From Dehalococcoidia bacterium (GTDB lineage: Bacteria > Chloroflexota > Dehalococcoidia > UBA2979), in NCBI GenBank assembly GCA_003599735.1, contig QZJI01000008.1, positions 1 to 56,488 on the forward strand: a stretch of 56,488 nt of DNA, read 5' to 3'. The notes below the pieces were generated by a model. That model was not told the origin of the DNA, did no database searches, and saw nothing but the letters and a program-made list of their open reading frames with translations. The position numbers and the translations under genes are program-made. Shown here one piece after another: positions 1 to 56,488 of this stretch. Within the stretch, counting starts at the first letter, position 1. Each line of letters begins with the position of its first letter.

Positions 1-75
1 CGCAACGTGCGCGCGGACGGTCGCCGCGGCGGCCCCGAGTGCGGTGAGGCGCGAGGCGAGTGGTGCGCCGGCCAC
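1..75 (-). CDS. 5' fragment of an unidentified gene cut by the left edge
   Basis: A GTG codon at 75-73 overlaps the TAG stop of the upstream oxidoreductase by one base (TAGTG), and the frame stays open to the window edge for 25 codons (begins M-A-G-A-P-L-A-S-R-L-T). Third codon positions are mostly G or C, as in real genes here. The one-base overlap suggests translational coupling in an operon with the OYE gene. Too little is visible to name a family, and it could be chance. Confidence 0.35.
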   Translation of the reverse strand, partial: MAGAPLASRLTALGAAAATVRAHVA

Positions 76-1148
76 TACGGCAGCTTCGCTCGCAGGTACT
101 GCTTGGGCCACTCGATCTCGGCGCGAAGGGTGCGCGCCGCGTGCAGCGGCCAGTACGGGTCGCGCAGCAGTTCGCGCCCCATCAGCACCACGTCCGCCTC
201 CCCGCTCGCCACGATCGCTTCGGCCTGTTCGGGTGCCGTGATGAGGCCGACCGCGCCGCTGGCAATGCCGGCACGCTCACGGATGGCCCGCGCGAATGGC
301 ACCTGGTAGCCGGGGTACGCCCGGACCTGCTGTTGTGGAAGGTTTCCGCCGGAGGAGCAGTCGATGAGGTCGACCCCCACCGCCTTCAGCCGGCACGCCA
401 GCTCCACCGAATCGTCGAGGTTCCAGCCACCTTCGACATACTCGCTGGCGGAGATGCGCACGATCACGGGCAACTCGCGCGGGAACGACTCACGGACGGC
501 GCGCGTCACCTCGATGGCGAGGCGCGTGCGGCCGTCGAAGTCGCCGCCGTATTCATCCGTGCGCTGGTTCGTCAACGGTGAGAGGAATTCGTGCACGAGG
601 TAGCCGTGCGCCGCATGCACCTCGACGGCGCGGAACCCGACGCGCGCGGCCCGTGCCGCCGCCGTCGCGAACGCGTCGATCACCCCGCGCACTTCGGCGG
701 TGGTGTAGGCGTGCGGCTCCGGGTAGCCCGGGGCGTACGGGAGCGCGCTTGGCCCGGCGGGCGTCCAACCGCCCCCCGAGGCGTCCACCGGCTTCCCCCC
801 GGCCCACGGGCGCTCCGTCGAGGCCTTTCGGCCGGCGTGCGCGAGCTGCATCGCTGGGGCTGCGCCGTGCTCCTCGATGAACCGGGCCGTCGACCGCAAT
901 GCCTCCGCGTGCGCGTCCGACCAGATGCCGAGGTCGTACGGGCTGATCCGTCCCTCCGGCGTCACCGCCGTCGCCTCCGTCATCACGAGGCCGGCCCCGC
1001 CGACGGCGCGCGACCCGAGGTGGACGAGGTGCCAGTCGTTGGCGAGTCCATCCTGCTGTTCGCATGAGTACTCGCACATCGGCGACACCCAGATGCGGTT
1101 CCGCATCTCCAGGTCTCGCAGGCGTATCGGTGTGAACAGCACACTCAT
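75..1148 (-). CDS. NADH:flavin oxidoreductase, old yellow enzyme family (YqjM/XenA-like)
   Basis: A 357-residue FMN-binding TIM-barrel ene-reductase. The protein opens with the family-typical LFTPIRLRDLEMRNRI and SPMCEYS, the Cys-containing FMN-proximal stretch of the YqjM/XenA subclass. The substrate-anion motif HAAHGYLVHEFLSP follows mid-protein, then IVRIS and, near the C-terminus, DVVLMGRELLRDP, which binds the FMN phosphate. Family members reduce activated C=C bonds of enals, enones or nitro compounds with NAD(P)H; the substrate here is unknown. The start at 1148 places the conserved N-terminus at residue 1; an upstream in-frame start at 1223 would add 25 non-conserved residues. The gene diverges from the CaiB didomain gene at 1368. 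Confidence 0.9.
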   Translation of the reverse strand: MSVLFTPIRLRDLEMRNRIWVSPMCEYSCEQQDGLANDWHLVHLGSRAVGGAGLVMTEATAVTPEGRISPYDLGIWSDAHAEALRSTARFIEEHGAAPAMQLAHAGRKASTERPWAGGKPVDASGGGWTPAGPSALPYAPGYPEPHAYTTAEVRGVIDAFATAAARAARVGFRAVEVHAAHGYLVHEFLSPLTNQRTDEYGGDFDGRTRLAIEVTRAVRESFPRELPVIVRISASEYVEGGWNLDDSVELACRLKAVGVDLIDCSSGGNLPQQQVRAYPGYQVPFARAIRERAGIASGAVGLITAPEQAEAIVASGEADVVLMGRELLRDPYWPLHAARTLRAEIEWPKQYLRAKLP

Positions 1149-1367
1149 CGCGGCCCTCAATCTGTTCTTGATCTCGATACAACCCGGTGGAATCTGACGC
1201 CCGACAGGGCGAAAGCCCCGCACCGACGATACCAGTGCCTTCCCTCACGGGTGAGGTGCCAGCCGTCGCGACTACAGGCAGACCGCGGTTGGCACGGAGA
1301 GCACCGGGTCAGCCTATAGTCGCGTCCGGTTGGCGGACGCCGCTGATCGCGCTGGAGGAGGGGCCTC
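1149..1367. promoter_or_regulatory. divergent intergenic region between OYE and CaiB didomain genes
   Basis: About 220 bp separate the divergent starts, so promoters for both must lie here. No clear -35/-10 pair or large dyad was found. A purine-rich GGAGGAGG ends about 8 bases before the ATG at 1368 and is the likely ribosome binding site. Confidence 0.35.
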
Positions 1368-3731
1368 ATGCGCGTGCTGGAGATCAGTGACACCGACCAG
1401 GCGGCGGCCTGGGCGGGAAAGTGGTTTGCGCGCTGGGGCGCGGAGGTGATCCGCGTGACCTCGCCGTCGCGCGCGCCCATCACCCGCGCGGCTGAGATTG
1501 CCCTGCACGGCGGCAAGACCCGCGTCCGGATCGACCGGACGCTCTCCGCGGGACGGAAGGCGGTCGCGCGGCTGGCGAGGGGCGCGGATGTCATCATCTC
1601 CGACCTTTATCCACGTGACCTCGACGCCATCGGCTTCGATACCCTGGGGGGCGTGCGTACGCGGGCGCGGGTGGCGGTCACGCCGTTCGGGCGGACCGGC
1701 CCGTACCGCGACTACGAGGCGACTGCCGCGACGCTGTTGGCCGCTGGCGGCTACACCCACCTCTCCGGCGATCCGGGACGTGCGCCGCTGACGATGCCCG
1801 GGCCGTACCCCTACGCGCAGGCGGGCACGCTCGCCTACAGCGTCGCGCTCGCTTCGGCTCTCGGGTCGAGTGGCTGCGCGGCCGTCGACCTCTCGATGCT
1901 CGAGATGATCGCCACGCTCCACCAGTTCACCGACGTCATGTGGCAGGTGGACGGTGTGGTCCGGTCGCGGCACGGGAACCGCTGGGAAAACCTCTGCCCC
2001 ACGACCATGCTGCGCGCGCGCGACGGCTGGGTCGCGGTGAACATCCTCCAGCAGTTCTGGCCACCCTTCGCGCTCTGGGTCGGTGGTGTCGAGCTCGAGG
2101 GCGACGCCAGCCTTGCGCAGAACGCCGACCGCATGGAGCGCCGCGACGAAGTCGAGGCGCTGTGCGCAGCGTTTTTCCAGAAGCACACCGCGCGCGACCT
2201 GTTCCGTGACGGCCAGGAGAAATGGCGCGTGCCCATCGGCTACGTCCAGACCTTCGCGGAAATGCGCGAAGACCCGCAGCTCGTCTCACGTCGTTTTTGG
2301 CGGGGCATCGAGGTCGAGCCAGACATCGATGCCCCAGACACGGCGGGCATCGTGGTGCCGGGCTCGGCCTTCCAGTTCGCTGGAGAACGTCGCGTGCCGG
2401 AACGGCCGCCGCGCCCGGTCATCGACGGCGCGACCGGCGTGAAGTGGCGGAGCGCCGAGGCGCCACTTCCGCGCGGGGTGGCGTCCTCGCGGCGTCCGCT
2501 GGAGGGCATCCGCGTGCTGGACTTCACGCGTATCTGGTCGGGGCCGCTGGCGGCGCGGTTCCTGGGCGACCTGGGCGCGGAGGTGATCCGCGTCGAGGCC
2601 CCGGACGGGCGCGGGCCGGCCATCGTGCCGCGCGGCACGCCCGGCTACTACCCGGACGGCGACCCGGGCGAGAAGCCGTACAACCGCCAGGGGCTCAACA
2701 ACAAACTCATGCGGAACAAACGCAGCTTGGCGATCGACCTCAAGTCGTCGGAGGGCAGACAGGCCGTGCTGCGCCTCGTCGCCGTGAGTGATGTCGTCGT
2801 GGAGAATTTCAGCGCCCGCGCGATGCCGTCGCTCGGCCTCGACTACGAGGCGTTGAGCGCGCGTAACCCACGCTTGATCTTCCTCACGATGCCCTCGTTC
2901 GGGTCGCGCGGCCCCTACCGCGACTACGTGGGCCTCGGCCCGAGCATCGAGCCGCTTTCCGGGCTCACCGCGTTGATGGGCTACAGCCAGGACGAGCCAC
3001 GCATGACAGTGCAGGCGCTCACTGACGCCGCCTCCGGTGTCTGCGGCCTCTCCGCCGTCATGACCGCGCTCTGGCAGCGTGGACGCACCGGCAAGGGCGC
3101 GTTCCTCGATCTCTCGCAGTCCGAGGCGATGGCCGCCTTCCTTGCCGAGGAGTTCGTCGCCGCGCAGATCTCGAAGCGCGAGCCGGAACGCCTGGGGAAC
3201 GGCGCTTGGAACGCGGCGCCGTACGGGGTCTATCGCTGTCTCGGGGAAGACGAGTGGATATCGATCGGTTGCGTCACGGAGGCGCAGTGGGTGGCCCTCG
3301 CACGGCTGGCCGGGCGCGGCTGGGAGGCAGACGGACGGTACGCCACCCTGGAAGCCCGGCTGGCGCGGCGCGACGCGCTCGACGAGGCGGTCGAGGCATG
3401 GACCTCCGCTGAGGAGAAGCGTGCGCTGACGCGCCGTCTACAGGCCGTGGGAGTCGCTGCGGCGCCAGTACAGTCCGCCCCGGAGTGGCTGAGCGATCCC
3501 CATCTGGAGGCGCGCGGTTACTTCACCTCGCTGGAGACGCCGGACGCTGGCCGCTACCAGACTGATGGCCTCCCCATGTTGATCGACGGTGAGCGGGGCT
3601 ACGCGGCGTGGACCGGCGCGCCCGGCCTCGGCGAGCACAACGCCGAGACGCTCCGCCTTGTGGGCTACACCGACGCCGAGATCACCGACCTGGCCGCGCG
3701 CGGCATCATCGTGGACCGTCCACCGCAATAG
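1368..3731 (+). CDS. tandem didomain CaiB/BaiF (family III) CoA-transferase
   Basis: A 787-residue protein, about twice the usual 380-430, carrying two CaiB/BaiF domains. Domain 1 (about residues 1-340) starts RVLEISDTDQAAAWAGKWF, with WGAEVIRV and the GRTGP loop. Domain 2 (about 370-787) starts GIRVLDFTRIWSGPLAARFL, with LGAEVIRVEAP, VVVENFS and RGRTGKGAFLDLS. Family III enzymes exchange CoA between an acid and an acyl-CoA through an aspartyl-CoA anhydride. Domain 2 keeps the Asp at the expected place (D553 in ALTDAASG), whereas domain 1 has Gln (Q151 in PYAQAG). Family III enzymes form interlocked dimers, so the fusion may act as an intramolecular heterodimer with one working site. Start supported by GGAGGAGG. 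The acyl substrate cannot be deduced. Confidence 0.88.
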   Translation: MRVLEISDTDQAAAWAGKWFARWGAEVIRVTSPSRAPITRAAEIALHGGKTRVRIDRTLSAGRKAVARLARGADVIISDLYPRDLDAIGFDTLGGVRTRARVAVTPFGRTGPYRDYEATAATLLAAGGYTHLSGDPGRAPLTMPGPYPYAQAGTLAYSVALASALGSSGCAAVDLSMLEMIATLHQFTDVMWQVDGVVRSRHGNRWENLCPTTMLRARDGWVAVNILQQFWPPFALWVGGVELEGDASLAQNADRMERRDEVEALCAAFFQKHTARDLFRDGQEKWRVPIGYVQTFAEMREDPQLVSRRFWRGIEVEPDIDAPDTAGIVVPGSAFQFAGERRVPERPPRPVIDGATGVKWRSAEAPLPRGVASSRRPLEGIRVLDFTRIWSGPLAARFLGDLGAEVIRVEAPDGRGPAIVPRGTPGYYPDGDPGEKPYNRQGLNNKLMRNKRSLAIDLKSSEGRQAVLRLVAVSDVVVENFSARAMPSLGLDYEALSARNPRLIFLTMPSFGSRGPYRDYVGLGPSIEPLSGLTALMGYSQDEPRMTVQALTDAASGVCGLSAVMTALWQRGRTGKGAFLDLSQSEAMAAFLAEEFVAAQISKREPERLGNGAWNAAPYGVYRCLGEDEWISIGCVTEAQWVALARLAGRGWEADGRYATLEARLARRDALDEAVEAWTSAEEKRALTRRLQAVGVAAAPVQSAPEWLSDPHLEARGYFTSLETPDAGRYQTDGLPMLIDGERGYAAWTGAPGLGEHNAETLRLVGYTDAEITDLAARGIIVDRPPQ

Positions 3732-3743
3732 CGCGTCTGCGGG

Positions 3744-4523
3744 CTACGAGTCGTACGGCGGGAAGCCGTCTGGCTCGTACTTCAAGCGGCGCAGCATCGC
3801 GGGCCATTCGAGGATGCCGTATGGCCGTCGGGTGCCGGGCTGGTACTGGTTCGCCGTGTGCGCCACCACATCGGCGTCCGGTTCGATCACCTCAGAGGAC
3901 AGCGCGTCTACCTGGGCCCGGCAGGACATCTCCAACTGGTACATCAGGTTGAACGCCTCGGGCACGGATGGCCCGCAGGTCAGCAGGCCGTGGTTCTTGA
4001 GGATCATCGCATTGTGCGGGCCAAGGTCGTTGACGAGCCGCTCCTGCTCCGCCTTGTTGATCGCCGGTCCCTCGTAGTCGTGGTAGCCGATGTGCCCCAT
4101 GAAGCGCATCGAGGTTTGCGTCAGCGGCAGCAACCCCCGCTGCTGGGCGCTGATCGCCATCCCGGCACGGGTGTGGGTGTGGATGATCGCCCCGACGTCC
4201 GGCCGCGCGCCGTGGATCGCCCCGTGGATCACGTAGCCGGAGCGGTTGTACGTGTAGTCGGTCTCCGGCTTCCAGACGATGTTCCCGTCCAGGTCGATCT
4301 TCACGAGGCTGGAGGCGGTGATCTCTTTGTAGATGAGGCCGTAAAGATTCACCAGGAAGTGCTCGGTGCCCGGAACCTTCGCCGTGATGTGGTTGTAGAT
4401 CAGGTCCGTCATCCCGTAGCGGTCCACCAGCCGGTAGCAGGCGGCAAGGTCCACGCGCGCCTGCCACTCCTCTGGGCTCACCTGCTCCCGGATAGACGGG
4501 AAGTCGGTCGTGTAGTTCGTCAT
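3744..4523 (-). CDS. class II aldolase/adducin family protein
   Basis: A 259-residue protein of the fuculose-phosphate aldolase/adducin fold. It shows YNHITAKVPG near residue 45, the Zn-binding HTHTRAG in the middle, and NHGLLTCG, which carries a further conserved histidine. Members act as zinc aldolases, epimerases or decarboxylases on small sugar or keto-acid phosphates; many stand-alone versions beside CoA-transferase genes have no assigned substrate. The length is normal. The start at 4523 is preceded by GGAGAA. The gene is convergent with the CaiB didomain gene, with only 12 bp between the stops. Confidence 0.85.
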   Translation of the reverse strand: MTNYTTDFPSIREQVSPEEWQARVDLAACYRLVDRYGMTDLIYNHITAKVPGTEHFLVNLYGLIYKEITASSLVKIDLDGNIVWKPETDYTYNRSGYVIHGAIHGARPDVGAIIHTHTRAGMAISAQQRGLLPLTQTSMRFMGHIGYHDYEGPAINKAEQERLVNDLGPHNAMILKNHGLLTCGPSVPEAFNLMYQLEMSCRAQVDALSSEVIEPDADVVAHTANQYQPGTRRPYGILEWPAMLRRLKYEPDGFPPYDS

Positions 4524-4676
4524 CGGAACATTCTCCCGTCAGCCGCTCGGGGGAACCCGAGGCTCTCCAGCGCACTCTAGCGTCCGCGGCTGCCCGCGGC
4601 GCCCACCGATCGCGCCACCGCGGGGTCAGGGCCGTACCATCCCGCCCGACCGCCGTGCACACCGAAGGACAGTTAT

Positions 4677-5228
4677 ATGCCTCGCCTCGCCCCACTCGAC
4701 CTCGCCAACCTCACCCCGGAGCAGAAGGAGGTCGCGGACGCGATCATGGCCGGCCCACGAGGAGGCCTCCGCGGACCGTTCGAGGCATGGCTGCGTTCCC
4801 CCGTCCTGGCCGACCGTGCGCAAAAACTTGGTGAGTTTTGTCGGTTCCACACCAGCCTGCCGAAGCACCTTGCCGAGTTCGCGATCATCCTGACGGGGAA
4901 GCACTGGAAGGCGCAGTTCGAGTTCTACGCGCACGCCCGGCTCGCCGTGGAAGCTGGCCTGCCGCACGAGACGGTCGAGGCGGTTCGCACCGGGGCGACG
5001 CCCGCATTCCGGGACGGTGCGGAGCGCGCGGTGTATGCCTTCGTCACGGAGTATTTCGCCACGAATCGCGTCTCGGACGGCACGTACCAGGCAGCGCTCG
5101 CCACCCTGGGCGGCGAACGAGGCGTCGTGGATTTGATCGGGATCGTCGGGTATTACGGGCTTGTCTCGATGACCCTGAACGTCTTCGACGTGGGGCTACC
5201 GGAGGGCGAGCCGCTGCCGCTGGCCTAG
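4677..5228 (+). CDS. carboxymuconolactone decarboxylase (CMD/AhpD-like) family protein
   Basis: A 183-residue all-alpha protein of the CMD superfamily. The core is FAIILTGKHWKAQFEFYAH, then ARLAVEAGLPHETVEAVRTG, and a C-terminal helix with LGGERGVVDLIGIVGYYGLV. The CxxC redox pair of AhpD peroxidases is absent, so a decarboxylase/lactone-type or unassigned role fits better than peroxide reduction. The start at 4677 has AAGGA upstream. It diverges from the class II aldolase gene, with about 150 bp between starts. Confidence 0.85.
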   Translation: MPRLAPLDLANLTPEQKEVADAIMAGPRGGLRGPFEAWLRSPVLADRAQKLGEFCRFHTSLPKHLAEFAIILTGKHWKAQFEFYAHARLAVEAGLPHETVEAVRTGATPAFRDGAERAVYAFVTEYFATNRVSDGTYQAALATLGGERGVVDLIGIVGYYGLVSMTLNVFDVGLPEGEPLPLA

Positions 5229-5476
5229 CAACCTGACTGTCGTTGCGCAGTGCTCGATGTAGCCGGAGGTGCCCTTCGGGCCGCGATGCCGGTAGCAGTG
5301 TCGCGCGTTCTGGATCGGCACGCCGTTCACATCGAAGGTGCCCGCCCGCGTCGCGCCGAGTCTGGTGATGCGACAGCATCCGCTGCGAATTGTCAGGTTG
5401 GCGTCGACACACCCGGGGAAAGTTCTGATGAGATGGAGTAAGCGAACAGCCGACATCGCCCGAGAGGCGTAGAGAC
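5229..5476. other. intergenic, left margin of the low-GC island
   Basis: No gene is convincing here. An 86-codon minus-strand frame (5196-5456) reads like protein in part but matches nothing I recognise and runs into the CMD gene; it may be a decayed remnant. Base composition begins to fall towards the following genes. Confidence 0.3.
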
Positions 5477-5725
5477 GTGGACCATGCTGAGGTGACCTCC
5501 GTTGAACACAGCGTTCTGTGCATGTTTCTTTTCGGAATGAGCCCGGAAGAAGTAGCAGCTAGACGGTGTATCGCGATCTCGACTGTCCACACTCATCTCA
5601 AGCATCTGTACGCAAAGTGCAAGGTTCACAGCAGAGCCGCACTCATTGTGTGGGCAACAAGTCACCTCGGCTGCTGCGCCTTCCCTGCACGCGAACGCCC
5701 CATAGATTCTCCTCCAAAGAGATGA
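5477..5725 (+). CDS. small orphan LuxR/GerE-type HTH protein
   Basis: An 82-residue protein that is essentially a single LuxR-type (GerE) DNA-binding domain. A first helix (TSVEHSVLCMFLFGMSPEEV) is followed by ISTVHTHLKHLYAKCKVHS and R-A-A-L, which match the S-x-x-T-V-x-x-H recognition helix and closing helix of the family. There is no receiver or autoinducer domain, so it is either a free-standing regulator (GerE-like) or the surviving end of a larger one. It starts with GTG. It is less GC-rich than its neighbours and precedes the two secreted-protein genes by about 100 bp on the same strand, so it may control them. Confidence 0.6.
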   Translation: MDHAEVTSVEHSVLCMFLFGMSPEEVAARRCIAISTVHTHLKHLYAKCKVHSRAALIVWATSHLGCCAFPARERPIDSPPKR

Positions 5726-5830
5726 CGATGAACCTGCACCACTCGCTGATACTCCTGACCTCAACGCTGCTCAGGATAGGAGATCGATGTCACTATCCGA
5801 CTGCGAAAAATTCGCCTGAGGAGATCAGAT

Positions 5831-6559
5831 ATGAGTATTCCGGTCCGAAGACGGTCCATTCTTGTTTCAGCTGGTGCTCTCGGGTTCGCGATTCTGCTCG
5901 TTACAACCGCCGCGGTGACCGGGCAAACACCGCTCTTCGATGACGCCCCGAGCGCAGAGAAAGTCATACGCGACGCACGGGCGCGCGGAATCGAAGGCCC
6001 TATCTATGTGCCTCCTCGCGATCAGCCTGATGTGAACGCGCACCCCGAGAAATATGGGCCTTACCTCCTACTCCCACAAGGATGGAAGGGCTCGATCGAC
6101 GAACCACGAGTGATCGCGACCGTTGTTGACACTCGCGGCTCCGCGGATATGGCCGAGGTGCGTAATTCACGTTTGTGGCGCGAACCCGCCTCCATCCCGA
6201 GCCGCTTCCATCTTACCCGCGCTGTTTCCAGAAATCTGAATGCCGAAGTACAACTAGTGTACGCAGACGCGCAGGAGGCGGTTCAGTTCGTCATTTACGT
6301 CATTCAGCAACAAGTACTTCCGATCCGATCGGAGACATGGAACACCAACCCCCCATCGGGCAAGGTGGCGAACCGATACGACAAGACCGAGGTTGAGGGT
6401 CACCCTGCGATCGCCAGCCACATCGCCGAAGGCGATGCCTTCCGAGTCAGTCTGGATGTATTCGACGAATCGTCAGGCATTCGCTACGTCGTCCATTCCT
6501 TGGAACCGGGACTGACTGCTGCTGAGGCTGTGGACATCGTGAAGGGACTCTTGTCGTGA
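5831..6559 (+). CDS. secreted or membrane-anchored protein of unknown function
   Basis: A 242-residue protein. The N-terminus (MSIPVRRRSILVSAG, then a hydrophobic run to about residue 31) is a signal peptide or anchor. The rest is soluble alpha/beta. The C-terminal part (VEGHPAIASHIAEGDAFRV, an aromatic strand, then TAAEAVDIVKGLL) resembles in layout, but not convincingly in sequence, the DUF4367 domains that follow anti-sigma factors. I do not recognise the family. A GAGGAGA sequence lies just upstream of the ATG. Its last codons overlap the next start (GTGA, 6556-6559), so the two are translationally coupled. Confidence 0.7.
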   Translation: MSIPVRRRSILVSAGALGFAILLVTTAAVTGQTPLFDDAPSAEKVIRDARARGIEGPIYVPPRDQPDVNAHPEKYGPYLLLPQGWKGSIDEPRVIATVVDTRGSADMAEVRNSRLWREPASIPSRFHLTRAVSRNLNAEVQLVYADAQEAVQFVIYVIQQQVLPIRSETWNTNPPSGKVANRYDKTEVEGHPAIASHIAEGDAFRVSLDVFDESSGIRYVVHSLEPGLTAAEAVDIVKGLLS

Positions 6560-7179
6560 AGAATCGGGTTCTGCTAACCGTCGGCCTAGTTGTGGCCGCA
6601 CTGTTCTTCGTTTCTACGGCGACGAGTGATGTCTCGGTCGCATACGCCGTCGCAGGGGACCACCGGGCCATGGTCGGCCTAGCGACGCAGAGTGCGTATA
6701 TCCTTCAGGATGAGCAGTCTCACGGAACTCCCGCGTATGACTTGCAGATCCCAGGCGCCAACCCGACTGAGCGGGCAACGAACACCACGAATGTGTCAGT
6801 CTACGCGCAAACTCGCTATTACTCGGGTGGTGAGTGGCGAGCCTACAAGGACAGCTACATTTCAGGCAGCGGCTGTGAAGGTGTCGCCGTAATCATCAAG
6901 AATGCCTCGTCGAGTGGTTCGCCTGTTGGACGGCAGGAGTACGTTCACATCGATGTGTCGGGGAGCATCCCGACGGACTGGCTCATGGACGATGTCGGCT
7001 GGTCTATCACGTACTTGGGGTATGTGAAGGGGTATGAAGACTGCTCGTGGACTACCCCCCACCTCCATCAAGCTGACGAGACCTACGGTTCGGGGAAAAC
7101 GAACTCAGATGTTGACACGGGTGAGACCTGGTCGACAGGCACTTCGAGTGACTGGCTCTTCCAGTACACCTCTAGCTAG
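6556..7179 (+). CDS. secreted protein of unknown function
   Basis: A 207-residue exported protein. Residues 1-33 form a signal peptide (MKNRVLLTVGLVVAALFF, then A-Y-A-V-A-G near a plausible signal peptidase site). The mature part is rich in Ser, Thr, Tyr and Gly, looks like beta structure, and has two cysteines (C107 and C163) that could form one disulfide. No catalytic motif is visible. It starts with GTG inside the stop of the preceding gene and is followed by a strong hairpin at 7217. The composition and style suggest an extracellular or surface protein acquired with its neighbour; the function is unknown. Confidence 0.7.
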   Translation: MKNRVLLTVGLVVAALFFVSTATSDVSVAYAVAGDHRAMVGLATQSAYILQDEQSHGTPAYDLQIPGANPTERATNTTNVSVYAQTRYYSGGEWRAYKDSYISGSGCEGVAVIIKNASSSGSPVGRQEYVHIDVSGSIPTDWLMDDVGWSITYLGYVKGYEDCSWTTPHLHQADETYGSGKTNSDVDTGETWSTGTSSDWLFQYTSS

Positions 7180-7216
7180 ACTGCGACCATTGGCCTCGGT
7201 TCCCTCGTCAGAAATG

Positions 7217-7246
7217 AGGGGCGGGACAACGGTGTCCCGCCCCTCG
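7217..7246 (+). terminator. hairpin terminator after the secreted-protein pair
   Basis: A perfect 12-bp stem (gaggggcgggac / gtcccgcccctc) with loop AACGGT, 38 bases after the stop at 7179. There is no T-tract, as at the other terminator-like hairpins in this window. Confidence 0.7.
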
Positions 7247-7326
7247 GCGTGTCCGATGCGCCTCCCGCTTGAACGGCGGGTGTAGCATCCGCCGTTGGAA
7301 TCACGAATCACGTGAAGGAGGTAGGC

Positions 7327-8262
7327 ATGGGCGCTCTTGACGGGGCCGTTGTCGTCATCACCGGGGCCGGGCGTGGCATTGGCCGTGCGTCTGCGCTGGC
7401 TGCGGCGGCGGAGGGCGCGACGGTCATCGCCGCGGACAGCGGCGTTGAACTCGATGGCAGTGGGGGGAACCCCGCCGTCGCCGAGGCCGTGGCGGACGAA
7501 ATCAAGGCTCGGGGTGGGAAGGCCGTCGGCGTTGCCGCCGATGTCGCCACCATGGCTGGTGCGGAGGCTGCGATCCGCGCGGCGCTGGACGGCTTCGGCA
7601 AGATCGACGGCCTCGTCTGCGCGGCGGGCATCCGGCGCGACACGCCGATCTGGCGGATGACGCAGGAGGACTTCGAGTCGGTCGTCACCGGCAACGCGAA
7701 GGCCTCGTTCAATGTGATCAAGCTCGCGTCGATCGCCATGCGCCAGAACCGCTATGGACGCATCGTCATGTTCACCTCGGACGCCGGCCTCGGCTCCGTG
7801 GGGGCGTCCAATTACGCCGCGGCGAGCGAGGGCCAGATCGGCCTCTCCCGCACCGTCGCGCGTGACGTCGGCCGCTACGGCGTGACCTGTAACGCGATCT
7901 CGCCGCTGGCGCGCACGCGCCTGTTCGGTGGCGCCTCCGAAGAACTGCGTCCGCCAGCGGGCGTCGTCTCCGCGGAGGAGATGGCTGGCCTCGCGCCGCC
8001 CATGCCGCTCCAGAAGTGGGAAGGCTCCGGCCACCCGGACGACCCGGAGAGCGTGGCGCCGCTGGTCTGCTACCTGCTGTCGAGCCAGTCCGAGAACGTG
8101 AACGGCCAGCTCTTCGGGGTTCGTGGAGGCGAGGTTTACCTCTACTCCTACCCGCAGATTGAGCGGCAGATCCTGTCGTACAACCGGCGTTTCACCATGG
8201 ACGAGATGGACGAGCAGATGCCGCGCACCATCGCCAACGGCGCCGCTAGCCCGCTGCGATAG
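7327..8262 (+). CDS. short-chain dehydrogenase/reductase, catalytic lysine replaced
   Basis: A 311-residue SDR. The Rossmann start VVVITGAGRGIGRASALAAA binds NAD(P). CAAGIRRD corresponds to the NAG motif, and FTSDAGLGSVGAS carries the conserved serine. The active-site Tyr is present (Y163 in NYAAAS), but the Lys four residues later is Ser (S167; codons TAC GCC GCG GCG AGC). An extended C-terminus of about 60 residues is shared with the next gene, as in the 17-beta-HSD4/MFE-2-like branch. It may be weakly active or a partner subunit of its paralogue. AAGGAGG ends just before the ATG at 7327; an earlier in-frame ATG at 7312 would precede that site. Confidence 0.85.
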   Translation: MGALDGAVVVITGAGRGIGRASALAAAAEGATVIAADSGVELDGSGGNPAVAEAVADEIKARGGKAVGVAADVATMAGAEAAIRAALDGFGKIDGLVCAAGIRRDTPIWRMTQEDFESVVTGNAKASFNVIKLASIAMRQNRYGRIVMFTSDAGLGSVGASNYAAASEGQIGLSRTVARDVGRYGVTCNAISPLARTRLFGGASEELRPPAGVVSAEEMAGLAPPMPLQKWEGSGHPDDPESVAPLVCYLLSSQSENVNGQLFGVRGGEVYLYSYPQIERQILSYNRRFTMDEMDEQMPRTIANGAASPLR

Positions 8263-8283
8263 CGAGAGACGAGGAGAACTCAA

Positions 8284-9237
8284 ATGGGTAACCGACTCGA
8301 AGGCCGCGTGGCGGTCCTCACCGGCTCCGGACGCGGCATCGGCCGCGGCGTGGCGCTGCAGATGGCTGAAGAAGGCGCGAAAGTCGTCGTCGCCGACTTC
8401 GGCGGTAACCTCGATGGTTCCGGCAACGACGCCGGCCCGGCCGACAGCGTCGTCAAGGAGATCCGCGCGATGGGCGGCACCGCCATCGCGCACTACGGCG
8501 ACGTCTCCAAATTCGCCGATGTGCAGGATCTGGTGAACACCACCCTGAAGGAATTCGGGCGGCTGGACATCATGTGCCATGTCGCGGGCATCCTCCGCGA
8601 CCGCATGGTCTTCAACATGGCGGAAGAAGAGTGGGACGCCGTCTTGGCGGTCCACCTCCGTGGCGCATACAACTGCGTCCGCAACGCCGTCGAGCCGATG
8701 ATCAAGCAGCGGTACGGCCGCATCCTCATCTTCTCGTCGGGGTCAGGCCTCGGCTCCACGGGCCAGGCGAACTACTCCGCGGCGAAGGAAGGCGACGTCG
8801 GTTTCGCGCGGGCGCTCGCGCGTGAACTCGGCCCGTTCGGGATCACGGTCAACGCGATCTACCCCGGCGGCAACACGCGCATGACGCAGTCCATCCCGGA
8901 CGCGGCGAACCAGATCCGCGCCGCCGCCGGCATCCTCCGCGTGGGCGGTGGGATGACGAACCCGACCGCCGCTCCCGAGGGCCCCACGCCTCGTGACCCG
9001 GAGAACAACGCTCCTCCCGTCACCTGGCTCTGCACCGAGGCGGGCGGCGCGGTCAACGGCCAGGTGATCGGTACCTCCGGCTGGCAGGCCTCGCGCTACA
9101 GTCAGCGGCACGTCATCCGCAGCATCCATCAGCCCCGGTTCTGGACCGTCGCTGAATTGGCGAAGGCCGTCCCGGAACAGTTGCTGGCGGGTATCCCGAA
9201 CCCAGCCCCGAAGCTCCAGCCGAAGGAAGGCGCATAG
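8284..9237 (+). CDS. short-chain dehydrogenase/reductase (3-hydroxyacyl-CoA dehydrogenase-like)
   Basis: A 317-residue SDR, clearly paralogous to the preceding gene. It has VAVLTGSGRGIGRGVALQMA, the acidic VVVADFGG, HVAGILRDRM, SSGSGLGSTGQANYSAAK with the Tyr-x3-Lys pair intact, and FGITVNAIYPGG. The roughly 310-residue length and C-terminal segment recall the dehydrogenase domain of multifunctional enzyme type 2, so 3-hydroxyacyl-CoA oxidation is a reasonable guess. It lies 21 bp after the first SDR with a GAGGAGA site, so the two form an operon, closed by the hairpin at 9266. Confidence 0.9.
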   Translation: MGNRLEGRVAVLTGSGRGIGRGVALQMAEEGAKVVVADFGGNLDGSGNDAGPADSVVKEIRAMGGTAIAHYGDVSKFADVQDLVNTTLKEFGRLDIMCHVAGILRDRMVFNMAEEEWDAVLAVHLRGAYNCVRNAVEPMIKQRYGRILIFSSGSGLGSTGQANYSAAKEGDVGFARALARELGPFGITVNAIYPGGNTRMTQSIPDAANQIRAAAGILRVGGGMTNPTAAPEGPTPRDPENNAPPVTWLCTEAGGAVNGQVIGTSGWQASRYSQRHVIRSIHQPRFWTVAELAKAVPEQLLAGIPNPAPKLQPKEGA

Positions 9238-9265
9238 CCTTCCGCTTTCGTCTCAAGCGAATAGA

Positions 9266-9296
9266 AAGACGGCCGCCCAAAAGGGGCGGCCGTCTT
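9266..9296 (+). terminator. hairpin terminator after the SDR operon
   Basis: A 13-bp perfect stem (aagacggccgccc / gggcggccgtctt) with loop AAAAG, 28 bases past the stop at 9237. It also sits at the end of the minus-strand relic, so it may be bidirectional. Confidence 0.75.
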
Positions 9297-9301
9297 CGTG
9301 G

Positions 9302-9664
9302 CTATAGCTGGTGTCTTGGAGTGAGTATGGCTGCGTCGAATCGCCTGTGGAGCATCGACGCCAGGGTGAGTACATCCATGGCATCTCGTTTAAACACGTG
9401 CCCAGGGATCTTCGGGGCATGTCGGTGATGTTTCGGAACGTCCACAAGAGTCCCTTTCATCAGATTCATTAGGCCGCGATGCTCGCTCTGCTCGGTCTCG
9501 GTTCGCAAGCTGTTGAACGCGACACATGGCAGGTTTGAAGTCTGGAACCCGAAGGCTTTCGTCGACGAGCGGCGATCCATCGGACGGAAAGCCGCTGAAA
9601 GCGCTCGGACGCCTACCGTGCGCTCGCTATCGTTGGAGGACGACCCCGGCATCGACGAGGGCAG
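9302..9664 (-). pseudogene. frameshifted remnant of a HEPN/Ymh (TIGR02391-like) protein
   Basis: The minus-strand frame ending at 9302 reads CVAFNSLRTETEQSEHRGLM, then NLMKG, and after a short stretch HAPKI followed by DAMDVLTLASMLHRRFDAAI. This matches the end of Ymh/TIGR02391 HEPN proteins as I remember the family. The expected catalytic Rx4-6H segment (FRN-x-T-x-H-APKI) is missing in this frame. A second minus-strand frame at about 9425-9445 supplies WTFRNIT exactly there. Two compensating single-base indels about 40 bp apart therefore interrupt it. The 5' end stops at an in-frame TAG (9665-9667) and overlaps the 3' end of the CaiB gene, so the N-terminal half has been lost. HEPN proteins are usually RNases in defence or toxin systems. 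Sequencing error is the alternative. Confidence 0.5.
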
Positions 9665-10910
9665 CTACCTCCGGCACGGGGAACCCCGCCTCCACCAGCA
9701 CCTCGGCTGAGTGCTCGCCCAGGGCGGGCGCGGCACGCTGCACGGCGGTGGGGGTCTTCGACATCAGCACGGCCGGGCCGACCACGCGCTGCGTGCCGGT
9801 GACGGCGTGCTCCGTATCCCACATCACCTGCTCGGCTACCACCTGGACATCGTCCGCCATCACCTCGGGCATCCGCACGGCCGACACCGGCACGCCCGCC
9901 GCGTCGAAGTCGCGCACCCACTCGTCCACGGAGCGTTCGAGGAACCGCGCGCGGAAGCGGCGCTTCCACTCGTGCGCGCGCGCCACGTTCTCCGGTGCCA
10001 TCGCGTCGTACTCCGGGCTGTCGCTATCCTCCTCCGGGAAGCCGAGGACACGGCGCATGCCGTCCCGGTTCTGCTTCGTCAGCGCGCCGAGGACGACCGC
10101 GCCGTTGCGAGCTCGGTAGCCGCCGTAGTACAGCCGGAACGCCGCGCGTGATGTCTGCCGGTCTTTCCGTACGCTCAGCATCGCGTCGTACGGCTGGCCG
10201 GCGGCGAGGGCGGCCTCCGCGGCTTCGAGCAGCGGGTCGCGCAGCACCGCGTCGCTCACCGGCTCACGCATCACCGCGCCTGCCTGGATGAACAACGCCG
10301 TGCGCAGGAGCGAGGTGCTGAGGTACTGCCCCTCCCCCGTCCGCTCCCGGTGGTAGAGCGCCATCCCGACGCCCATCGCCGCCGCGAACCCGGAGACGAT
10401 GTCCGCGATCGGGATCGAGATCAGGTCGGGCGCACCGTCCTCATCCACCTTCGCGTCCGTGACCATCAGGCCGGAGTACGCCTGCGCCACGATGTCCGAA
10501 CCGGCGCGGCGCGCCTCCACGCCGCTCTCACCGAACCCGGTGTTCTGCCAGTAGATGAGGTCCGGCCGGATCGCGCGTAACGCCTCGTATCCAAGGCCGA
10601 GCCGCTCCGCGACGCCCAGGCGGTAGTTGATCAGGACGACATCCGTCCGGGGGATCAGGCGGCAGATGAGATCCTGGCCGCGCGGGTCGTGCAGGTCCAC
10701 CACCAGCGAGCGCTTGCCGCGGTTCAGCGCTTGGAACCCTTTGCCCTCGTTGGGCACAACCGCCGCCGTGCGCCGTGTCTGCTCGCCCTCCAGTGGCTCC
10801 ACCTTCACTACATCCGCACCGAAGTCGGACAGGTTCACGCCGCACACAGGCGCGGCGACGATCTGGGAGAACTCCAGCACCCGCACCCCGGACAGCGCTC
10901 CGCCCGCCAT
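9627..10910 (-). CDS. CaiB/BaiF (family III) CoA-transferase
   Basis: A 427-residue single-domain family III CoA-transferase. It begins LSGVRVLEFSQIVAAPVCG, with FGADVVKVEPLEG, LNRGKRSLVVDL, VLINYRLG, the Asp-bearing IPIADIVSG, RERTGEGQYLSTSLL and the C-terminal PALGEHSAEVLVEAGF. The catalytic Asp is in place. The ATG at 10910 has GGAGG seven bases upstream and matches family starts; the longer frame to 10964 would add 18 residues. The substrate is unknown. It is transcribed alone, with its 3' end overlapping the HEPN-like relic. Confidence 0.9.
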   Translation of the reverse strand: MAGGALSGVRVLEFSQIVAAPVCGVNLSDFGADVVKVEPLEGEQTRRTAAVVPNEGKGFQALNRGKRSLVVDLHDPRGQDLICRLIPRTDVVLINYRLGVAERLGLGYEALRAIRPDLIYWQNTGFGESGVEARRAGSDIVAQAYSGLMVTDAKVDEDGAPDLISIPIADIVSGFAAAMGVGMALYHRERTGEGQYLSTSLLRTALFIQAGAVMREPVSDAVLRDPLLEAAEAALAAGQPYDAMLSVRKDRQTSRAAFRLYYGGYRARNGAVVLGALTKQNRDGMRRVLGFPEEDSDSPEYDAMAPENVARAHEWKRRFRARFLERSVDEWVRDFDAAGVPVSAVRMPEVMADDVQVVAEQVMWDTEHAVTGTQRVVGPAVLMSKTPTAVQRAAPALGEHSAEVLVEAGFPVPEVAALVDAGVVLQR

Positions 10911-11066
10911 ACCCGACACCTCCCTCACGCGATCCCCGCGCGCAGGCCGCGAGCCTACACGCACTGCCGTCCGCGCTCGTGCCTCTTCTCACGATCCAGC
11001 GCGAACGGTCGAGACATAAACATCCGTGAATTCGGTGGCGCTCCGTCCACGCCGCGGCTAACGAGA

Positions 11067-11088
11067 CGGGCCGCCTTTCGGCGGCCCG
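11067..11088. terminator. hairpin terminator in the CaiB / winged-helix gap
   Basis: A 9-bp perfect stem (cgggccgcc / ggcggcccg) with a TTTC loop. It sits 33 bases beyond the stop of the minus-strand gene at 11121-11567, so it probably ends that transcript before the CaiB promoter. Confidence 0.65.
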
Positions 11089-11120
11089 CAAACAATCAGC
11101 GCGATCGTGCGTGGCGGACG

Positions 11121-11567
11121 CTACTTCTTCTTGCGCGTCGCCCGCGTCCGCTGCAAGAGCACCCAGGAATTCTTTCCCTTGTTCTCCACCAGTCCCTCGC
11201 GGCGCATCGCGTACAGCGTCGTCTGCACGCTCCCGCGCGGGTTTGTCGAGCGCGGCGCGCGGCCAGAGCGTGCGAGCACCTCGAGGATGCGGCTGATGTG
11301 TAGCCCGGCGGTGTGCGAGCGGAGCGTCTCGATGATCGCCGTGCGCAACGCGCCCCGTGGCAGGCGGCCCTCACCACCCTCTGCCTGCGCCCGCCCGTTC
11401 TTCAGTGTGGGCTCGGGCCCCGTGGGCAGGCGGGACTCAAGGTGCGTCAGGGACTGAAGGACCTCGTCGATCTCCGCCACACGGGCGCGAAGGTCGGTGA
11501 TGCGCCGCTCGATCGCGGTACGCTCAGACGTGAGAGCGGAGCGGGCGGTGCGGATGCTGTCCGGCAT
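11121..11567 (-). CDS. small coiled-coil plus winged-helix protein, unknown function
   Basis: A 148-residue protein. Residues 1-45 (TSERTAIERRITDLRARVAE and onward) are a predicted coiled coil. A linker rich in Gly, Glu and Pro follows. The C-terminal 75 residues (GALRTAIIETLRSHTAGLHI, then SVQTTLYAMRREGLVENKGK) look like a winged helix in which the last strand pair ends with SWVLLQ. The tail is basic (ATRKKK). A DNA-binding role, with dimerisation by the coiled coil, is likely; the target is unknown. It is divergent from the MFS gene at 11778 and could regulate it. Confidence 0.65.
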   Translation of the reverse strand: MPDSIRTARSALTSERTAIERRITDLRARVAEIDEVLQSLTHLESRLPTGPEPTLKNGRAQAEGGEGRLPRGALRTAIIETLRSHTAGLHISRILEVLARSGRAPRSTNPRGSVQTTLYAMRREGLVENKGKNSWVLLQRTRATRKKK

Positions 11568-11777
11568 GGGTCTCGGCCTCGTACTTTTCTACTGTTGGGA
11601 TGGCGCAGGCGTCAGTCGCCCGCGTCCGTGCCTCGCGGAACGTAACAACGATATCGCATCTTGCTGCAATGTGCCTCTTACCGCGGGCACTGGATTCCCG
11701 ATATCTACCAGATGCGATGCCCCGTCAATTCTAACGGCGCATCCTCCCCCTACCATGCGCCCCTTTACCATGCACCG

Positions 11778-13004
11778 ATGTTGAGTGCGGGCACCCTCAC
11801 ATCTCGTGAACGCCGTCGCGCGGAATCGCTCCCCGTTGCCGCGCTTCTCGTCGCCCTGAGCGCGATGGCGCCCCTGACCGTCGACATGTTCCTGCCGTCG
11901 CTTCCTACAATGGCCGAGGAGTTCGCCGCCAGCGAATCCACGCTGCAACTCGCGGTGACGCTGTTCATCATTTCGTTTGCCGGATCGCAGCTCGTCTACG
12001 GGCCCGCCTCGGACCGGATTGGTCGGCGTCCGGCGCTGCTCGCTGGCTTGACCCTGTTCGTGGTTGGCTCGCTGCTCGCGCTCTCCGCCCGCTCCGTCGA
12101 AGTACTGCTCGCGGGGCGTGTGGTGCAGGGTTTGGGGGGCGGCGCGGGCCCGGCGGTGGCGCAGGCGATCGTCCTGGACATTTACGGCCGCCAGCGGGCC
12201 GCGCGTGTGTTGTCGTATATGGCGATCGCTTTGCCGCTCGCCCCCGCCGTCGCCCCGATCTTCGGCGGCTTTCTGCACGATGCCTTCGGGTGGCACTCGG
12301 TTTTCATCACGCTGACCGCGATCGGCGTCCTGCTTGCCCTCGCCTATGGCCTCGGCCTCCCGGAGACGCGTCCGAAGCGCGCGCCCGGGACGAGCGGCAT
12401 CGGTGGACTGATGCGCGACTACCGCACGATCCTCTCCAGCCGCACCTACCTCGCTTACGCCGCCGTCATGGGGCTGATGTTCGGCGGGCAACTGGTATTC
12501 ATTTCCTCCTCTTCCTTCGTGTTGCAGGAGGAGTTCGGACTGAGTGCGCAGTGGTTTGGCCTTTCGTTCGGCCTCGTCGCCCTCGGCATCATGTTGGGCG
12601 CGACCATCTCCAGCCGTCTCGTCGTCCGGCTGCCTTCGCACCGCATCGTCCTGCTCGGCACCGGGATCTCCGCCGGGGCCAGCGCGCTGATGCTCGCCTG
12701 GGTCGCGACTTCCGAGGCCGGCGGCGTCTGGTCGGTCCTCGTCCCCATGTTCGCGACGGCTATGGGCCTGGGACTCACCCGCCCGGCGGCGGTGGCGGGA
12801 GCGCTGGTCCCGTTCCCGCAGATCGCTGGCCTCGCGTCCGCGCTCCTCGGGTTCTCCCAGATGCTGATCGCCTCCACCTACAACATCGTCTATGGCGCGC
12901 TCGTCCCCGTCGGTGCGGACGCCCTCGCGACCGGCGTCGCCTGCAGCGTCGGTGCGGCCTTCCTCGCGGTGCTCGTCCTGCGCCCCCGCCCCGTCGAGGG
13001 CTGA
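11778..13004 (+). CDS. MFS multidrug efflux transporter, Bcr/CflA type
   Basis: A 408-residue, 12-helix major facilitator of the DHA1 Bcr/CflA branch, a proton-driven drug or sulfonamide/sugar efflux pump. TM1 carries APLTVDMFLPSLPTMAEEF, the signature start of Bcr. Motif A is YGPASDRIGRRPAL, and the motif C-like G-rich stretch is VVQGLGGGAGPAVAQAIVLD. The ATG at 11778 puts TM1 about 20 residues in; the open frame extends to 11661, but the upstream residues look non-coding. No clear ribosome site is visible, so the start is less certain than the family. Confidence 0.88.
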   Translation: MLSAGTLTSRERRRAESLPVAALLVALSAMAPLTVDMFLPSLPTMAEEFAASESTLQLAVTLFIISFAGSQLVYGPASDRIGRRPALLAGLTLFVVGSLLALSARSVEVLLAGRVVQGLGGGAGPAVAQAIVLDIYGRQRAARVLSYMAIALPLAPAVAPIFGGFLHDAFGWHSVFITLTAIGVLLALAYGLGLPETRPKRAPGTSGIGGLMRDYRTILSSRTYLAYAAVMGLMFGGQLVFISSSSFVLQEEFGLSAQWFGLSFGLVALGIMLGATISSRLVVRLPSHRIVLLGTGISAGASALMLAWVATSEAGGVWSVLVPMFATAMGLGLTRPAAVAGALVPFPQIAGLASALLGFSQMLIASTYNIVYGALVPVGADALATGVACSVGAAFLAVLVLRPRPVEG

Positions 13005-13073
13005 CTGCGCCATCTCCTGCTCGGATGTCACGCGGTGGATTTCATACACCACTTCTCCAATGAGGAGGCGTGA

Positions 13074-13664
13074 GTGCCGCTGCTGTTTCCTCAGACTCGC
13101 GTCCAGACAGACGTCCTCAAAGGTTGGCCCTGCGACGGCCCCATTACCTCGCCCTTCGGCGCGCGCGATATCGAGGCACATGCCGAAGGGCATGCGGGCG
13201 TCGATATCGGCGCAGGCGAAGGGACGCTGGTGTATGCACCCGCCGCCGGTCTCGTGCGCGACGTGTTCATCGACGCCTGGCGCGGGACGTCGTGGGATGC
13301 GTTCAAAGATCTGTTTGGCAACGCCGTGATCCTCGACCACGTCGAGGCGGGATACGTGACGCTGTACGGACATCTGCGGGACCTGCCGCTGGTGCGTGAG
13401 GGCCAGACCGTCGAGGCTGGGGCGGCCCTGGGCGTGGTGGGGAGTACGGGCGCCTCGACCGGGCCGCATCTTCACTGGGGCATGGCGCCGAGACTCGATG
13501 GGGGGCGGCCTTCGTACCTGCCACGCCATGCGGTTGTCGACCCGCTTGCCTTCTGCTCTGACGACCGGACTGGAGCCCCGACTGGCACTTCGGTGCTCGC
13601 CGCCCGCCTTGATGCCGTGGCGGCGGAGGTGGCGGCGATCGCTTCGGCGCTGCGGGTGCGGTAG
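13074..13664 (+). CDS. M23 (LytM) family metallopeptidase without signal peptide
   Basis: A 196-residue protein dominated by a peptidase_M23 domain. CDGPITSPFGARD opens the fold, HAGVDI supplies the HxxxD zinc ligands, VTLYGHLRDLPLVREGQTVE is typical, and TGPHLHWGM supplies HxH. All zinc ligands and the catalytic His are present, so peptidoglycan or related peptide cleavage is expected. However, the GTG start at 13074 (GGAGG upstream) leaves no hydrophobic leader; it may be exported by another route or act on an intracellular ligand. The C-terminal 35 residues are Ala-rich and helical. Confidence 0.85.
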   Translation: MPLLFPQTRVQTDVLKGWPCDGPITSPFGARDIEAHAEGHAGVDIGAGEGTLVYAPAAGLVRDVFIDAWRGTSWDAFKDLFGNAVILDHVEAGYVTLYGHLRDLPLVREGQTVEAGAALGVVGSTGASTGPHLHWGMAPRLDGGRPSYLPRHAVVDPLAFCSDDRTGAPTGTSVLAARLDAVAAEVAAIASALRVR

Positions 13665-13745
13665 TGGGCATCGCTCAGCCTGTGCTTGCCCTGCGGAGCC
13701 TCGTAGGCTCCAATGCGGTGAGCAGAACAGAGGCAGGGGGCCGCC

Positions 13746-15227
13746 GTGCCAGACGTGATTGTGGTAGGCGCCGGGAACGCGGCGATCTGTGCGGCGCTCG
13801 CCGCGCGCGAGGGCGGCGCGGATGTCCTCGTCCTGGAGAAGGCCGATGAGGCCGAGCGTGGCGGCAACACCTTTTTCACCGGCGGCGGATTCCGCTTCCC
13901 GTACAACGGGCTGGCTGAGATCCGCGGCCTGATCCCCGACCTGAGCGACGCCGAGGTCGAGCGGATCGAGGTCGGCTCCTACCCCGCCTCGGCGATGCGT
14001 GACGACCTCTACCGCGTGACCGAGGGCCATGCTGACCCCACGCTCGTCGACCACCTGATCGAGAACGCCTACCCGACGGCGCAGTGGATGCGCGAGTACG
14101 GCGGGATGCGCTGGGTGCTGATGTACAGCCGCCAGGCCTACGAGGTGGACGGCAAACTGCGCTTCTGGGGCGGGATGATCACCGAAGCGGTCGGCGGCGG
14201 CGCCGGCCTCTCGGACTCGCTCTTCACCTCCATGGAGCGGCGAGGTGTCGCCCTCCGCTACGGCGCGAAGGCGCAAGGCCTGATCACGGACGACCGTGGG
14301 CGGGTCACCGGCGTCCGAGTGAAGACTGTCGATGGCTTCGAGAACATCTCCGCGGGGGCGGTCGTCCTCGCCGCCGGCGGGTTCGAGGCGAATGTGGAGA
14401 TGCGCACGCGTTACCTCGGCGCCGGCTGGGAGATGGCGAAGGTGCGCGGGACGCGCCACAACACGGGCGACGCGATCAAGGCGGCGCTGGAGATCGGCGC
14501 GCAGTCGTACGGCCACTGGTCGTCCGCGCATGCCGTCGCGTGGGACCTCAACGCCCCGCCAACGGGCAACCGCCGCATCGGAGACCTCTACCAGAAGCAT
14601 TCGTATCCGCTGGGCCTCATCGTCAACGTCCACGGCGAGCGTTTTGTGGACGAGGGCGCCGACCTGCGCAACTACACGTACGCGAAGTACGGGCGCGAGA
14701 TCCTGAAGCAGCCTCATAGCGTCGCGTTTCAGATCTTCGACCAGCAGACGGTCGGCCGGCTGCGTGACGAGTACCGCATTAAGGAGGTCACGAAGTCCGA
14801 GGCGATGACGCTGCCCGAGCTCGCGGCGGACATGGGGATCGACGTCGGCGGCTTCGTCCGCACAATCGAGGCGTACAACAACGCATGCCGCGAGGGCACC
14901 TACGACCCGTCCCGCCTCGACGGCCTGGGGACGGTCGGCATCGACCCGCCGAAGTCGAACTGGGCGCTGCCGCTCGACCAGCCGCCGTACGTCGCCTTCG
15001 CCGTCACCTGCGGCATCACGTTCACCTTTGGCGGCCTCCGCATCGAGGCGAAGACCGCGCAGGTGCTGGACACCGAAGACCGCCCAATCCCCGGCCTGTA
15101 CGCCGCCGGTGAGCTGGTGGGCGGGCTCTTCTACCACAACTATCCCGGCGGGACCGGCCTGATGGCGGGCGCCGTCTTCGGCCGCACCGCCGGCGCCGCC
15201 GCCGCGAAGGCGGTCCGAGGTGGGTAG
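13746..15227 (+). CDS. FAD-dependent dehydrogenase, tricarballylate dehydrogenase (TcuA)-like
   Basis: A 493-residue flavoprotein of the fumarate reductase/succinate dehydrogenase fold. The FAD motif is VIVVGAGNAAICAALAAREG with VLVLEK 25 residues on; GGNTFFTGGGFRFPYNG follows, then the RGTRHNTGDAIKAALEIGAQ region, ITFTFGGLRI, and the C-terminal IPGLYAAGELVGGLFYHNYP and GGTGLMAGAVFGR that close the FAD site. The GGNT, NYPGGTGL and overall length fit the TcuA/CobZ branch, which oxidises tricarballylate to aconitate; related members have other substrates. No TcuB partner is adjacent. It starts with GTG at 13746. Confidence 0.85.
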   Translation: MPDVIVVGAGNAAICAALAAREGGADVLVLEKADEAERGGNTFFTGGGFRFPYNGLAEIRGLIPDLSDAEVERIEVGSYPASAMRDDLYRVTEGHADPTLVDHLIENAYPTAQWMREYGGMRWVLMYSRQAYEVDGKLRFWGGMITEAVGGGAGLSDSLFTSMERRGVALRYGAKAQGLITDDRGRVTGVRVKTVDGFENISAGAVVLAAGGFEANVEMRTRYLGAGWEMAKVRGTRHNTGDAIKAALEIGAQSYGHWSSAHAVAWDLNAPPTGNRRIGDLYQKHSYPLGLIVNVHGERFVDEGADLRNYTYAKYGREILKQPHSVAFQIFDQQTVGRLRDEYRIKEVTKSEAMTLPELAADMGIDVGGFVRTIEAYNNACREGTYDPSRLDGLGTVGIDPPKSNWALPLDQPPYVAFAVTCGITFTFGGLRIEAKTAQVLDTEDRPIPGLYAAGELVGGLFYHNYPGGTGLMAGAVFGRTAGAAAAKAVRGG

Positions 15228-15230
15228 CGC

Positions 15231-15347
15231 GGCCGTCGCCTGATAGCCGCCGGATGCGCTTGATCCGGACGCGGGACAGTGAGGCCTCAGTGATGGCGAT
15301 GGGCGGCGGCAACGGAGGTGGAGGCGGCCGTCGCCTGACGGCCGCCC
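15231..15347 (+). repeat. 21-nt imperfect direct repeat with hairpin at the ABC gene start
   Basis: The string ggccgtcgcctgaYRgccgcc (Y = C or T, R = A or G) occurs at 15231 and again at 15326, two mismatches apart in 21 bases. The second copy with its flanks forms a perfect 10-bp stem (ggcggccgtc / gacggccgcc, loop GCCT, 15324-15347) like this genome's terminators. It lies just inside the ABC transporter reading frame, 30 bases past the chosen start. Confidence 0.4.
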
Positions 15348-17110
15348 GTCCTGAGGGCGATCGGTCTGCGCTGCTGCGTCGCACTGCGGGAATGTTCCGG
15401 CCCTACGTTTGGGCGCTAACCGCCCTCGTCCTCCTGCTGCTGACCACGACGGGGCTCGACCTCCTCGGCGTGCGGCTGCTCGGGCAGATGGTCGACCGGA
15501 TGGCGGGTGGGGCGACGCTCGGGAGCCTCGACCGGTTGTTCGTCCTCTATCTCGGCGCGGTGCTGGGCTCCTCGCTGCTCGGCGTCGTGCAGTCGTTCGT
15601 GAACCAGGCGATCGGGCAGGGCGTCATGCACCGGCTGCGGTCAAGGCTGCACGACCACCTGCTGCGGCTCTCCGTCCGCTTCTACACGTCGACGCGCACC
15701 GGCGAGATCCTCTCGCGCCTCTCCACTGACGTGAACGCGGTGCAGCAAGCGGTCACCGGCACATTCACCGACTTCCTGGGCAACCTGTTCACGCTCGTGA
15801 TCGCGTTCGGCATGATGTTCGCGCTCGACGCGCGGCTCGCGCTGATCACGCTGCTTGTCCTGCCGGTGTGGGTGTACCCGACCATGCGGGTCGGCGCCCA
15901 CATGCGCACGCTCATGCGCGAATGGCACGAGGAGTCGGCGAAGATGTCGAGCCACCTCGAAGAGACGCTGTCGGTCTCGGGGGCCATGCTCACCAAGACA
16001 TTCGGACGTCAGGAGCACGAGGCCGCGCGGTTCGAGCGGTCGAACGACGCGCTCCGGTCGCTCTCGATCCGCCGGCTGATGGCGGGGCGTTGGTTCAACA
16101 TGGGGACATCGCTCTTCGGTGCGCTCATCCCCGGCGCGATCTACTGGTGGGGCGGCCGAGCCGTGGTGGGGGGCGATCTCTCAGTCGGCACAGTGGTGAC
16201 GTTCGCGATGTTGGCGACACGGGTCTTCGGGCCGTTTGCGGGTATCGCGCGCCTGAACACGACGCTGCTCTCGTCACTCGCCGTCGTCGAGCGCATCTTC
16301 GAGTACCTCGACCTCCCGGTAGAGGTCGAGGAACGCCCGGACGCCGTCCACCTCACGCGGCCGCGTGGCGCCGTGGCCTTCGAAGACGTGCGCTTCGCCT
16401 ACCGCGAGCCGGCCGCCGCCCTCGACGGCGTCTCATTCGAAATCCCGGCGGGCCGGATGGTCGCGCTCGTCGGGCCGTCCGGCGCCGGGAAGACCACCGT
16501 CACCTACCTCCTCCAGCGGTACTACGACCCGACCTCCGGCCGTGTCACCCTCGATGGCCACGACCTGCGCGACCTTTCGCTGGATTCGATCAGCGCCGCC
16601 ATTGGCACGGTGATGCAGGAGACTTACCTCTTCCACACCTCGCTGATGGACAACATCCGCTACGGGCGGCTCACTGCGACAGACGACGAGTGCCAGGCCG
16701 CGGCGGACGCCGCCGGTCTTCGCGCGCTCATTGCTCGACTGCCCGAGGGGCTCGAGACGAAGGTGGGCGAGCGCGGCTACCGGCTGAGCGGCGGGGAGAA
16801 ACAGCGAGTCGCCATCGCGCGCGCGATGTTGAAGGACCCGCCCGTCCTCATCCTTGACGAGGCGACCTCATCCCTCGACTCCCGACTGGAGCGCGAGATC
16901 CGCGAGGCGACGGCGATGCTGGCGCGTGGCCGGACGACGATTGTGATCGCGCACCGCCTCTCGACAGTCGTCGCCGCCGACGAGATTCTCGTCTTCGACC
17001 ACGGACGGATCGTCGAGCGCGGCCGCCACGACGACTTGCTCGCGCGCGGTGGCCTGTACGCGTCGCTCTACCAGGAGCAGTTCGCTGACGTCGAGGCCGC
17101 CGGGGTCTAG
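15293..17110 (+). CDS. ABC exporter half-transporter (fused membrane and ATPase domains)
   Basis: A 605-residue type IV ABC exporter half. A Gly-rich leader (MAMGGGNGGGGGRR) is followed by six TM helices (TM1 VWALTALVLLLLTTTGLDLL). The ATPase domain has Walker A GPSGAGKTT, Q-loop VMQET, signature LSGGEKQR, Walker B VLILDEATSSLD and the H-loop IVIAHRLS. All catalytic elements are intact, so it can work as a homodimer. Such proteins export lipids, peptides or drugs; the substrate is unknown. GTGAGG precedes the ATG at 15293 by 8 bases; the in-frame ATG at 15254 is an alternative. Confidence 0.88.
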   Translation: MAMGGGNGGGGGRRLTAARPEGDRSALLRRTAGMFRPYVWALTALVLLLLTTTGLDLLGVRLLGQMVDRMAGGATLGSLDRLFVLYLGAVLGSSLLGVVQSFVNQAIGQGVMHRLRSRLHDHLLRLSVRFYTSTRTGEILSRLSTDVNAVQQAVTGTFTDFLGNLFTLVIAFGMMFALDARLALITLLVLPVWVYPTMRVGAHMRTLMREWHEESAKMSSHLEETLSVSGAMLTKTFGRQEHEAARFERSNDALRSLSIRRLMAGRWFNMGTSLFGALIPGAIYWWGGRAVVGGDLSVGTVVTFAMLATRVFGPFAGIARLNTTLLSSLAVVERIFEYLDLPVEVEERPDAVHLTRPRGAVAFEDVRFAYREPAAALDGVSFEIPAGRMVALVGPSGAGKTTVTYLLQRYYDPTSGRVTLDGHDLRDLSLDSISAAIGTVMQETYLFHTSLMDNIRYGRLTATDDECQAAADAAGLRALIARLPEGLETKVGERGYRLSGGEKQRVAIARAMLKDPPVLILDEATSSLDSRLEREIREATAMLARGRTTIVIAHRLSTVVAADEILVFDHGRIVERGRHDDLLARGGLYASLYQEQFADVEAAGV

Positions 17111-17219
17111 CGCCAGCGAGACGGACGGCAGTCCCTCAAACCGCCCTACTGCCATCCCGCAGGCTTCCGGTGCCGGTGGTATAACTGCCCCGCTCCCGGC
17201 GCATAGTGGAGGCGTGGCG

Positions 17220-18527
17220 ATGGACTGGCAGGCGGAATACGAGCGCAAGCGGCGGACTGCCGCGGAGGCGGTCGCCCTCATCCCGGACCACTCGCTGATC
17301 GTGCAGGGGAGCGCCATCGGAGAGCCGCCGGCGCTCCTGCAGGCGGTGGCTGACCGCGCGCGCGCCGGCGGGCTGACCGACGTGCGGATGACGGCGCTCC
17401 TCCCGCTCGCGGCCAGCGCGAAAAGCACACTCCAGCCTGACCTCCGTGGCCGCATCCACTGGGAGTCGCTCTTCGCCAGCGGTGTCGACCGCGGGATCAT
17501 CGAGTCCGGCCAGGCGCACCTCGTCCCCGCGTTCTTCCACCAGATCCCCCGGCTCATGGAGGAGTACCTGGACATCGGGGTGACGATGGTGACCGTGTCG
17601 CGGATGGACCGCCACGGGTACATGAGCCTCGGCGTGAACGTGGACACGAACAAGGCGGCGATCGCCAGCGCGAAGGTCGTGCTCGCGGAGGTGAACAACA
17701 ACATGCCACGCGTCCACGGCAACTCGTGGGTGCATATCTCAGAGGTCGCCGCGGTCGTCGAGAACCACGTGCTGCTCGCGGAACTGCCAGTGGCGCCTGA
17801 GAAGCCGGAAGATCAGACGATGGGGCGGATCATCGCGGAGATGATCCCGGACGGCGCGACGATCCAGTTGGGCATCGGTGGAGTCCCGAATACCGTCGCG
17901 AAAAACCTGATGGGGCATCGCGACCTCGGCATCCACACCGAAATGTTCGTGGAGTCGATGGTCGACCTGGTCGAATCCGGCGTCGCGAACGGCTCGAAGA
18001 AGACGTTCCATCCCGGCAAGGCGATCTACACGTTCGCGGCCGGCACGCGCCGCATGTACGAGTTCCTCGACGACAACCCGTACATCGAGGCGCATCCCGT
18101 CTCGTACACGAACCATCCCACGAACATCGCCAAGAACGACAACCTGATCTCCGTGAACTCGACGATCGAGGTCGACCTCACCGGGCAGTGCTGCTCGGAG
18201 TCGATGGGGACAGCGCAGTACAGCGGCACCGGCGGGCAGCACGACTACGCGCGGGGAGCCTTCGAGTCAAAGGGCGGGAAGTCGATCATCGCCTTCTACT
18301 CCACGGCGAAGAGCGGCACGATCTCGCGCGTCGTGCCCACCCTGCGTCCGGGCGCCGTCGTCACGACCCCACGCACCGAGGTGCACTGGCTGGTCTCCGA
18401 GTACGGCGCGTTCTGCCTGAAGGGGAAGTCCACGCGCGAGCGGGCGAAAGGGATCATCGGCCTCGCGCATCCGCGGTTCCGCGAAGAACTGACGGCCGCC
18501 GCGCGCCAGCTCGGCTACCTCACCTAG
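17220..18527 (+). CDS. acetyl-CoA hydrolase/4-hydroxybutyrate CoA-transferase family protein
   Basis: A 435-residue family I CoA-transferase of the AbfT/Cat1 type. It has DHSLIVQGSAIGEPPALLQA, ITVSR-type VTVSRMDRHGYMSLGVNVD, IQLGIGGVPNTVAKNL, LGIHTEMFVESMVDLVESG, and SVNSTIEVDLTGQ, which holds the catalytic Glu that forms the glutamyl-CoA intermediate. SGTGGQHDYARGA follows. It moves CoA between acetyl-CoA (or another donor) and a short hydroxy or branched acid. GGAGG lies seven bases before the ATG at 17220. A paralogue lies at 54628. Confidence 0.9.
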   Translation: MDWQAEYERKRRTAAEAVALIPDHSLIVQGSAIGEPPALLQAVADRARAGGLTDVRMTALLPLAASAKSTLQPDLRGRIHWESLFASGVDRGIIESGQAHLVPAFFHQIPRLMEEYLDIGVTMVTVSRMDRHGYMSLGVNVDTNKAAIASAKVVLAEVNNNMPRVHGNSWVHISEVAAVVENHVLLAELPVAPEKPEDQTMGRIIAEMIPDGATIQLGIGGVPNTVAKNLMGHRDLGIHTEMFVESMVDLVESGVANGSKKTFHPGKAIYTFAAGTRRMYEFLDDNPYIEAHPVSYTNHPTNIAKNDNLISVNSTIEVDLTGQCCSESMGTAQYSGTGGQHDYARGAFESKGGKSIIAFYSTAKSGTISRVVPTLRPGAVVTTPRTEVHWLVSEYGAFCLKGKSTRERAKGIIGLAHPRFREELTAAARQLGYLT

Positions 18528-18631
18528 GGCGCGGGTTCTGGTTCGGCGGCCCACGTGAGTGCTGCGAGGGCCTCGGTCAGACGCTGACGTAGGCGGTGAG
18601 GTGCTCTCCCGTGAGGGTGGAACGGGCGGAT

Positions 18632-19153
18632 CTACGCCGGGGTTTTCCGCACGGCTTTCTTGACGAGCGTGGCGATCTTCGCCTCATCGGCGGCGGTCAA
18701 CTCCTTGAGGGCGAAGGAGGTCGGCCACACGTTGCCCTGGTCGAGGTTCGCGTCATCGTTGAAGCCGAACGTCGCGTACCTCGACTTGAATTTGTCCGCG
18801 CTCTGGAAGAAGCAGACGACCTTGCCGTCCCTGGCATACGCGGGCATCCCGTACCAGGTCTTCGGCGAAAGGGCCGGCGCGTTGGCCTTGACGATCGCGT
18901 GGATCCGCTCGGCCATCGCGCGGTCCGGCCCGGGCATCTCGGCGATCTTTGCGAGCACATCGCGTTCTCCGTCCGCCTTGCCGGCGGCGGCCTTCAGCTC
19001 CCTGGCGCGCTCCCGCATCGCGGCTCGTTCCTCGGCCGTGAATCCCGTGGACGCCTTCTCGGTGGCCTTGCCCGCGGTCTTGCTGGTTGCCTTGCTGGTT
19101 GCCTTGGTAGCGGACGGTTGAGTGGCCGTACGTGCTGGTTTCTTCTCGGCCAT
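18632..19153 (-). CDS. DUF1801 (YdhG-like) domain protein with Lys/Ala/Thr-rich N-tail
   Basis: A 173-residue protein. Residues 1-40 are a low-complexity Lys/Ala/Thr/Ser repeat tail ([19 protein letters not shown]) reminiscent of nucleic-acid-binding tails. The rest is a DUF1801/YdhG domain: [46 protein letters not shown], then a C-terminal LVKKAVRK. The fold is related to CyaY/frataxin-like proteins, and YdhG has been linked to intracellular iron, but most members have no proven role. The gene stands alone, convergent with the CoA-transferase gene. Confidence 0.8.
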
Positions 19154-19176
19154 GGCGAGACCCTCTCAGTATGGGT

Positions 19177-19584
19177 TCAGCGCAGCTCCTGGATGCGGAT
19201 CAGGTTGCCCGCGGGATCACGGACGGCGCAGTCGCGGACGCCGTACGGCTGGTCGGCCGGCTCCTGGACGACCTCGGCGCTGGCCTGGAGCCGCGCGAAA
19301 ACGCCGTCGAGATCAGGCGTCGCCAGGACGATCATGCGGTAGGTCCCCTTCGCCATCATCTCGGCGATGGTGCGGCGCTCGTCGTCGGTGATGCCGGGGT
19401 CGGCGGCCGGCGGATGCAGGACGATCGACGTGCCGGGCTGGCCGGCGGGGCCGACCGTGATCCAGCGCATTCCGGCATACCCGACGTCGTTGCGGACCTC
19501 GAAGCCGAGGATGTCGCGGTAGAACGCCAGGGCAGCGTCCGGGTCGTCCTGTGGGAGGAAGCTCGAGTGAATGGTGATGTTCAT
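19177..19584 (-). CDS. VOC (glyoxalase/bleomycin resistance) family protein
   Basis: A 135-residue VOC protein: ITIHSSFLPQDDPDAALAFY, RDILGFEVRNDVGYAGMRW, ITVGPAGQPGTSIVLHPP, a helix-containing insertion, and VRDPAGNLIRIQEL. The FLPxxDPDAxLAFYRD start is typical of the subgroup paired with AraC regulators. The ATG at 19584 is favoured because the conserved N-terminus begins there; 19593 is three residues longer. It lies six bases after the AraC gene on the same strand, so both are on one message. Metal-dependent lyase, dioxygenase or antibiotic-binding functions are possible. Confidence 0.85.
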   Translation of the reverse strand: MNITIHSSFLPQDDPDAALAFYRDILGFEVRNDVGYAGMRWITVGPAGQPGTSIVLHPPAADPGITDDERRTIAEMMAKGTYRMIVLATPDLDGVFARLQASAEVVQEPADQPYGVRDCAVRDPAGNLIRIQELR

Positions 19585-19589
19585 GCCGG

Positions 19590-20039
19590 TCATGCTAGGT
19601 GCGGCGTGGCAGCCAGTGCTTCTCGATTCCTGACCGGTCTCGTCACCTGTTTCGCCACGCACGACGGTATTCCCACCGTCTCGAGCGCCGCGTCCCGCCG
19701 GTAGGTACTCGGCGGCATCCCGACCAGCTCAGTGAAGCGACTGCTGAAGGTGCCCAGCGACGAGCAGCCGACCGCGAAACAGACCTCCGTGACGCTGAGG
19801 TCGCCACGACGCAGCAGCGCCATGGCGCGCTCGATGCGCCGCGTCATCAAGTAGCTGTAGGGCGACTCGCCGTAGGCGAGCCGGAACTCGCGGCTGAGGT
19901 GTCCGGCTGACATGTGCGCGCCGCGGGCAAGCGCCTCGACATCCAGCGGCAGCGCGTATTCCCGGTCGATCCGGTCGCGGACGCGGCGTAACCACGCGAG
20001 GTCGCGAAGGTGCTGCGCGGCGGCGGATTTGTTGGTCAC
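19590..20039 (-). CDS. AraC-family transcriptional regulator (DNA-binding domain only)
   Basis: A 149-residue protein with the double HTH of AraC/XylS: YALPLDVEALARGAHMSAGH, LSREFRLAYGESPYSYLMTR, RIERAMALLRRGDLSVTEVC, then FAVGCSSLGTFSSRFTELVG and MPPSTYRR. There is no separate effector domain; the roughly 35-residue C-terminal tail is unconserved. It is followed directly by the VOC gene. This AraC+VOC arrangement recurs in Actinobacteria and Chloroflexota, and the VOC protein is the probable target or effector handler. The start is GTG at 20039; a slightly different start is possible. Confidence 0.87.
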   Translation of the reverse strand: MTNKSAAAQHLRDLAWLRRVRDRIDREYALPLDVEALARGAHMSAGHLSREFRLAYGESPYSYLMTRRIERAMALLRRGDLSVTEVCFAVGCSSLGTFSSRFTELVGMPPSTYRRDAALETVGIPSCVAKQVTRPVRNREALAATPHLA

Positions 20040-20143
20040 CTGCGAGATTCTGCCACGTCGCTTGGGAGGTGCCTAGAGCGGCTTGCGTCTGCTGATGGCG
20101 CCAACCGGGGGCGTTCCGCTGCACTCAGCGAGGCCGCGCGGAC

Positions 20144-20596
20144 TCAGGCGGGCGGGGGGGTGCCCCCCGCGCGGGCCTCGGCGTCCGCGAGACGCTTCCG
20201 GAGGTCGCGCAGTTCGGCGAAGGTCTCCGAGGCATCGCGGAGGACAGCCACTGCGATCAGGCCGTATTCGGGGTGTTCGACGGCGAGCAGGGTGAACTCG
20301 ACGGAGACACGGGAGCCGTCCTTGCGGAGCGCGGGCACCTTCAGCATCTCGCGCCGCCCGTACCGCGAGGGCTCGCCCTGCACCATCACACGGTCGTAGC
20401 CCTCCCAGTGCCGGGCGCGAAGGTTCTCCGGGATGATCAGGTCCATCCGCTGCCCGACGGCCTCGGCGGCGGTATAGCCGAAGAGTTCCTCGGCGCCCCG
20501 GTTCCAGAAGCGGACGGTGCCCTGGCGGTCGGCCCAGATCACCGCTTCCGGCGACTCTTCGAGGATGGTGCGATAGACAGCGTCGTCGTTGGCCAT
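20144..20596 (-). CDS. single PAS-domain protein
   Basis: A 150-residue protein with one PAS domain: DDAVYRTILEESPEAVIWAD, GTVRFWNRGAEELFGYTAAE, MDLIIPENLR, and a PAC segment with ALRKDGSRVSVEFTLLAVEH. A C-terminal helix (ELRDLRKRLADAEAR) could be a coiled-coil signalling linker, but no kinase, cyclase or HTH output follows before the stop. It may sense a small ligand or redox state and act by protein contact. The ATG at 20596 begins right at the PAS fold. Confidence 0.85.
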   Translation of the reverse strand: MANDDAVYRTILEESPEAVIWADRQGTVRFWNRGAEELFGYTAAEAVGQRMDLIIPENLRARHWEGYDRVMVQGEPSRYGRREMLKVPALRKDGSRVSVEFTLLAVEHPEYGLIAVAVLRDASETFAELRDLRKRLADAEARAGGTPPPA

Positions 20597-20646
20597 GCCG
20601 CTACGATACGCCGCCGGTGCCGAGTGTTCACCCGGACTCGCCGCGG

Positions 20647-21387
20647 TCAGATTCGCATCAGCAGCAAGCCGGCCGCCAGCGTCACGACGGTCCCGGCGAG
20701 CAACTTGAGCGGCTGCTCCCACGTGTCGAGCAGCTGCTCGCGGCTCCAGTCCGCCAGTCCGGCCGAGCGGCTGAAGTGGACGGTCGCGTCCGACGTCCTG
20801 CGTCGCACGAAGCGCGCCTGCGTGCTCAACGTCCGCTGCGCGAGGCTCAGGAGCGTAGCCGCCAGCGCGACGAACACCGCAGCGACATCGATGCGCCCGG
20901 CCTGCGCCCAGTAGCCCACGAGTACCGGGAAGGCGCCCCATGTGAGCGCGAAGCCGGCGTCCGAATGCAGCGCGCGATGCCATTCGAGCGTGTACCCGAC
21001 CATCAGCAGGGTGCCCGCCGCGGCCCACGCCAGCACCCAGGGCGAAAGCATCGACGCGCCGAGTGCAGCGATCCCGCCACCGCCGGCGATCCCGATGCCC
21101 GCGATCACGAGCAGTGTGCCGTCGCCCAGACGCGTGCCCAGCGGGTGCCCGTGCCACTCGTCGAGGGCGTGTGCGGCGATCCCCGTGCCAAAGAAGAACG
21201 CCAGGAGCGTGCCCGCCAGCGCCAGCCAGTCCAGTCGGGGAGCCAGCGCCGCGCCGTATACGACGTAGGAGAGGTGCCAGGCGGTATACGGCGGGTGCAG
21301 CAGCGCAACGAGGTCACCTCGCAGGTTGCCTGTGCGCGCGTAGAACGCCGGCCGCGCCGTTGCGAGGTGTCCCGCCCTAGCAGTCAC
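20647..21387 (-). CDS. multi-pass membrane protein, UbiA-prenyltransferase-like
   Basis: A 246-residue integral membrane protein with about seven hydrophobic helices. WHLSYVVYGAALAPRLDWLA, a region AAHALDEWHGHPLGTR after helix 2, and TLEWHRALHSDAGFALTWGA then FPVLVGYWAQAG resemble UbiA-family prenyltransferases in layout. The canonical first NDxxD motif is not preserved (ALDEWHG instead), so activity is uncertain. Its GTG start at 21387 overlaps the TGA of the UbiE-like gene (GTGA), which shows translational coupling. With that partner, a lipid or quinone tail modification is plausible but unproven. Confidence 0.5.
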   Translation of the reverse strand: MTARAGHLATARPAFYARTGNLRGDLVALLHPPYTAWHLSYVVYGAALAPRLDWLALAGTLLAFFFGTGIAAHALDEWHGHPLGTRLGDGTLLVIAGIGIAGGGGIAALGASMLSPWVLAWAAAGTLLMVGYTLEWHRALHSDAGFALTWGAFPVLVGYWAQAGRIDVAAVFVALAATLLSLAQRTLSTQARFVRRRTSDATVHFSRSAGLADWSREQLLDTWEQPLKLLAGTVVTLAAGLLLMRI

Positions 21388-22079
21388 GGCCGCCGCCCCC
21401 ACATCAGGAGCCCGCCGCCGAGCGATGGCCGTGCGATGTGTATGTCGATGAGCCCAGCCGCCTCCCAGAGTCCGGTGAGCGCTTCGTCGTCGGGGTAGCG
21501 GTCGACGAAGGCGTCGATGCTGGGCCCGAGGAACCGGCCGACCTTCGACCAGCCTCGGCCGGCGGCCGCCCCGGCCGCCGGCAGGACAAACCGGGTAAAG
21601 AGCCACCACAGCGGACGCCAGATCCCGCGCGGGCGGCCGAACTCGACCATCCCGATCGTGCCGCCCGGCTGTAACACTCGCGCCAGTTCACGCATCGCAT
21701 CGAGCGGCGCCGGCACGTAGCGCAGGAGATAACCGAAGGTCAGCGCGTCAAACGACGCGTCAGCAAACGGCAGCCGCTCAGCCGTCGCGAGCACCGCGGC
21801 GGCCCCGCGGCGGTGCGCGACGCCGAGCATCTCCGCGCTGACGTCGAGCGATACGACCTGGTGCGCGCGCTGCCCGACGAGTCGCGTGATCAGCCCGGTG
21901 CCCGCCGCCACATCAAGCACCCGCGCGTCTGGCGAGATGTCGAGGCGCGCCACCATCGCGGCGCGCCACCGCGGGTCCTGTCCCATGCTGAGCACTGCCG
22001 ACCAGCGGTCGTAGTTTGATGCGATGGGAGCAAAGATCTCTCGCGCAGTCCGGTCGCCGGGCGCCAGTGTTGTACTCAT
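21384..22079 (-). CDS. class I SAM methyltransferase, UbiE/MenG-like
   Basis: A 231-residue methyltransferase. IFAPIASNYDRWSAVLSMGQ resembles the UbiE signature start. Motif I is VLDVAAGTGLITRLVG, then VVSLDVSAEMLGVAHRRGA, ATAERLPFADASFDALTFGY, LRYVPAPLDAMRELARVLQP and GGTIGMVEFGRPRG. This layout (including FDALTFGYLLRYV) is that of demethylmenaquinone/ubiquinone C-methyltransferases. Here it is coupled to a membrane protein rather than to other men genes, so a related lipid may be the substrate. Confidence 0.8.
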   Translation of the reverse strand: MSTTLAPGDRTAREIFAPIASNYDRWSAVLSMGQDPRWRAAMVARLDISPDARVLDVAAGTGLITRLVGQRAHQVVSLDVSAEMLGVAHRRGAAAVLATAERLPFADASFDALTFGYLLRYVPAPLDAMRELARVLQPGGTIGMVEFGRPRGIWRPLWWLFTRFVLPAAGAAAGRGWSKVGRFLGPSIDAFVDRYPDDEALTGLWEAAGLIDIHIARPSLGGGLLMWGRRP

Positions 22080-22201
22080 TCAACTATCTTCCCACCTTGC
22101 GCAACGTCGACGCGGGCATGGAATCCACCACGTGCTTTGGCGACGCTCGGAATCCCGGCGTACCATCGCCGTGCCCGAGAGGCTGGGCAGGGGAGGCGTC
22201 T

Positions 22202-23752
22202 GTGTCGTGGCAGCCGGAAGTCGACGAAATCGAGCGGCGGCGTGCCCTCGCGGCCCGGATGGGCGGCGCTGAGGGCGTCGCGCGGCAGCACGCGCAGGGC
22301 AAACTCACCGTGCGCGAGCGGATCGACGCCTTCGCTGACCCCGGCTCCTTCCGCCAGTTCCTCGGCCTGATGGGCCGGGGCGTCTACGAGGACGGCACAC
22401 TCGTGGACTTCACGCCTCGGGCCGCCGTGGACGGCTTTTGCACGCTGGATGGGCGCAAGGTCATCGTGACCGGCGGTGACTTCACGGTGCGAGGAGGCTC
22501 GGGTGGCAGTGGCGGGGCGATGGGCGCCGAGCCCCCCGCGAACCGGCGGGCCCTCGAATGGCGCGTCCCGTACGTCCGTCTGCTAGACGCCGCCGGCGGC
22601 AGCGTCCGCACGTTCGAGGAGACAGGACGCACCTACCTCCCCGATGGCAACACCGGCACCGCGACCGATGTCCTGTTGCTGCGGGCGGTCCCGGTCGTGT
22701 CGGCGGTCATGGGTTCGGTCGCGGGGCTCCCCGCTGTGAACGCGTGCATCTCCCACTTCAACCTGATGGTGAAGGACACCAGCCAGCTGTTCCCCGGCGG
22801 CCCGCCCGTCGTGAAGGCCGCCCTCGGTTACGACGTGACAAAGGAGGAACTTGGCGGCTACCAGATGCACACTCGCGTCAGCGGCGTCATCGACAACCTC
22901 GCCAACACGGAGGCTGAGGCCTTCGCGATGGTGCGGCGCTTCCTTTCTTACCTCCCCTCAAACGTCTGGGAGATGGCGCCGCGCGCCGAGTCGCTCGATC
23001 CGCCGGACCGGCGCGAGGAGTCGCTGCTGTCCGTCGTCCCGCGCGACCGCCGGCGCGGGTACGACGGGCACCGCGTGATCAACGCTGTTGTCGATCGCGA
23101 TTCGTTCTTCGAGGTCGCTCCGGCCTACGGACGAGCACGGATCACCGGCCTCGCGCGGATGGACGGCTATCCCGTCGGCGTGATGGCGAACAACCTCGCG
23201 TTTGGCGGCGCGACCGACGTTGCCGCTGGTGAGAAGGTGATCCGTCTGCTCCAGCTGTGTGACACATTCCACCTGCCATTGATCTCGTTCGCTGACGAGC
23301 CCGGTTTCATGGTCGGCCTCGAATCGGAGAAGCGCGGCATCGAGCGCGCGGGCGCACGCCTCGTGGTCGCCACATGCGATACGCGGATGCCATGGGCCAC
23401 CGTCGTCGTCGGACAGCTGTACGGCGTCGCCGGGCAGTGCCAGCACCGGCCCACCGGGATGTTCCGGCGGTACGCGTGGCCGTCTGCCCGCTGGGGCTCC
23501 ATGCACATCGAGGGCGGCGCTTCCGCCGCCTACCGCCGCGAGATCGAGGCCGCCCCGGATCCGGAAGCGAAGCGCGCGGAGATCGAAGCACGGCTGAACG
23601 CCCTTGCCTCGCCCTTCCTGACAGCGGAGGCGACCGGCCAGGACATCATCGACCCGCGTGAGACCCGTCCCCTGCTCTGTGAGTTTGTCGAGGAGGCGCA
23701 GACGATCCTGCGTTCGCAACTCGGACCCTGCCCCACCCCCTACACCCCGTAA
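22202..23752 (+). CDS. acyl-CoA carboxylase beta subunit (carboxyltransferase)
   Basis: A 516-residue biotin-dependent carboxyltransferase with both crotonase-like halves. The N-half has GGAEGVARQHAQGKLTVRER, VIVTGGDFTVRGGSGG and SAVMGSVAGLPAVNACISHF. The C-half has GRARITGLARMDGYPVGVMA, LPLISFADEPGFMVGLESEK and RRYAWPSARWGSMHIEGGA. It carboxylates propionyl-CoA, another acyl-CoA or a related substrate using carboxybiotin from a separate subunit; no biotin carboxylase or carrier is in this window. The GTG at 22202 follows GGGGAGG and matches family starts; the frame extends upstream to 22016 over the UbiE promoter. Confidence 0.88.
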   Translation: MSWQPEVDEIERRRALAARMGGAEGVARQHAQGKLTVRERIDAFADPGSFRQFLGLMGRGVYEDGTLVDFTPRAAVDGFCTLDGRKVIVTGGDFTVRGGSGGSGGAMGAEPPANRRALEWRVPYVRLLDAAGGSVRTFEETGRTYLPDGNTGTATDVLLLRAVPVVSAVMGSVAGLPAVNACISHFNLMVKDTSQLFPGGPPVVKAALGYDVTKEELGGYQMHTRVSGVIDNLANTEAEAFAMVRRFLSYLPSNVWEMAPRAESLDPPDRREESLLSVVPRDRRRGYDGHRVINAVVDRDSFFEVAPAYGRARITGLARMDGYPVGVMANNLAFGGATDVAAGEKVIRLLQLCDTFHLPLISFADEPGFMVGLESEKRGIERAGARLVVATCDTRMPWATVVVGQLYGVAGQCQHRPTGMFRRYAWPSARWGSMHIEGGASAAYRREIEAAPDPEAKRAEIEARLNALASPFLTAEATGQDIIDPRETRPLLCEFVEEAQTILRSQLGPCPTPYTP

Positions 23753-23790
23753 CGGAGCGCAGCTGTCGTACACTGACGGCACGCGGGTGT

Positions 23791-24564
23791 ATGAGGACGG
23801 GCGTGGCCGTGGCGGTCGGTGTGTCCAGACGTCTGCTCATGTTCGCCTGCGGAGCATGTGCTGGGGTTTCCCTCGCGGCCTGTTCGGGTGACAGGCCCGC
23901 GCCCGGTCCCGCATCGGTCGCTGCGCCAGTGGTGGAAGCGATACCTTCGCCCACGGCGAGTCCGACGCCGGCGCCGGCGTCCACTCCCAACCCGACTCCC
24001 TCTTCCACAGCGACGGTTGCCACGCCAGCCATCGCCGCCGTGGCCGGCAAGCCCTACTTCCCGCCTCCCCCACCGCGTGACAGCGCCCCACCCGCGGGCG
24101 ACGCCGGCATCGCTCGTCTGCTCGCGCCGCATCTCGGCGTTGACCACTACATCGAGGTCGACCGGATCATTGACAACCAGATGGAGTCGCCGCGCGACGG
24201 CAGTTACGCGGTGGGCTTCTATCCCGACTTCGATCACCCCGGCGCCGGCGGGAACGCGATCTTCTCCGCCCATGAGACGTGGAATCACTTCCAGGGCCCG
24301 TTCTACCAGTTGAACCAGGCCAAGGCCGGTGACGAGATCAGTGTCGTCATGGGCGATGGCAAGCAGCTCCGCTACCGGGTCTTCAGCAACACCCGCTACC
24401 AGGTCGACACCATGCCGATGGCGGAGATCCTCTGGCCGAGCAAGCGCCCGCCCGGCGAAGAGTGGCTCACCCTGCTCACATGTGGCGGGCGCATCGTCTA
24501 TGACGACAGCGGCTTCGGCGAGTACCTGGACCGCGATGTCGTGGTCGCGAAACGAATCTCCTGA
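23791..24564 (+). CDS. sortase (class E/F-like) with lipoprotein signal
   Basis: A 257-residue protein. Residues 13-31 form a signal ending in a lipobox (SLAAC, C31). Residues 32-95 are a Pro/Ala/Ser/Thr-rich spacer. The C-terminal 150 residues are a sortase fold: NAIFSAHETWNHFQGPFYQL contains the catalytic H161, LTLLTCGG contains the nucleophile C231, and EYLDRDVVV gives R248. Sortases cleave a C-terminal sorting motif and join the protein to a wall or pilus nucleophile. Anchoring by a lipid rather than a TM helix is unusual. No LPxTG-like substrate lies beside it. GTG starts at 23803 or 23815 are alternatives. Confidence 0.82.
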   Translation: MRTGVAVAVGVSRRLLMFACGACAGVSLAACSGDRPAPGPASVAAPVVEAIPSPTASPTPAPASTPNPTPSSTATVATPAIAAVAGKPYFPPPPPRDSAPPAGDAGIARLLAPHLGVDHYIEVDRIIDNQMESPRDGSYAVGFYPDFDHPGAGGNAIFSAHETWNHFQGPFYQLNQAKAGDEISVVMGDGKQLRYRVFSNTRYQVDTMPMAEILWPSKRPPGEEWLTLLTCGGRIVYDDSGFGEYLDRDVVVAKRIS

Positions 24565-24598
24565 GCCCGCGCGAGCTCCCGCCACGTACACTCCGCTC

Positions 24599-25354
24599 AT
24601 GGTGAGCGACTTCGCGGCCGTTCCGTTGTCCGATGAGGCGAAGGCCCAGCTCACCTCCGCGGGTGTCCTGCGCGCCGGCATCAACATGGGCAACTTCCTG
24701 CTCGTCACCGGGCGCACTCCCGCGGGCGATCCCGACGGCGTTTCGCCTGACATAGCGCGCGCGATCGCGGCGCGCCTCGATGTCCCGCTGAAACTCATCC
24801 CCTTCAAGACGCCCGGCGAGCTCGGCGATGCCGTCGACGCCAACGTCTGGGACATCGGCCTTATCGGCGCGGAGCCACAGCGCGCTGAGAAGATCGAGTT
24901 CACCGCGTCCTACGCGGAGATCGAGGCCACCTACCTCGTCCGTGCGGGCTCAGCGATCCAGGCCGTCGACGAGGTCGACCGCCCCGGCGTCCGCATCGCC
25001 GTGTCGCCGCGCAGCGCCTACGGCCTCTGGCTCGAACGCAACATCAAGCACGCCGCCCTCGTCCGCGTGGAGAGCGCGGATCGCGTCTTTGATCGGTTCG
25101 CCGCCGAAGACATCGAGGTGATGGCGGCCCTCCGTCCCGGACTTCTAGAGGACGTGAAGCGGCTCCCCGGCGCACGCGTCCTGGACGGCCATTTCTCCGT
25201 TGTCCAACAGGCTGTCGGCACTCCGAAAGCCAACACCGCGGCCGCCGCCTTCCTGCGCGCGTTCGTCGAGGGGGCGAAGGCCTCGGGCTTCATCGCTGGC
25301 CTCATCGCAAAACACGGTGTTGAGGGCCGCCTGTCAGTGGCGTCAGCGCGCTAG
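24599..25354 (+). CDS. family-3 solute-binding-like protein without signal peptide
   Basis: A 251-residue type 2 periplasmic-binding fold: LTSAGVLRAGINMGNFLLVT, PDGVSPDIARAIAARLDVPL, WDIGLIGAEPQRAEKIEFTA with YAEIEATYLV, then AVSPRSAYGLWLERNI and a C-terminal helix. These are the hallmarks of SBP_bac_3 amino-acid/opine binding proteins. The ATG at 24599 leaves no signal peptide or lipobox, and no ABC permease is nearby. It may be a cytoplasmic ligand sensor or an enzyme-like derivative (compare cyclohexadienyl dehydratase, which shares the fold). It follows the sortase gene by 34 bp on the same strand. Confidence 0.8.
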   Translation: MVSDFAAVPLSDEAKAQLTSAGVLRAGINMGNFLLVTGRTPAGDPDGVSPDIARAIAARLDVPLKLIPFKTPGELGDAVDANVWDIGLIGAEPQRAEKIEFTASYAEIEATYLVRAGSAIQAVDEVDRPGVRIAVSPRSAYGLWLERNIKHAALVRVESADRVFDRFAAEDIEVMAALRPGLLEDVKRLPGARVLDGHFSVVQQAVGTPKANTAAAAFLRAFVEGAKASGFIAGLIAKHGVEGRLSVASAR

Positions 25355-25409
25355 ACGCCGGCTGAGGTGCCGGGACGCCCAGTGTCCCTCGATGTCGCGA
25401 AGCGATCAG

Positions 25410-25427
25410 CCCCTGTTACTTCAGGGG
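25410..25427 (+). terminator. weak terminator-like hairpin after the binding-protein gene
   Basis: A 6-bp stem (cccctg / cagggg) with loop TTACTT, 55 bases after the stop at 25354. It is short, without a T-tract, so only weakly supported. Confidence 0.3.
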
Positions 25428-25498
25428 GGCACTCGCCCTTCGCGGGTTAAAGGCGCGCCCAGCGTTCATGCGGTCGAAGCGTGAACCTGACAAAATTG

Positions 25499-25529
25499 TT
25501 GACACAACGTTTATCGTGGTCAGTATCTT
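25499..25529 (+). promoter_or_regulatory. possible sigma-70-type promoter for the EAL gene
   Basis: A perfect TTGACA (25499-25504) lies about 50 bases before the ATG at 25554, in an AT-richer stretch. The -10 is weak: CAGTAT (spacer 16) or TATCTT (spacer 19). Confidence 0.35.
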
Positions 25530-25553
25530 TCAGGCAACCGTAGGGAGCTTCTG

Positions 25554-27218
25554 ATGGTCCCGCAGGTGCCGTCTGCTGCGGTACTTCAGCAGTTGTTCGC
25601 GCAGTACCCGACCGGCCAATTGGTGGTCGACCGTACGTTGTTCATACGTCATGCAAACCCATCGGCCTGCCGTGATTTTGGCGTCCCGGCTGAGGATCTG
25701 GTGGGGATGCCGATCGGGCGGTTCTTGCCTGAGCACCTGCCGTTTATTCAGGCTCACCTTGATGCGCAGTCGACACTCACCGCGCCTTCTTCGGCCCTGA
25801 CCCCTGACGGCCTGATTGCGTACCGGCACGACGCAAGCCCGTTCCCGTCGCGGGTCGGGATGACCACTCTCCGGGAGGGAGAGGAAGTCCTGATCGGAGT
25901 CAGCGTGCGCGACGTTACTGATGAGTACGCTCGCCTGACCGACCGCGTCACCGGGCTTCCCGTCCGTGCGGCCCTCGTGAGGGCCATCATGGATCGCATG
26001 GACAGTGATCCGGCTGAACCCTTTGCGGTGTTCCAGGTGGAGATGCGGCGCATTCATGAGGTGAATGTCACCTTCGGGTTCAGCGCCGGCGACGAGGTGA
26101 GACGGGCGTTCGGCAAGCGCCTGCAGGAACTGGTTGGGACTCAGTCATACGTCGCCTGTGTCGAGAGCGCGCTGTTCAGCGTCATGATCCCGGTCCAGGC
26201 GCCGTGGGGGAACAACTTCCACGCTTTAGCGACTGCCATCGTAGCTGCGTTTGAGGAACCGCTGGTGATCCGCGGTGAGCCGATCACGGTCGAGGCGACC
26301 GTCGGGGTGTCCTTTTACCCGGGCCACGCCAGAGACGCCGAGCTCTTGCTCAGGCACGCCGCCGTCGCCCGCGAAGTCGCTGAGCACGACCCCACGGGTG
26401 TCGCCGTATGGGATCCGCGTCGGGACGAGATGGCGGTCAACCACCTTGCGACGCTCACAAGCCTCCGGGCCGCGCTGGACGGTGGCGCCATGTCACTGCA
26501 CTACCAGCCTCTCGTCGACCTCGCCAGCCGCCGTGTGGTTGGGGCAGAGGCCCTGATCCGCTGGGAGGGCGTCAATATCTTGCCGTCGGGGTTCATCCCG
26601 CTGGCCGAACGCACGGGGCTGATCCGGCGCATCGACGAATGGGTGCTGGCCTCGGCCGTGTGCCAGGCGGCGGCCTGGCAGGGCGAGGGGCTCTCCTTCC
26701 CGGTCAGCATCAATGTGTCGGCCCTCACGTTCCAGGACACGCGCTTCCCCGAGCGGGTCGCCCAGGTCCTCAGCATGTGGGGCGTCCCGGCCGGCCGTCT
26801 GGTGATTGAAATCACGGAGACAGCGACAATGGCGAACCCGGCGCGCGCGGTCGCCGTATGTCGGGACCTCCATCGCATGGGATGCGAGATATCGATCGAC
26901 GACTTCGGCACGGGCCAGTCATCGCTCGCCTATCTGAACCGCATGGAGGTGTCATCACTGAAGATCGACCGCTCGTTCATCAGCGAACTGACGACCAAGC
27001 CCGACAGCCTTGGCCTGCTTCAGTCAATGCTGGACATCGGCCGTCGGCTCGACCTTTCCACCGTCGTTGAGGGGATCGAGGACGAGAAAACTGCACAACT
27101 GGTCATGTCCGTCGGTGGTGAGGTCGGGCAGGGATACCATTTCGGACGTCCTGCTTCGGTTCATGACTTCATCCGTAACGTTCATGGCGGCCAGCTCCGG
27201 GTGGGTTCGACAGGCTGA
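25554..27218 (+). CDS. PAS-GGDEF-EAL protein, probable c-di-GMP phosphodiesterase
   Basis: A 554-residue protein with PAS (about 1-120), GGDEF (about 130-280) and EAL (about 295-545) domains. The GGDEF signature is lost: where GGDEFAVLLP should stand the sequence is ESALFSVMIP, so it cannot be a normal cyclase. The EAL domain is complete: GAEALIRW, INVSALTFQ, EITETATMANPARA, DDFGTGQSSLAYLNRMEVSS with KIDRSFI, VVEGIED and QGYHFGRP. It should hydrolyse cyclic di-GMP, with the PAS and dead GGDEF parts as input. There is no TM segment, so it is cytoplasmic. It is preceded by a TTGACA promoter and followed by a hairpin-rich region. Confidence 0.88.
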   Translation: MVPQVPSAAVLQQLFAQYPTGQLVVDRTLFIRHANPSACRDFGVPAEDLVGMPIGRFLPEHLPFIQAHLDAQSTLTAPSSALTPDGLIAYRHDASPFPSRVGMTTLREGEEVLIGVSVRDVTDEYARLTDRVTGLPVRAALVRAIMDRMDSDPAEPFAVFQVEMRRIHEVNVTFGFSAGDEVRRAFGKRLQELVGTQSYVACVESALFSVMIPVQAPWGNNFHALATAIVAAFEEPLVIRGEPITVEATVGVSFYPGHARDAELLLRHAAVAREVAEHDPTGVAVWDPRRDEMAVNHLATLTSLRAALDGGAMSLHYQPLVDLASRRVVGAEALIRWEGVNILPSGFIPLAERTGLIRRIDEWVLASAVCQAAAWQGEGLSFPVSINVSALTFQDTRFPERVAQVLSMWGVPAGRLVIEITETATMANPARAVAVCRDLHRMGCEISIDDFGTGQSSLAYLNRMEVSSLKIDRSFISELTTKPDSLGLLQSMLDIGRRLDLSTVVEGIEDEKTAQLVMSVGGEVGQGYHFGRPASVHDFIRNVHGGQLRVGSTG

Positions 27219-27421
27219 CACGGCGTTGTTGCACTGCGCGCTAACCGCCGGCCGCCGTGTCGCAAAGGACTGTCTGGCACAGCGATACGCCTGACGTCAT
27301 CCGCGGGTGCGTGGGTTTCACACCTGCGAGGCGCCGACGTCACCCAGATCGGGGTGACCAGTTACCTGCGCGTGTGACGCGCAAGTAATCTGCGAAACCG
27401 GCGCAACAAAGTTGAGCCGGT
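27217..27421. other. hairpin-rich structured intergenic region (candidate ncRNA or regulatory DNA)
   Basis: Between convergent stops, five inverted repeats follow one another. (a) gacacggcg/cgccgtgtc, 27217-27225 with 27253-27261. (b) tgacgtc/gacgtca, 27292-27298 with 27336-27342, enclosing cgcgggtg/cacctgcg, 27302-27309 with 27321-27328 (one G-U pair). (c) gtcaccc/gggtgac, 27339-27345 with 27352-27358, which competes with (b). (d) TTAC-c-TGCGCGT / ACGCGCA-a-GTAA around GTG, 27362-27388. (e) accggc-g-caac / gttg-a-gccggt around AAA, 27397-27421. There is no ORF of quality and no T-tract. A structured RNA, an operator array and stacked terminators all remain possible. Confidence 0.5.
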
Positions 27422-27455
27422 GAATGAAGAAGCCCCGACTGGCATAGGCCCGAGA

Positions 27456-27866
27456 CTAGGCCCGACGGAACAACGGCAGCGTCACCTCGTCGCTCACAGC
27501 GACAAAGACCGCTTCGACGGGCAGCCCGATCTGGATATCGTCCACCGCCACATCGATCAAGTTACTGGTGAGGTGAGGCCCCTCTGCGAGTTCCACGACT
27601 ACCGTCGCATACGGCGTGTGCCCCTCGAACGATGGGTGGATCGCTTGCCGCGTCACCACGTACGAATACACCGTCCCGCGACCGCTTACGGCGACCCATT
27701 CGCGGTCGAACGAACCGCATTCCGGGCACATCAGCCGTGGTGGATGCGCGAACGTGGCGCAGACGAGGCAGCGCTGCAAGCGTAGTTCGCCCTGCCGCAG
27801 GTACTCCCAGAACGGCGCGGAGTCCTCGGACGGGACGGGAATCGGGAAGCCGGGGCGGGCGCTCAT
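27456..27866 (-). CDS. DUF35 / Zn-ribbon OB-fold protein, thiolase partner
   Basis: A 136-residue DUF35 protein. A zinc ribbon (CLVCATFAHPPRLMCPECG, two CxxC pairs) precedes an OB fold (GTVYSYVVTRQAIHPSFEG, TPYATVVVELAEGPHL, GLPVEAVFVAV). DUF35 proteins bind acyl-CoA and form complexes with thiolase-like proteins, for example ChsH2 with the Ltp2 retro-aldolase in steroid side-chain degradation, and in archaeal HMG-CoA synthase complexes. The gene overlaps the thiolase-like gene by four bases (ATGA), so the pair is co-translated. Confidence 0.9.
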   Translation of the reverse strand: MSARPGFPIPVPSEDSAPFWEYLRQGELRLQRCLVCATFAHPPRLMCPECGSFDREWVAVSGRGTVYSYVVTRQAIHPSFEGHTPYATVVVELAEGPHLTSNLIDVAVDDIQIGLPVEAVFVAVSDEVTLPLFRRA

Positions 27867-28993
27867 CGGTCACGCTCCAGGATGACCGCCCCGGTGCCGA
27901 TGCCCGTGTCGCAGAAGGAGAGATGGACATCCTCCACCTGCGAGGTGGATTCGCCGCGTACCTGGCGGACCGACTCGATCAGCTGGTTCATCCCCTGGAG
28001 ATAGGCTTCGCTCAGGTGGCCGCCCGAGGTGTTCACGGGCAGTACGCCGCCGTCCCAGCGCATGCCACCTGCCTCGACGAAGGGGCCGCCCTCGCCGCGT
28101 GCGACGAAGCCATAATCCTCCAGCGCGAAGATCACGTACGGCGCGAAGTGGTCGTAGATCTGGGCCACGTCGATCTCGTCGGGCCCCACCCCCGCCTGTG
28201 CCCACAGTCGGGGTGCGAGGCTGATCGCCGCGGTGTCCACGAACCCGCGTTCGCCGTGGCCGGCCTGCGCGGCGGCGCGAATCAACGCGGGCGGCTTCCG
28301 CAGCCCTCGCGCGCGCTCCGCGCTCACCAGGACGAGCGCGCCGCCGCCGTCCGTTTCCAGGCAGCAGTCGTACAGGTGGAACGGGTCGACGACAAAGCGC
28401 GAGTTCTGGTGGTCGTCGATCGTGAGCGGCGTGTCGTAAAACATCGCGCGCGGGTTGCGGTTGGCGTGCTCGCGCTCGCTCACCGCCACCCAGCCGAACT
28501 GGCGGCTGGTGGTGCCGAATTCGTGCATCCGGCGGCGGGCCACCATCGCCAGCTGGTGCTGAGGCGTGAGCAGACCAAACGGTTCTGTGAACGCCGCCGC
28601 GCCCTGGCCGCGACGGCCCGTGACCTCGCCGCGGCCGTACCGGCGTCCAGAGCGGCCGTTCACGCCGCGGTAGATCACGATGCAGTGCGCAAGCCCGGCG
28701 GCGATGGCGGCGGCCGCATGCGCCACGAGTGCCGCCCCTACGTTTCCTGCCTGGTTCACCTCGCCGAACCAGGCGAGATCGCGCACGCCCAGATTCGAGG
28801 CGATCTCCGCCTCGCCGCTCGTGTCCACGGACCAGCGCATCAGCCCGTCCACGTCCTCGCGCCGCAACCCGGCGTCGTCGAGCGCGTGGAGGATCGCATC
28901 CAAAGCAAGGCGAGTCTCGCTCCGCCCGGAGGCGCGCGAGTACTCGGTTTCGCCGACCCCGGCGATGGCGACGCGGTTTCGGAAGTTCTCCAT
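27863..28993 (-). CDS. thiolase-like protein (SCP2/lipid-transfer-type thiolase fold)
   Basis: A 376-residue thiolase fold of the SCP-x/Ltp type: VAIAGVGETEYSRASGR, LALDAILHALDDAGLRREDV, AALVAHAAAAIAAGLAHC, CCLETDGGGALVLVSAERAR, and the C-terminal NTSGGHLSEAYLQGM with the conserved His. The usual nucleophilic Cys before the AAAAI-type helix is absent (NQAGNVGAAL), so a normal Claisen or thiolytic reaction is unlikely. Ltp2-type members with a DUF35 partner are retro-aldolases that cleave beta-hydroxyacyl-CoA, a good model here. It diverges from the CaiB gene at 29043 (49 bp between starts). Confidence 0.88.
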   Translation of the reverse strand: MENFRNRVAIAGVGETEYSRASGRSETRLALDAILHALDDAGLRREDVDGLMRWSVDTSGEAEIASNLGVRDLAWFGEVNQAGNVGAALVAHAAAAIAAGLAHCIVIYRGVNGRSGRRYGRGEVTGRRGQGAAAFTEPFGLLTPQHQLAMVARRRMHEFGTTSRQFGWVAVSEREHANRNPRAMFYDTPLTIDDHQNSRFVVDPFHLYDCCLETDGGGALVLVSAERARGLRKPPALIRAAAQAGHGERGFVDTAAISLAPRLWAQAGVGPDEIDVAQIYDHFAPYVIFALEDYGFVARGEGGPFVEAGGMRWDGGVLPVNTSGGHLSEAYLQGMNQLIESVRQVRGESTSQVEDVHLSFCDTGIGTGAVILERDR

Positions 28994-29042
28994 GAGGCCC
29001 GATTGTACGGACGGTACACTCGCCTCGGTGTAGGAGCAGGCG

Positions 29043-30251
29043 ATGATGGCTGACGGGCCTCTGGGTCACAGTGCGCTGGCGGGTATCCGTGTCCTCGACT
29101 TCACGCGCTACCAGCAAGGGCCCTACGCGACGGTGCTGCTCTCCGACATGGGCGCCGAGGTCGTGAAGGTTGAGGAGCCTGGCGGCGAGCCGGGGCGAGC
29201 GAACGGGCGTGGCCCGGACGGCTTCTCCGCGTACTTTGAGGCGCATAACCGCGGGAAGCAGTCGATCACCTTCGACCTCCGGATCGAGGATGCTCGAGCC
29301 GCTGTCCGCCGGCTGATCCCCCATTTCGATGTCGTCGTGGAGAACTTCCGGCCGGGGGTCATGGAGCGTTGGGGCCTCGGCTACGAGGACCTTCAGGCGC
29401 TCCGTCCGGACATCATCCTGGCGTCGGGCTCCTCATGGGGACGGAGCGGCCCGTGGGCGGAGCGGCCCGGATACGACCATGTGGGACAGGCGCTGTCCGG
29501 GGTGATGGTGGAACAGGGCGGCGGTCCCGGCCGTCCGCCGCACGCCCTCATCGGCGGGTTCGCGGATCAGATCGGCGCGATGCTGCTCGCCTATGGCGTC
29601 GCGTGCGCCCTCGTGGTGCGGGAGCGCGAGGGCATCGGCCAGCACGTGGATGTCTCGCTCATCAGCGCGATGACGGCGGTACAGGCGATGCCGATTACGC
29701 GCTTTCTTCGTACGGGTGAACAGCGGGGTTTCGAGGAGCGTCGCGCGGCGACGTATACGCACTACGAATGCGCGGACGGCCGGTATGTGGCGATTGCGGC
29801 GAACACCCAGGCGTTCTGGGAGCGGCTGTGCGAGGCCATCGAGCGACCGGAGTTGCGGGAGGATCCGCGGTTTCGTGGCCCGTTCGACCGCGAGGCGAAC
29901 AAAGCGGCGCTGGTGGCGGTCTTCGAAGCGCAGTTCCGAACACGCCCGGCGGCGCATTGGCTGGAACGGATGACGGCGGCGGATGTGCCAAACGCGCCCG
30001 TGCTGGACTACGCCGGCCTCGCCGAGCACCCTCAATTCTGGGCGAACGGCTACCTCCAAGAGATCGAGACGCCGAATCTGGGGCGGATGCGGGTACCGGG
30101 CCCGGCGGTACACATGAGCGCAACGCCCTCCCGGGTGCAGGGGGGCGGCCCGGAACTCGGTCAGCACACCGAATCTGTGCTGCTGGCGGCCGGATTCTCA
30201 TGGGCGGAGATCCAGACCCTGCGCGAATCGGGCGCTACCCGGACAGTATGA
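29043..30251 (+). CDS. CaiB/BaiF (family III) CoA-transferase
   Basis: A 402-residue family III CoA-transferase with LAGIRVLDFTRYQQGPYATV, MGAEVVKVEEPGG, AHNRGKQSITFDL, VVENFRPGVMERWGLGYEDL, IGGFADQIGAMLLA (catalytic Asp present), REREGIGQHVDVSLI and the terminal GPELGQHTESVLLAAGF. A GGAG site lies six bases before the ATG. It is divergent from the DUF35/thiolase operon and followed by a LacI regulator on the same strand. These genes may form one regulated unit in which the CoA-transferase activates an acid that the thiolase-like enzyme later cleaves. Confidence 0.9.
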   Translation: MMADGPLGHSALAGIRVLDFTRYQQGPYATVLLSDMGAEVVKVEEPGGEPGRANGRGPDGFSAYFEAHNRGKQSITFDLRIEDARAAVRRLIPHFDVVVENFRPGVMERWGLGYEDLQALRPDIILASGSSWGRSGPWAERPGYDHVGQALSGVMVEQGGGPGRPPHALIGGFADQIGAMLLAYGVACALVVREREGIGQHVDVSLISAMTAVQAMPITRFLRTGEQRGFEERRAATYTHYECADGRYVAIAANTQAFWERLCEAIERPELREDPRFRGPFDREANKAALVAVFEAQFRTRPAAHWLERMTAADVPNAPVLDYAGLAEHPQFWANGYLQEIETPNLGRMRVPGPAVHMSATPSRVQGGGPELGQHTESVLLAAGFSWAEIQTLRESGATRTV

Positions 30252-30324
30252 GCAGCCAATTGAGGAGTATGAAAGTGTGAACGGTGGGCGTGATCATCGA
30301 ACGGACCTGCGATATGGTTTTCCT

Positions 30325-31350
30325 ATGGCAACCGAACGCCCCCGCCCTGTCACTCTCATGGATGTCGCGAACGAAGCTGGCGTATCCGTCAGCACCGCCT
30401 CTCGCGCGCTGACCGGCGCGCGCCGTGTGCGTGGTGACCTGGAGGCGCGCGTCCGCACGGCGGTGGAGACGCTGGGCTACCGCCCGAACGAGGCCGCGCG
30501 TGGGCTGCGGATGGCGCGCACGATGACGCTCGGCGTGTTCTTCCACGAACTGACCAATCCGGTTTCTCTGGACCTGATCGATGGTCTAGGCGCAGCGGCG
30601 CATGAAGCGCGGTACTCGCTGGCTGTGACGAGCGCGCGTGGCGACCGGTCGCAGTACGCCTCGCTGTTCCAACATCTCTACGGGCAGCGCGTGGACGGGC
30701 TCGTGCTGGTCTGGCCGTTCGGCGAACTGTCGGCCCACCTCGCGTTGTTTGTGCGTGCCGGTATCCCTGTCATCACGATCCGATCGCAGCGGGGCGTCCC
30801 CGGCCTGCCCGTGGTTTCTGCCGACACGACGGCTGGCATCACAGAGGCGGTCAACGCGCTCGCGGCCCTGGGGCACCGGGGGATGACCGTGATCGCCCAC
30901 GGCATCTTGTGGACGCCGCCGGCTTCGCGACGCCGGAACCTTGACCTAGCGACTGAGGCGGTGGGGATGCGCCTGCGCCGGCGTTCGTCGCGCGATGCTG
31001 GCCTGACGGTCCGCGAGATCGTGGCTTCCGAATTGTCCTCTGAAGATGCACCGACTGTGTTCCTCGCACCGTATGCCGAGGTAGGTGAAGTTATCGAGGC
31101 CATTCGGGCGGTCGGCAAACGGGTCCCAGAGGATGTTTCCGTAGTGAGTTTCGCAGACTCGCGCTTCGGCGCAGCGGCGCTGTCGGAGCGCCCTGCGGTA
31201 ATCGACGTGGATTCCTTTGAACTCGGTAGGCGGATGGCCCAGGTCCTGGTGGACGCGATCGAGAACGGCCCTCCCAGCGAGGATGTCCGTATACAGGGGC
31301 TCGCCCGCTGGGTTCCCGGGGCGACTGTGGGACCGGCACCGCACCGGTAG
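30325..31350 (+). CDS. LacI-family transcriptional regulator
   Basis: A 341-residue LacI/GalR regulator. The N-terminal HTH and hinge helix are PVTLMDVANEAGVSVSTASR and ALTGARRV, then VRTAVETLGYRPNEAARGLR. The periplasmic-binding-like core follows (TLGVFFHELTNPVSLDLIDG, RVDGLVLVWPFGEL, DVSVVSFADSRFG). The ATG at 30325 is chosen because the HTH begins nine residues later; an ATG at 30277 adds an unlikely 16-residue tail. It probably responds to a sugar or organic acid and controls the adjacent CaiB, thiolase or ABC genes. Confidence 0.88.
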   Translation: MATERPRPVTLMDVANEAGVSVSTASRALTGARRVRGDLEARVRTAVETLGYRPNEAARGLRMARTMTLGVFFHELTNPVSLDLIDGLGAAAHEARYSLAVTSARGDRSQYASLFQHLYGQRVDGLVLVWPFGELSAHLALFVRAGIPVITIRSQRGVPGLPVVSADTTAGITEAVNALAALGHRGMTVIAHGILWTPPASRRRNLDLATEAVGMRLRRRSSRDAGLTVREIVASELSSEDAPTVFLAPYAEVGEVIEAIRAVGKRVPEDVSVVSFADSRFGAAALSERPAVIDVDSFELGRRMAQVLVDAIENGPPSEDVRIQGLARWVPGATVGPAPHR

Positions 31351-31431
31351 CCTTTCGCGGGGCCCTGCACGGATTCAACCTCGACACTACAGAAGCGTCA
31401 GGTCAGCAGCGTCAGGTTGGTCTGGTGCATA

Positions 31432-33216
31432 TCAGGCACGTGCACCCTGATCCTTGAACTGCAACTCGTGCAGGCGGGCGTAGACGCCGCCGTTCGCCAG
31501 CAATTCCTCATGCGTGCCGTCTTCCACGAGCTCACCGTGGTGCAGGACAAGGATGCGGTCCACGGCACGGATCGTGTTCAGGCGGTGGGCGATGATCACC
31601 GCGGTGCGACCCACCATCACCTTGGCGAGCCCGCGTTGAATCGTCGCTTCCGTCTCTGGGTCGATGCTGGCGGTGGCCTCGTCCATCACGAGGACGATTT
31701 CCGGATTGAACGCGGCCACGCGCGCAAGGGCGATTAACTGCTTCTGCCCGGTCGACAGGTTCGCGCCGCGCTCCGCAAGCAGCGCCTCGTACTGGCCGGG
31801 GAGCGCCTCGATGAACCGGTCGGCGCCGACGGCGCGCGCGGCGGCGCGCACCTGGTCGAGGGAGATCGATGTATCGCGCAGGCGGATGTTCTCCGTGACG
31901 GAGTCGGTGTAAATCCACGGGTCTTGCAGCATGATGCCGACGTGCCGGCGTAGCCAGCGCTGGGGTAGCGCGCGCACGGAGACGCCGTCCACCAGGATGT
32001 CGCCCTGCTGCACGTCGTAGAACCTCGACAGCAACGACATCATTGTGGACTTGCCCGCACCGGTCGCGCCGACGATCGCGACCTTCTCGCCCGGGGCGAT
32101 GGAAACATCGAGGCCGCGGAGGACCCAGTGCTCGTCCTGGTAAGCGAACCAGACATGGTCGAAGCGGATCGCCCCGCGCACCTCGGCCAGCGGCTGGGCG
32201 TCTGGCGCGTCGATGACTTCCTCCGACTGGTCAAGGATGCCGAAGATCCGCTCAGCGGATGCCATGGCGCCTTGGAGCATCGTGTACCGTTCCGCGAGTT
32301 CGCGGATGGGCCAGAAGAACCGTTGCATGTAGGCGATGAAGGCGACGAGGGTGCCCAGCGTCAGCGCGTCGTCCGCCACCCGGACACCGCCATACCAGAG
32401 GATGGCGCCCGTGGTGAACGCGCCGAACAGCACAACCGTCGGCTCGAACACGGCGTACCAGAAGAGGACACGCAGGTTCGCATCGAGCGAGCCTCGATTG
32501 CGCCCGTCGAAATGCGCCTGGTTACGGGCCTGACGGTTGAATAGCTGGACGACGGTGACGCCGCTGATCATCTCATTCAGGTAAGCGTTGATCCGCGCGA
32601 TCCAGACGCGCTGATCGCGGAAGGCATCCCGCTGGGCGGCGGCAAAAATCTTCACCAGCCAGATCAGCGGCACTACGAAGAACGTCATGATCGTCGCAAG
32701 CCGCCAGTCGAGGACAAACAAGACGATGATGATCGCGCTCACCATCAGCAGGTTCGTCAGGATCTGGACCAGTCCCTGCGAGATCACGGCTTCGATCTGC
32801 TGGACGTCACCGATCAGCCGCACGACCAGCCGTCCGACCGGGTTGCGGTCGAAGAACGCGATCGACATCCGTTGGAGATGGCAAAACAACTCGTTCCGCA
32901 TGTCCATCACGACGCGCTGTCCGACCCATGCCATCAAGTACGCCTGTCCGTACCGGATCACGAACGACGTCAGCAGCGCCACGATGTACCACGCGGCAAG
33001 GGCGGGAAGGCTATCTGTCCGGCCTTTCCCGATCTGCTGGTCGATGGCGTGACGGACGATCAGTGTGGGCACGAGCTCCAGGCCCGCGACGGCGATCATC
33101 AACAGTCCGGCGATCACCAGTGGTGTGGCATACGGGCGGACATACCGGCCTAGCCGTGCGGCGATCCGCCGGTCGTAGACCTTTCCAATCGCGGATTCGT
33201 CATCGTAGAAACTCAC
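31432..33216 (-). CDS. heterodimeric ABC exporter, subunit with canonical Walker B
   Basis: A 594-residue half-exporter: six TM helices (YATPLVIAGLLMIAVAGLEL onward), then an ATPase with Walker A GATGAGKST, signature LSTGQKQL (Thr in place of Gly), Walker B IVLVMDEATASID and H-loop VIIAHRLNT. The signature change and its partner's altered Walker B fit the asymmetric TM287/288-like exporters that keep one consensus ATP site. Its start overlaps the partner stop by four bases (33213-33216). Substrates of such pairs are usually drugs or lipids. Confidence 0.88.
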   Translation of the reverse strand: MSFYDDESAIGKVYDRRIAARLGRYVRPYATPLVIAGLLMIAVAGLELVPTLIVRHAIDQQIGKGRTDSLPALAAWYIVALLTSFVIRYGQAYLMAWVGQRVVMDMRNELFCHLQRMSIAFFDRNPVGRLVVRLIGDVQQIEAVISQGLVQILTNLLMVSAIIIVLFVLDWRLATIMTFFVVPLIWLVKIFAAAQRDAFRDQRVWIARINAYLNEMISGVTVVQLFNRQARNQAHFDGRNRGSLDANLRVLFWYAVFEPTVVLFGAFTTGAILWYGGVRVADDALTLGTLVAFIAYMQRFFWPIRELAERYTMLQGAMASAERIFGILDQSEEVIDAPDAQPLAEVRGAIRFDHVWFAYQDEHWVLRGLDVSIAPGEKVAIVGATGAGKSTMMSLLSRFYDVQQGDILVDGVSVRALPQRWLRRHVGIMLQDPWIYTDSVTENIRLRDTSISLDQVRAAARAVGADRFIEALPGQYEALLAERGANLSTGQKQLIALARVAAFNPEIVLVMDEATASIDPETEATIQRGLAKVMVGRTAVIIAHRLNTIRAVDRILVLHHGELVEDGTHEELLANGGVYARLHELQFKDQGARA

Positions 33217-35027
33217 GTGCCGCCCCCGCCGTCCAGGTCGAGGGCGGCCTGCTGCTGCGCGCGACGTTCCGCCTCCAGCTGCTCGCGGTAGATGCGGGCG
33301 TAGACGCCGCCTGCCGCCAGCAATTGTTCGTGTGTCCCCCGTTCGACGATGGTGCCGTCCTCGATGACAGCGAGGAGATCGGCATCCCGCAGGGTGGAGG
33401 TGCGGTGGGCGATGAGGATCGTCGTGCGGCCGCGCATGACCTCACGTAGGCTGTGGAGGATCTGCTCTTCGGTCTGTGTATCTACGTGTGACAGAGCGTC
33501 GTCCAGCACGAGGACGGGCGCCTGCTTCAGCAGTGCGCGCGCCAGCGCGGCGCGCTGCTTCTGCCCGCCAGAGAGCGTGACGCCTCGCTCTCCGATCGTG
33601 GTGTCGAGGCCATCTTGAAGGTCTTTGAGGTCATTGGAGAGTCGTGAGATCCGCGTTGCGGCCTCATACTCGGCGCTCTCCGCCTCCGGCCGGCCGTAAG
33701 AGATGTTCTCGCGGATGGAATCGGAGAACAGGAAGGCTTCCTGCGGGACGAAAGCGATCGCATCACGTAGCGCGTCCAGCGGCCACTCGCGAACATCGAG
33801 CCCGTCGAGGCGGACGCCGCCGCGCGAGGGGTCGGAGAGGCGCACGAGCAGGCTGGCGAGGGTGGTTTTCCCGGCGCCCGTGCCACCGACGAGGGCGACC
33901 GTCGCACCCGCCGGGATGCGCAGGTTAATGTCCCGCAGCACTTCACGCCCTCCGAACGCGACGCTGACGTCGACGAACTCGACCTCGCCTCGGACGGGGG
34001 AGGGGAGGGTGGTGGCCGGTCCGTCCACGACGGCGGGCGGCGTGCGAAGCACCTCATTCACGCGGCGGATGGCGACCGTGCCGAGCTGAGCCATGGCGAC
34101 GACCCAGCCGACGGCGGTGAGCTGATTGGCGAGGACGGCCAGGATGAAGTTAAAAGCGACAAATTCACCCATCGACATGTTGCCCTGGACGACATTGTGC
34201 CCGCCAACCCAGAGGACCAGGAGCGTCCCCGCACCGGTGAGGGCGCCCATGACTGGGAAGAGACCGGAGTGGTAGAGCGCCAGACGCATCGAGCGACGGC
34301 GCATCACCTCGTTGGCGGTGGCGAAGGAGGCGATTTCCGCCTCCTCCTGCGCGTATGCCTTCACGGCACGGATGCCAGCGACGTTCTCCTGTGCGCGGTC
34401 GGTGAGCAGCGACAATTGCTCTTGTACCTCGCGGAACCGCGTCTCGACGTTCGTCTCGAAGAAACTCATCAGGCCGATGACGACGGGCAAATAGATCAGC
34501 GCAATCAGCGTCAGGCGGACATCGATGAGCAGCATGAAGGTAATGCCGGCGATGCCGACCACGAGGATGCGGGACATGTCCACCAGCGACGGCCCGAGGA
34601 CATCGCGGACGGCCTGGAGGTCGTTCGTCGCGCGGGACATGAGGTCACCCGTACGCGCGTGCACGTAATAATTGTGGTCCAGCGACATCAGGTGGCGCGC
34701 CAGGTCGTCGCGCAGGCGGTATTCGATGATGCGGGAGGTGCCGGAGACCACCATGCGTGAGTAATACCGCAGCGTCCCCTCGATGGCGGCGAAAAGCACG
34801 ATGAGCAGCGCGTAACGGGCAAGAGATGTGGCGGCGATGCCATCGCCGAGGTCGTCCACGGCGCGTTGCACAACGAACGGCGGCAGGAGCGCGGCGACCG
34901 TCGCGACGATCAGCGCGGCCAGCCCGCCGAGGTATCGCCAGCGGTAATGCAGGACGTACTGCACGATCCGGTTGGAACCGGCGCGTCCAGGAGGCAACGG
35001 CGTGCCGGCCTCGGGGGCGGAGGTCAT
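33213..35027 (-). CDS. heterodimeric ABC exporter, subunit with degenerate catalytic site
   Basis: A 604-residue half-exporter: six TM segments (first YLGGLAALIVATVAALLPPF), then an ATPase with Walker A GGTGAGKTT, signature LSGGQKQR, Walker B VLVLDDALSHVD and H-loop ILIAHRTST. The catalytic Glu after Walker B is Asp (DD instead of DE), which marks the non-hydrolytic site of heterodimeric exporters. Upstream gene of the two-gene operon. The start at 35027 (ATG) is preferred over a GTG two codons earlier. Confidence 0.88.
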   Translation of the reverse strand: MTSAPEAGTPLPPGRAGSNRIVQYVLHYRWRYLGGLAALIVATVAALLPPFVVQRAVDDLGDGIAATSLARYALLIVLFAAIEGTLRYYSRMVVSGTSRIIEYRLRDDLARHLMSLDHNYYVHARTGDLMSRATNDLQAVRDVLGPSLVDMSRILVVGIAGITFMLLIDVRLTLIALIYLPVVIGLMSFFETNVETRFREVQEQLSLLTDRAQENVAGIRAVKAYAQEEAEIASFATANEVMRRRSMRLALYHSGLFPVMGALTGAGTLLVLWVGGHNVVQGNMSMGEFVAFNFILAVLANQLTAVGWVVAMAQLGTVAIRRVNEVLRTPPAVVDGPATTLPSPVRGEVEFVDVSVAFGGREVLRDINLRIPAGATVALVGGTGAGKTTLASLLVRLSDPSRGGVRLDGLDVREWPLDALRDAIAFVPQEAFLFSDSIRENISYGRPEAESAEYEAATRISRLSNDLKDLQDGLDTTIGERGVTLSGGQKQRAALARALLKQAPVLVLDDALSHVDTQTEEQILHSLREVMRGRTTILIAHRTSTLRDADLLAVIEDGTIVERGTHEQLLAAGGVYARIYREQLEAERRAQQQAALDLDGGGGT

Positions 35028-35146
35028 GAGCACGTCGACACTCGCCTGTCTGCGTACGGTTCGCGATCAGGAGCGGATGAGTTGCGCCGTATTGTAGCGG
35101 CGCGTTCAGTGTCGGGCGGTACGGTGCGGCACGCGGGTTGAGATTG

Positions 35147-36706
35147 TCAGGCGCGCACGCGCACGTCGATGCGGTGCCAACCGGTCGCGCCATCAGGATC
35201 GGGCCGCTGGTACTTGCCGGTCTGCACTTCACCCCGGCCGTCAGTAGCGCGTACCTCGATGAGGTAGTCGCCGGGTTCGGCTTGCCACTCGACGACCCAC
35301 TGCCGCCATGCGTTCGTCGAGAGTGACTCGCTCAACCGCGCGGGTTGCCACGGGGCGTCCGTCTCACCATCGCGGCGTACGCGCACCTCGACGGTGTTGA
35401 TGCCGCGGTCGCCGGCCCATGCGACGCCGGCGACCGGGACGCGGCCGGGTTTCACAGTGCGGCCGTCGCGCGGGACGTCGATGCGTGACTGCGTCTTGAT
35501 CGGGGCACGCTTCGCCCAGCCGCGCGGGATCCAATACGCGTCGAACGCCTCCCACGTTGTCAATTCGATCTCGGTCAGCCATTTGGTAGCGGAGACGTAG
35601 CCGTAGAGGCCCGGCACCACGAGGCGGGCCGGGAACCCGTGCGGCCCCGGGAGCGCCTCGCCGTTCATGCCATAGGCGACCATCGCGGGGCGGCCGTCCA
35701 TGGCGACTTCCGTCGGGAAGCCCACGGTGAAGCCGTCCACCGAGCGGCCGACGATCTGGGTGGCGCCAGGCTTCACGCCTGCCTGTTTCAGCAGATCCAC
35801 GAGTGAGACGCCAAGCCACCGCGCGTTGCCCACCAGGTCGCCGCCCACCTCGTTAGAGACGCAGGAGAGCGTGATGATCTCCTCGCGCGAGGGCATCGCC
35901 AGCAGATCGTCGAACGAGATCGTCAGAGGATGTTCCACCATGCCGGTGATCCTCAGACGCCATGTTTTCAGGTCGACGCGTGGCGTGATCAACGTCGTGT
36001 CGATGCGGTAGAAGTCATTGTTGGGCGTGATCAGCGGCGACAGGCCATTGAGGTCGAGCGCACCGGTTGGGCTCGTTTGCGGCGCCGCGGCGAGTGTGAG
36101 CGACTTCCGCTGCGCTTCCACATCGACAGACTCGCCCGCGAAACGACGCCCGGCGACGAATGAGGCGGCCGAGGCCCCCGCGGCCGCTGCCGTAAAACCG
36201 AGGAACGCCCGTCGTCCGGGTATTCGCTGGGTCATCGGCTGCGCTCCGGTCGATGCAGGCGCGTCGAACACCCCCGCGCGCAGGAGCAGCCGTAAGGTCT
36301 GCCAGCCAACCGCCGCACCGATGAGCGGGCCCAGTGCGACGAGGAACGAGCCTTGTACGGACGCGCTTGGCGTGTCGACGGTGGTCGTGATTGCGCCCAG
36401 CATCCCGAGGGCCGTGAACCCGATCGTCCCCACGAGGGGCCTCAGGCGCCCCATGACGCCGATGACGGCGCCTGTGGCCAGCGCAGCGAGTGTGACGGTC
36501 AGGATCAGGACAGGTTTATCTCGGGCACCCAGGGCATCGATGACCAAATGGGTGACCCAGCTGGGAGCGTGGTCGATGAGCAGATCGCCCACAGCGATTA
36601 CGGGCGCGATGGCGCCGGCCAGCCCAGCCACGAGTTCGGCGACGCCGAGGGTGACGGCGACCGCCAGCACGCCGCTGAGTCCGTCTCGAAAGGTACGGGT
36701 GCGCAT
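35147..36706 (-). CDS. membrane-anchored molybdopterin oxidoreductase, sulfite oxidase family
   Basis: A 519-residue protein. The first 140 residues hold about four TM helices (LSGVLAVAVTLGVAELVAGL, VLILTVTLAALATGAVIGVM and others). A twin-Arg-like segment follows (RRAFLGFTAAAAGASAASF), then the Mo-pterin domain: LRITGMVEHPLTISFDDLLA, IITLSCVSNEVGGDLVGNA with the Mo-ligating Cys, GMNGEALPGPHGFPARLVVP and GLYGYVSATKWLTEIEL. A C-terminal Mo-co dimerisation domain ends the protein (GRVPVAGVAWAGDRGINTVE). It would face outside the membrane and oxidise sulfite or reduce another oxo-acceptor. CGGAGG lies eight bases before the ATG at 36706. Confidence 0.88.
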   Translation of the reverse strand: MRTRTFRDGLSGVLAVAVTLGVAELVAGLAGAIAPVIAVGDLLIDHAPSWVTHLVIDALGARDKPVLILTVTLAALATGAVIGVMGRLRPLVGTIGFTALGMLGAITTTVDTPSASVQGSFLVALGPLIGAAVGWQTLRLLLRAGVFDAPASTGAQPMTQRIPGRRAFLGFTAAAAGASAASFVAGRRFAGESVDVEAQRKSLTLAAAPQTSPTGALDLNGLSPLITPNNDFYRIDTTLITPRVDLKTWRLRITGMVEHPLTISFDDLLAMPSREEIITLSCVSNEVGGDLVGNARWLGVSLVDLLKQAGVKPGATQIVGRSVDGFTVGFPTEVAMDGRPAMVAYGMNGEALPGPHGFPARLVVPGLYGYVSATKWLTEIELTTWEAFDAYWIPRGWAKRAPIKTQSRIDVPRDGRTVKPGRVPVAGVAWAGDRGINTVEVRVRRDGETDAPWQPARLSESLSTNAWRQWVVEWQAEPGDYLIEVRATDGRGEVQTGKYQRPDPDGATGWHRIDVRVRA

Positions 36707-36787
36707 GGGAGAACCTCCGGTGGGACGGAGCGGCGCATTCACGATAGCAGGAGACTACGCGTGCGCCGGGCACGATATGCTGGCGGT

Positions 36788-37624
36788 ATGCCGAGTGACC
36801 GCGAATCCGCCGCAACCCTGCTCGCGCTCCTCAGGCGTCCAGCCGCCCCGATCTTTGACCTCGCGTACCGCGTCTACGAGCGCGAACTGGATCGCGCCAT
36901 CCGGCGCGGTCCGATCCCGCAACATGTGGGCGTGATCCTGGATGGCAACCGCCGGTTTGCTCGGAAGGCGGGGCTTTCCGAGGTGACTGACGGGCACCGC
37001 CGCGGCGCGGACAAGGTGGAGGAACTCGTCGGCTGGTGCGACGACCTCAAGATTCCAGCGGTCACGCTGTGGGCGCTCTCTACGGACAATTTCAAGCGCG
37101 GGCCGGACGAGTTGAAGGCGATTTTCAACCTGATCGAAGAGAAAGTCGCCGCGTTCAGCGAGGATTCTTCGGGCAAGCCTCGTCGCCGCCGTGTGCGGAT
37201 GGTGGGGCGGCGCGAACTGCTGCCGCAGAGCACACAGGAGGCCATCGCGCGGGCGGAGGAGGCGACGGCGAACGACGGGCCGTATGAGTTGCTGGTCGCG
37301 GTCGGGTACGGAGGACGTGAGGAGATTACAGACGCCGTACGCCGCATGCTCGCCGACCGCATCCGCAACGGTGAATCCCTCGAAGGCATCGCGAGCCGGA
37401 TCGAGCCAGACGAGATCAGTCGCTACCTGTACGCGCCGGACATTCCCGACCCCGACCTGATCATCCGTACGTCGGGTGAGTTGCGGCTGTCCGGGTTCCT
37501 TCTGTGGCAGAGCGCCTACAGCGAGTACTACTTCTGCGACGTCTTCTGGCCGGAGTTCCGCCGCATCGACTTCCTGCGCGCCGTCCGCTCATATGCCGAC
37601 CGGGAGCGCCGGCGGGGACGGTAG
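36788..37624 (+). CDS. uppS: cis-prenyltransferase (undecaprenyl diphosphate synthase family)
   Basis: A 278-residue Z-type prenyl diphosphate synthase: HVGVILDGNRRFARKAGLSE binds the diphosphate, GHRRGADKVEELVGWCDDL follows, then TLWALSTDNFKR, LLVAVGYGGREEITDAVRRM and RTSGELRLSGFLLWQSAYSE. The DGNRR form, rather than DGNGRWA, and the N-terminal extension are common in actinobacterial and Chloroflexota enzymes, some of which make short Z,E-farnesyl products; the chain length cannot be told from sequence. It supplies lipid carrier for cell envelope glycans. It is divergent from the sulfite-oxidase-type gene. Confidence 0.88.
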   Translation: MPSDRESAATLLALLRRPAAPIFDLAYRVYERELDRAIRRGPIPQHVGVILDGNRRFARKAGLSEVTDGHRRGADKVEELVGWCDDLKIPAVTLWALSTDNFKRGPDELKAIFNLIEEKVAAFSEDSSGKPRRRRVRMVGRRELLPQSTQEAIARAEEATANDGPYELLVAVGYGGREEITDAVRRMLADRIRNGESLEGIASRIEPDEISRYLYAPDIPDPDLIIRTSGELRLSGFLLWQSAYSEYYFCDVFWPEFRRIDFLRAVRSYADRERRRGR

Positions 37625-37630
37625 AGTCGC

Positions 37631-38530
37631 CTACTTCAGCGCGTCAGCGATCTTCCGTGCATTCGACAGCAACATGCCGTCGATGGTGTCCGCGCCTGAC
37701 CCCGGACTGCCAAGCGAGTCGCCGTAGAGGTCGTCCACCACCTTCATGCCTGTCTCCTCCGCCACGCGTCGCGCGACCTTCGGGTCGACCGAGGACTCCG
37801 CGAAGATGGCGTGCACACCCTCGCGCCGTACCGTTTCCACGAGTGTGGCGATCTCGCCGGCGGATGGCTCGACGCCGGTTGAGGCGCCGGGGATGACCGA
37901 ACCGACGACCGTCAGGCCATAGCGAGCAGCGAAGTACCCGAACGCCTCATGGTCGGTCACCATCTTCCGGTTCGCCATCGGGATCGTGTCGATAATCGCT
38001 TGTACCTCGCGGTCGACGGTATGCAGACGTTCCTGGTAGGCGCGCCCGTTGGCCTCGAAAATGGCGGCGTGCGCGGGGTCGGCGGCGGAGAGTGCCTTCA
38101 CGATGGTGTCGACCATCGCGATGTCGTTGCGGGGATCATGCCAGATATGCGGGTCGCGGGACGCCACGCCATCCTCGAGGCGGAGCGCCAGGCCGTCCGT
38201 CAGCGTGACCACGAGGGCCTTGCTGTCCTTCAGCGCTTTGTCGAGGAACGCGTCCGTACCGAGGCCGTTGCGTAGAATCACCTGAGCCTTTGCGACAGCC
38301 CGTGCGTCGTTCGCCTTCAGTTCGTATTCGTGCGGGTCAACGCCCGCGCGCACCAAGATGTCGAGGCGCACTGTGTCGCCAGCGACGGCCTGGGTGAGCG
38401 CACCGACCGGGGCGATGGTAGCGACGACGCGCAGCCGGGCGTCGTCCTCTTCCGTGGCGTTGCCGCATCCCGCCGCGAAAATGGCGGTCGTCACGGCTAG
38501 CAGGGCGAGGACGCGGGCAGGTCGAGGCAT
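37631..38530 (-). CDS. zinc/manganese ABC transporter substrate-binding lipoprotein (ZnuA-type)
   Basis: A 299-residue cluster A-I binding protein. The lipoprotein signal ends IFAAGCG. The mature part has RVVATIAPVGALTQAVAGDT, VDPHEYELKANDARAVAKAQ (first His ligand), DPHIWHDPRNDIAMV (second), MVTDHEAFGYFAARYGL (third) and IFAESSVDPKVARRVAEETG with a closing VDDLYGDSLG. It captures Zn or Mn for an ABC importer; permease and ATPase genes are not in this window. GAGGAGC precedes the ATG at 38530. A 31-bp palindrome lies 17 bp upstream and is a likely metal-regulator operator. Confidence 0.9.
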   Translation of the reverse strand: MPRPARVLALLAVTTAIFAAGCGNATEEDDARLRVVATIAPVGALTQAVAGDTVRLDILVRAGVDPHEYELKANDARAVAKAQVILRNGLGTDAFLDKALKDSKALVVTLTDGLALRLEDGVASRDPHIWHDPRNDIAMVDTIVKALSAADPAHAAIFEANGRAYQERLHTVDREVQAIIDTIPMANRKMVTDHEAFGYFAARYGLTVVGSVIPGASTGVEPSAGEIATLVETVRREGVHAIFAESSVDPKVARRVAEETGMKVVDDLYGDSLGSPGSGADTIDGMLLSNARKIADALK

Positions 38531-38546
38531 CCGGTAGCTCCTCGGT

Positions 38547-38577
38547 TGAGACGACGTATCGATGATACGTAGTCTCA
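38547..38577. promoter_or_regulatory. 31-bp palindromic operator between znuA-like and yibE/F-like genes
   Basis: The arms tgagacgacgtatc and gatacgtagtctca flank a GAT centre and are complementary at 13 of 14 positions. It lies 17 bp from the ZnuA-type start and 55 bp from the divergent YibE/F start. It does not match the textbook Zur, Fur, MntR or IdeR boxes as I know them. Confidence 0.7.
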
Positions 38578-38631
38578 TCTATTCTGGCAACGCCACAGCT
38601 AGGCGCTCGGGTACGCTTCGGATGGCAGGAA

Positions 38632-39771
38632 ATGAGCGCGCCGGTGATTTCCCAAACGCGTCACGCCGTCCTTGCCTATCTGGGGGTTGCCGGGATGCTG
38701 TTCGCATTCACGGTGGCGCTGCCTGCCCTGGGCGTATGGCAGCCGCGTGCGCTCCCCGTGGCGCACGAGACCATCCGTGAGGCGCGCGTTGTCGAGGTCG
38801 TCCCGGGCGAGACCGTCACCACGCCGTCCGGGGTCATTCGCCAGCAACGTGTTGTCGTGGAGGTCGAGGGTCAGCGGGTGCCTGTCGATCGGGCGTTCCA
38901 GGATGGCGGTGGTGACGCCTTTGTCCTGGAGCCCGGCGACACCGTGCTGCTGGCCGCGGTCGAGGGTGAGCAGGGTGTGGTCTATCAGTTGAAAGACCGG
39001 TCGCGGCGGTTCTCCGTCTGGATGCTCACATTCGCCTTCGCCCTGCTGGTGGTGGCGGTCGGTGGTTGGCGTGGGGCGCTGTCGCTGGTCGGTCTGATTT
39101 CGAGTGTCCTAGTGATCGCGCGGTTCGTCGTCCCGGCGATCATGTCGGGGTGGGATCCGTTGCTGGTCTGCATCGCGGGAGGGCTCGTCATCATGACGGC
39201 GACGCTCACGATCGGGCATGGCGTGGAGCGGAAGACGGCGGTCGCCCTGGGCGCGACGGCGGCGTGCCTCGCACTGACGGGATTGCTAGCAGCCTGGTCG
39301 GTAGCGTTCGCGCGCCTCACCGGCATCGCCACCGACGACGCCAGCACGTTGCAGGTGCTGGTGGGCGGTGGCGTGATCGACCCGCGTGGCCTGTTGCTGG
39401 GGGGCATGATCCTCGGTGCGGTCGGTGTCCTTGACGATGTGACGACGACGCAGGCGTCGGCAGTGGCGGAGTTGCATGAGGCGAACCCGTCGCTGTCGCC
39501 GGCGGAGTTGTTCCGGCGCGGGATGAACGTGGGCCGCGACCACATCGCGGCGACGACGAACACGCTGCTGCTGGCATATGCGGGGACGGCGCTGCCGTTG
39601 ATCCTGATCCTGGCGGCACAACAGCAGCCGGCGGGCATCCTCATTTCGTTCGACGCCCTGGCGACCGAGGTCGTACGCACTGTCGTTGGCAGTATCGGGA
39701 TCGTCGCTGCAGTGCCTCTGACGACGGCGATTGCGGCGTATAGCGCGGGCTGGGGGCGTCGTCGGGGCTAG
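38632..39771 (+). CDS. YibE/F family multi-pass membrane protein
   Basis: A 379-residue YibE/F protein. An N-terminal TM helix and an extracytoplasmic beta domain (RVVEVVPGETVTTPSGVIRQ, VPVDRAFQDGGGDAFVLEPG DT) are followed by a helical membrane region: WMLTFAFALLVVAVGGWRGA, the conserved LLLGGMILGAVGVLDDVTTT QA, GRDHIAATTNTLLLAYAGTA. The role is unknown; in several genomes the family neighbours metal or peptide transport genes. Here it diverges from a ZnuA-type gene across a palindrome, so metal-dependent expression is possible. Confidence 0.85.
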   Translation: MSAPVISQTRHAVLAYLGVAGMLFAFTVALPALGVWQPRALPVAHETIREARVVEVVPGETVTTPSGVIRQQRVVVEVEGQRVPVDRAFQDGGGDAFVLEPGDTVLLAAVEGEQGVVYQLKDRSRRFSVWMLTFAFALLVVAVGGWRGALSLVGLISSVLVIARFVVPAIMSGWDPLLVCIAGGLVIMTATLTIGHGVERKTAVALGATAACLALTGLLAAWSVAFARLTGIATDDASTLQVLVGGGVIDPRGLLLGGMILGAVGVLDDVTTTQASAVAELHEANPSLSPAELFRRGMNVGRDHIAATTNTLLLAYAGTALPLILILAAQQQPAGILISFDALATEVVRTVVGSIGIVAAVPLTTAIAAYSAGWGRRRG

Positions 39772-40039
39772 TCCTGGTCAGCGCGCGCGAACCCGTCGAG
39801 CAGTGTGCGGGCGGCGGCGCGGGGACGCGGGTCGAGCGGCGCGGGTTGGAGGGTGAGTCCCACGCCCAAAGAGGCCGATGATTTGGCGGCGGCCTGTCGT
39901 TCGAGCAGGTTGACCTCACCTGCCCCAGGCGATGGTCCTGTACGTGTAGCAGGGCGACCGGGTGCAGGACGTCCCGTGCCTGATGATCTGCACGCGGTAG
40001 AGTGCAGGGCGGCTGAGGTGGGGCACGAGGAGGATTCGC
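39772..40039. other. intergenic; possible 3' remnant of a minus-strand gene
   Basis: The first 160 bases encode, on the minus strand, a convincing-looking C-terminus (SLGVGLTLQPAPLDPRPRAA, then ARTLLDGFARAD) whose stop overlaps the YibE/F stop, but the frame degenerates upstream. It may be a gene remnant; I do not recognise the family. GAGGAGG at the right end is the ribosome site of the next gene. Confidence 0.25.
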
Positions 40040-40915
40040 ATGCCGAACGCGTACCGCGTGGAGACGCTAGTCGAGCTGCGCGAGGATTCTCGCGCCCTGT
40101 TGCGGGGCGCCATTGATGTCCACGTCCACGCTTCGCCTGACCCATACGCGGAGCGCCGGATGGACGCTCGTGAGCTTGTACAGGCTGCATGTGAGGCCGG
40201 ACTGGCTGCGCTCGTGCTCAAAAGCCACGAGTACCCGACGCAGGCGCTCGCGTGGGCGCTCGACCGAGAATTCGACGCGATCAAGGTGTACGGGGCGATC
40301 GCCCTCGACCACGCGGTGGGAGGGCTGAACCCGGACGCCCTCGACGCCGCGCTCCGCATCGGGACGCGTGTGGTCTGGTGGCCGACGTTCGATTCCGCCT
40401 GGTCGCGCGATACCTTTGGCCGCTGGCACGCGAAGGCGGAGGCGATCCGTGTCCTGGACGGCCAGGGCGTGCTCCTGCCGGTTTGTCATACGCTGCTTGA
40501 CATGATGGCTGAGTATGACGCGACGTTGTGCAGCGGGCATCTCGACCCGGCGGAGACATTGGCCCTGGTGACGGAATCGCGGCGGCGGGGCATCCGATCG
40601 ATCATCTCGCACGCCACTTCGTTCCGGATCCCGTTGGAGGTGCAGCGCGCACTCACGGCCCGGGGCGCGTTCATCGAGCAGTGCTCCGTGAACTCGTTCC
40701 GGGAGGGCGGCGACGCGGCATTCGATGCGATCGCCGCGGACGTCCGTGCGGTCGGGCCGGAGCATGTAGTGCTCTCGACCGATCTCGGGCAGGCACCCAA
40801 TCCGGCGCCGCCTGTGGGGTTCGGATCGTGGATCGAGCGGTTCCTCGATGCCGGTTTCACCACGGACGAGGTGCGGCGGATGGTGCAGCAGAACCCGGCG
40901 GCCGTCCTGGGATAA
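40040..40915 (+). CDS. DUF6282 / amidohydrolase-like metal-dependent hydrolase
   Basis: A 291-residue TIM-barrel-type protein: GAIDVHVHASPDPYAERRMD begins the metal site (HxH), with ALVLKSHEYPTQALAWAL, IKVYGAIALDHAVGGLNPDA, LLPVCHTLLDMM, IISHATSFRIPLEVQRAL, and HVVLSTDLGQAPNPAPPVGF with the conserved Asp. The H-x-H, Lys, His and Asp arrangement is that of amidohydrolases; DUF6282 has no proven substrate. It is the first gene of the same-strand catabolic cluster to 45.1 kb, with GAGGAGG upstream. Confidence 0.8.
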   Translation: MPNAYRVETLVELREDSRALLRGAIDVHVHASPDPYAERRMDARELVQAACEAGLAALVLKSHEYPTQALAWALDREFDAIKVYGAIALDHAVGGLNPDALDAALRIGTRVVWWPTFDSAWSRDTFGRWHAKAEAIRVLDGQGVLLPVCHTLLDMMAEYDATLCSGHLDPAETLALVTESRRRGIRSIISHATSFRIPLEVQRALTARGAFIEQCSVNSFREGGDAAFDAIAADVRAVGPEHVVLSTDLGQAPNPAPPVGFGSWIERFLDAGFTTDEVRRMVQQNPAAVLG

Positions 40916-40959
40916 TAGCGCGCGAAGCGCGTGCGTTTCCGCGTGCTATCGTCCCGCCT

Positions 40960-41928
40960 GTGAACCTCCTCATCATTCCCGGCGTCACGATGCCCACCGT
41001 GGACGAGGTGCTCCTTGCCCGCATTCACGAGGCGGCTGGTCCTGGCACGCAGATCCGGATCGCGGACACGCCTGGCGAAGCGATCGAGGCGATGGATGAT
41101 GTCGAGGTCGTCCTCGGAGTCATCACGCCTGCGATGTTCGCGCGCGCCCGACGGCTGCGCTGGGTGCATGCGATCACGTCGGGCGCGGACGCGTACCTGT
41201 TTCCGGAGATGGTGGCGAGCGACATCTTGCTCTCTGGCGACAAAGGACTTGTGGGGAGCCACCTCGCTGACCACACCTTCGCGCTGTTGCTCTCGCTCAC
41301 GCGTCGCCTCGCCCGCGCGGTGCAGGACGGCCCGCGGTCATGGGAGCACCGCGTGTCCTACCGCGCGGAGGAGTTCGAGCTTGAGGGATGCACGATGGGG
41401 ATCGTCGGCTTCGGCGGCACGGGACGGGCGATCGCCCGGCGCGCCGTGGGGTTCGGCATGCGCTGTGTCGCGGTCGACTGCGACCCGGTCCCGCCGACGG
41501 CGGAGGTGCCCGAGGTCTGGGGGAGCGACCGGCTCGATGAGTTGTTCCGCACAGCGGATGTGGTCACGTCCGGACTGCCGTTGGCGTCGAGCACCCGCCA
41601 TCTGTTCAACGCACGGGCATTCGCGCTGATGAAGCCCTCCGCCATCCTCGTCAACGTGACGCGGGGCGAGGTGGTGGACGCGGATGCGCTCGTGGCGGCG
41701 GTGCGGAGCGGACAGATCGCCGGGGCGGGCCTCGATGTCGCGCCGGTGGAGCCGCTGCCCGCGGAACACCCGCTGTGGAGCACGCCGAACGTGGTGATGA
41801 CGCCGCACACGGCCGGCGCGAGTCAGTTCCGCATCACCCGGAACATGGACCGCTTCTGTCGCAACCTCGCGCACTTCCGCGCGGGCGAGCCGCTTGAGGG
41901 CCTGATCAACAAAGCGCGTGGGTTCTGA
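40960..41928 (+). CDS. D-2-hydroxyacid dehydrogenase (NAD(P)-dependent)
   Basis: A 322-residue D-isomer-specific 2-hydroxyacid dehydrogenase. The cofactor loop is EGCTMGIVGFGGTGRAIARR. The catalytic triad is visible as Arg in ILVNVTRGEVVDADAL, Glu in GLDVAPVEPLPAEHPL and His in NVVMTPHTAGAS. Members interconvert 2-keto and D-2-hydroxy acids. It starts with GTG at 40960, 44 bp after the DUF6282 gene. The aspartate that selects NAD over NADP is followed by Cys/Asp residues (CVAVDCDPV), consistent with NAD. It probably acts with the neighbouring L-specific enzyme on one 2-keto acid. Confidence 0.9.
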   Translation: MNLLIIPGVTMPTVDEVLLARIHEAAGPGTQIRIADTPGEAIEAMDDVEVVLGVITPAMFARARRLRWVHAITSGADAYLFPEMVASDILLSGDKGLVGSHLADHTFALLLSLTRRLARAVQDGPRSWEHRVSYRAEEFELEGCTMGIVGFGGTGRAIARRAVGFGMRCVAVDCDPVPPTAEVPEVWGSDRLDELFRTADVVTSGLPLASSTRHLFNARAFALMKPSAILVNVTRGEVVDADALVAAVRSGQIAGAGLDVAPVEPLPAEHPLWSTPNVVMTPHTAGASQFRITRNMDRFCRNLAHFRAGEPLEGLINKARGF

Positions 41929-42007
41929 TGTCGAGACGGCCGAGTCTGACCGGTCACGATTCACTGCACGAGAGCCGCGGCGATGTCTGTTTGGCGTAAG
42001 GAGTCCC

Positions 42008-43099
42008 GTGGCCGCTGAACCGACCCCCGAGCAGATCGCGTCAGGCGAGTTCGTCCGCGTGGACGGCGCTGCGCTGCGAGAGCAGATGGCGCGGCTCTTC
42101 GTCCTGCTGAAGGTGTCCGAGGAACATGCGGCGATTGCGTCGGACATCCTTGTAGCCTCCGACCTGCGCGGAGTGGACACGCACGGCGTGGTGACGGGGC
42201 TGCGTTACCTTGAGCAGATCGAGGCAGGGCTGATCGACCCAACCGTGACGCCGCGCCTCGTGCGGGAGTCCGCGGGATCTGCGGTCGTCTCGAACGCGGG
42301 CGGTCTCGGCGTCGTGGGCGCGCACATGGCGATGCGCATGGCAATCGAGAAGGCACGCGCGACCGGCATCGGTCACGTCGGTGTGGTCGATGGCCGGCAC
42401 ATCGGGATGGTCGGGTACTACCCGATGATGGCGGCGGCACAGGACATGATCGGTATGGCTGTGACGAACGCGAACCGCAGCGTCCGGCCTGCCCGCGGCG
42501 CGGACCCGCGCTTTGGCACGAACCCGATCGCCTTCGCGGCCCCGGCCGGCAAGGAACGGCCGTTCGTCCTCGACATGGCGACGAGCACCGTGGCCTCCGG
42601 CAAAGTGCGCCGCGCGCACGCCCTTGGCCTGCCGATCCCGCGTGGCTGGGCGGTGGACTCCGAAGGCCGTCCGCTGGAGACACCGCCGGGTGCGCGGGAC
42701 ACTTCGTGGGCGCTTACGCCGATCGGTGAGAGCGCGGACGGCGAGGGCGTGAACTACAAGGGGTACGGGCTGGCCGTGATGGTGGACATCCTCGCGGGCG
42801 TCCTCGCCGGCGGAGGTTCGAGCGCCGACCTCGACTACGGCTCGAACATGTCCTGGTTCATGGCGATCGACATCGGCCAGATGCGGCCGATCGAGGCGTT
42901 CAAGGCGGACATGGACCGCTTAATCCGGTACTTCGCCGAGACGCGTCCGTCCGACCCGGCGAAGCCGGTAATCCTTCCGGGCGACCCCGAGGCTGACGCC
43001 TTCGAATACCGATCGAAGGCTGGCATCCCGCTTCATCGCGATACCCTCGCCGCGCTGCGCTCGCGGGCGCAGGTACTGGGGACGCCCTCGCTCGTCTGA
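42008..43099 (+). CDS. malate/L-lactate/ureidoglycolate-type dehydrogenase (Ldh_2 family)
   Basis: A 363-residue Ldh_2-family NAD(P)-dependent oxidoreductase, a fold different from classical LDH. It has SDLRGVDTHGVVTGLRYLEQ with the catalytic His, GIGHVGVVDGRHIGMVGYYP, AVTNANRSVRPARGADPRFG, TNPIAFAAPAGKERPFVLDM and a C-terminal YKGYGLAVMVDILAGVLAGG. Members act on L-malate, L-sulfolactate, ureidoglycolate and similar L-2-hydroxy acids. The GTG at 42008 follows TAAGGAG; an open frame runs further upstream. It sits between the D-specific dehydrogenase and the CoA-transferase. Confidence 0.9.
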   Translation: MAAEPTPEQIASGEFVRVDGAALREQMARLFVLLKVSEEHAAIASDILVASDLRGVDTHGVVTGLRYLEQIEAGLIDPTVTPRLVRESAGSAVVSNAGGLGVVGAHMAMRMAIEKARATGIGHVGVVDGRHIGMVGYYPMMAAAQDMIGMAVTNANRSVRPARGADPRFGTNPIAFAAPAGKERPFVLDMATSTVASGKVRRAHALGLPIPRGWAVDSEGRPLETPPGARDTSWALTPIGESADGEGVNYKGYGLAVMVDILAGVLAGGGSSADLDYGSNMSWFMAIDIGQMRPIEAFKADMDRLIRYFAETRPSDPAKPVILPGDPEADAFEYRSKAGIPLHRDTLAALRSRAQVLGTPSLV

Positions 43100-43163
43100 T
43101 TGCGAGGGCTACGCGCCCGGCCTATGGTGCGGCGGCATCACGGATGCAGCGGAGGTGACGTCG

Positions 43164-44621
43164 ATGCCTCGACCGACGATCTGCGCCACGCTCGCTGAGG
43201 CGGTCGCGGGCTTTCAGGACGGCTCGACCGTCATCATCCCGGGCTTTGGCAACACCGGCACGCCGTGGAACCTGCTGACTGCGCTTTACGAGCAGGGCGC
43301 GACCGGCCTCACACTGGTGATGAACAGTATCCAGTCGGTCACGAACGACACCCGGGTGAAGGGCGTCTCCGACCTCGTGGACGCCGGGCGTGTGAAAAAA
43401 GTGATTGCCTCGTTCACCGCGGCCACGCACCCTTCCCGCATTTCTCGCGGGGAGCAGCTAGTGCGTGATGGCAAAATGGAGGCGGAACTGGTGCCGCAGG
43501 GGACGCTGGCGGAGCGTATCCGCGCTGGTGGGGCGGGCATCCCCGCGTTCTACACGCCAGCCGGCGTGGGGACGCTCCTCTCCAGCGGGAAAGAGCATCG
43601 TGAGTTCGAGGGCGAGACGTATGTCCTCGAAGAGGGCATCTTCGCAGACTACGCGCTGATCCGTGCCTGGAAGGCAGACACGACGGGAAACCTCGTCTTC
43701 CGCCATGCGGGGCGGAACTACAACCCGATCGCGGCGATGGCCGCGCGGCACGTGCTCGTCGAGGTCGAAGAGCCGATCGTGGAGGCGGGCGAACTCGACC
43801 CGGACCAGATCCATACACCGGGGATCTACATCGACCGGCTCGTCCCGATCTTGCCGCACGGTGTGCTCCGCGTGGAGCGCGGCGCACTCCCCACCACGAC
43901 GCCCGTCGCTGCGCCCGCGGCGGAGATGCCAGCGGCTGTCCCTGGCAAACGACGGCTCACACGCGCCGAGATTGCGGCAGTGATTGCCCAACGGATGCAG
44001 TCTGGTTGGATCGCCAACCTCGGCATTGGCATCCCGACGCAGGCCTCGGACTTCGTGGACTTCAATGCAGGGATCACGCTCACCTCGGAGAACGGGGTGA
44101 TCGGGTACAGCCGTCTGGCGCAGCCGGGGACGGGCGATCCGGACATCGTGAATGCTGGTGGACAACAGGTGAACATCGTGCCGGGGGCCTCGTTCGTCCA
44201 CCACGCGGACTCCTTCGGCCTCGTGCGTAGCGGGCGACTCGATGTGACCGTACTCGGGGCATACGAGGCGGCGGCGGACGGCTCGTTCGCCAACTGGCGG
44301 CTCTCCAATGCACCCTGGGACAACCTCGGTGGCATCGGCGGGGCGATGGACCTGGTGGCGCGCGCGAAGCAGATCTGGCTCGCGATGGAGCACACGACGC
44401 GCGACGGGAAGCCGAGGCTCCTCGACCGCTGTTCGTTGCCGGTGACGTCGCCGCGCGGTGTGACGCTGATCGTTACGGACATCGCCGTGATCTCGGTGAA
44501 GGGCGGACGCTTCCTGCTGGAGGAGCATGCCCCCGGATACACCGCCGCCGAGATCGCCTCGTTGACCGGCGCGCCGCTGGACGTCAGCCCCGTCCTGCGC
44601 GAGGTGTCCGTGCAGGTCTGA
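43164..44621 (+). CDS. 3-oxoacid CoA-transferase, fused A and B subunits (family I)
   Basis: A 485-residue fusion. The A part (about 1-240) has FQDGSTVIIPGFGNTGTPWN, EFEGETYVLEEGIFADYALI, RAWKADTTGNLVFRHAGRNY and the CoA-binding FNP-like YNPIAAMAARH. A Pro/Ala linker (about 245-265) joins the B part (about 265-485) with RRLTRAEIAAVIAQRMQSGW, ANLGIGIPTQASDF, TLTSENGVIGYS (catalytic Glu) and GGAMDLVARAKQIWLAMEHT. Bacteria usually encode A and B separately, whereas fusion is the mitochondrial SCOT arrangement. It transfers CoA from succinyl-CoA or acetyl-CoA to a 3-oxo or related acid. GGAGG is eight bases before the ATG at 43164. Confidence 0.9.
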   Translation: MPRPTICATLAEAVAGFQDGSTVIIPGFGNTGTPWNLLTALYEQGATGLTLVMNSIQSVTNDTRVKGVSDLVDAGRVKKVIASFTAATHPSRISRGEQLVRDGKMEAELVPQGTLAERIRAGGAGIPAFYTPAGVGTLLSSGKEHREFEGETYVLEEGIFADYALIRAWKADTTGNLVFRHAGRNYNPIAAMAARHVLVEVEEPIVEAGELDPDQIHTPGIYIDRLVPILPHGVLRVERGALPTTTPVAAPAAEMPAAVPGKRRLTRAEIAAVIAQRMQSGWIANLGIGIPTQASDFVDFNAGITLTSENGVIGYSRLAQPGTGDPDIVNAGGQQVNIVPGASFVHHADSFGLVRSGRLDVTVLGAYEAAADGSFANWRLSNAPWDNLGGIGGAMDLVARAKQIWLAMEHTTRDGKPRLLDRCSLPVTSPRGVTLIVTDIAVISVKGGRFLLEEHAPGYTAAEIASLTGAPLDVSPVLREVSVQV

Positions 44622-44693
44622 CGTGGCATGGCGGTGACGCGCTAGACTCCGGCGCGGCGCCTCAGGTAGCGCCCAGCCGAAGGAGGCACCCGC

Positions 44694-45128
44694 GTGCTCA
44701 GCCGGATCGACCATGTTGGCGTCGTCGCGTACTCCATCGAAGAGGCGAACGCGATCCTCGGCGACGCGTTGGGGCTCGTCATCGACCAGCCGCGCTCGAA
44801 GTGGCCGGAGGGGTCGTACTTCGCGCCGGAGCAGACATACAACTTCTTCTTCAACGTGGGCGAGGGCGAGACGCAGGTGGAGGTGCTGGTCCCCGCGCCC
44901 GGCGCGACCAGCGGTACCGCGCGTTTCCTCGAAAAGCGGGGCCCGGGTCTGCACCACATTTGCTATGCCTGCACGGATGTGCATGTGGAAGCGGATCGGC
45001 TGGTGGCAGCGGGGCTCTCCGAGATCACGCTGCCGAGGGCAGCGGACGGACGGCGCACGGTGGCGTTCTTCCGGCCGCAGGGGAACGCGGGCATTCTCAC
45101 GGAGCTCGTGCCGCTGCGCGATCGTTAG
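44694..45128 (+). CDS. VOC protein, methylmalonyl-CoA epimerase-like
   Basis: A 144-residue two-module VOC protein: SRIDHVGVVAYSIEEANAIL, WPEGSYFAPEQTYNFFFNVG, TQVEVLVPA, GPGLHHICYACTDVHVEADR and NAGILTELVPL. His, Glu, His and Glu at the four metal-ligand positions are all present, and LHHICYACxDV is the epimerase-like signature. Methylmalonyl-CoA epimerase inverts an alpha carbon next to the thioester; related proteins act on other acyl-CoAs. It starts with GTG at 44694 after GAAGGAGG, 72 bp after the CoA-transferase gene, so both likely share a transcript. Confidence 0.87.
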   Translation: MLSRIDHVGVVAYSIEEANAILGDALGLVIDQPRSKWPEGSYFAPEQTYNFFFNVGEGETQVEVLVPAPGATSGTARFLEKRGPGLHHICYACTDVHVEADRLVAAGLSEITLPRAADGRRTVAFFRPQGNAGILTELVPLRDR

Positions 45129-46390
45129 CCCGAGTTGCCCGCGACGGCCGGTCCAGGGGATGGAGAGCCGAGGTCGGGGCTTCTCAGTTCTCGGCTCCAC
45201 GCTCCGATTCCAGCCACCAGCGCGGTGCAGGCGAGCGCCCCGACCACCAATGCAAGTACTGGACTCATCGCGGTCGCCAGTACTCCGCTCAGCATGTACC
45301 CAAGTGGCGGCGCCCCACCTGCGAGCATGCTGCGAAACGACTCAACCCTGCCTCGCAGCGCGTTGGGTGAGATCGTGAGGATGACGGAGTTGCGCGGGAT
45401 CATCTGTACCGAATTCGTCGCCCCCAGGAGGGCCGCCGCCAGTAGCGCCAGCAGGAACCACGGCGACAGGGCAAGGACAACGAGGGCGATGCAGTAAGCG
45501 AGGACGCCGAAGACGGTGTAGAGCCCCTTGTAGGCCATATCCCCCAGCGACAGGATGAACGCGGCGCCAAACAGTGCGCCCATGCCCGGCGCGGCGCTTA
45601 GCAGCCCGAATCCTGTCGGTCCCACGCCCAGCGATTCCGCGAAGACGGGCAACAGCGCGCGATAACTCCCGAACAACGTCGCGCCGACATCGAGCATCAG
45701 CAGAGAGAGGATGACCGGCTTCGTGCGGACGAAGTCCAGCCCCTCGATGAAACTGCGCCACGGGCTCTCGATCACGGCGGGCCGCACCACTGGCACGCGG
45801 ACGCCCGCGATCACCGCCATCGACACGAAGTACAGAAGCCCGTTTACCAGATAGACCGGGCCGAGGTCGACATACGCGATGGCGACACCGGCGAGGGCGG
45901 GCCCGGCGATCTGCGCCGTCTGGCCGATGGTCGCGTTGAGCGCGATCGCGTTGACGAGGTTGCCCGGTGGGATGAGTGCCGGGATGAGCGCGGTGCGTGC
46001 CGGCTGCGTCAGTGCCGAGAACGCGCTGTTCAAGAATGTGACCGCGTACAGGTGCCAGACCTGCACTTCGCCGGTGAACGTAAGGTAGGCGAGGGCTACG
46101 ACGAGCAGCGCATTGCCCACCTGCCCGGCCTGGATGAGTCGCACCCGGTCGAGGCGGTCGGCGAGGACGCCTCCCACCATCGAGAGGATGACGTGCGGGC
46201 CGGCCCTCGCGAGCCCGGTGAGGCCGAGGAGCAGCGCGCTGCCGGTCAGGACGTACACCTGCCAGAAAATCGCCGTCTGGATCAGCTGCACGCCGATCGA
46301 GGTGAGGAACAGCGAGGCCGCAAACCTGCGGTAGTCACGGTGCGACAGCGCACTCAGGGCAACCCGCAGGCCCGACTGATCTCCCGGCAT
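45125..46390 (-). CDS. MFS transporter, EntS/DHA3-like
   Basis: A 421-residue 12-helix transporter of the EntS/MFS_3 branch: YRRFAASLFLTSIGVQLIQT, QVYVLTGSALLLGLTGLARA, the loop 2-3 motif GGVLADRLDRVRLIQAGQVG, AFSALTQPARTALIPALIPP, and LLGATNSVQMIPRNSVILTI. These mostly export siderophores, macrolides or other small molecules by proton antiport. The protein ends with a hydrophilic Ser/Pro tail. Its stop overlaps the convergent VOC gene by four bases. No terminator was found, so antisense overlap is possible. Confidence 0.87.
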   Translation of the reverse strand: MPGDQSGLRVALSALSHRDYRRFAASLFLTSIGVQLIQTAIFWQVYVLTGSALLLGLTGLARAGPHVILSMVGGVLADRLDRVRLIQAGQVGNALLVVALAYLTFTGEVQVWHLYAVTFLNSAFSALTQPARTALIPALIPPGNLVNAIALNATIGQTAQIAGPALAGVAIAYVDLGPVYLVNGLLYFVSMAVIAGVRVPVVRPAVIESPWRSFIEGLDFVRTKPVILSLLMLDVGATLFGSYRALLPVFAESLGVGPTGFGLLSAAPGMGALFGAAFILSLGDMAYKGLYTVFGVLAYCIALVVLALSPWFLLALLAAALLGATNSVQMIPRNSVILTISPNALRGRVESFRSMLAGGAPPLGYMLSGVLATAMSPVLALVVGALACTALVAGIGAWSRELRSPDLGSPSPGPAVAGNSG

Positions 46391-46409
46391 GACGTGCGCC
46401 TGTACCTGA

Positions 46410-48689
46410 CTACGCCTTCAGGCGCTCCAACTCATCGAGGATCACGGCGGGCGAAGCGGGGAGGTGCCGCACGCGCACTCCGATCGCGTCGTAGATCGCG
46501 TTCGCGACGGCGGCCAGCGGCGGCACAATCGGCACCTCGCCGACGCCGCGCACCCCGTACGGGTGTCCGGGGTTCGGCACCTCCACCAGCACCGTCTCGA
46601 TTGGCGGCAGGTCGTTCGCGACTGGCATCCGGTAGTCGAGGTAACTCGAGTTCGCCATGGAGCCGTCCGCGCGATAGACGTAGCCTTCGTTCAGCGCCAT
46701 GCCGATGCCCTGGGCCGCGCCGCCCTGGAGTTGCCCTTCCACGTACGAGGGGTGGATCGCTTTGCCGACATCCTGCACAGCGGTGTAGCGCAGCACGGTG
46801 ACCTTGCCGGTGTCGGTGTCCACATGGACATCGCAGATATGGGTGGCGACGGCGGCGCCCACGCCGCTCGGCTTCACGGCAGCGCGTCCCTGGATGGCGC
46901 CGCCGCTGCCCGCGAGTTTCCGTGCGATCTCCTTGAAGGTCATCGTCTGGCCGCCTTCCTCGCGGAGGACGCCAGCGTCATATGTCACCTTCTCCGGTTC
47001 GACGTCCCAGATCTTCGCGGCGCGCGCGATGAGCTGGCCGCGGATGTCGTATGCGGCCTCAATGACGGCCCAGCCCGTGGCAAAGGTGGTGCGACTGCCG
47101 CCGGTGTTCGAGGTGTACCCAATGGTGTCGGTGTCGCCGACGGTGGACTTCACGGTCTCGTATGGGATGCCGAGGGTTTCCGCGAACTGCATTGCGAGGC
47201 TCGCGCGTTGCCCGCCGATGTCGACCGAGCCGGTGATCAGGGTCACGGTTCCGTCCGCGTTCACAATGGCGTAGGCGGCTGATTCGTTGCCGCCATTGCC
47301 CCAGTACCCGGTGGCCACACCGCGCCCGATTTTGTCGCCGTGGATCTCCGACCGATAGTGGGCGCTGTCGCGCGCGGCCTGCAGCACCTGCTCTGTGCCG
47401 ACGGAGCCGTGTGGGACACCCTCAGAGCGGCGCACCCCCTGACGCGAGGCGTTCTGGAGACGGAACTCGATCGGGTCCATCTTCAGTATCTCGGCCAGCT
47501 CGTCGACGACGGACTCGACCGCGAACTCTGCCTGCGGTGCGCCGGGGGCGCGGTAGGCGGCGACCTTCGGCTTGTTCACCACGACCTCGAACCCCTGCAC
47601 GAGGTGGTGTGGCATGTTGTACGGGGCGAGCGCGCTGCGGGCAGCGCCCGGTACGGGTGCGCCCGGGTATGCGCCGGCCTCGTAGGCGAGGTGGACCTCA
47701 CCCGCGACGAGCGTTCCGTCCCGCTTCGCCCCCATCTTCACGCGGATCTGCGTGGCAGAGGTCGGCCCGGACGCCTCGAAGACCTCGGTACGAGACATGG
47801 TGATTTGGACGGGACGCCCCGTGCGTCGCGAGAGCATGGCGGCGAGTGGTTCAAGGTAGACCGGGATTTTCCCGCCGAAGCCGCCGCCGATCTCCATCGG
47901 CACGACCCTCACTCGGGAGACCGGCAACTTGAGGATGCCGGCGAGGGCGTCTCGCACGCCGAAGGCGCCCTGCGTGCTGGTCCAGATGGTCAGCAGGCCA
48001 TCCCTATTCCACAAGGCTGTCGCGTTGTGTGGTTCGATGTAGCCTTGGTGGGCGCTCGCCGTTGAGAACTCGCGTTCGATGACGATGTCTGATTCCGCGA
48101 AGCCCTGTTCGACGTCGCCCATCCGGATCTCAAGCTGCCGCGCGATGTTGCTCTGGCGTCCGTTGACCGGTTCAAAGAGGCCTTTGATCTCCGCAGTGAC
48201 CGCTGGGTCATGTAGCAGCGTGGTGTCTGGGGCGATCGCCTGCTCCACGCTCATGACCGGCGGGAGTACTTCGTACTCCACGTCGATCAAGTCGAGGGCA
48301 TCCTCCGCGATATGCGGGTCGGTCGCGGCGACGGCGGCGATTGGGTGGCCTTTGTACAGTGCCTTGCCGGCGGCGATCAGCGGCTCGCGCGTCCAGCGCT
48401 CCGGGATCGGCCCGCGGATCGTCGGCACCGGGTTATTGCTGAGTTCGGGGAAATCCGCGCCAGTGACCACCCCGAGGACGCCGGGGAGCGCGAGGGCGCG
48501 CGAGGCGTCGATGCGCTTGATGACGGCGTGGGCGTACGGGCTGCGCTTCACACGCCCGTAAAGCATCCCGGAGAGTTTTACGTCCGCGCCGTATTCAGCC
48601 CGTCCCGTGACCTTGTCCACGCCGTCTGGCCGGACCGGCCGTGTCCCGATGACTTGGTACGGCGTAGCGGGCTTTTCAGTTGTGGTCAT
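46410..48689 (-). CDS. xanthine dehydrogenase-family molybdenum-binding subunit (CoxL/XdhA-like)
   Basis: A 759-residue Mo-cofactor large subunit: RPDGVDKVTGRAEYGADVKL SG, SPYAHAVIKRIDASRALALP GVLGVVTG, IGGGFGGKIPVYLEPLAAML, the active loop KVAAYRAPGAPQAEFAVES, and the C-terminal GVRGVGEVPIVPPLAAVANA with the catalytic Glu. AYRAPG lacks the Cys of true aerobic CO dehydrogenase (AYxCSFR), so it is a hydroxylase of another substrate, such as a heterocycle or aldehyde. The usual FAD and 2Fe-2S subunits are not adjacent. AGGAGG precedes the ATG at 48689. Confidence 0.9.
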   Translation of the reverse strand: MTTTEKPATPYQVIGTRPVRPDGVDKVTGRAEYGADVKLSGMLYGRVKRSPYAHAVIKRIDASRALALPGVLGVVTGADFPELSNNPVPTIRGPIPERWTREPLIAAGKALYKGHPIAAVAATDPHIAEDALDLIDVEYEVLPPVMSVEQAIAPDTTLLHDPAVTAEIKGLFEPVNGRQSNIARQLEIRMGDVEQGFAESDIVIEREFSTASAHQGYIEPHNATALWNRDGLLTIWTSTQGAFGVRDALAGILKLPVSRVRVVPMEIGGGFGGKIPVYLEPLAAMLSRRTGRPVQITMSRTEVFEASGPTSATQIRVKMGAKRDGTLVAGEVHLAYEAGAYPGAPVPGAARSALAPYNMPHHLVQGFEVVVNKPKVAAYRAPGAPQAEFAVESVVDELAEILKMDPIEFRLQNASRQGVRRSEGVPHGSVGTEQVLQAARDSAHYRSEIHGDKIGRGVATGYWGNGGNESAAYAIVNADGTVTLITGSVDIGGQRASLAMQFAETLGIPYETVKSTVGDTDTIGYTSNTGGSRTTFATGWAVIEAAYDIRGQLIARAAKIWDVEPEKVTYDAGVLREEGGQTMTFKEIARKLAGSGGAIQGRAAVKPSGVGAAVATHICDVHVDTDTGKVTVLRYTAVQDVGKAIHPSYVEGQLQGGAAQGIGMALNEGYVYRADGSMANSSYLDYRMPVANDLPPIETVLVEVPNPGHPYGVRGVGEVPIVPPLAAVANAIYDAIGVRVRHLPASPAVILDELERLKA

Positions 48690-48751
48690 GGAGGCCTCCT
48701 GCACGGGATACGGCGGGCAGCCGTCATCTTACCCGTTCGCTGTTCGAGGGT

Positions 48752-48795
48752 GGCTCCCCGGTAGTGGGTCAAAACTGACCCACTACCGGGGAGCC
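48752..48795. repeat. 44-nt perfect hairpin (20-bp stem) in a divergent intergenic region
   Basis: The arms (ggctccccggtagtgggtca and its exact complement) flank a loop AAAC. It lies between divergent starts at 48689 and 48831, so it is not a terminator by position. The longest perfect inverted repeat I saw in the window; a large operator, a MITE or IS-end remnant, or a 5'-UTR hairpin are all open. Confidence 0.7.
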
Positions 48796-48830
48796 TCGCG
48801 TCCCGCGCGCTCCCGGCCAATACTGACTGA

Positions 48831-49808
48831 ATGACACGATTGTTGATGTCCGAACTGCTGGCCGAGTCGCCGGTGCGTCTGGCGCCGATGGCGTCGTTCA
48901 CCAATGCGCCGTTCCGGCGGGTCGCAGTGCGCTGCGGCAGCGGCTTCACCACCAACGAGGAGATCGACGCGGAGGCGCTGCTCGCGAAGAATGCCTGGGC
49001 CGGTGAATCCGCTCGCACTGACCTCGACGAGGATGTCGTCGCGATGCAGTTGCTGGGAAACAGCGCGGAGACACTGGTGCCTGCAGCGATGCTGCTGGTG
49101 GAGGCGGGCGCGGACATCGTCGACATCAATATGGGTTGTCCCGTGCCGAAGGTCGTGCAGCGCGGCAAGGGGGCGGCGTTGATGCAGGACGTCTCCGCCA
49201 CGGCACGGATCTTGTCTGCAATCCGCCACGCCATCGATGTGCCGCTCACGGTCAAGATCCGTGGCGGTTGGGACGAGCGCCAGCCGAACGCCGTGGAGGT
49301 CGCACGGATGGCGCAAGACGTGGGCGTGGACGCGATCACCGTGCATCCGAGGACGCGCGCCCAACGCTTTGGCGGCCGTGCGCCGTGGGACGTCATCGCC
49401 GACGTTGTGGCGGCCGTGGAGATTCCGGTGACGGGGAATGGGGACGTGACCTCGCTGGTGGAGGCGCGCCAGATGATGGCGGCGACCGGTTGCCATTCCG
49501 TGATGGTGGGCCGTGCGGCGCTGGGACGTCCGTGGCTTTTCGACGACGGCTACGAGGGGCTCGATGCCCGTGGGCGAACGGCGTACGAGGAGCGGGTCAT
49601 CATCGAACATTTGAATTTGATCGAGGCGTGTTTCCCGCCCCGGATGGCCCTGCTGCAAATGAAGAAACATCTAGCGCAATATGGCGCGGGCCGTCCGGAC
49701 GCCCGGACGCTGCGCGCCGAACTATTCGCTCAGCCCTCGGTGGAGGCGCTGCGCCGGACGTTTGTCCGGCAGTGGGCGAAGGATTCCGCTCCTGCCCGTG
49801 AGGGCTGA
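48831..49808 (+). CDS. tRNA-dihydrouridine synthase (DusB-like)
   Basis: A 325-residue FMN-dependent tRNA uridine reductase. LAPMASFTNAPFRRVAVRCG begins the TIM barrel; VDINMGCPVPKVVQRGKGAA contains the catalytic Cys; VKIRGGWDERQPNAVEVARM, ITVHPRTRAQRFGGRAPWDV, VTGNGDV and VMVGRAALGRPWLF bind FMN. The C-terminal helical tRNA-binding domain is present. It reduces uridine in the D-loop of tRNAs. The gene is monocistronic, 35 bp after the hairpin above. Confidence 0.92.
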   Translation: MTRLLMSELLAESPVRLAPMASFTNAPFRRVAVRCGSGFTTNEEIDAEALLAKNAWAGESARTDLDEDVVAMQLLGNSAETLVPAAMLLVEAGADIVDINMGCPVPKVVQRGKGAALMQDVSATARILSAIRHAIDVPLTVKIRGGWDERQPNAVEVARMAQDVGVDAITVHPRTRAQRFGGRAPWDVIADVVAAVEIPVTGNGDVTSLVEARQMMAATGCHSVMVGRAALGRPWLFDDGYEGLDARGRTAYEERVIIEHLNLIEACFPPRMALLQMKKHLAQYGAGRPDARTLRAELFAQPSVEALRRTFVRQWAKDSAPAREG

Positions 49809-49938
49809 CGCCCTTCGACATACGCGCCAGCGGTGATCTCGCTTATCATTCGGAACCTCCGACGGTCCTGCGGTCGCCGCTACCCGTCCGGACAGGGGGT
49901 GTCTGGACACCGCGTGAGCAGCGCTGTGGGGGGCGGGG

Positions 49939-50868
49939 ATGACCTTGATGGAGGAGCAGCGGGCCAGCCGCGTGGATGCGCAGGCCTCTAACGCCACGGT
50001 CAGCGATGGCACGGCGGATCGGGCAGCCCCGGTCCGCTTTGAGGCGACCGAAGACGAGAGCCGCCGCATTGCGGCACTCGCTGGTTCGACCAGTGGTTCC
50101 ATCCGGCTTGCGCGATTGTTGCTGCGCCAGCCGCGCTTGGTTCCGCACGCCCTGCGCGTCGCTCTCCACGGGGCCAGCGCTGGCCTCCGCGCCGACCACA
50201 CCCTCTCCTGGCTAATCCATGTGGACACCGTGCGCCAGGTCATCCCGAACGGGGGTATGGGCGCGACATGGGGCGGCCTCGACACGTTTATGGGCCTCGT
50301 CGCACGCCACGTCTCTCGTGACGCGCATGCGCTGGAGCTCGGTTGCGGCGGCGGACGCGTCACGCGACACATCAGGCCGCTGGTCGGCACGCTGGTGGCG
50401 AACGATATCTCGGAGCGCATCCTCGCGGAGGCACGCGCCGCTACGGTTGACCTTCCGCCGATCGAGTTCCGGGTCACAAGCGGGTTGGGCGATGACCTGT
50501 GCCCCGAGGAGTTCGACGCCGTGATCGGGCACGAACTCTTGATGCAGTTCAACTTCGACGAGCTGCTCCGCTACGGCTCCAACGTCCAGCGCGCGCTGAA
50601 GCCCGGCGGCGTATTTGTCGCCTCCGTCTATACCTTCGACGAGCCGGGTGAGATATCACGGCACATGGAGATGATCCGCAACTATGGCGCTGGGGTGCGC
50701 TCCCCGTTCCGGGTCCACCGAATGCCCCGTCGCACGTACCAGGACATCTTTGAGGCGTGCGGATTCGAGGTCGTCGAAGTCCAGCGCAGCCGCCCGGACG
50801 AGTACAAGGCGGAGAAGACCCCGCACACCAACTTCGTCCTGCGCCGTCCTCTGACACCCGCGAGCTGA
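49939..50868 (+). CDS. class I SAM-dependent methyltransferase, unknown substrate
   Basis: A 309-residue protein. Residues 1-95 are a helical, Arg/Ala-rich extension with little conservation. The methyltransferase core follows: HALELGCGGGRVTRHIRPLV (motif I), LVANDISERILAEARAA, EFDAVIGHELLMQFNFDELL, ALKPGGVFVASVYTFDEPGE. It ends with FEACGFEVVEVQRSR, a typical closing strand. The target is unknown. It stands alone and ends at a bidirectional terminator. A second ATG at 49948 is a possible start. Confidence 0.82.
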   Translation: MTLMEEQRASRVDAQASNATVSDGTADRAAPVRFEATEDESRRIAALAGSTSGSIRLARLLLRQPRLVPHALRVALHGASAGLRADHTLSWLIHVDTVRQVIPNGGMGATWGGLDTFMGLVARHVSRDAHALELGCGGGRVTRHIRPLVGTLVANDISERILAEARAATVDLPPIEFRVTSGLGDDLCPEEFDAVIGHELLMQFNFDELLRYGSNVQRALKPGGVFVASVYTFDEPGEISRHMEMIRNYGAGVRSPFRVHRMPRRTYQDIFEACGFEVVEVQRSRPDEYKAEKTPHTNFVLRRPLTPAS

Positions 50869-50887
50869 TCGCGCCCTGTCGACTGTA

Positions 50888-50921
50888 CGAAGGCCCGTCC
50901 GGGTTCCCGGACGGGCCTTCG
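50888..50921. terminator. strong bidirectional terminator
   Basis: A 15-bp perfect stem (cgaaggcccgtccgg / ccggacgggccttcg) with loop GTTC, between the convergent stops at 50868 and 50939. Confidence 0.85.
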
Positions 50922-50938
50922 TGTGATGGGTATTGGTG

Positions 50939-52306
50939 CTACTGGACGATGACCACCGTCACCATGCCGAACATCCCGGCCTCTGTTTCGGCGTGGGTGA
51001 GGATGTGGCAGTGGTACGCCCAGACCCCCAGCTCCGTCGCTTCCACGATGACATCGACGCGCTCGCCCGGAGAGACGAGGATCGTGTCCGCGACATACGG
51101 TTGTGGAAGCGGGTTGCCGTCCTTCGTGATGACGGTCTGGGTCATCCCGTGCAGGTGCATCGGGTGGATCTGCAGGCCTTCGTTCATGTAACGGACGCGG
51201 ATGCGCTCGCCGCGCTTGGCGACGATCGGCGCTGTGGCGGGGAACCCCTTGCCGTTGATCGTGTACCCCAGCGGGCCGTCGTTCAGGATCATCAGTTGGT
51301 CCTGGTCGACCTTCGGTTCGTTCGCGCCAGGCACAATGATTGCGCCGAGGAGCCCAGCCGGGATCTGCGTCGCCCCGTTCATGTGCGAGTGGTACATGTG
51401 CGATCCGGAATTCCGGACGGTGAACTCGTAGGTGAAGGTCTCGCCGGACTTGACCAGCGGCTGCGTGATGCCGGGCACCCCGTCCTGCGAATTGGGGACG
51501 AGCATCCCATGGAAGTGGATCGCTGTCGACTCTTCAAGTTTGTTGTGGAGGACGACTTTGATCTTGTCGCCGACGTTGGCGCGGATGACCGGGCCAGGGA
51601 CCATACCGTTATATGCCATGCCCTTGCGAATGTCGCCCGGCGCGACTTCCCACTCGATCTCGTCAGCGGTCACGTCGAAAACCTTGACGCCGTCCTGGAC
51701 AACCGGCTGCAAATCCACGTTGCCCTGCCCCTTGGTCTTGGCCGGGAACGCCTTGATGCCGTCGAGGTAGGACTTGTCCATCTCTTCCGCGGTCATCTTG
51801 TGCGCGGTGGCCGGTGCCGCCGTCGCCGCACCGGGAGTGACGGCAATGGCCGCGGTCATGCCGGCCTCGGCGTGTCCGGGCACCGTGCAGAGCAACTCCA
51901 ACCGCCCGGTCACCTTACCCACCTTCAGGGTGGCGTGGCCGCCGGCGTTGATGAGTTCGGTCTTGACGCCGCCTTTGACGGAGAGGTCGTGCTGGATGCC
52001 GCCCTTATTCACCACCGTGATCGTGACGTCCGTGCCAGGCTCCACAGCGAGCAAGTTCGGGCGGATGAAGAAGTCGCCGAGCTCTACGTCGAAGGCTTTG
52101 GCGGCCGCAGGCTTTGCGGTCGTCCCACCGGCAGCGGGTTCATCCCCACCGCTGGAGCCGTTACCGCTTGAGATCAGGGCTACCGTCGCAATCAGCACGG
52201 CGGCCACCCCGAGGATGCCTCCCAGGATGCCAGCGAATGCCGGCATCCCGGATTCTCGTCTTCCCGCTGTCGGGGGCAGCTGATCCGTATTCGACACATC
52301 ACTCAT
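50939..52306 (-). CDS. membrane-anchored multicopper oxidase with N-terminal cupredoxin
   Basis: A 455-residue protein with three cupredoxin domains. A TM anchor (residues 22-46) is followed by a plastocyanin-like domain with the blue-copper run LLCTVPGHAEAGM. Two oxidase domains follow, carrying IHFHGM, MYHSHMNG, IHPMHLHGM and HCHILTHAETEAGM, which supply type 1, 2 and 3 copper ligands. It should oxidise Cu(I), a phenol or another donor outside the membrane with oxygen reduction; the fused cupredoxin could feed electrons to the cluster. HCHxxxH and HSH argue against a NirK nitrite reductase. Monocistronic. Confidence 0.9.
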   Translation of the reverse strand: MSDVSNTDQLPPTAGRRESGMPAFAGILGGILGVAAVLIATVALISSGNGSSGGDEPAAGGTTAKPAAAKAFDVELGDFFIRPNLLAVEPGTDVTITVVNKGGIQHDLSVKGGVKTELINAGGHATLKVGKVTGRLELLCTVPGHAEAGMTAAIAVTPGAATAAPATAHKMTAEEMDKSYLDGIKAFPAKTKGQGNVDLQPVVQDGVKVFDVTADEIEWEVAPGDIRKGMAYNGMVPGPVIRANVGDKIKVVLHNKLEESTAIHFHGMLVPNSQDGVPGITQPLVKSGETFTYEFTVRNSGSHMYHSHMNGATQIPAGLLGAIIVPGANEPKVDQDQLMILNDGPLGYTINGKGFPATAPIVAKRGERIRVRYMNEGLQIHPMHLHGMTQTVITKDGNPLPQPYVADTILVSPGERVDVIVEATELGVWAYHCHILTHAETEAGMFGMVTVVIVQ

Positions 52307-52470
52307 TCAGACGTACTCCTCGCGTGCGTCGCCACCGAGGCTCGGTGGCGCGTCGTGGTCGTCCCACTATCGGAAGCGGAACGGTATGGAGGAAGTGACC
52401 AGCCTCGCCGGAGAAAAGGCCGTTAGTCCCCCGGATATCGTCTCAGCAGCAAGCCTCGTAAAGTTCTGGC

Positions 52471-53844
52471 ATGAAGGGCATTGTGCTAGCCGGGACGACG
52501 AGTGGCGTAGGGAAGACCACGCTCACGACGGGGGTGATCGGCGCGCTTCGCGCGCGGGGGCTCCGCGTCACGCCGTTCAAGGTCGGCCCCGACTACATCG
52601 ACCCGACCTACCACGCGAAGGTGGCTGGGCAGCCGTGCCATAACCTCGATTCATGGATGCTCTCACGCGAGGTGCTGCGCGACGTGTTCTTGCGGGCGAC
52701 CATCGATGCCGACGTCGCGGTCGTCGAGGGTGTGATGGGGCTGTTCGACGGTCGCAGTGGGGGTGGCGAAGCCGGGAGCACCGCGGAGGTCGCGAAACTG
52801 CTGGGGCTACCGGTTGTCCTGGTGGTGGACGCGGCAAAGGTGGCGCGGAGCGTTGGCGCGCTTGTCCTCGGGTATCAGCAGTTCGACCCTGACATCAGGA
52901 TGGCTGGCGTCATTCTGAACAACGTCGCTAGCGCCTCGCACGCCGCGATCTGCCGGGAGGCGATTGTGGCCGCAACCGGCCTGCCTGTGTTCGGCGCCCT
53001 GATGCGGGACGAGGCGCTCCGGGCACCGGAGCGCCATCTGGGGCTCATCCCCACGGTCGAGGGGCGCGTCGCGGACACGTATTTTGAAGCGGCAGCCGCG
53101 AACGTCGCGGCTCAGGTGGATCTGCCGGCATTGCTGGAGCAGGCCACCATCGATCCATCACGTGGTACGCCGGTCATGCCCGAGGGGTTGTGGCCGTCGA
53201 TTGTGCCCTCGAAGCGCGTGCCCATCGCTGTGGCGCGGGACGAGGCGTTTAGTTTCGCCTATCCGGAGAACCTGACGCTGCTTGAGGCGTGGGGCGCCGA
53301 GATCCTGCCGTTCAGCCCGCTGAGGGACGCACGGATCCCACCAGGGGCAACCGGCGTCCTCCTGGGCGGGGGTTTTCCTGAGCTCTATGCCGAGGAACTG
53401 GCCGCGAACCGGGAGATGCTCGCATCGGTACGGGACGCGGCGACGCGTGGCGTCCCGGTCTACGCGGAGTGTGGCGGGCTGATGTACCTTGGTGAATCGT
53501 TGACGGATCGTGACGGTCGCCCACACGCGCTGGTCGGGGCCGTGCCACTACGGTCATCGATGTCGCGCGCGCGGCTCACACTGGGGTACCGGACAGCGAC
53601 GGCGCGTGCAGATGGCCCGCACATCAAGCGCGGGCAGACCGTGCGCGGACACGAGTTTCACTGGTCCACTCTCGATGAATCACCTGACGCGGAGACCGCG
53701 GCATACGACCTCGCTGAGAGTGGCGCACTCGATGGATACGCGCGCGACAATGTGTGGGCGTCGTATGTCCATCTGCACTTCGCGTCGGACGTGGGTCTGA
53801 CGCCGCGGTTGATCGCGACGTGCCTGAGCGCGCTGGGCGACTAG
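52471..53844 (+). CDS. cbiA: cobyrinate a,c-diamide synthase
   Basis: A 457-residue CobB/CbiA enzyme that amidates the a and c carboxylates of cobyrinate with ATP and glutamine. P-loop GTTSGVGKTTLTTGVIGALR, then TPFKVGPDYIDPTYHAKVAG, VVEGVMGLFDGRSG, and a GATase-like C-terminal domain: VLLGGGFPELYAEELAANRE, VPVYAECGGLMYLGESL (nucleophilic Cys) and SYVHLHFASD (His). The full length is present. No cobalamin riboswitch could be recognised in the 160 bp upstream. No other cob gene is in the window. Confidence 0.92.
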   Translation: MKGIVLAGTTSGVGKTTLTTGVIGALRARGLRVTPFKVGPDYIDPTYHAKVAGQPCHNLDSWMLSREVLRDVFLRATIDADVAVVEGVMGLFDGRSGGGEAGSTAEVAKLLGLPVVLVVDAAKVARSVGALVLGYQQFDPDIRMAGVILNNVASASHAAICREAIVAATGLPVFGALMRDEALRAPERHLGLIPTVEGRVADTYFEAAAANVAAQVDLPALLEQATIDPSRGTPVMPEGLWPSIVPSKRVPIAVARDEAFSFAYPENLTLLEAWGAEILPFSPLRDARIPPGATGVLLGGGFPELYAEELAANREMLASVRDAATRGVPVYAECGGLMYLGESLTDRDGRPHALVGAVPLRSSMSRARLTLGYRTATARADGPHIKRGQTVRGHEFHWSTLDESPDAETAAYDLAESGALDGYARDNVWASYVHLHFASDVGLTPRLIATCLSALGD

Positions 53845-54458
53845 CGGTCGAGCACCTCACGTGATGGGTCACGGGCCGGGTCGGTGGTGGGGAGCGTGTC
53901 GGCGATCCAATCTCCGGTTTTCCAACGTGGGACAGGCGTTTTGCAATCCTCTTGTGGGACGAAGCGCGACTGTTCCACGAATGCCATTTGGTGGATGTAG
54001 CGAGGGCAGTTCGCGAAGATTTCTCGCGCTTGCACGCGGACAACGAACTGGGTCTCCGGGTATGCCTCTCGCAGCGGGTCATCGAAGTCGATGTTGGCGA
54101 CACCGTTCACCCGCATCCGCCAGCGGTTCTCAAAGTCGATGAACAGCATGCCGACCTCGTGCGTCTGGGCGATGTTGCCCGTCGAAAGGTACATCCCGTT
54201 GCCGTCGTAGTTCGGGAACGCAAGGGTATTGTCGTCGACGACATGCACGAAGCCGGGCGCCCCACCTTTGTACGAGCAGTTGGCGTGCCCCTGTGCGTCC
54301 ACGGTGGCCAGGAAAAACATCGGGACGCGCTCGATGAACTCGCGGTCGAGTTCAGTAAACCGGTCGTGAACGATCGTCTCTTTCAGCCGGTCCGCGAGGC
54401 GACGTGTGTCGAACGTGTCCTGCAGCTGACGGTTTCCATCATGGTATAGGTCGGTCAT
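53841..54458 (-). CDS. pyridoxamine 5'-phosphate oxidase-fold (PPOX) family protein
   Basis: A 205-residue split-barrel flavin-binding protein: FIERVPMFFLATVDAQGHAN, SYKGGAPGFVHVVDDNTLAF, NYDGNGMYLSTGNIAQTHEV, GMLFIDFENRWRMRVNGVAN, and FVVRVQAREIFANCPRYIHQ. The NCPRYIH motif is common in PPOX relatives that bind FMN or F420 or have lost the cofactor. Reaction unknown. It is convergent with the cobyrinate synthase gene, sharing four bases at the stops. Confidence 0.87.
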   Translation of the reverse strand: MTDLYHDGNRQLQDTFDTRRLADRLKETIVHDRFTELDREFIERVPMFFLATVDAQGHANCSYKGGAPGFVHVVDDNTLAFPNYDGNGMYLSTGNIAQTHEVGMLFIDFENRWRMRVNGVANIDFDDPLREAYPETQFVVRVQAREIFANCPRYIHQMAFVEQSRFVPQEDCKTPVPRWKTGDWIADTLPTTDPARDPSREVLDR

Positions 54459-54531
54459 GGGGCACCTCGTAACTCCGCTGGCTGGCCGGGTAGCGTGATG
54501 TCGTGTTGAGGATAGAGAGTACGTGTCGCCG

Positions 54532-54559
54532 TTGCTATACCTTACAGGTTCGTTAGGAT
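54532..54559 (+). promoter_or_regulatory. possible promoter for the CoA-transferase at 54628
   Basis: TTGCTA (54532) and TAGGAT (54554) are 16 bp apart, each matching four of six consensus bases, in the AT-richest part of the divergent gap 54459-54627. Confidence 0.25.
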
Positions 54560-54627
54560 GGGGCGGCCCGGCCCGGTAACCTCACTCGCTGTCGGGCAGG
54601 GGATATCCCTGTCGAGAAAAGGTAGAC

Positions 54628-55905
54628 ATGGCAACGATGGAGCAGGCGTTTGCGCCCGTGATGAGCGGTGCGCGGGTGTATGTCCAGGGTGGCGCGGCTA
54701 CGCCCACGGCGCTCCTCGAAGGGCTGGTGCGGCGCGCGGCTAGTCTGAGGGACGTCACGACGGTCTCGCTCCACCTCGAAGGCCCTGTGCCGCATGTGGC
54801 GCCGGAAATAGCGGGGCATATCCGCCATAACGCCTTGTTTATTGGTGCGAACGTGCGTCAGGCCGTGCAGGACGACCGGGCGGATTTCACGCCGGCCTTT
54901 CTTTCGGACATCCCGGCGATGTTCCGCGACGGCACTCTCCCGATCGACGTCGCGCTGGTCCAGGTGTCGCCGCCGGATCGGCACGGCTATTGCTCCCTTG
55001 GTGTCTCGGTCGATGTTGCGCGACCGGCGGCGGAGGCCGCGCACCATGTGATTGCGGCGGTCAACCCTCGGATGCCGCGCACGCTGGGCGACTCGTTCCT
55101 GCACCGTAGCCGTTTCGATGCTGTTATCGAGGTCGACACGCCGTTGCATGAGGTGCCTCCGCCGACACTAACGGCGGCTGCCCAGGAGATCGGCCGCCAT
55201 GTCGCCTCGCTGGTTGAAGACGGAGCAACGCTTCAACTGGGGATCGGTGCGATCCCGGAGGCGGTGCTGTCGGCGCTTGGTCAGCATCGCGACCTTGGTG
55301 TCCACACGGAGATGTTCTCGGACGGCGTCGTCGACCTGGTGGAGCGAGGCGTCATCACGGGAGCGCGGAAGCGGGTGCATGCTGGCCGCATCGTCTCCTC
55401 GTTCGTGATGGGCACGAGGCGGCTGTATGACTTCGTCGACAACAATCCGATGGTAGAAATGCGCCCCTCGCACTACACGAACGACCCTCAGGTGATCGCG
55501 GGGCACCATGAGATGGTTGCGGTGAACTCCGCGATCGAGGTGGACCTCACGGGGCAGGTCTGCGCTGATTCCATCGGGCCGCGCTTTTACAGCGGGATCG
55601 GCGGGCAACTCGACTTCATTCGGGGTGCTGCTCGCGCGCCTCGCGGACGGCCGATCATCGCGCTTCCGTCGACGGCGCTTGGCGGGCAGGCTTCTCGGAT
55701 CGTGTCGCAGCTGGCGCGTGGTGCTGGTGTGGTCACCACGCGAGGGGACGTACACTTCGTGGTGACAGAGTTCGGTGTGGCCGCGCTGCATGGGCGTACC
55801 GTCCGAGAGCGGGCACAGAACCTGGTGCATGTTGCCGCGCCGCAGTTTCGTGAGCAGCTGTGTCGCGAGGCGTTGGAGACATACGGGCTGCACCTGCGGG
55901 CGTGA
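54628..55905 (+). CDS. acetyl-CoA hydrolase/4-hydroxybutyrate CoA-transferase family protein
   Basis: A 425-residue family I CoA-transferase, paralogous to the gene at 17220. It has VYVQGGAATPTALLEGLVRR, ALVQVSPPDRHGYCSLGVSV, LQLGIGAIPEAVLSALGQHR, DLGVHTEMFSDGVVDLVERG, SAIEVDLTGQ (catalytic Glu) and SGIGGQLDFIRGAARAPRG. The N-terminus differs from the other paralogue (shorter, GGAATP versus GSAIGEP), so substrates probably differ. It is followed by the LOG-family gene 36 bases later in the same frame, a likely operon. Confidence 0.9.
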   Translation: MATMEQAFAPVMSGARVYVQGGAATPTALLEGLVRRAASLRDVTTVSLHLEGPVPHVAPEIAGHIRHNALFIGANVRQAVQDDRADFTPAFLSDIPAMFRDGTLPIDVALVQVSPPDRHGYCSLGVSVDVARPAAEAAHHVIAAVNPRMPRTLGDSFLHRSRFDAVIEVDTPLHEVPPPTLTAAAQEIGRHVASLVEDGATLQLGIGAIPEAVLSALGQHRDLGVHTEMFSDGVVDLVERGVITGARKRVHAGRIVSSFVMGTRRLYDFVDNNPMVEMRPSHYTNDPQVIAGHHEMVAVNSAIEVDLTGQVCADSIGPRFYSGIGGQLDFIRGAARAPRGRPIIALPSTALGGQASRIVSQLARGAGVVTTRGDVHFVVTEFGVAALHGRTVRERAQNLVHVAAPQFREQLCREALETYGLHLRA

Positions 55906-55941
55906 GCAGGACTCCGGACGTCGTTGGGGAAGCGAGCAGTC

Positions 55942-56488
55942 GTGGTGGTCCAGCCTCCTTCGCCAGCGTCGTCCGACCGGAAGGAGCAGGGAGGTCAGGA
56001 ACGCCGGTTCTTCGCGGGCCCTCAGTCCCGCCTCACCGAGCTCGGATGGGCGCTGGGCGTCTTCTACGAGCTCTTTCGCGCCTTTCGCGTATTGCACTTC
56101 ATCGGGCCCTGCGTGACCGTTTTCGGCTCGGCACGGTACGGCGAAGGTCATCCGATCTATGCGCAGGCACGGGAGGTGGGGGCCGCGCTGGCGCGCGCTG
56201 GGTTTACGGTGATGACGGGTGGGGGCCCGGGACTGATGGAGGCTTCTAACCGAGGCGCGCGAGATGCCGGCGGCCGGTCGGTCGGCTGCAACATCCAGTT
56301 GCCGATGGAGCAGAAGCCGAACGCCTACCTGGACGTGTGGATCGAACTCGAGCACTTCTTCGTGCGGAAGATCATGCTCGCCAAGTACTCCTACGCGTTC
56401 GTCGTAATGCCGGGCGGGTTCGGTACGCTTGACGAGGCGTTCGAGGCGGCTACGCTCGTCCAGACCGGGAAGATCAAGCGGTTCCCGA
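55942..56488 (+). CDS. LOG family (TIGR00730) nucleotide phosphoribohydrolase-like protein, truncated by the window edge
   Basis: The frame is open to the right edge, with 182 codons visible. It contains VTVFGSARYGEGHPIYAQAR, GFTVMTGGGPGLMEASNRGA, FVRKIMLAKYSYAFVVMPGG and GFGTLDEAFEAATLVQTG. These are the GGGPGLMEA nucleotide loop, the Arg-Lys pair and the PGGxGTxDE catalytic motif of LOG enzymes, which release nucleobases from nucleoside 5'-monophosphates (cytokinin activation in plants; nucleotide metabolism in bacteria). The start is assigned to GTG 55942 (a second GTG at 55945); the 3' end is missing. Confidence 0.85.
   Translation, partial: MVVQPPSPASSDRKEQGGQERRFFAGPQSRLTELGWALGVFYELFRAFRVLHFIGPCVTVFGSARYGEGHPIYAQAREVGAALARAGFTVMTGGGPGLMEASNRGARDAGGRSVGCNIQLPMEQKPNAYLDVWIELEHFFVRKIMLAKYSYAFVVMPGGFGTLDEAFEAATLVQTGKIKRFP

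Follow-up and report, generated by a model that had tools for sequence, protein, structure and literature searches.

For the actinobacterial repressor Zur a 7-1-7 operator consensus (TGAAAATGATTTTCA) has been reported, and in C. glutamicum one Zur site (TGATAACGGTTATCA) located in the gap between the divergent genes cg0042 and cg0043 was proposed to serve it (PMC2823685). For the E. coli Zur, binding of two dimers to 31-bp znuABC DNA was described (PMC6103462, PMC4219657), and the promoters of S. coelicolor znuA and B. subtilis yciC were each found to possess two Zur boxes, positioned on the -35 and the -10 elements, as summarized in a review which likewise names RNA polymerase occlusion as the usual mechanism of Zur (PMC6103462). 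The locus described here is related to these systems, as a 31-bp palindrome located between znuA and yibE/F is, with a probability of roughly 0.85, a double Zur operator of lineage-specific sequence. Binding, the identity of the metal and repression are inferred, whereby the support is sequence-based: the boxes as such are seen, they are conserved, they are placed on a predicted promoter, and they are linked to zur and znu genes.

The window, i.e., the whole stretch of 56,488 nucleotides that was analysed, is part of a MAG (G000) of 2.0 Mb, 82 contigs and approximately 70% completeness, and the named relatives of its ZnuA with 81% and 73% identity belong to Chloroflexi and Dehalococcoidia MAGs. 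The palindrome, TGAGACGACGTATCGATGATACGTAGTCTCA (38547-38577), resides in a divergent gap of 101 bp, which is flanked by a gene for a znuA-type metal-binding lipoprotein on the minus strand (37631-38530; PF01297, E 7.9e-79, Pfam) and by yibE/F, encoding a membrane protein, on the plus strand (38632-39771; PF07907 YibE_F, E 4.4e-72, Pfam). Thus, the near-perfect palindrome between these two genes that had been reported in the preliminary description is exact in sequence and coordinates, and both gene assignments were confirmed by Pfam. Its arms (38547-38560 and 38564-38577) comprise 14 nt each, are 93% complementary and enclose a loop of 3 nt; the palindrome is separated by 16 bases from the start codon of znuA (38530) and by 54 bases from the yibE/F ATG (38632). 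An alternative znuA start further upstream, at 38578, was considered and rejected, as it is CTG in G003, is not conserved, and homologues align from 38530. The 31-mer occurs once in its own genome. Under a first-order Markov model, 0.31 palindromes of equal quality are expected per window by chance, and the window contains several further inverted repeats, near 7217, 9266, 48758 and 50889, whose arms match at 13-14 positions. As a consequence, symmetry alone is weak evidence, and the palindrome was judged to be real because its boxes are conserved upstream of znuA in relatives.

Comparison with these relatives identified a 15-bp inverted repeat, TGAKACNNNGTMTCA, as the recurring unit, which usually is present in two copies 5' of znuA, some of which deviate from the strict form. 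The znuA orthologues compared share 81-72% protein identity within the genus and 59-54% with other genera of the family. Within the genus, each of the four genomes for which the region 5' of znuA is assembled (the window, G001, G003 and G004) was found to carry boxes there, and boxes also occur, at other spacings, 5' of the examined orthologues in other genera of the family; the box starts are 16 bp apart in the former and 21, 21, 25, 29, 32 and 40 bp elsewhere. In the window, box 1 (TGAGACTACGTATCA; 38563-38577, minus strand) is the primary and the better conserved of the two, its core TGAGACT..GTATCATCGA being invariant in the alignment of the four genus genomes. Box 2 (CGATACGTCGTCTCA; 38547-38561, minus strand) follows 16 bp downstream, scores 18.7 bits with the PWM in the window and is degenerate in G004 (11.2 bits). 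A single 31-bp palindrome was rejected as the unit, given that relatives keep 15-bp boxes at other spacings and that G004 degrades box 2; the 31-bp palindrome is therefore understood as two boxes that chance to be 16 bp apart. One large palindrome is hereby replaced by two tandem sites, which most likely represent two adjacent 15-base docking sites for the zinc-sensing repressor.

The only promoter-like site identified on the minus strand is a putative znuA promoter, TTGCCA-17-TATCAT, which matches at 10 of 12 positions (expected in shuffled sequence: 0.1). It consists of a -35 element TTGCCA (38585-38590, minus strand), of which GTTGC is conserved in the four genus genomes, and a -10 element TATCAT (38562-38567, minus strand) that overlaps box 1. 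Accordingly, box 1 spans most of the spacer and the -10 element of the predicted promoter, and box 2 is located at the expected znuA transcription start. Since box 1 is placed on the predicted core promoter, occlusion of RNA polymerase fits this arrangement. The suggested mechanism assumes that each 15-bp half would bind one dimer of a Fur-family repressor, which is encoded beside znuCB on contig 14. In the presence of metal, most likely zinc, two dimers would occupy the znuA core promoter and RNA polymerase would be blocked, and when zinc becomes scarce the dimers would leave, so that znuA would be made together with znuCB. The znuCB upstream region carries the same box.

The own genome has three Fur-family genes; behind that of contig 14 come a box (TGAGACATTGGCTCA), znuC and znuB, in this order, and a counterpart of this Fur-znuC box was found in five of five genus genomes. 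The contig-14 protein was assigned to PF01475 and has M. tuberculosis Zur as its best PDB match (2o03, E 2.6e-21); with the NCBIfam Zur model NF008646 it gave a weak score (35.6 bits vs a cut-off of 167), and none of the NCBIfam Fur-family models reached its cut-off with this protein. In a phylogenetic tree it groups with the box-linked Fur proteins and apart from the two other Fur paralogues of the genome, and the box-linked regulators that were found are of the Fur family. The strict box pattern occurs in the own genome only at the znuA site. It is present in 139 of 343 genomes of the class, as compared to approximately 39 genomes for the reversed control, the latter figure being counted by eye from the table (Fisher p ~1e-18). 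Among the strict-pattern matches listed in the class, 13 of 29 loci are located at zur or znuABC clusters, in several families; most of the other class matches examined sit inside ORFs and are probably due to chance. In the genome G064, a gene for a membrane protein with an HGITPDEH motif (L155:4755-5711) adjoins zur-znuABC and has a strong box upstream (23.3 bits), which makes its product a candidate for an extra metal transporter of the regulon. Furthermore, on contig C18 a second Fur-family gene is divergent from a second ZnuA gene, with a different palindrome-like site, TGAGAATAGTTGCAACTTCTATCCTCA, in between (~27991-28018), and this pair probably constitutes a separate regulator and box.

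With the actinobacterial Zur box the box described here shares the 15-bp inverted repeat with TGA...TCA ends, the 1-bp centre and the location over znu core promoters, whereas the core is AAAT/ATTT there and KAC..GTM here, two tandem boxes of variable spacing are present here, and the metal-site Cys of the repressor is found in another column. The likeness to the E. coli operator is one of scale and not of arrangement: two dimers are proposed on approximately 31 bp of a znu promoter in both cases, but in E. coli the two salt-bridged dimers bind a single box from adjacent faces of the DNA, whereas here two separate 15-bp boxes have their centres 16 bp apart, with a spacing that varies among relatives. 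The presence of two Zur boxes in one promoter is common to S. coelicolor znuA, B. subtilis yciC and the window; the position differs, however, as here box 1 resides on the spacer plus the -10 element and box 2 on the expected start. The metalloregulator double-dimer site that had been proposed in the preliminary description is well supported. Absence of the motif from other metal genes, named there as a refuting outcome, was not observed: the motif was located at znuCB in the own genome and, throughout the class, at zur-znuABC clusters. The accompanying statement that the sequence is not a Zur box has to be revised, as the site, although its core is altered, follows the 7-1-7 scheme known from Zur boxes of actinobacteria and is tied to the Fur-family protein beside znuCB. 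A concrete and genome-searchable putative Zur box is hereby given for a Chloroflexota class, for which no published one was found in the literature searched.

A role of the palindrome at the RNA level, as a hairpin of the znuA leader that would serve as terminator or in translation control, draws on the fact that the strand folds at -19.3 kcal/mol (z -2.8), but it is highly improbable: box 1 overlaps the -10 element, which places most of one arm upstream of the expected transcript start, the spacing variation of 16-40 bp preserves the boxes and not the hairpin, and the second arm is broken in G004. Moreover, a terminator-like site was searched for and none was found, and the Rfam search yielded no family at threshold. 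Given a double Zur operator, the question of the metal was addressed via the SBP, the ATPase and the repressor, and zinc is strongly favoured over manganese. The alternative, in which a Mur- or MntR-like repressor senses manganese and the ABC system imports this metal while the operator otherwise works in the same way, is unlikely, even though the Deinococcus MntC/MntA manganese models of NCBIfam are second for the SBP and best for the ATPase, and the scores of the manganese SBP/ATPase models nearly equal or exceed those of the zinc models. It is opposed by the structural relatives of the window SBP, PDB 8svc and AztC (5kzj), among which AztC also provides the top NCBIfam model (below cut-off), and by the metal-site positions of the SBP, which align as His-His-His-Asp, a ligand set of the zinc type. 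On the side of the repressor, the metal ligands of M. tuberculosis Zur, which we take to be Asp62, Cys76, His81 and His83, served as reference. The column of the regulatory Cys76 is occupied by G/S/A and not by Cys in the alignment of the class Zur clade, a lack of conservation that fits manganese sensing and, like the weak NCBIfam score, counts against the Zur reading; Cys is kept in this column in the Zur proteins near YibE/F of G630, G606 and G684. The Asp62 column, on the other hand, is Cys in 25 of 25 class Zur-clade members listed (e.g., L120:1459-1890), and the other Fur paralogues of the own genome have no Cys there. The Cys ligand apparently has been relocated within the metal site of the class Zur clade, which would favour zinc; an invariant Cys close to this site speaks against manganese.

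Next to znuA, the double Zur operator may concern yibE/F, and the surroundings of YibE/F genes were surveyed. For 18 of 113 such genes, a znuA, znuB or Fur-family gene was found at a distance of up to approximately 5 kb, sometimes in one operon with it, and in a tree of the 113 proteins the 18 linked tips need 11 parsimony changes (approximately 10 separate origins). The probability of at least 10 linked genes among 70 is ~1e-4 if a chance rate of 3.4% per window is assumed, a figure that was purposely set high and is our own estimate and not a matched control. The arrangements differ: genomes of the own genus have the boxes between yibE/F and a divergently oriented znuA; in G024 the divergent partner of yibE/F is another znuA paralogue, and an 18.8-bit box occupies the gap; in G097 yibE/F is located directly downstream of znuA-znuC-znuB; and in G073 it shares its strand with a box-box-znuA-znuC-znuB array located upstream, in which the boxes are 16 bp apart. 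Members of other families of the phylum in which yibE/F has a Fur-family or znu gene nearby are G630, G672, G552, G606, G676, G684, G431 and G417, whereby the Fur-family neighbour in G552 is placed outside the Zur clade in the tree. Among actinobacterial genomes, which were picked by ZnuA, the link is present in 4 of 26 with YibE/F, and in G724 yibE/F lies directly upstream of znuA-znuC-znuB. A Zur box 5' of yibE/F or its operon was identified in the own genus, G024, G073 and G606 and is absent in most genera, and no yibE/F link was found in most genera of the own family and in the families f95, f124 and f129. The YibE/F-znu/zur link is recurrent, not universal. A literature search on YibE/F (COG5438, PF07907) with zinc or Zur returned nothing relevant, and in the passages considered from one S. 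aureus screen two YibE/F genes are given with lowered fitness in blood, with no zinc link stated there. An AlphaFold model of YibE/F from four sequences reached a mean pLDDT of 55.9.

That YibE/F is tied to zinc homeostasis is somewhat favoured by these observations. The metal link drawn for YibE/F in the preliminary description gains support from the gene neighbourhood, which recurs in other lineages; most YibE/F genes of the family are without a box. The latter genes also lack a znu neighbour, which, together with the fact that a plus-strand promoter for yibE/F overlapping the boxes was looked for in the window and not found, speaks for an operator that serves znuA only, with yibE/F as a chance neighbour devoid of a role in zinc homeostasis. 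This explanation is a serious though less probable one, as chance would account for a few linked genes at most and not for the number and the parsimony changes identified, and as yibE/F directly adjoins znuA-znuC-znuB in both G097 and G724. Returning to the double Zur operator, its location in the divergent gap implies a possible effect on yibE/F as well, and the odds that the two boxes control this gene in this genome are given as slightly less than even. The recurrent znu/zur neighbourhood provides a testable role for YibE/F, a widespread family of uncharacterized membrane proteins, and points to zinc starvation as the condition of interest. It is tentatively suggested that YibE/F could be a zinc-uptake partner, which would be Zur-induced under zinc starvation in several lineages and would have been recruited repeatedly to znu/zur clusters, and that in the class the Zur protein would use a metal-sensing site with a displaced cysteine and recognize a box of distinct sequence. 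Between the boxes and yibE/F, a further conserved element, CGGGTACGCT (38608-38617, plus strand), was identified, whose reverse-strand motif AGCGTA.CCG is invariant in the four genus genomes and which possibly is part of the yibE/F promoter.
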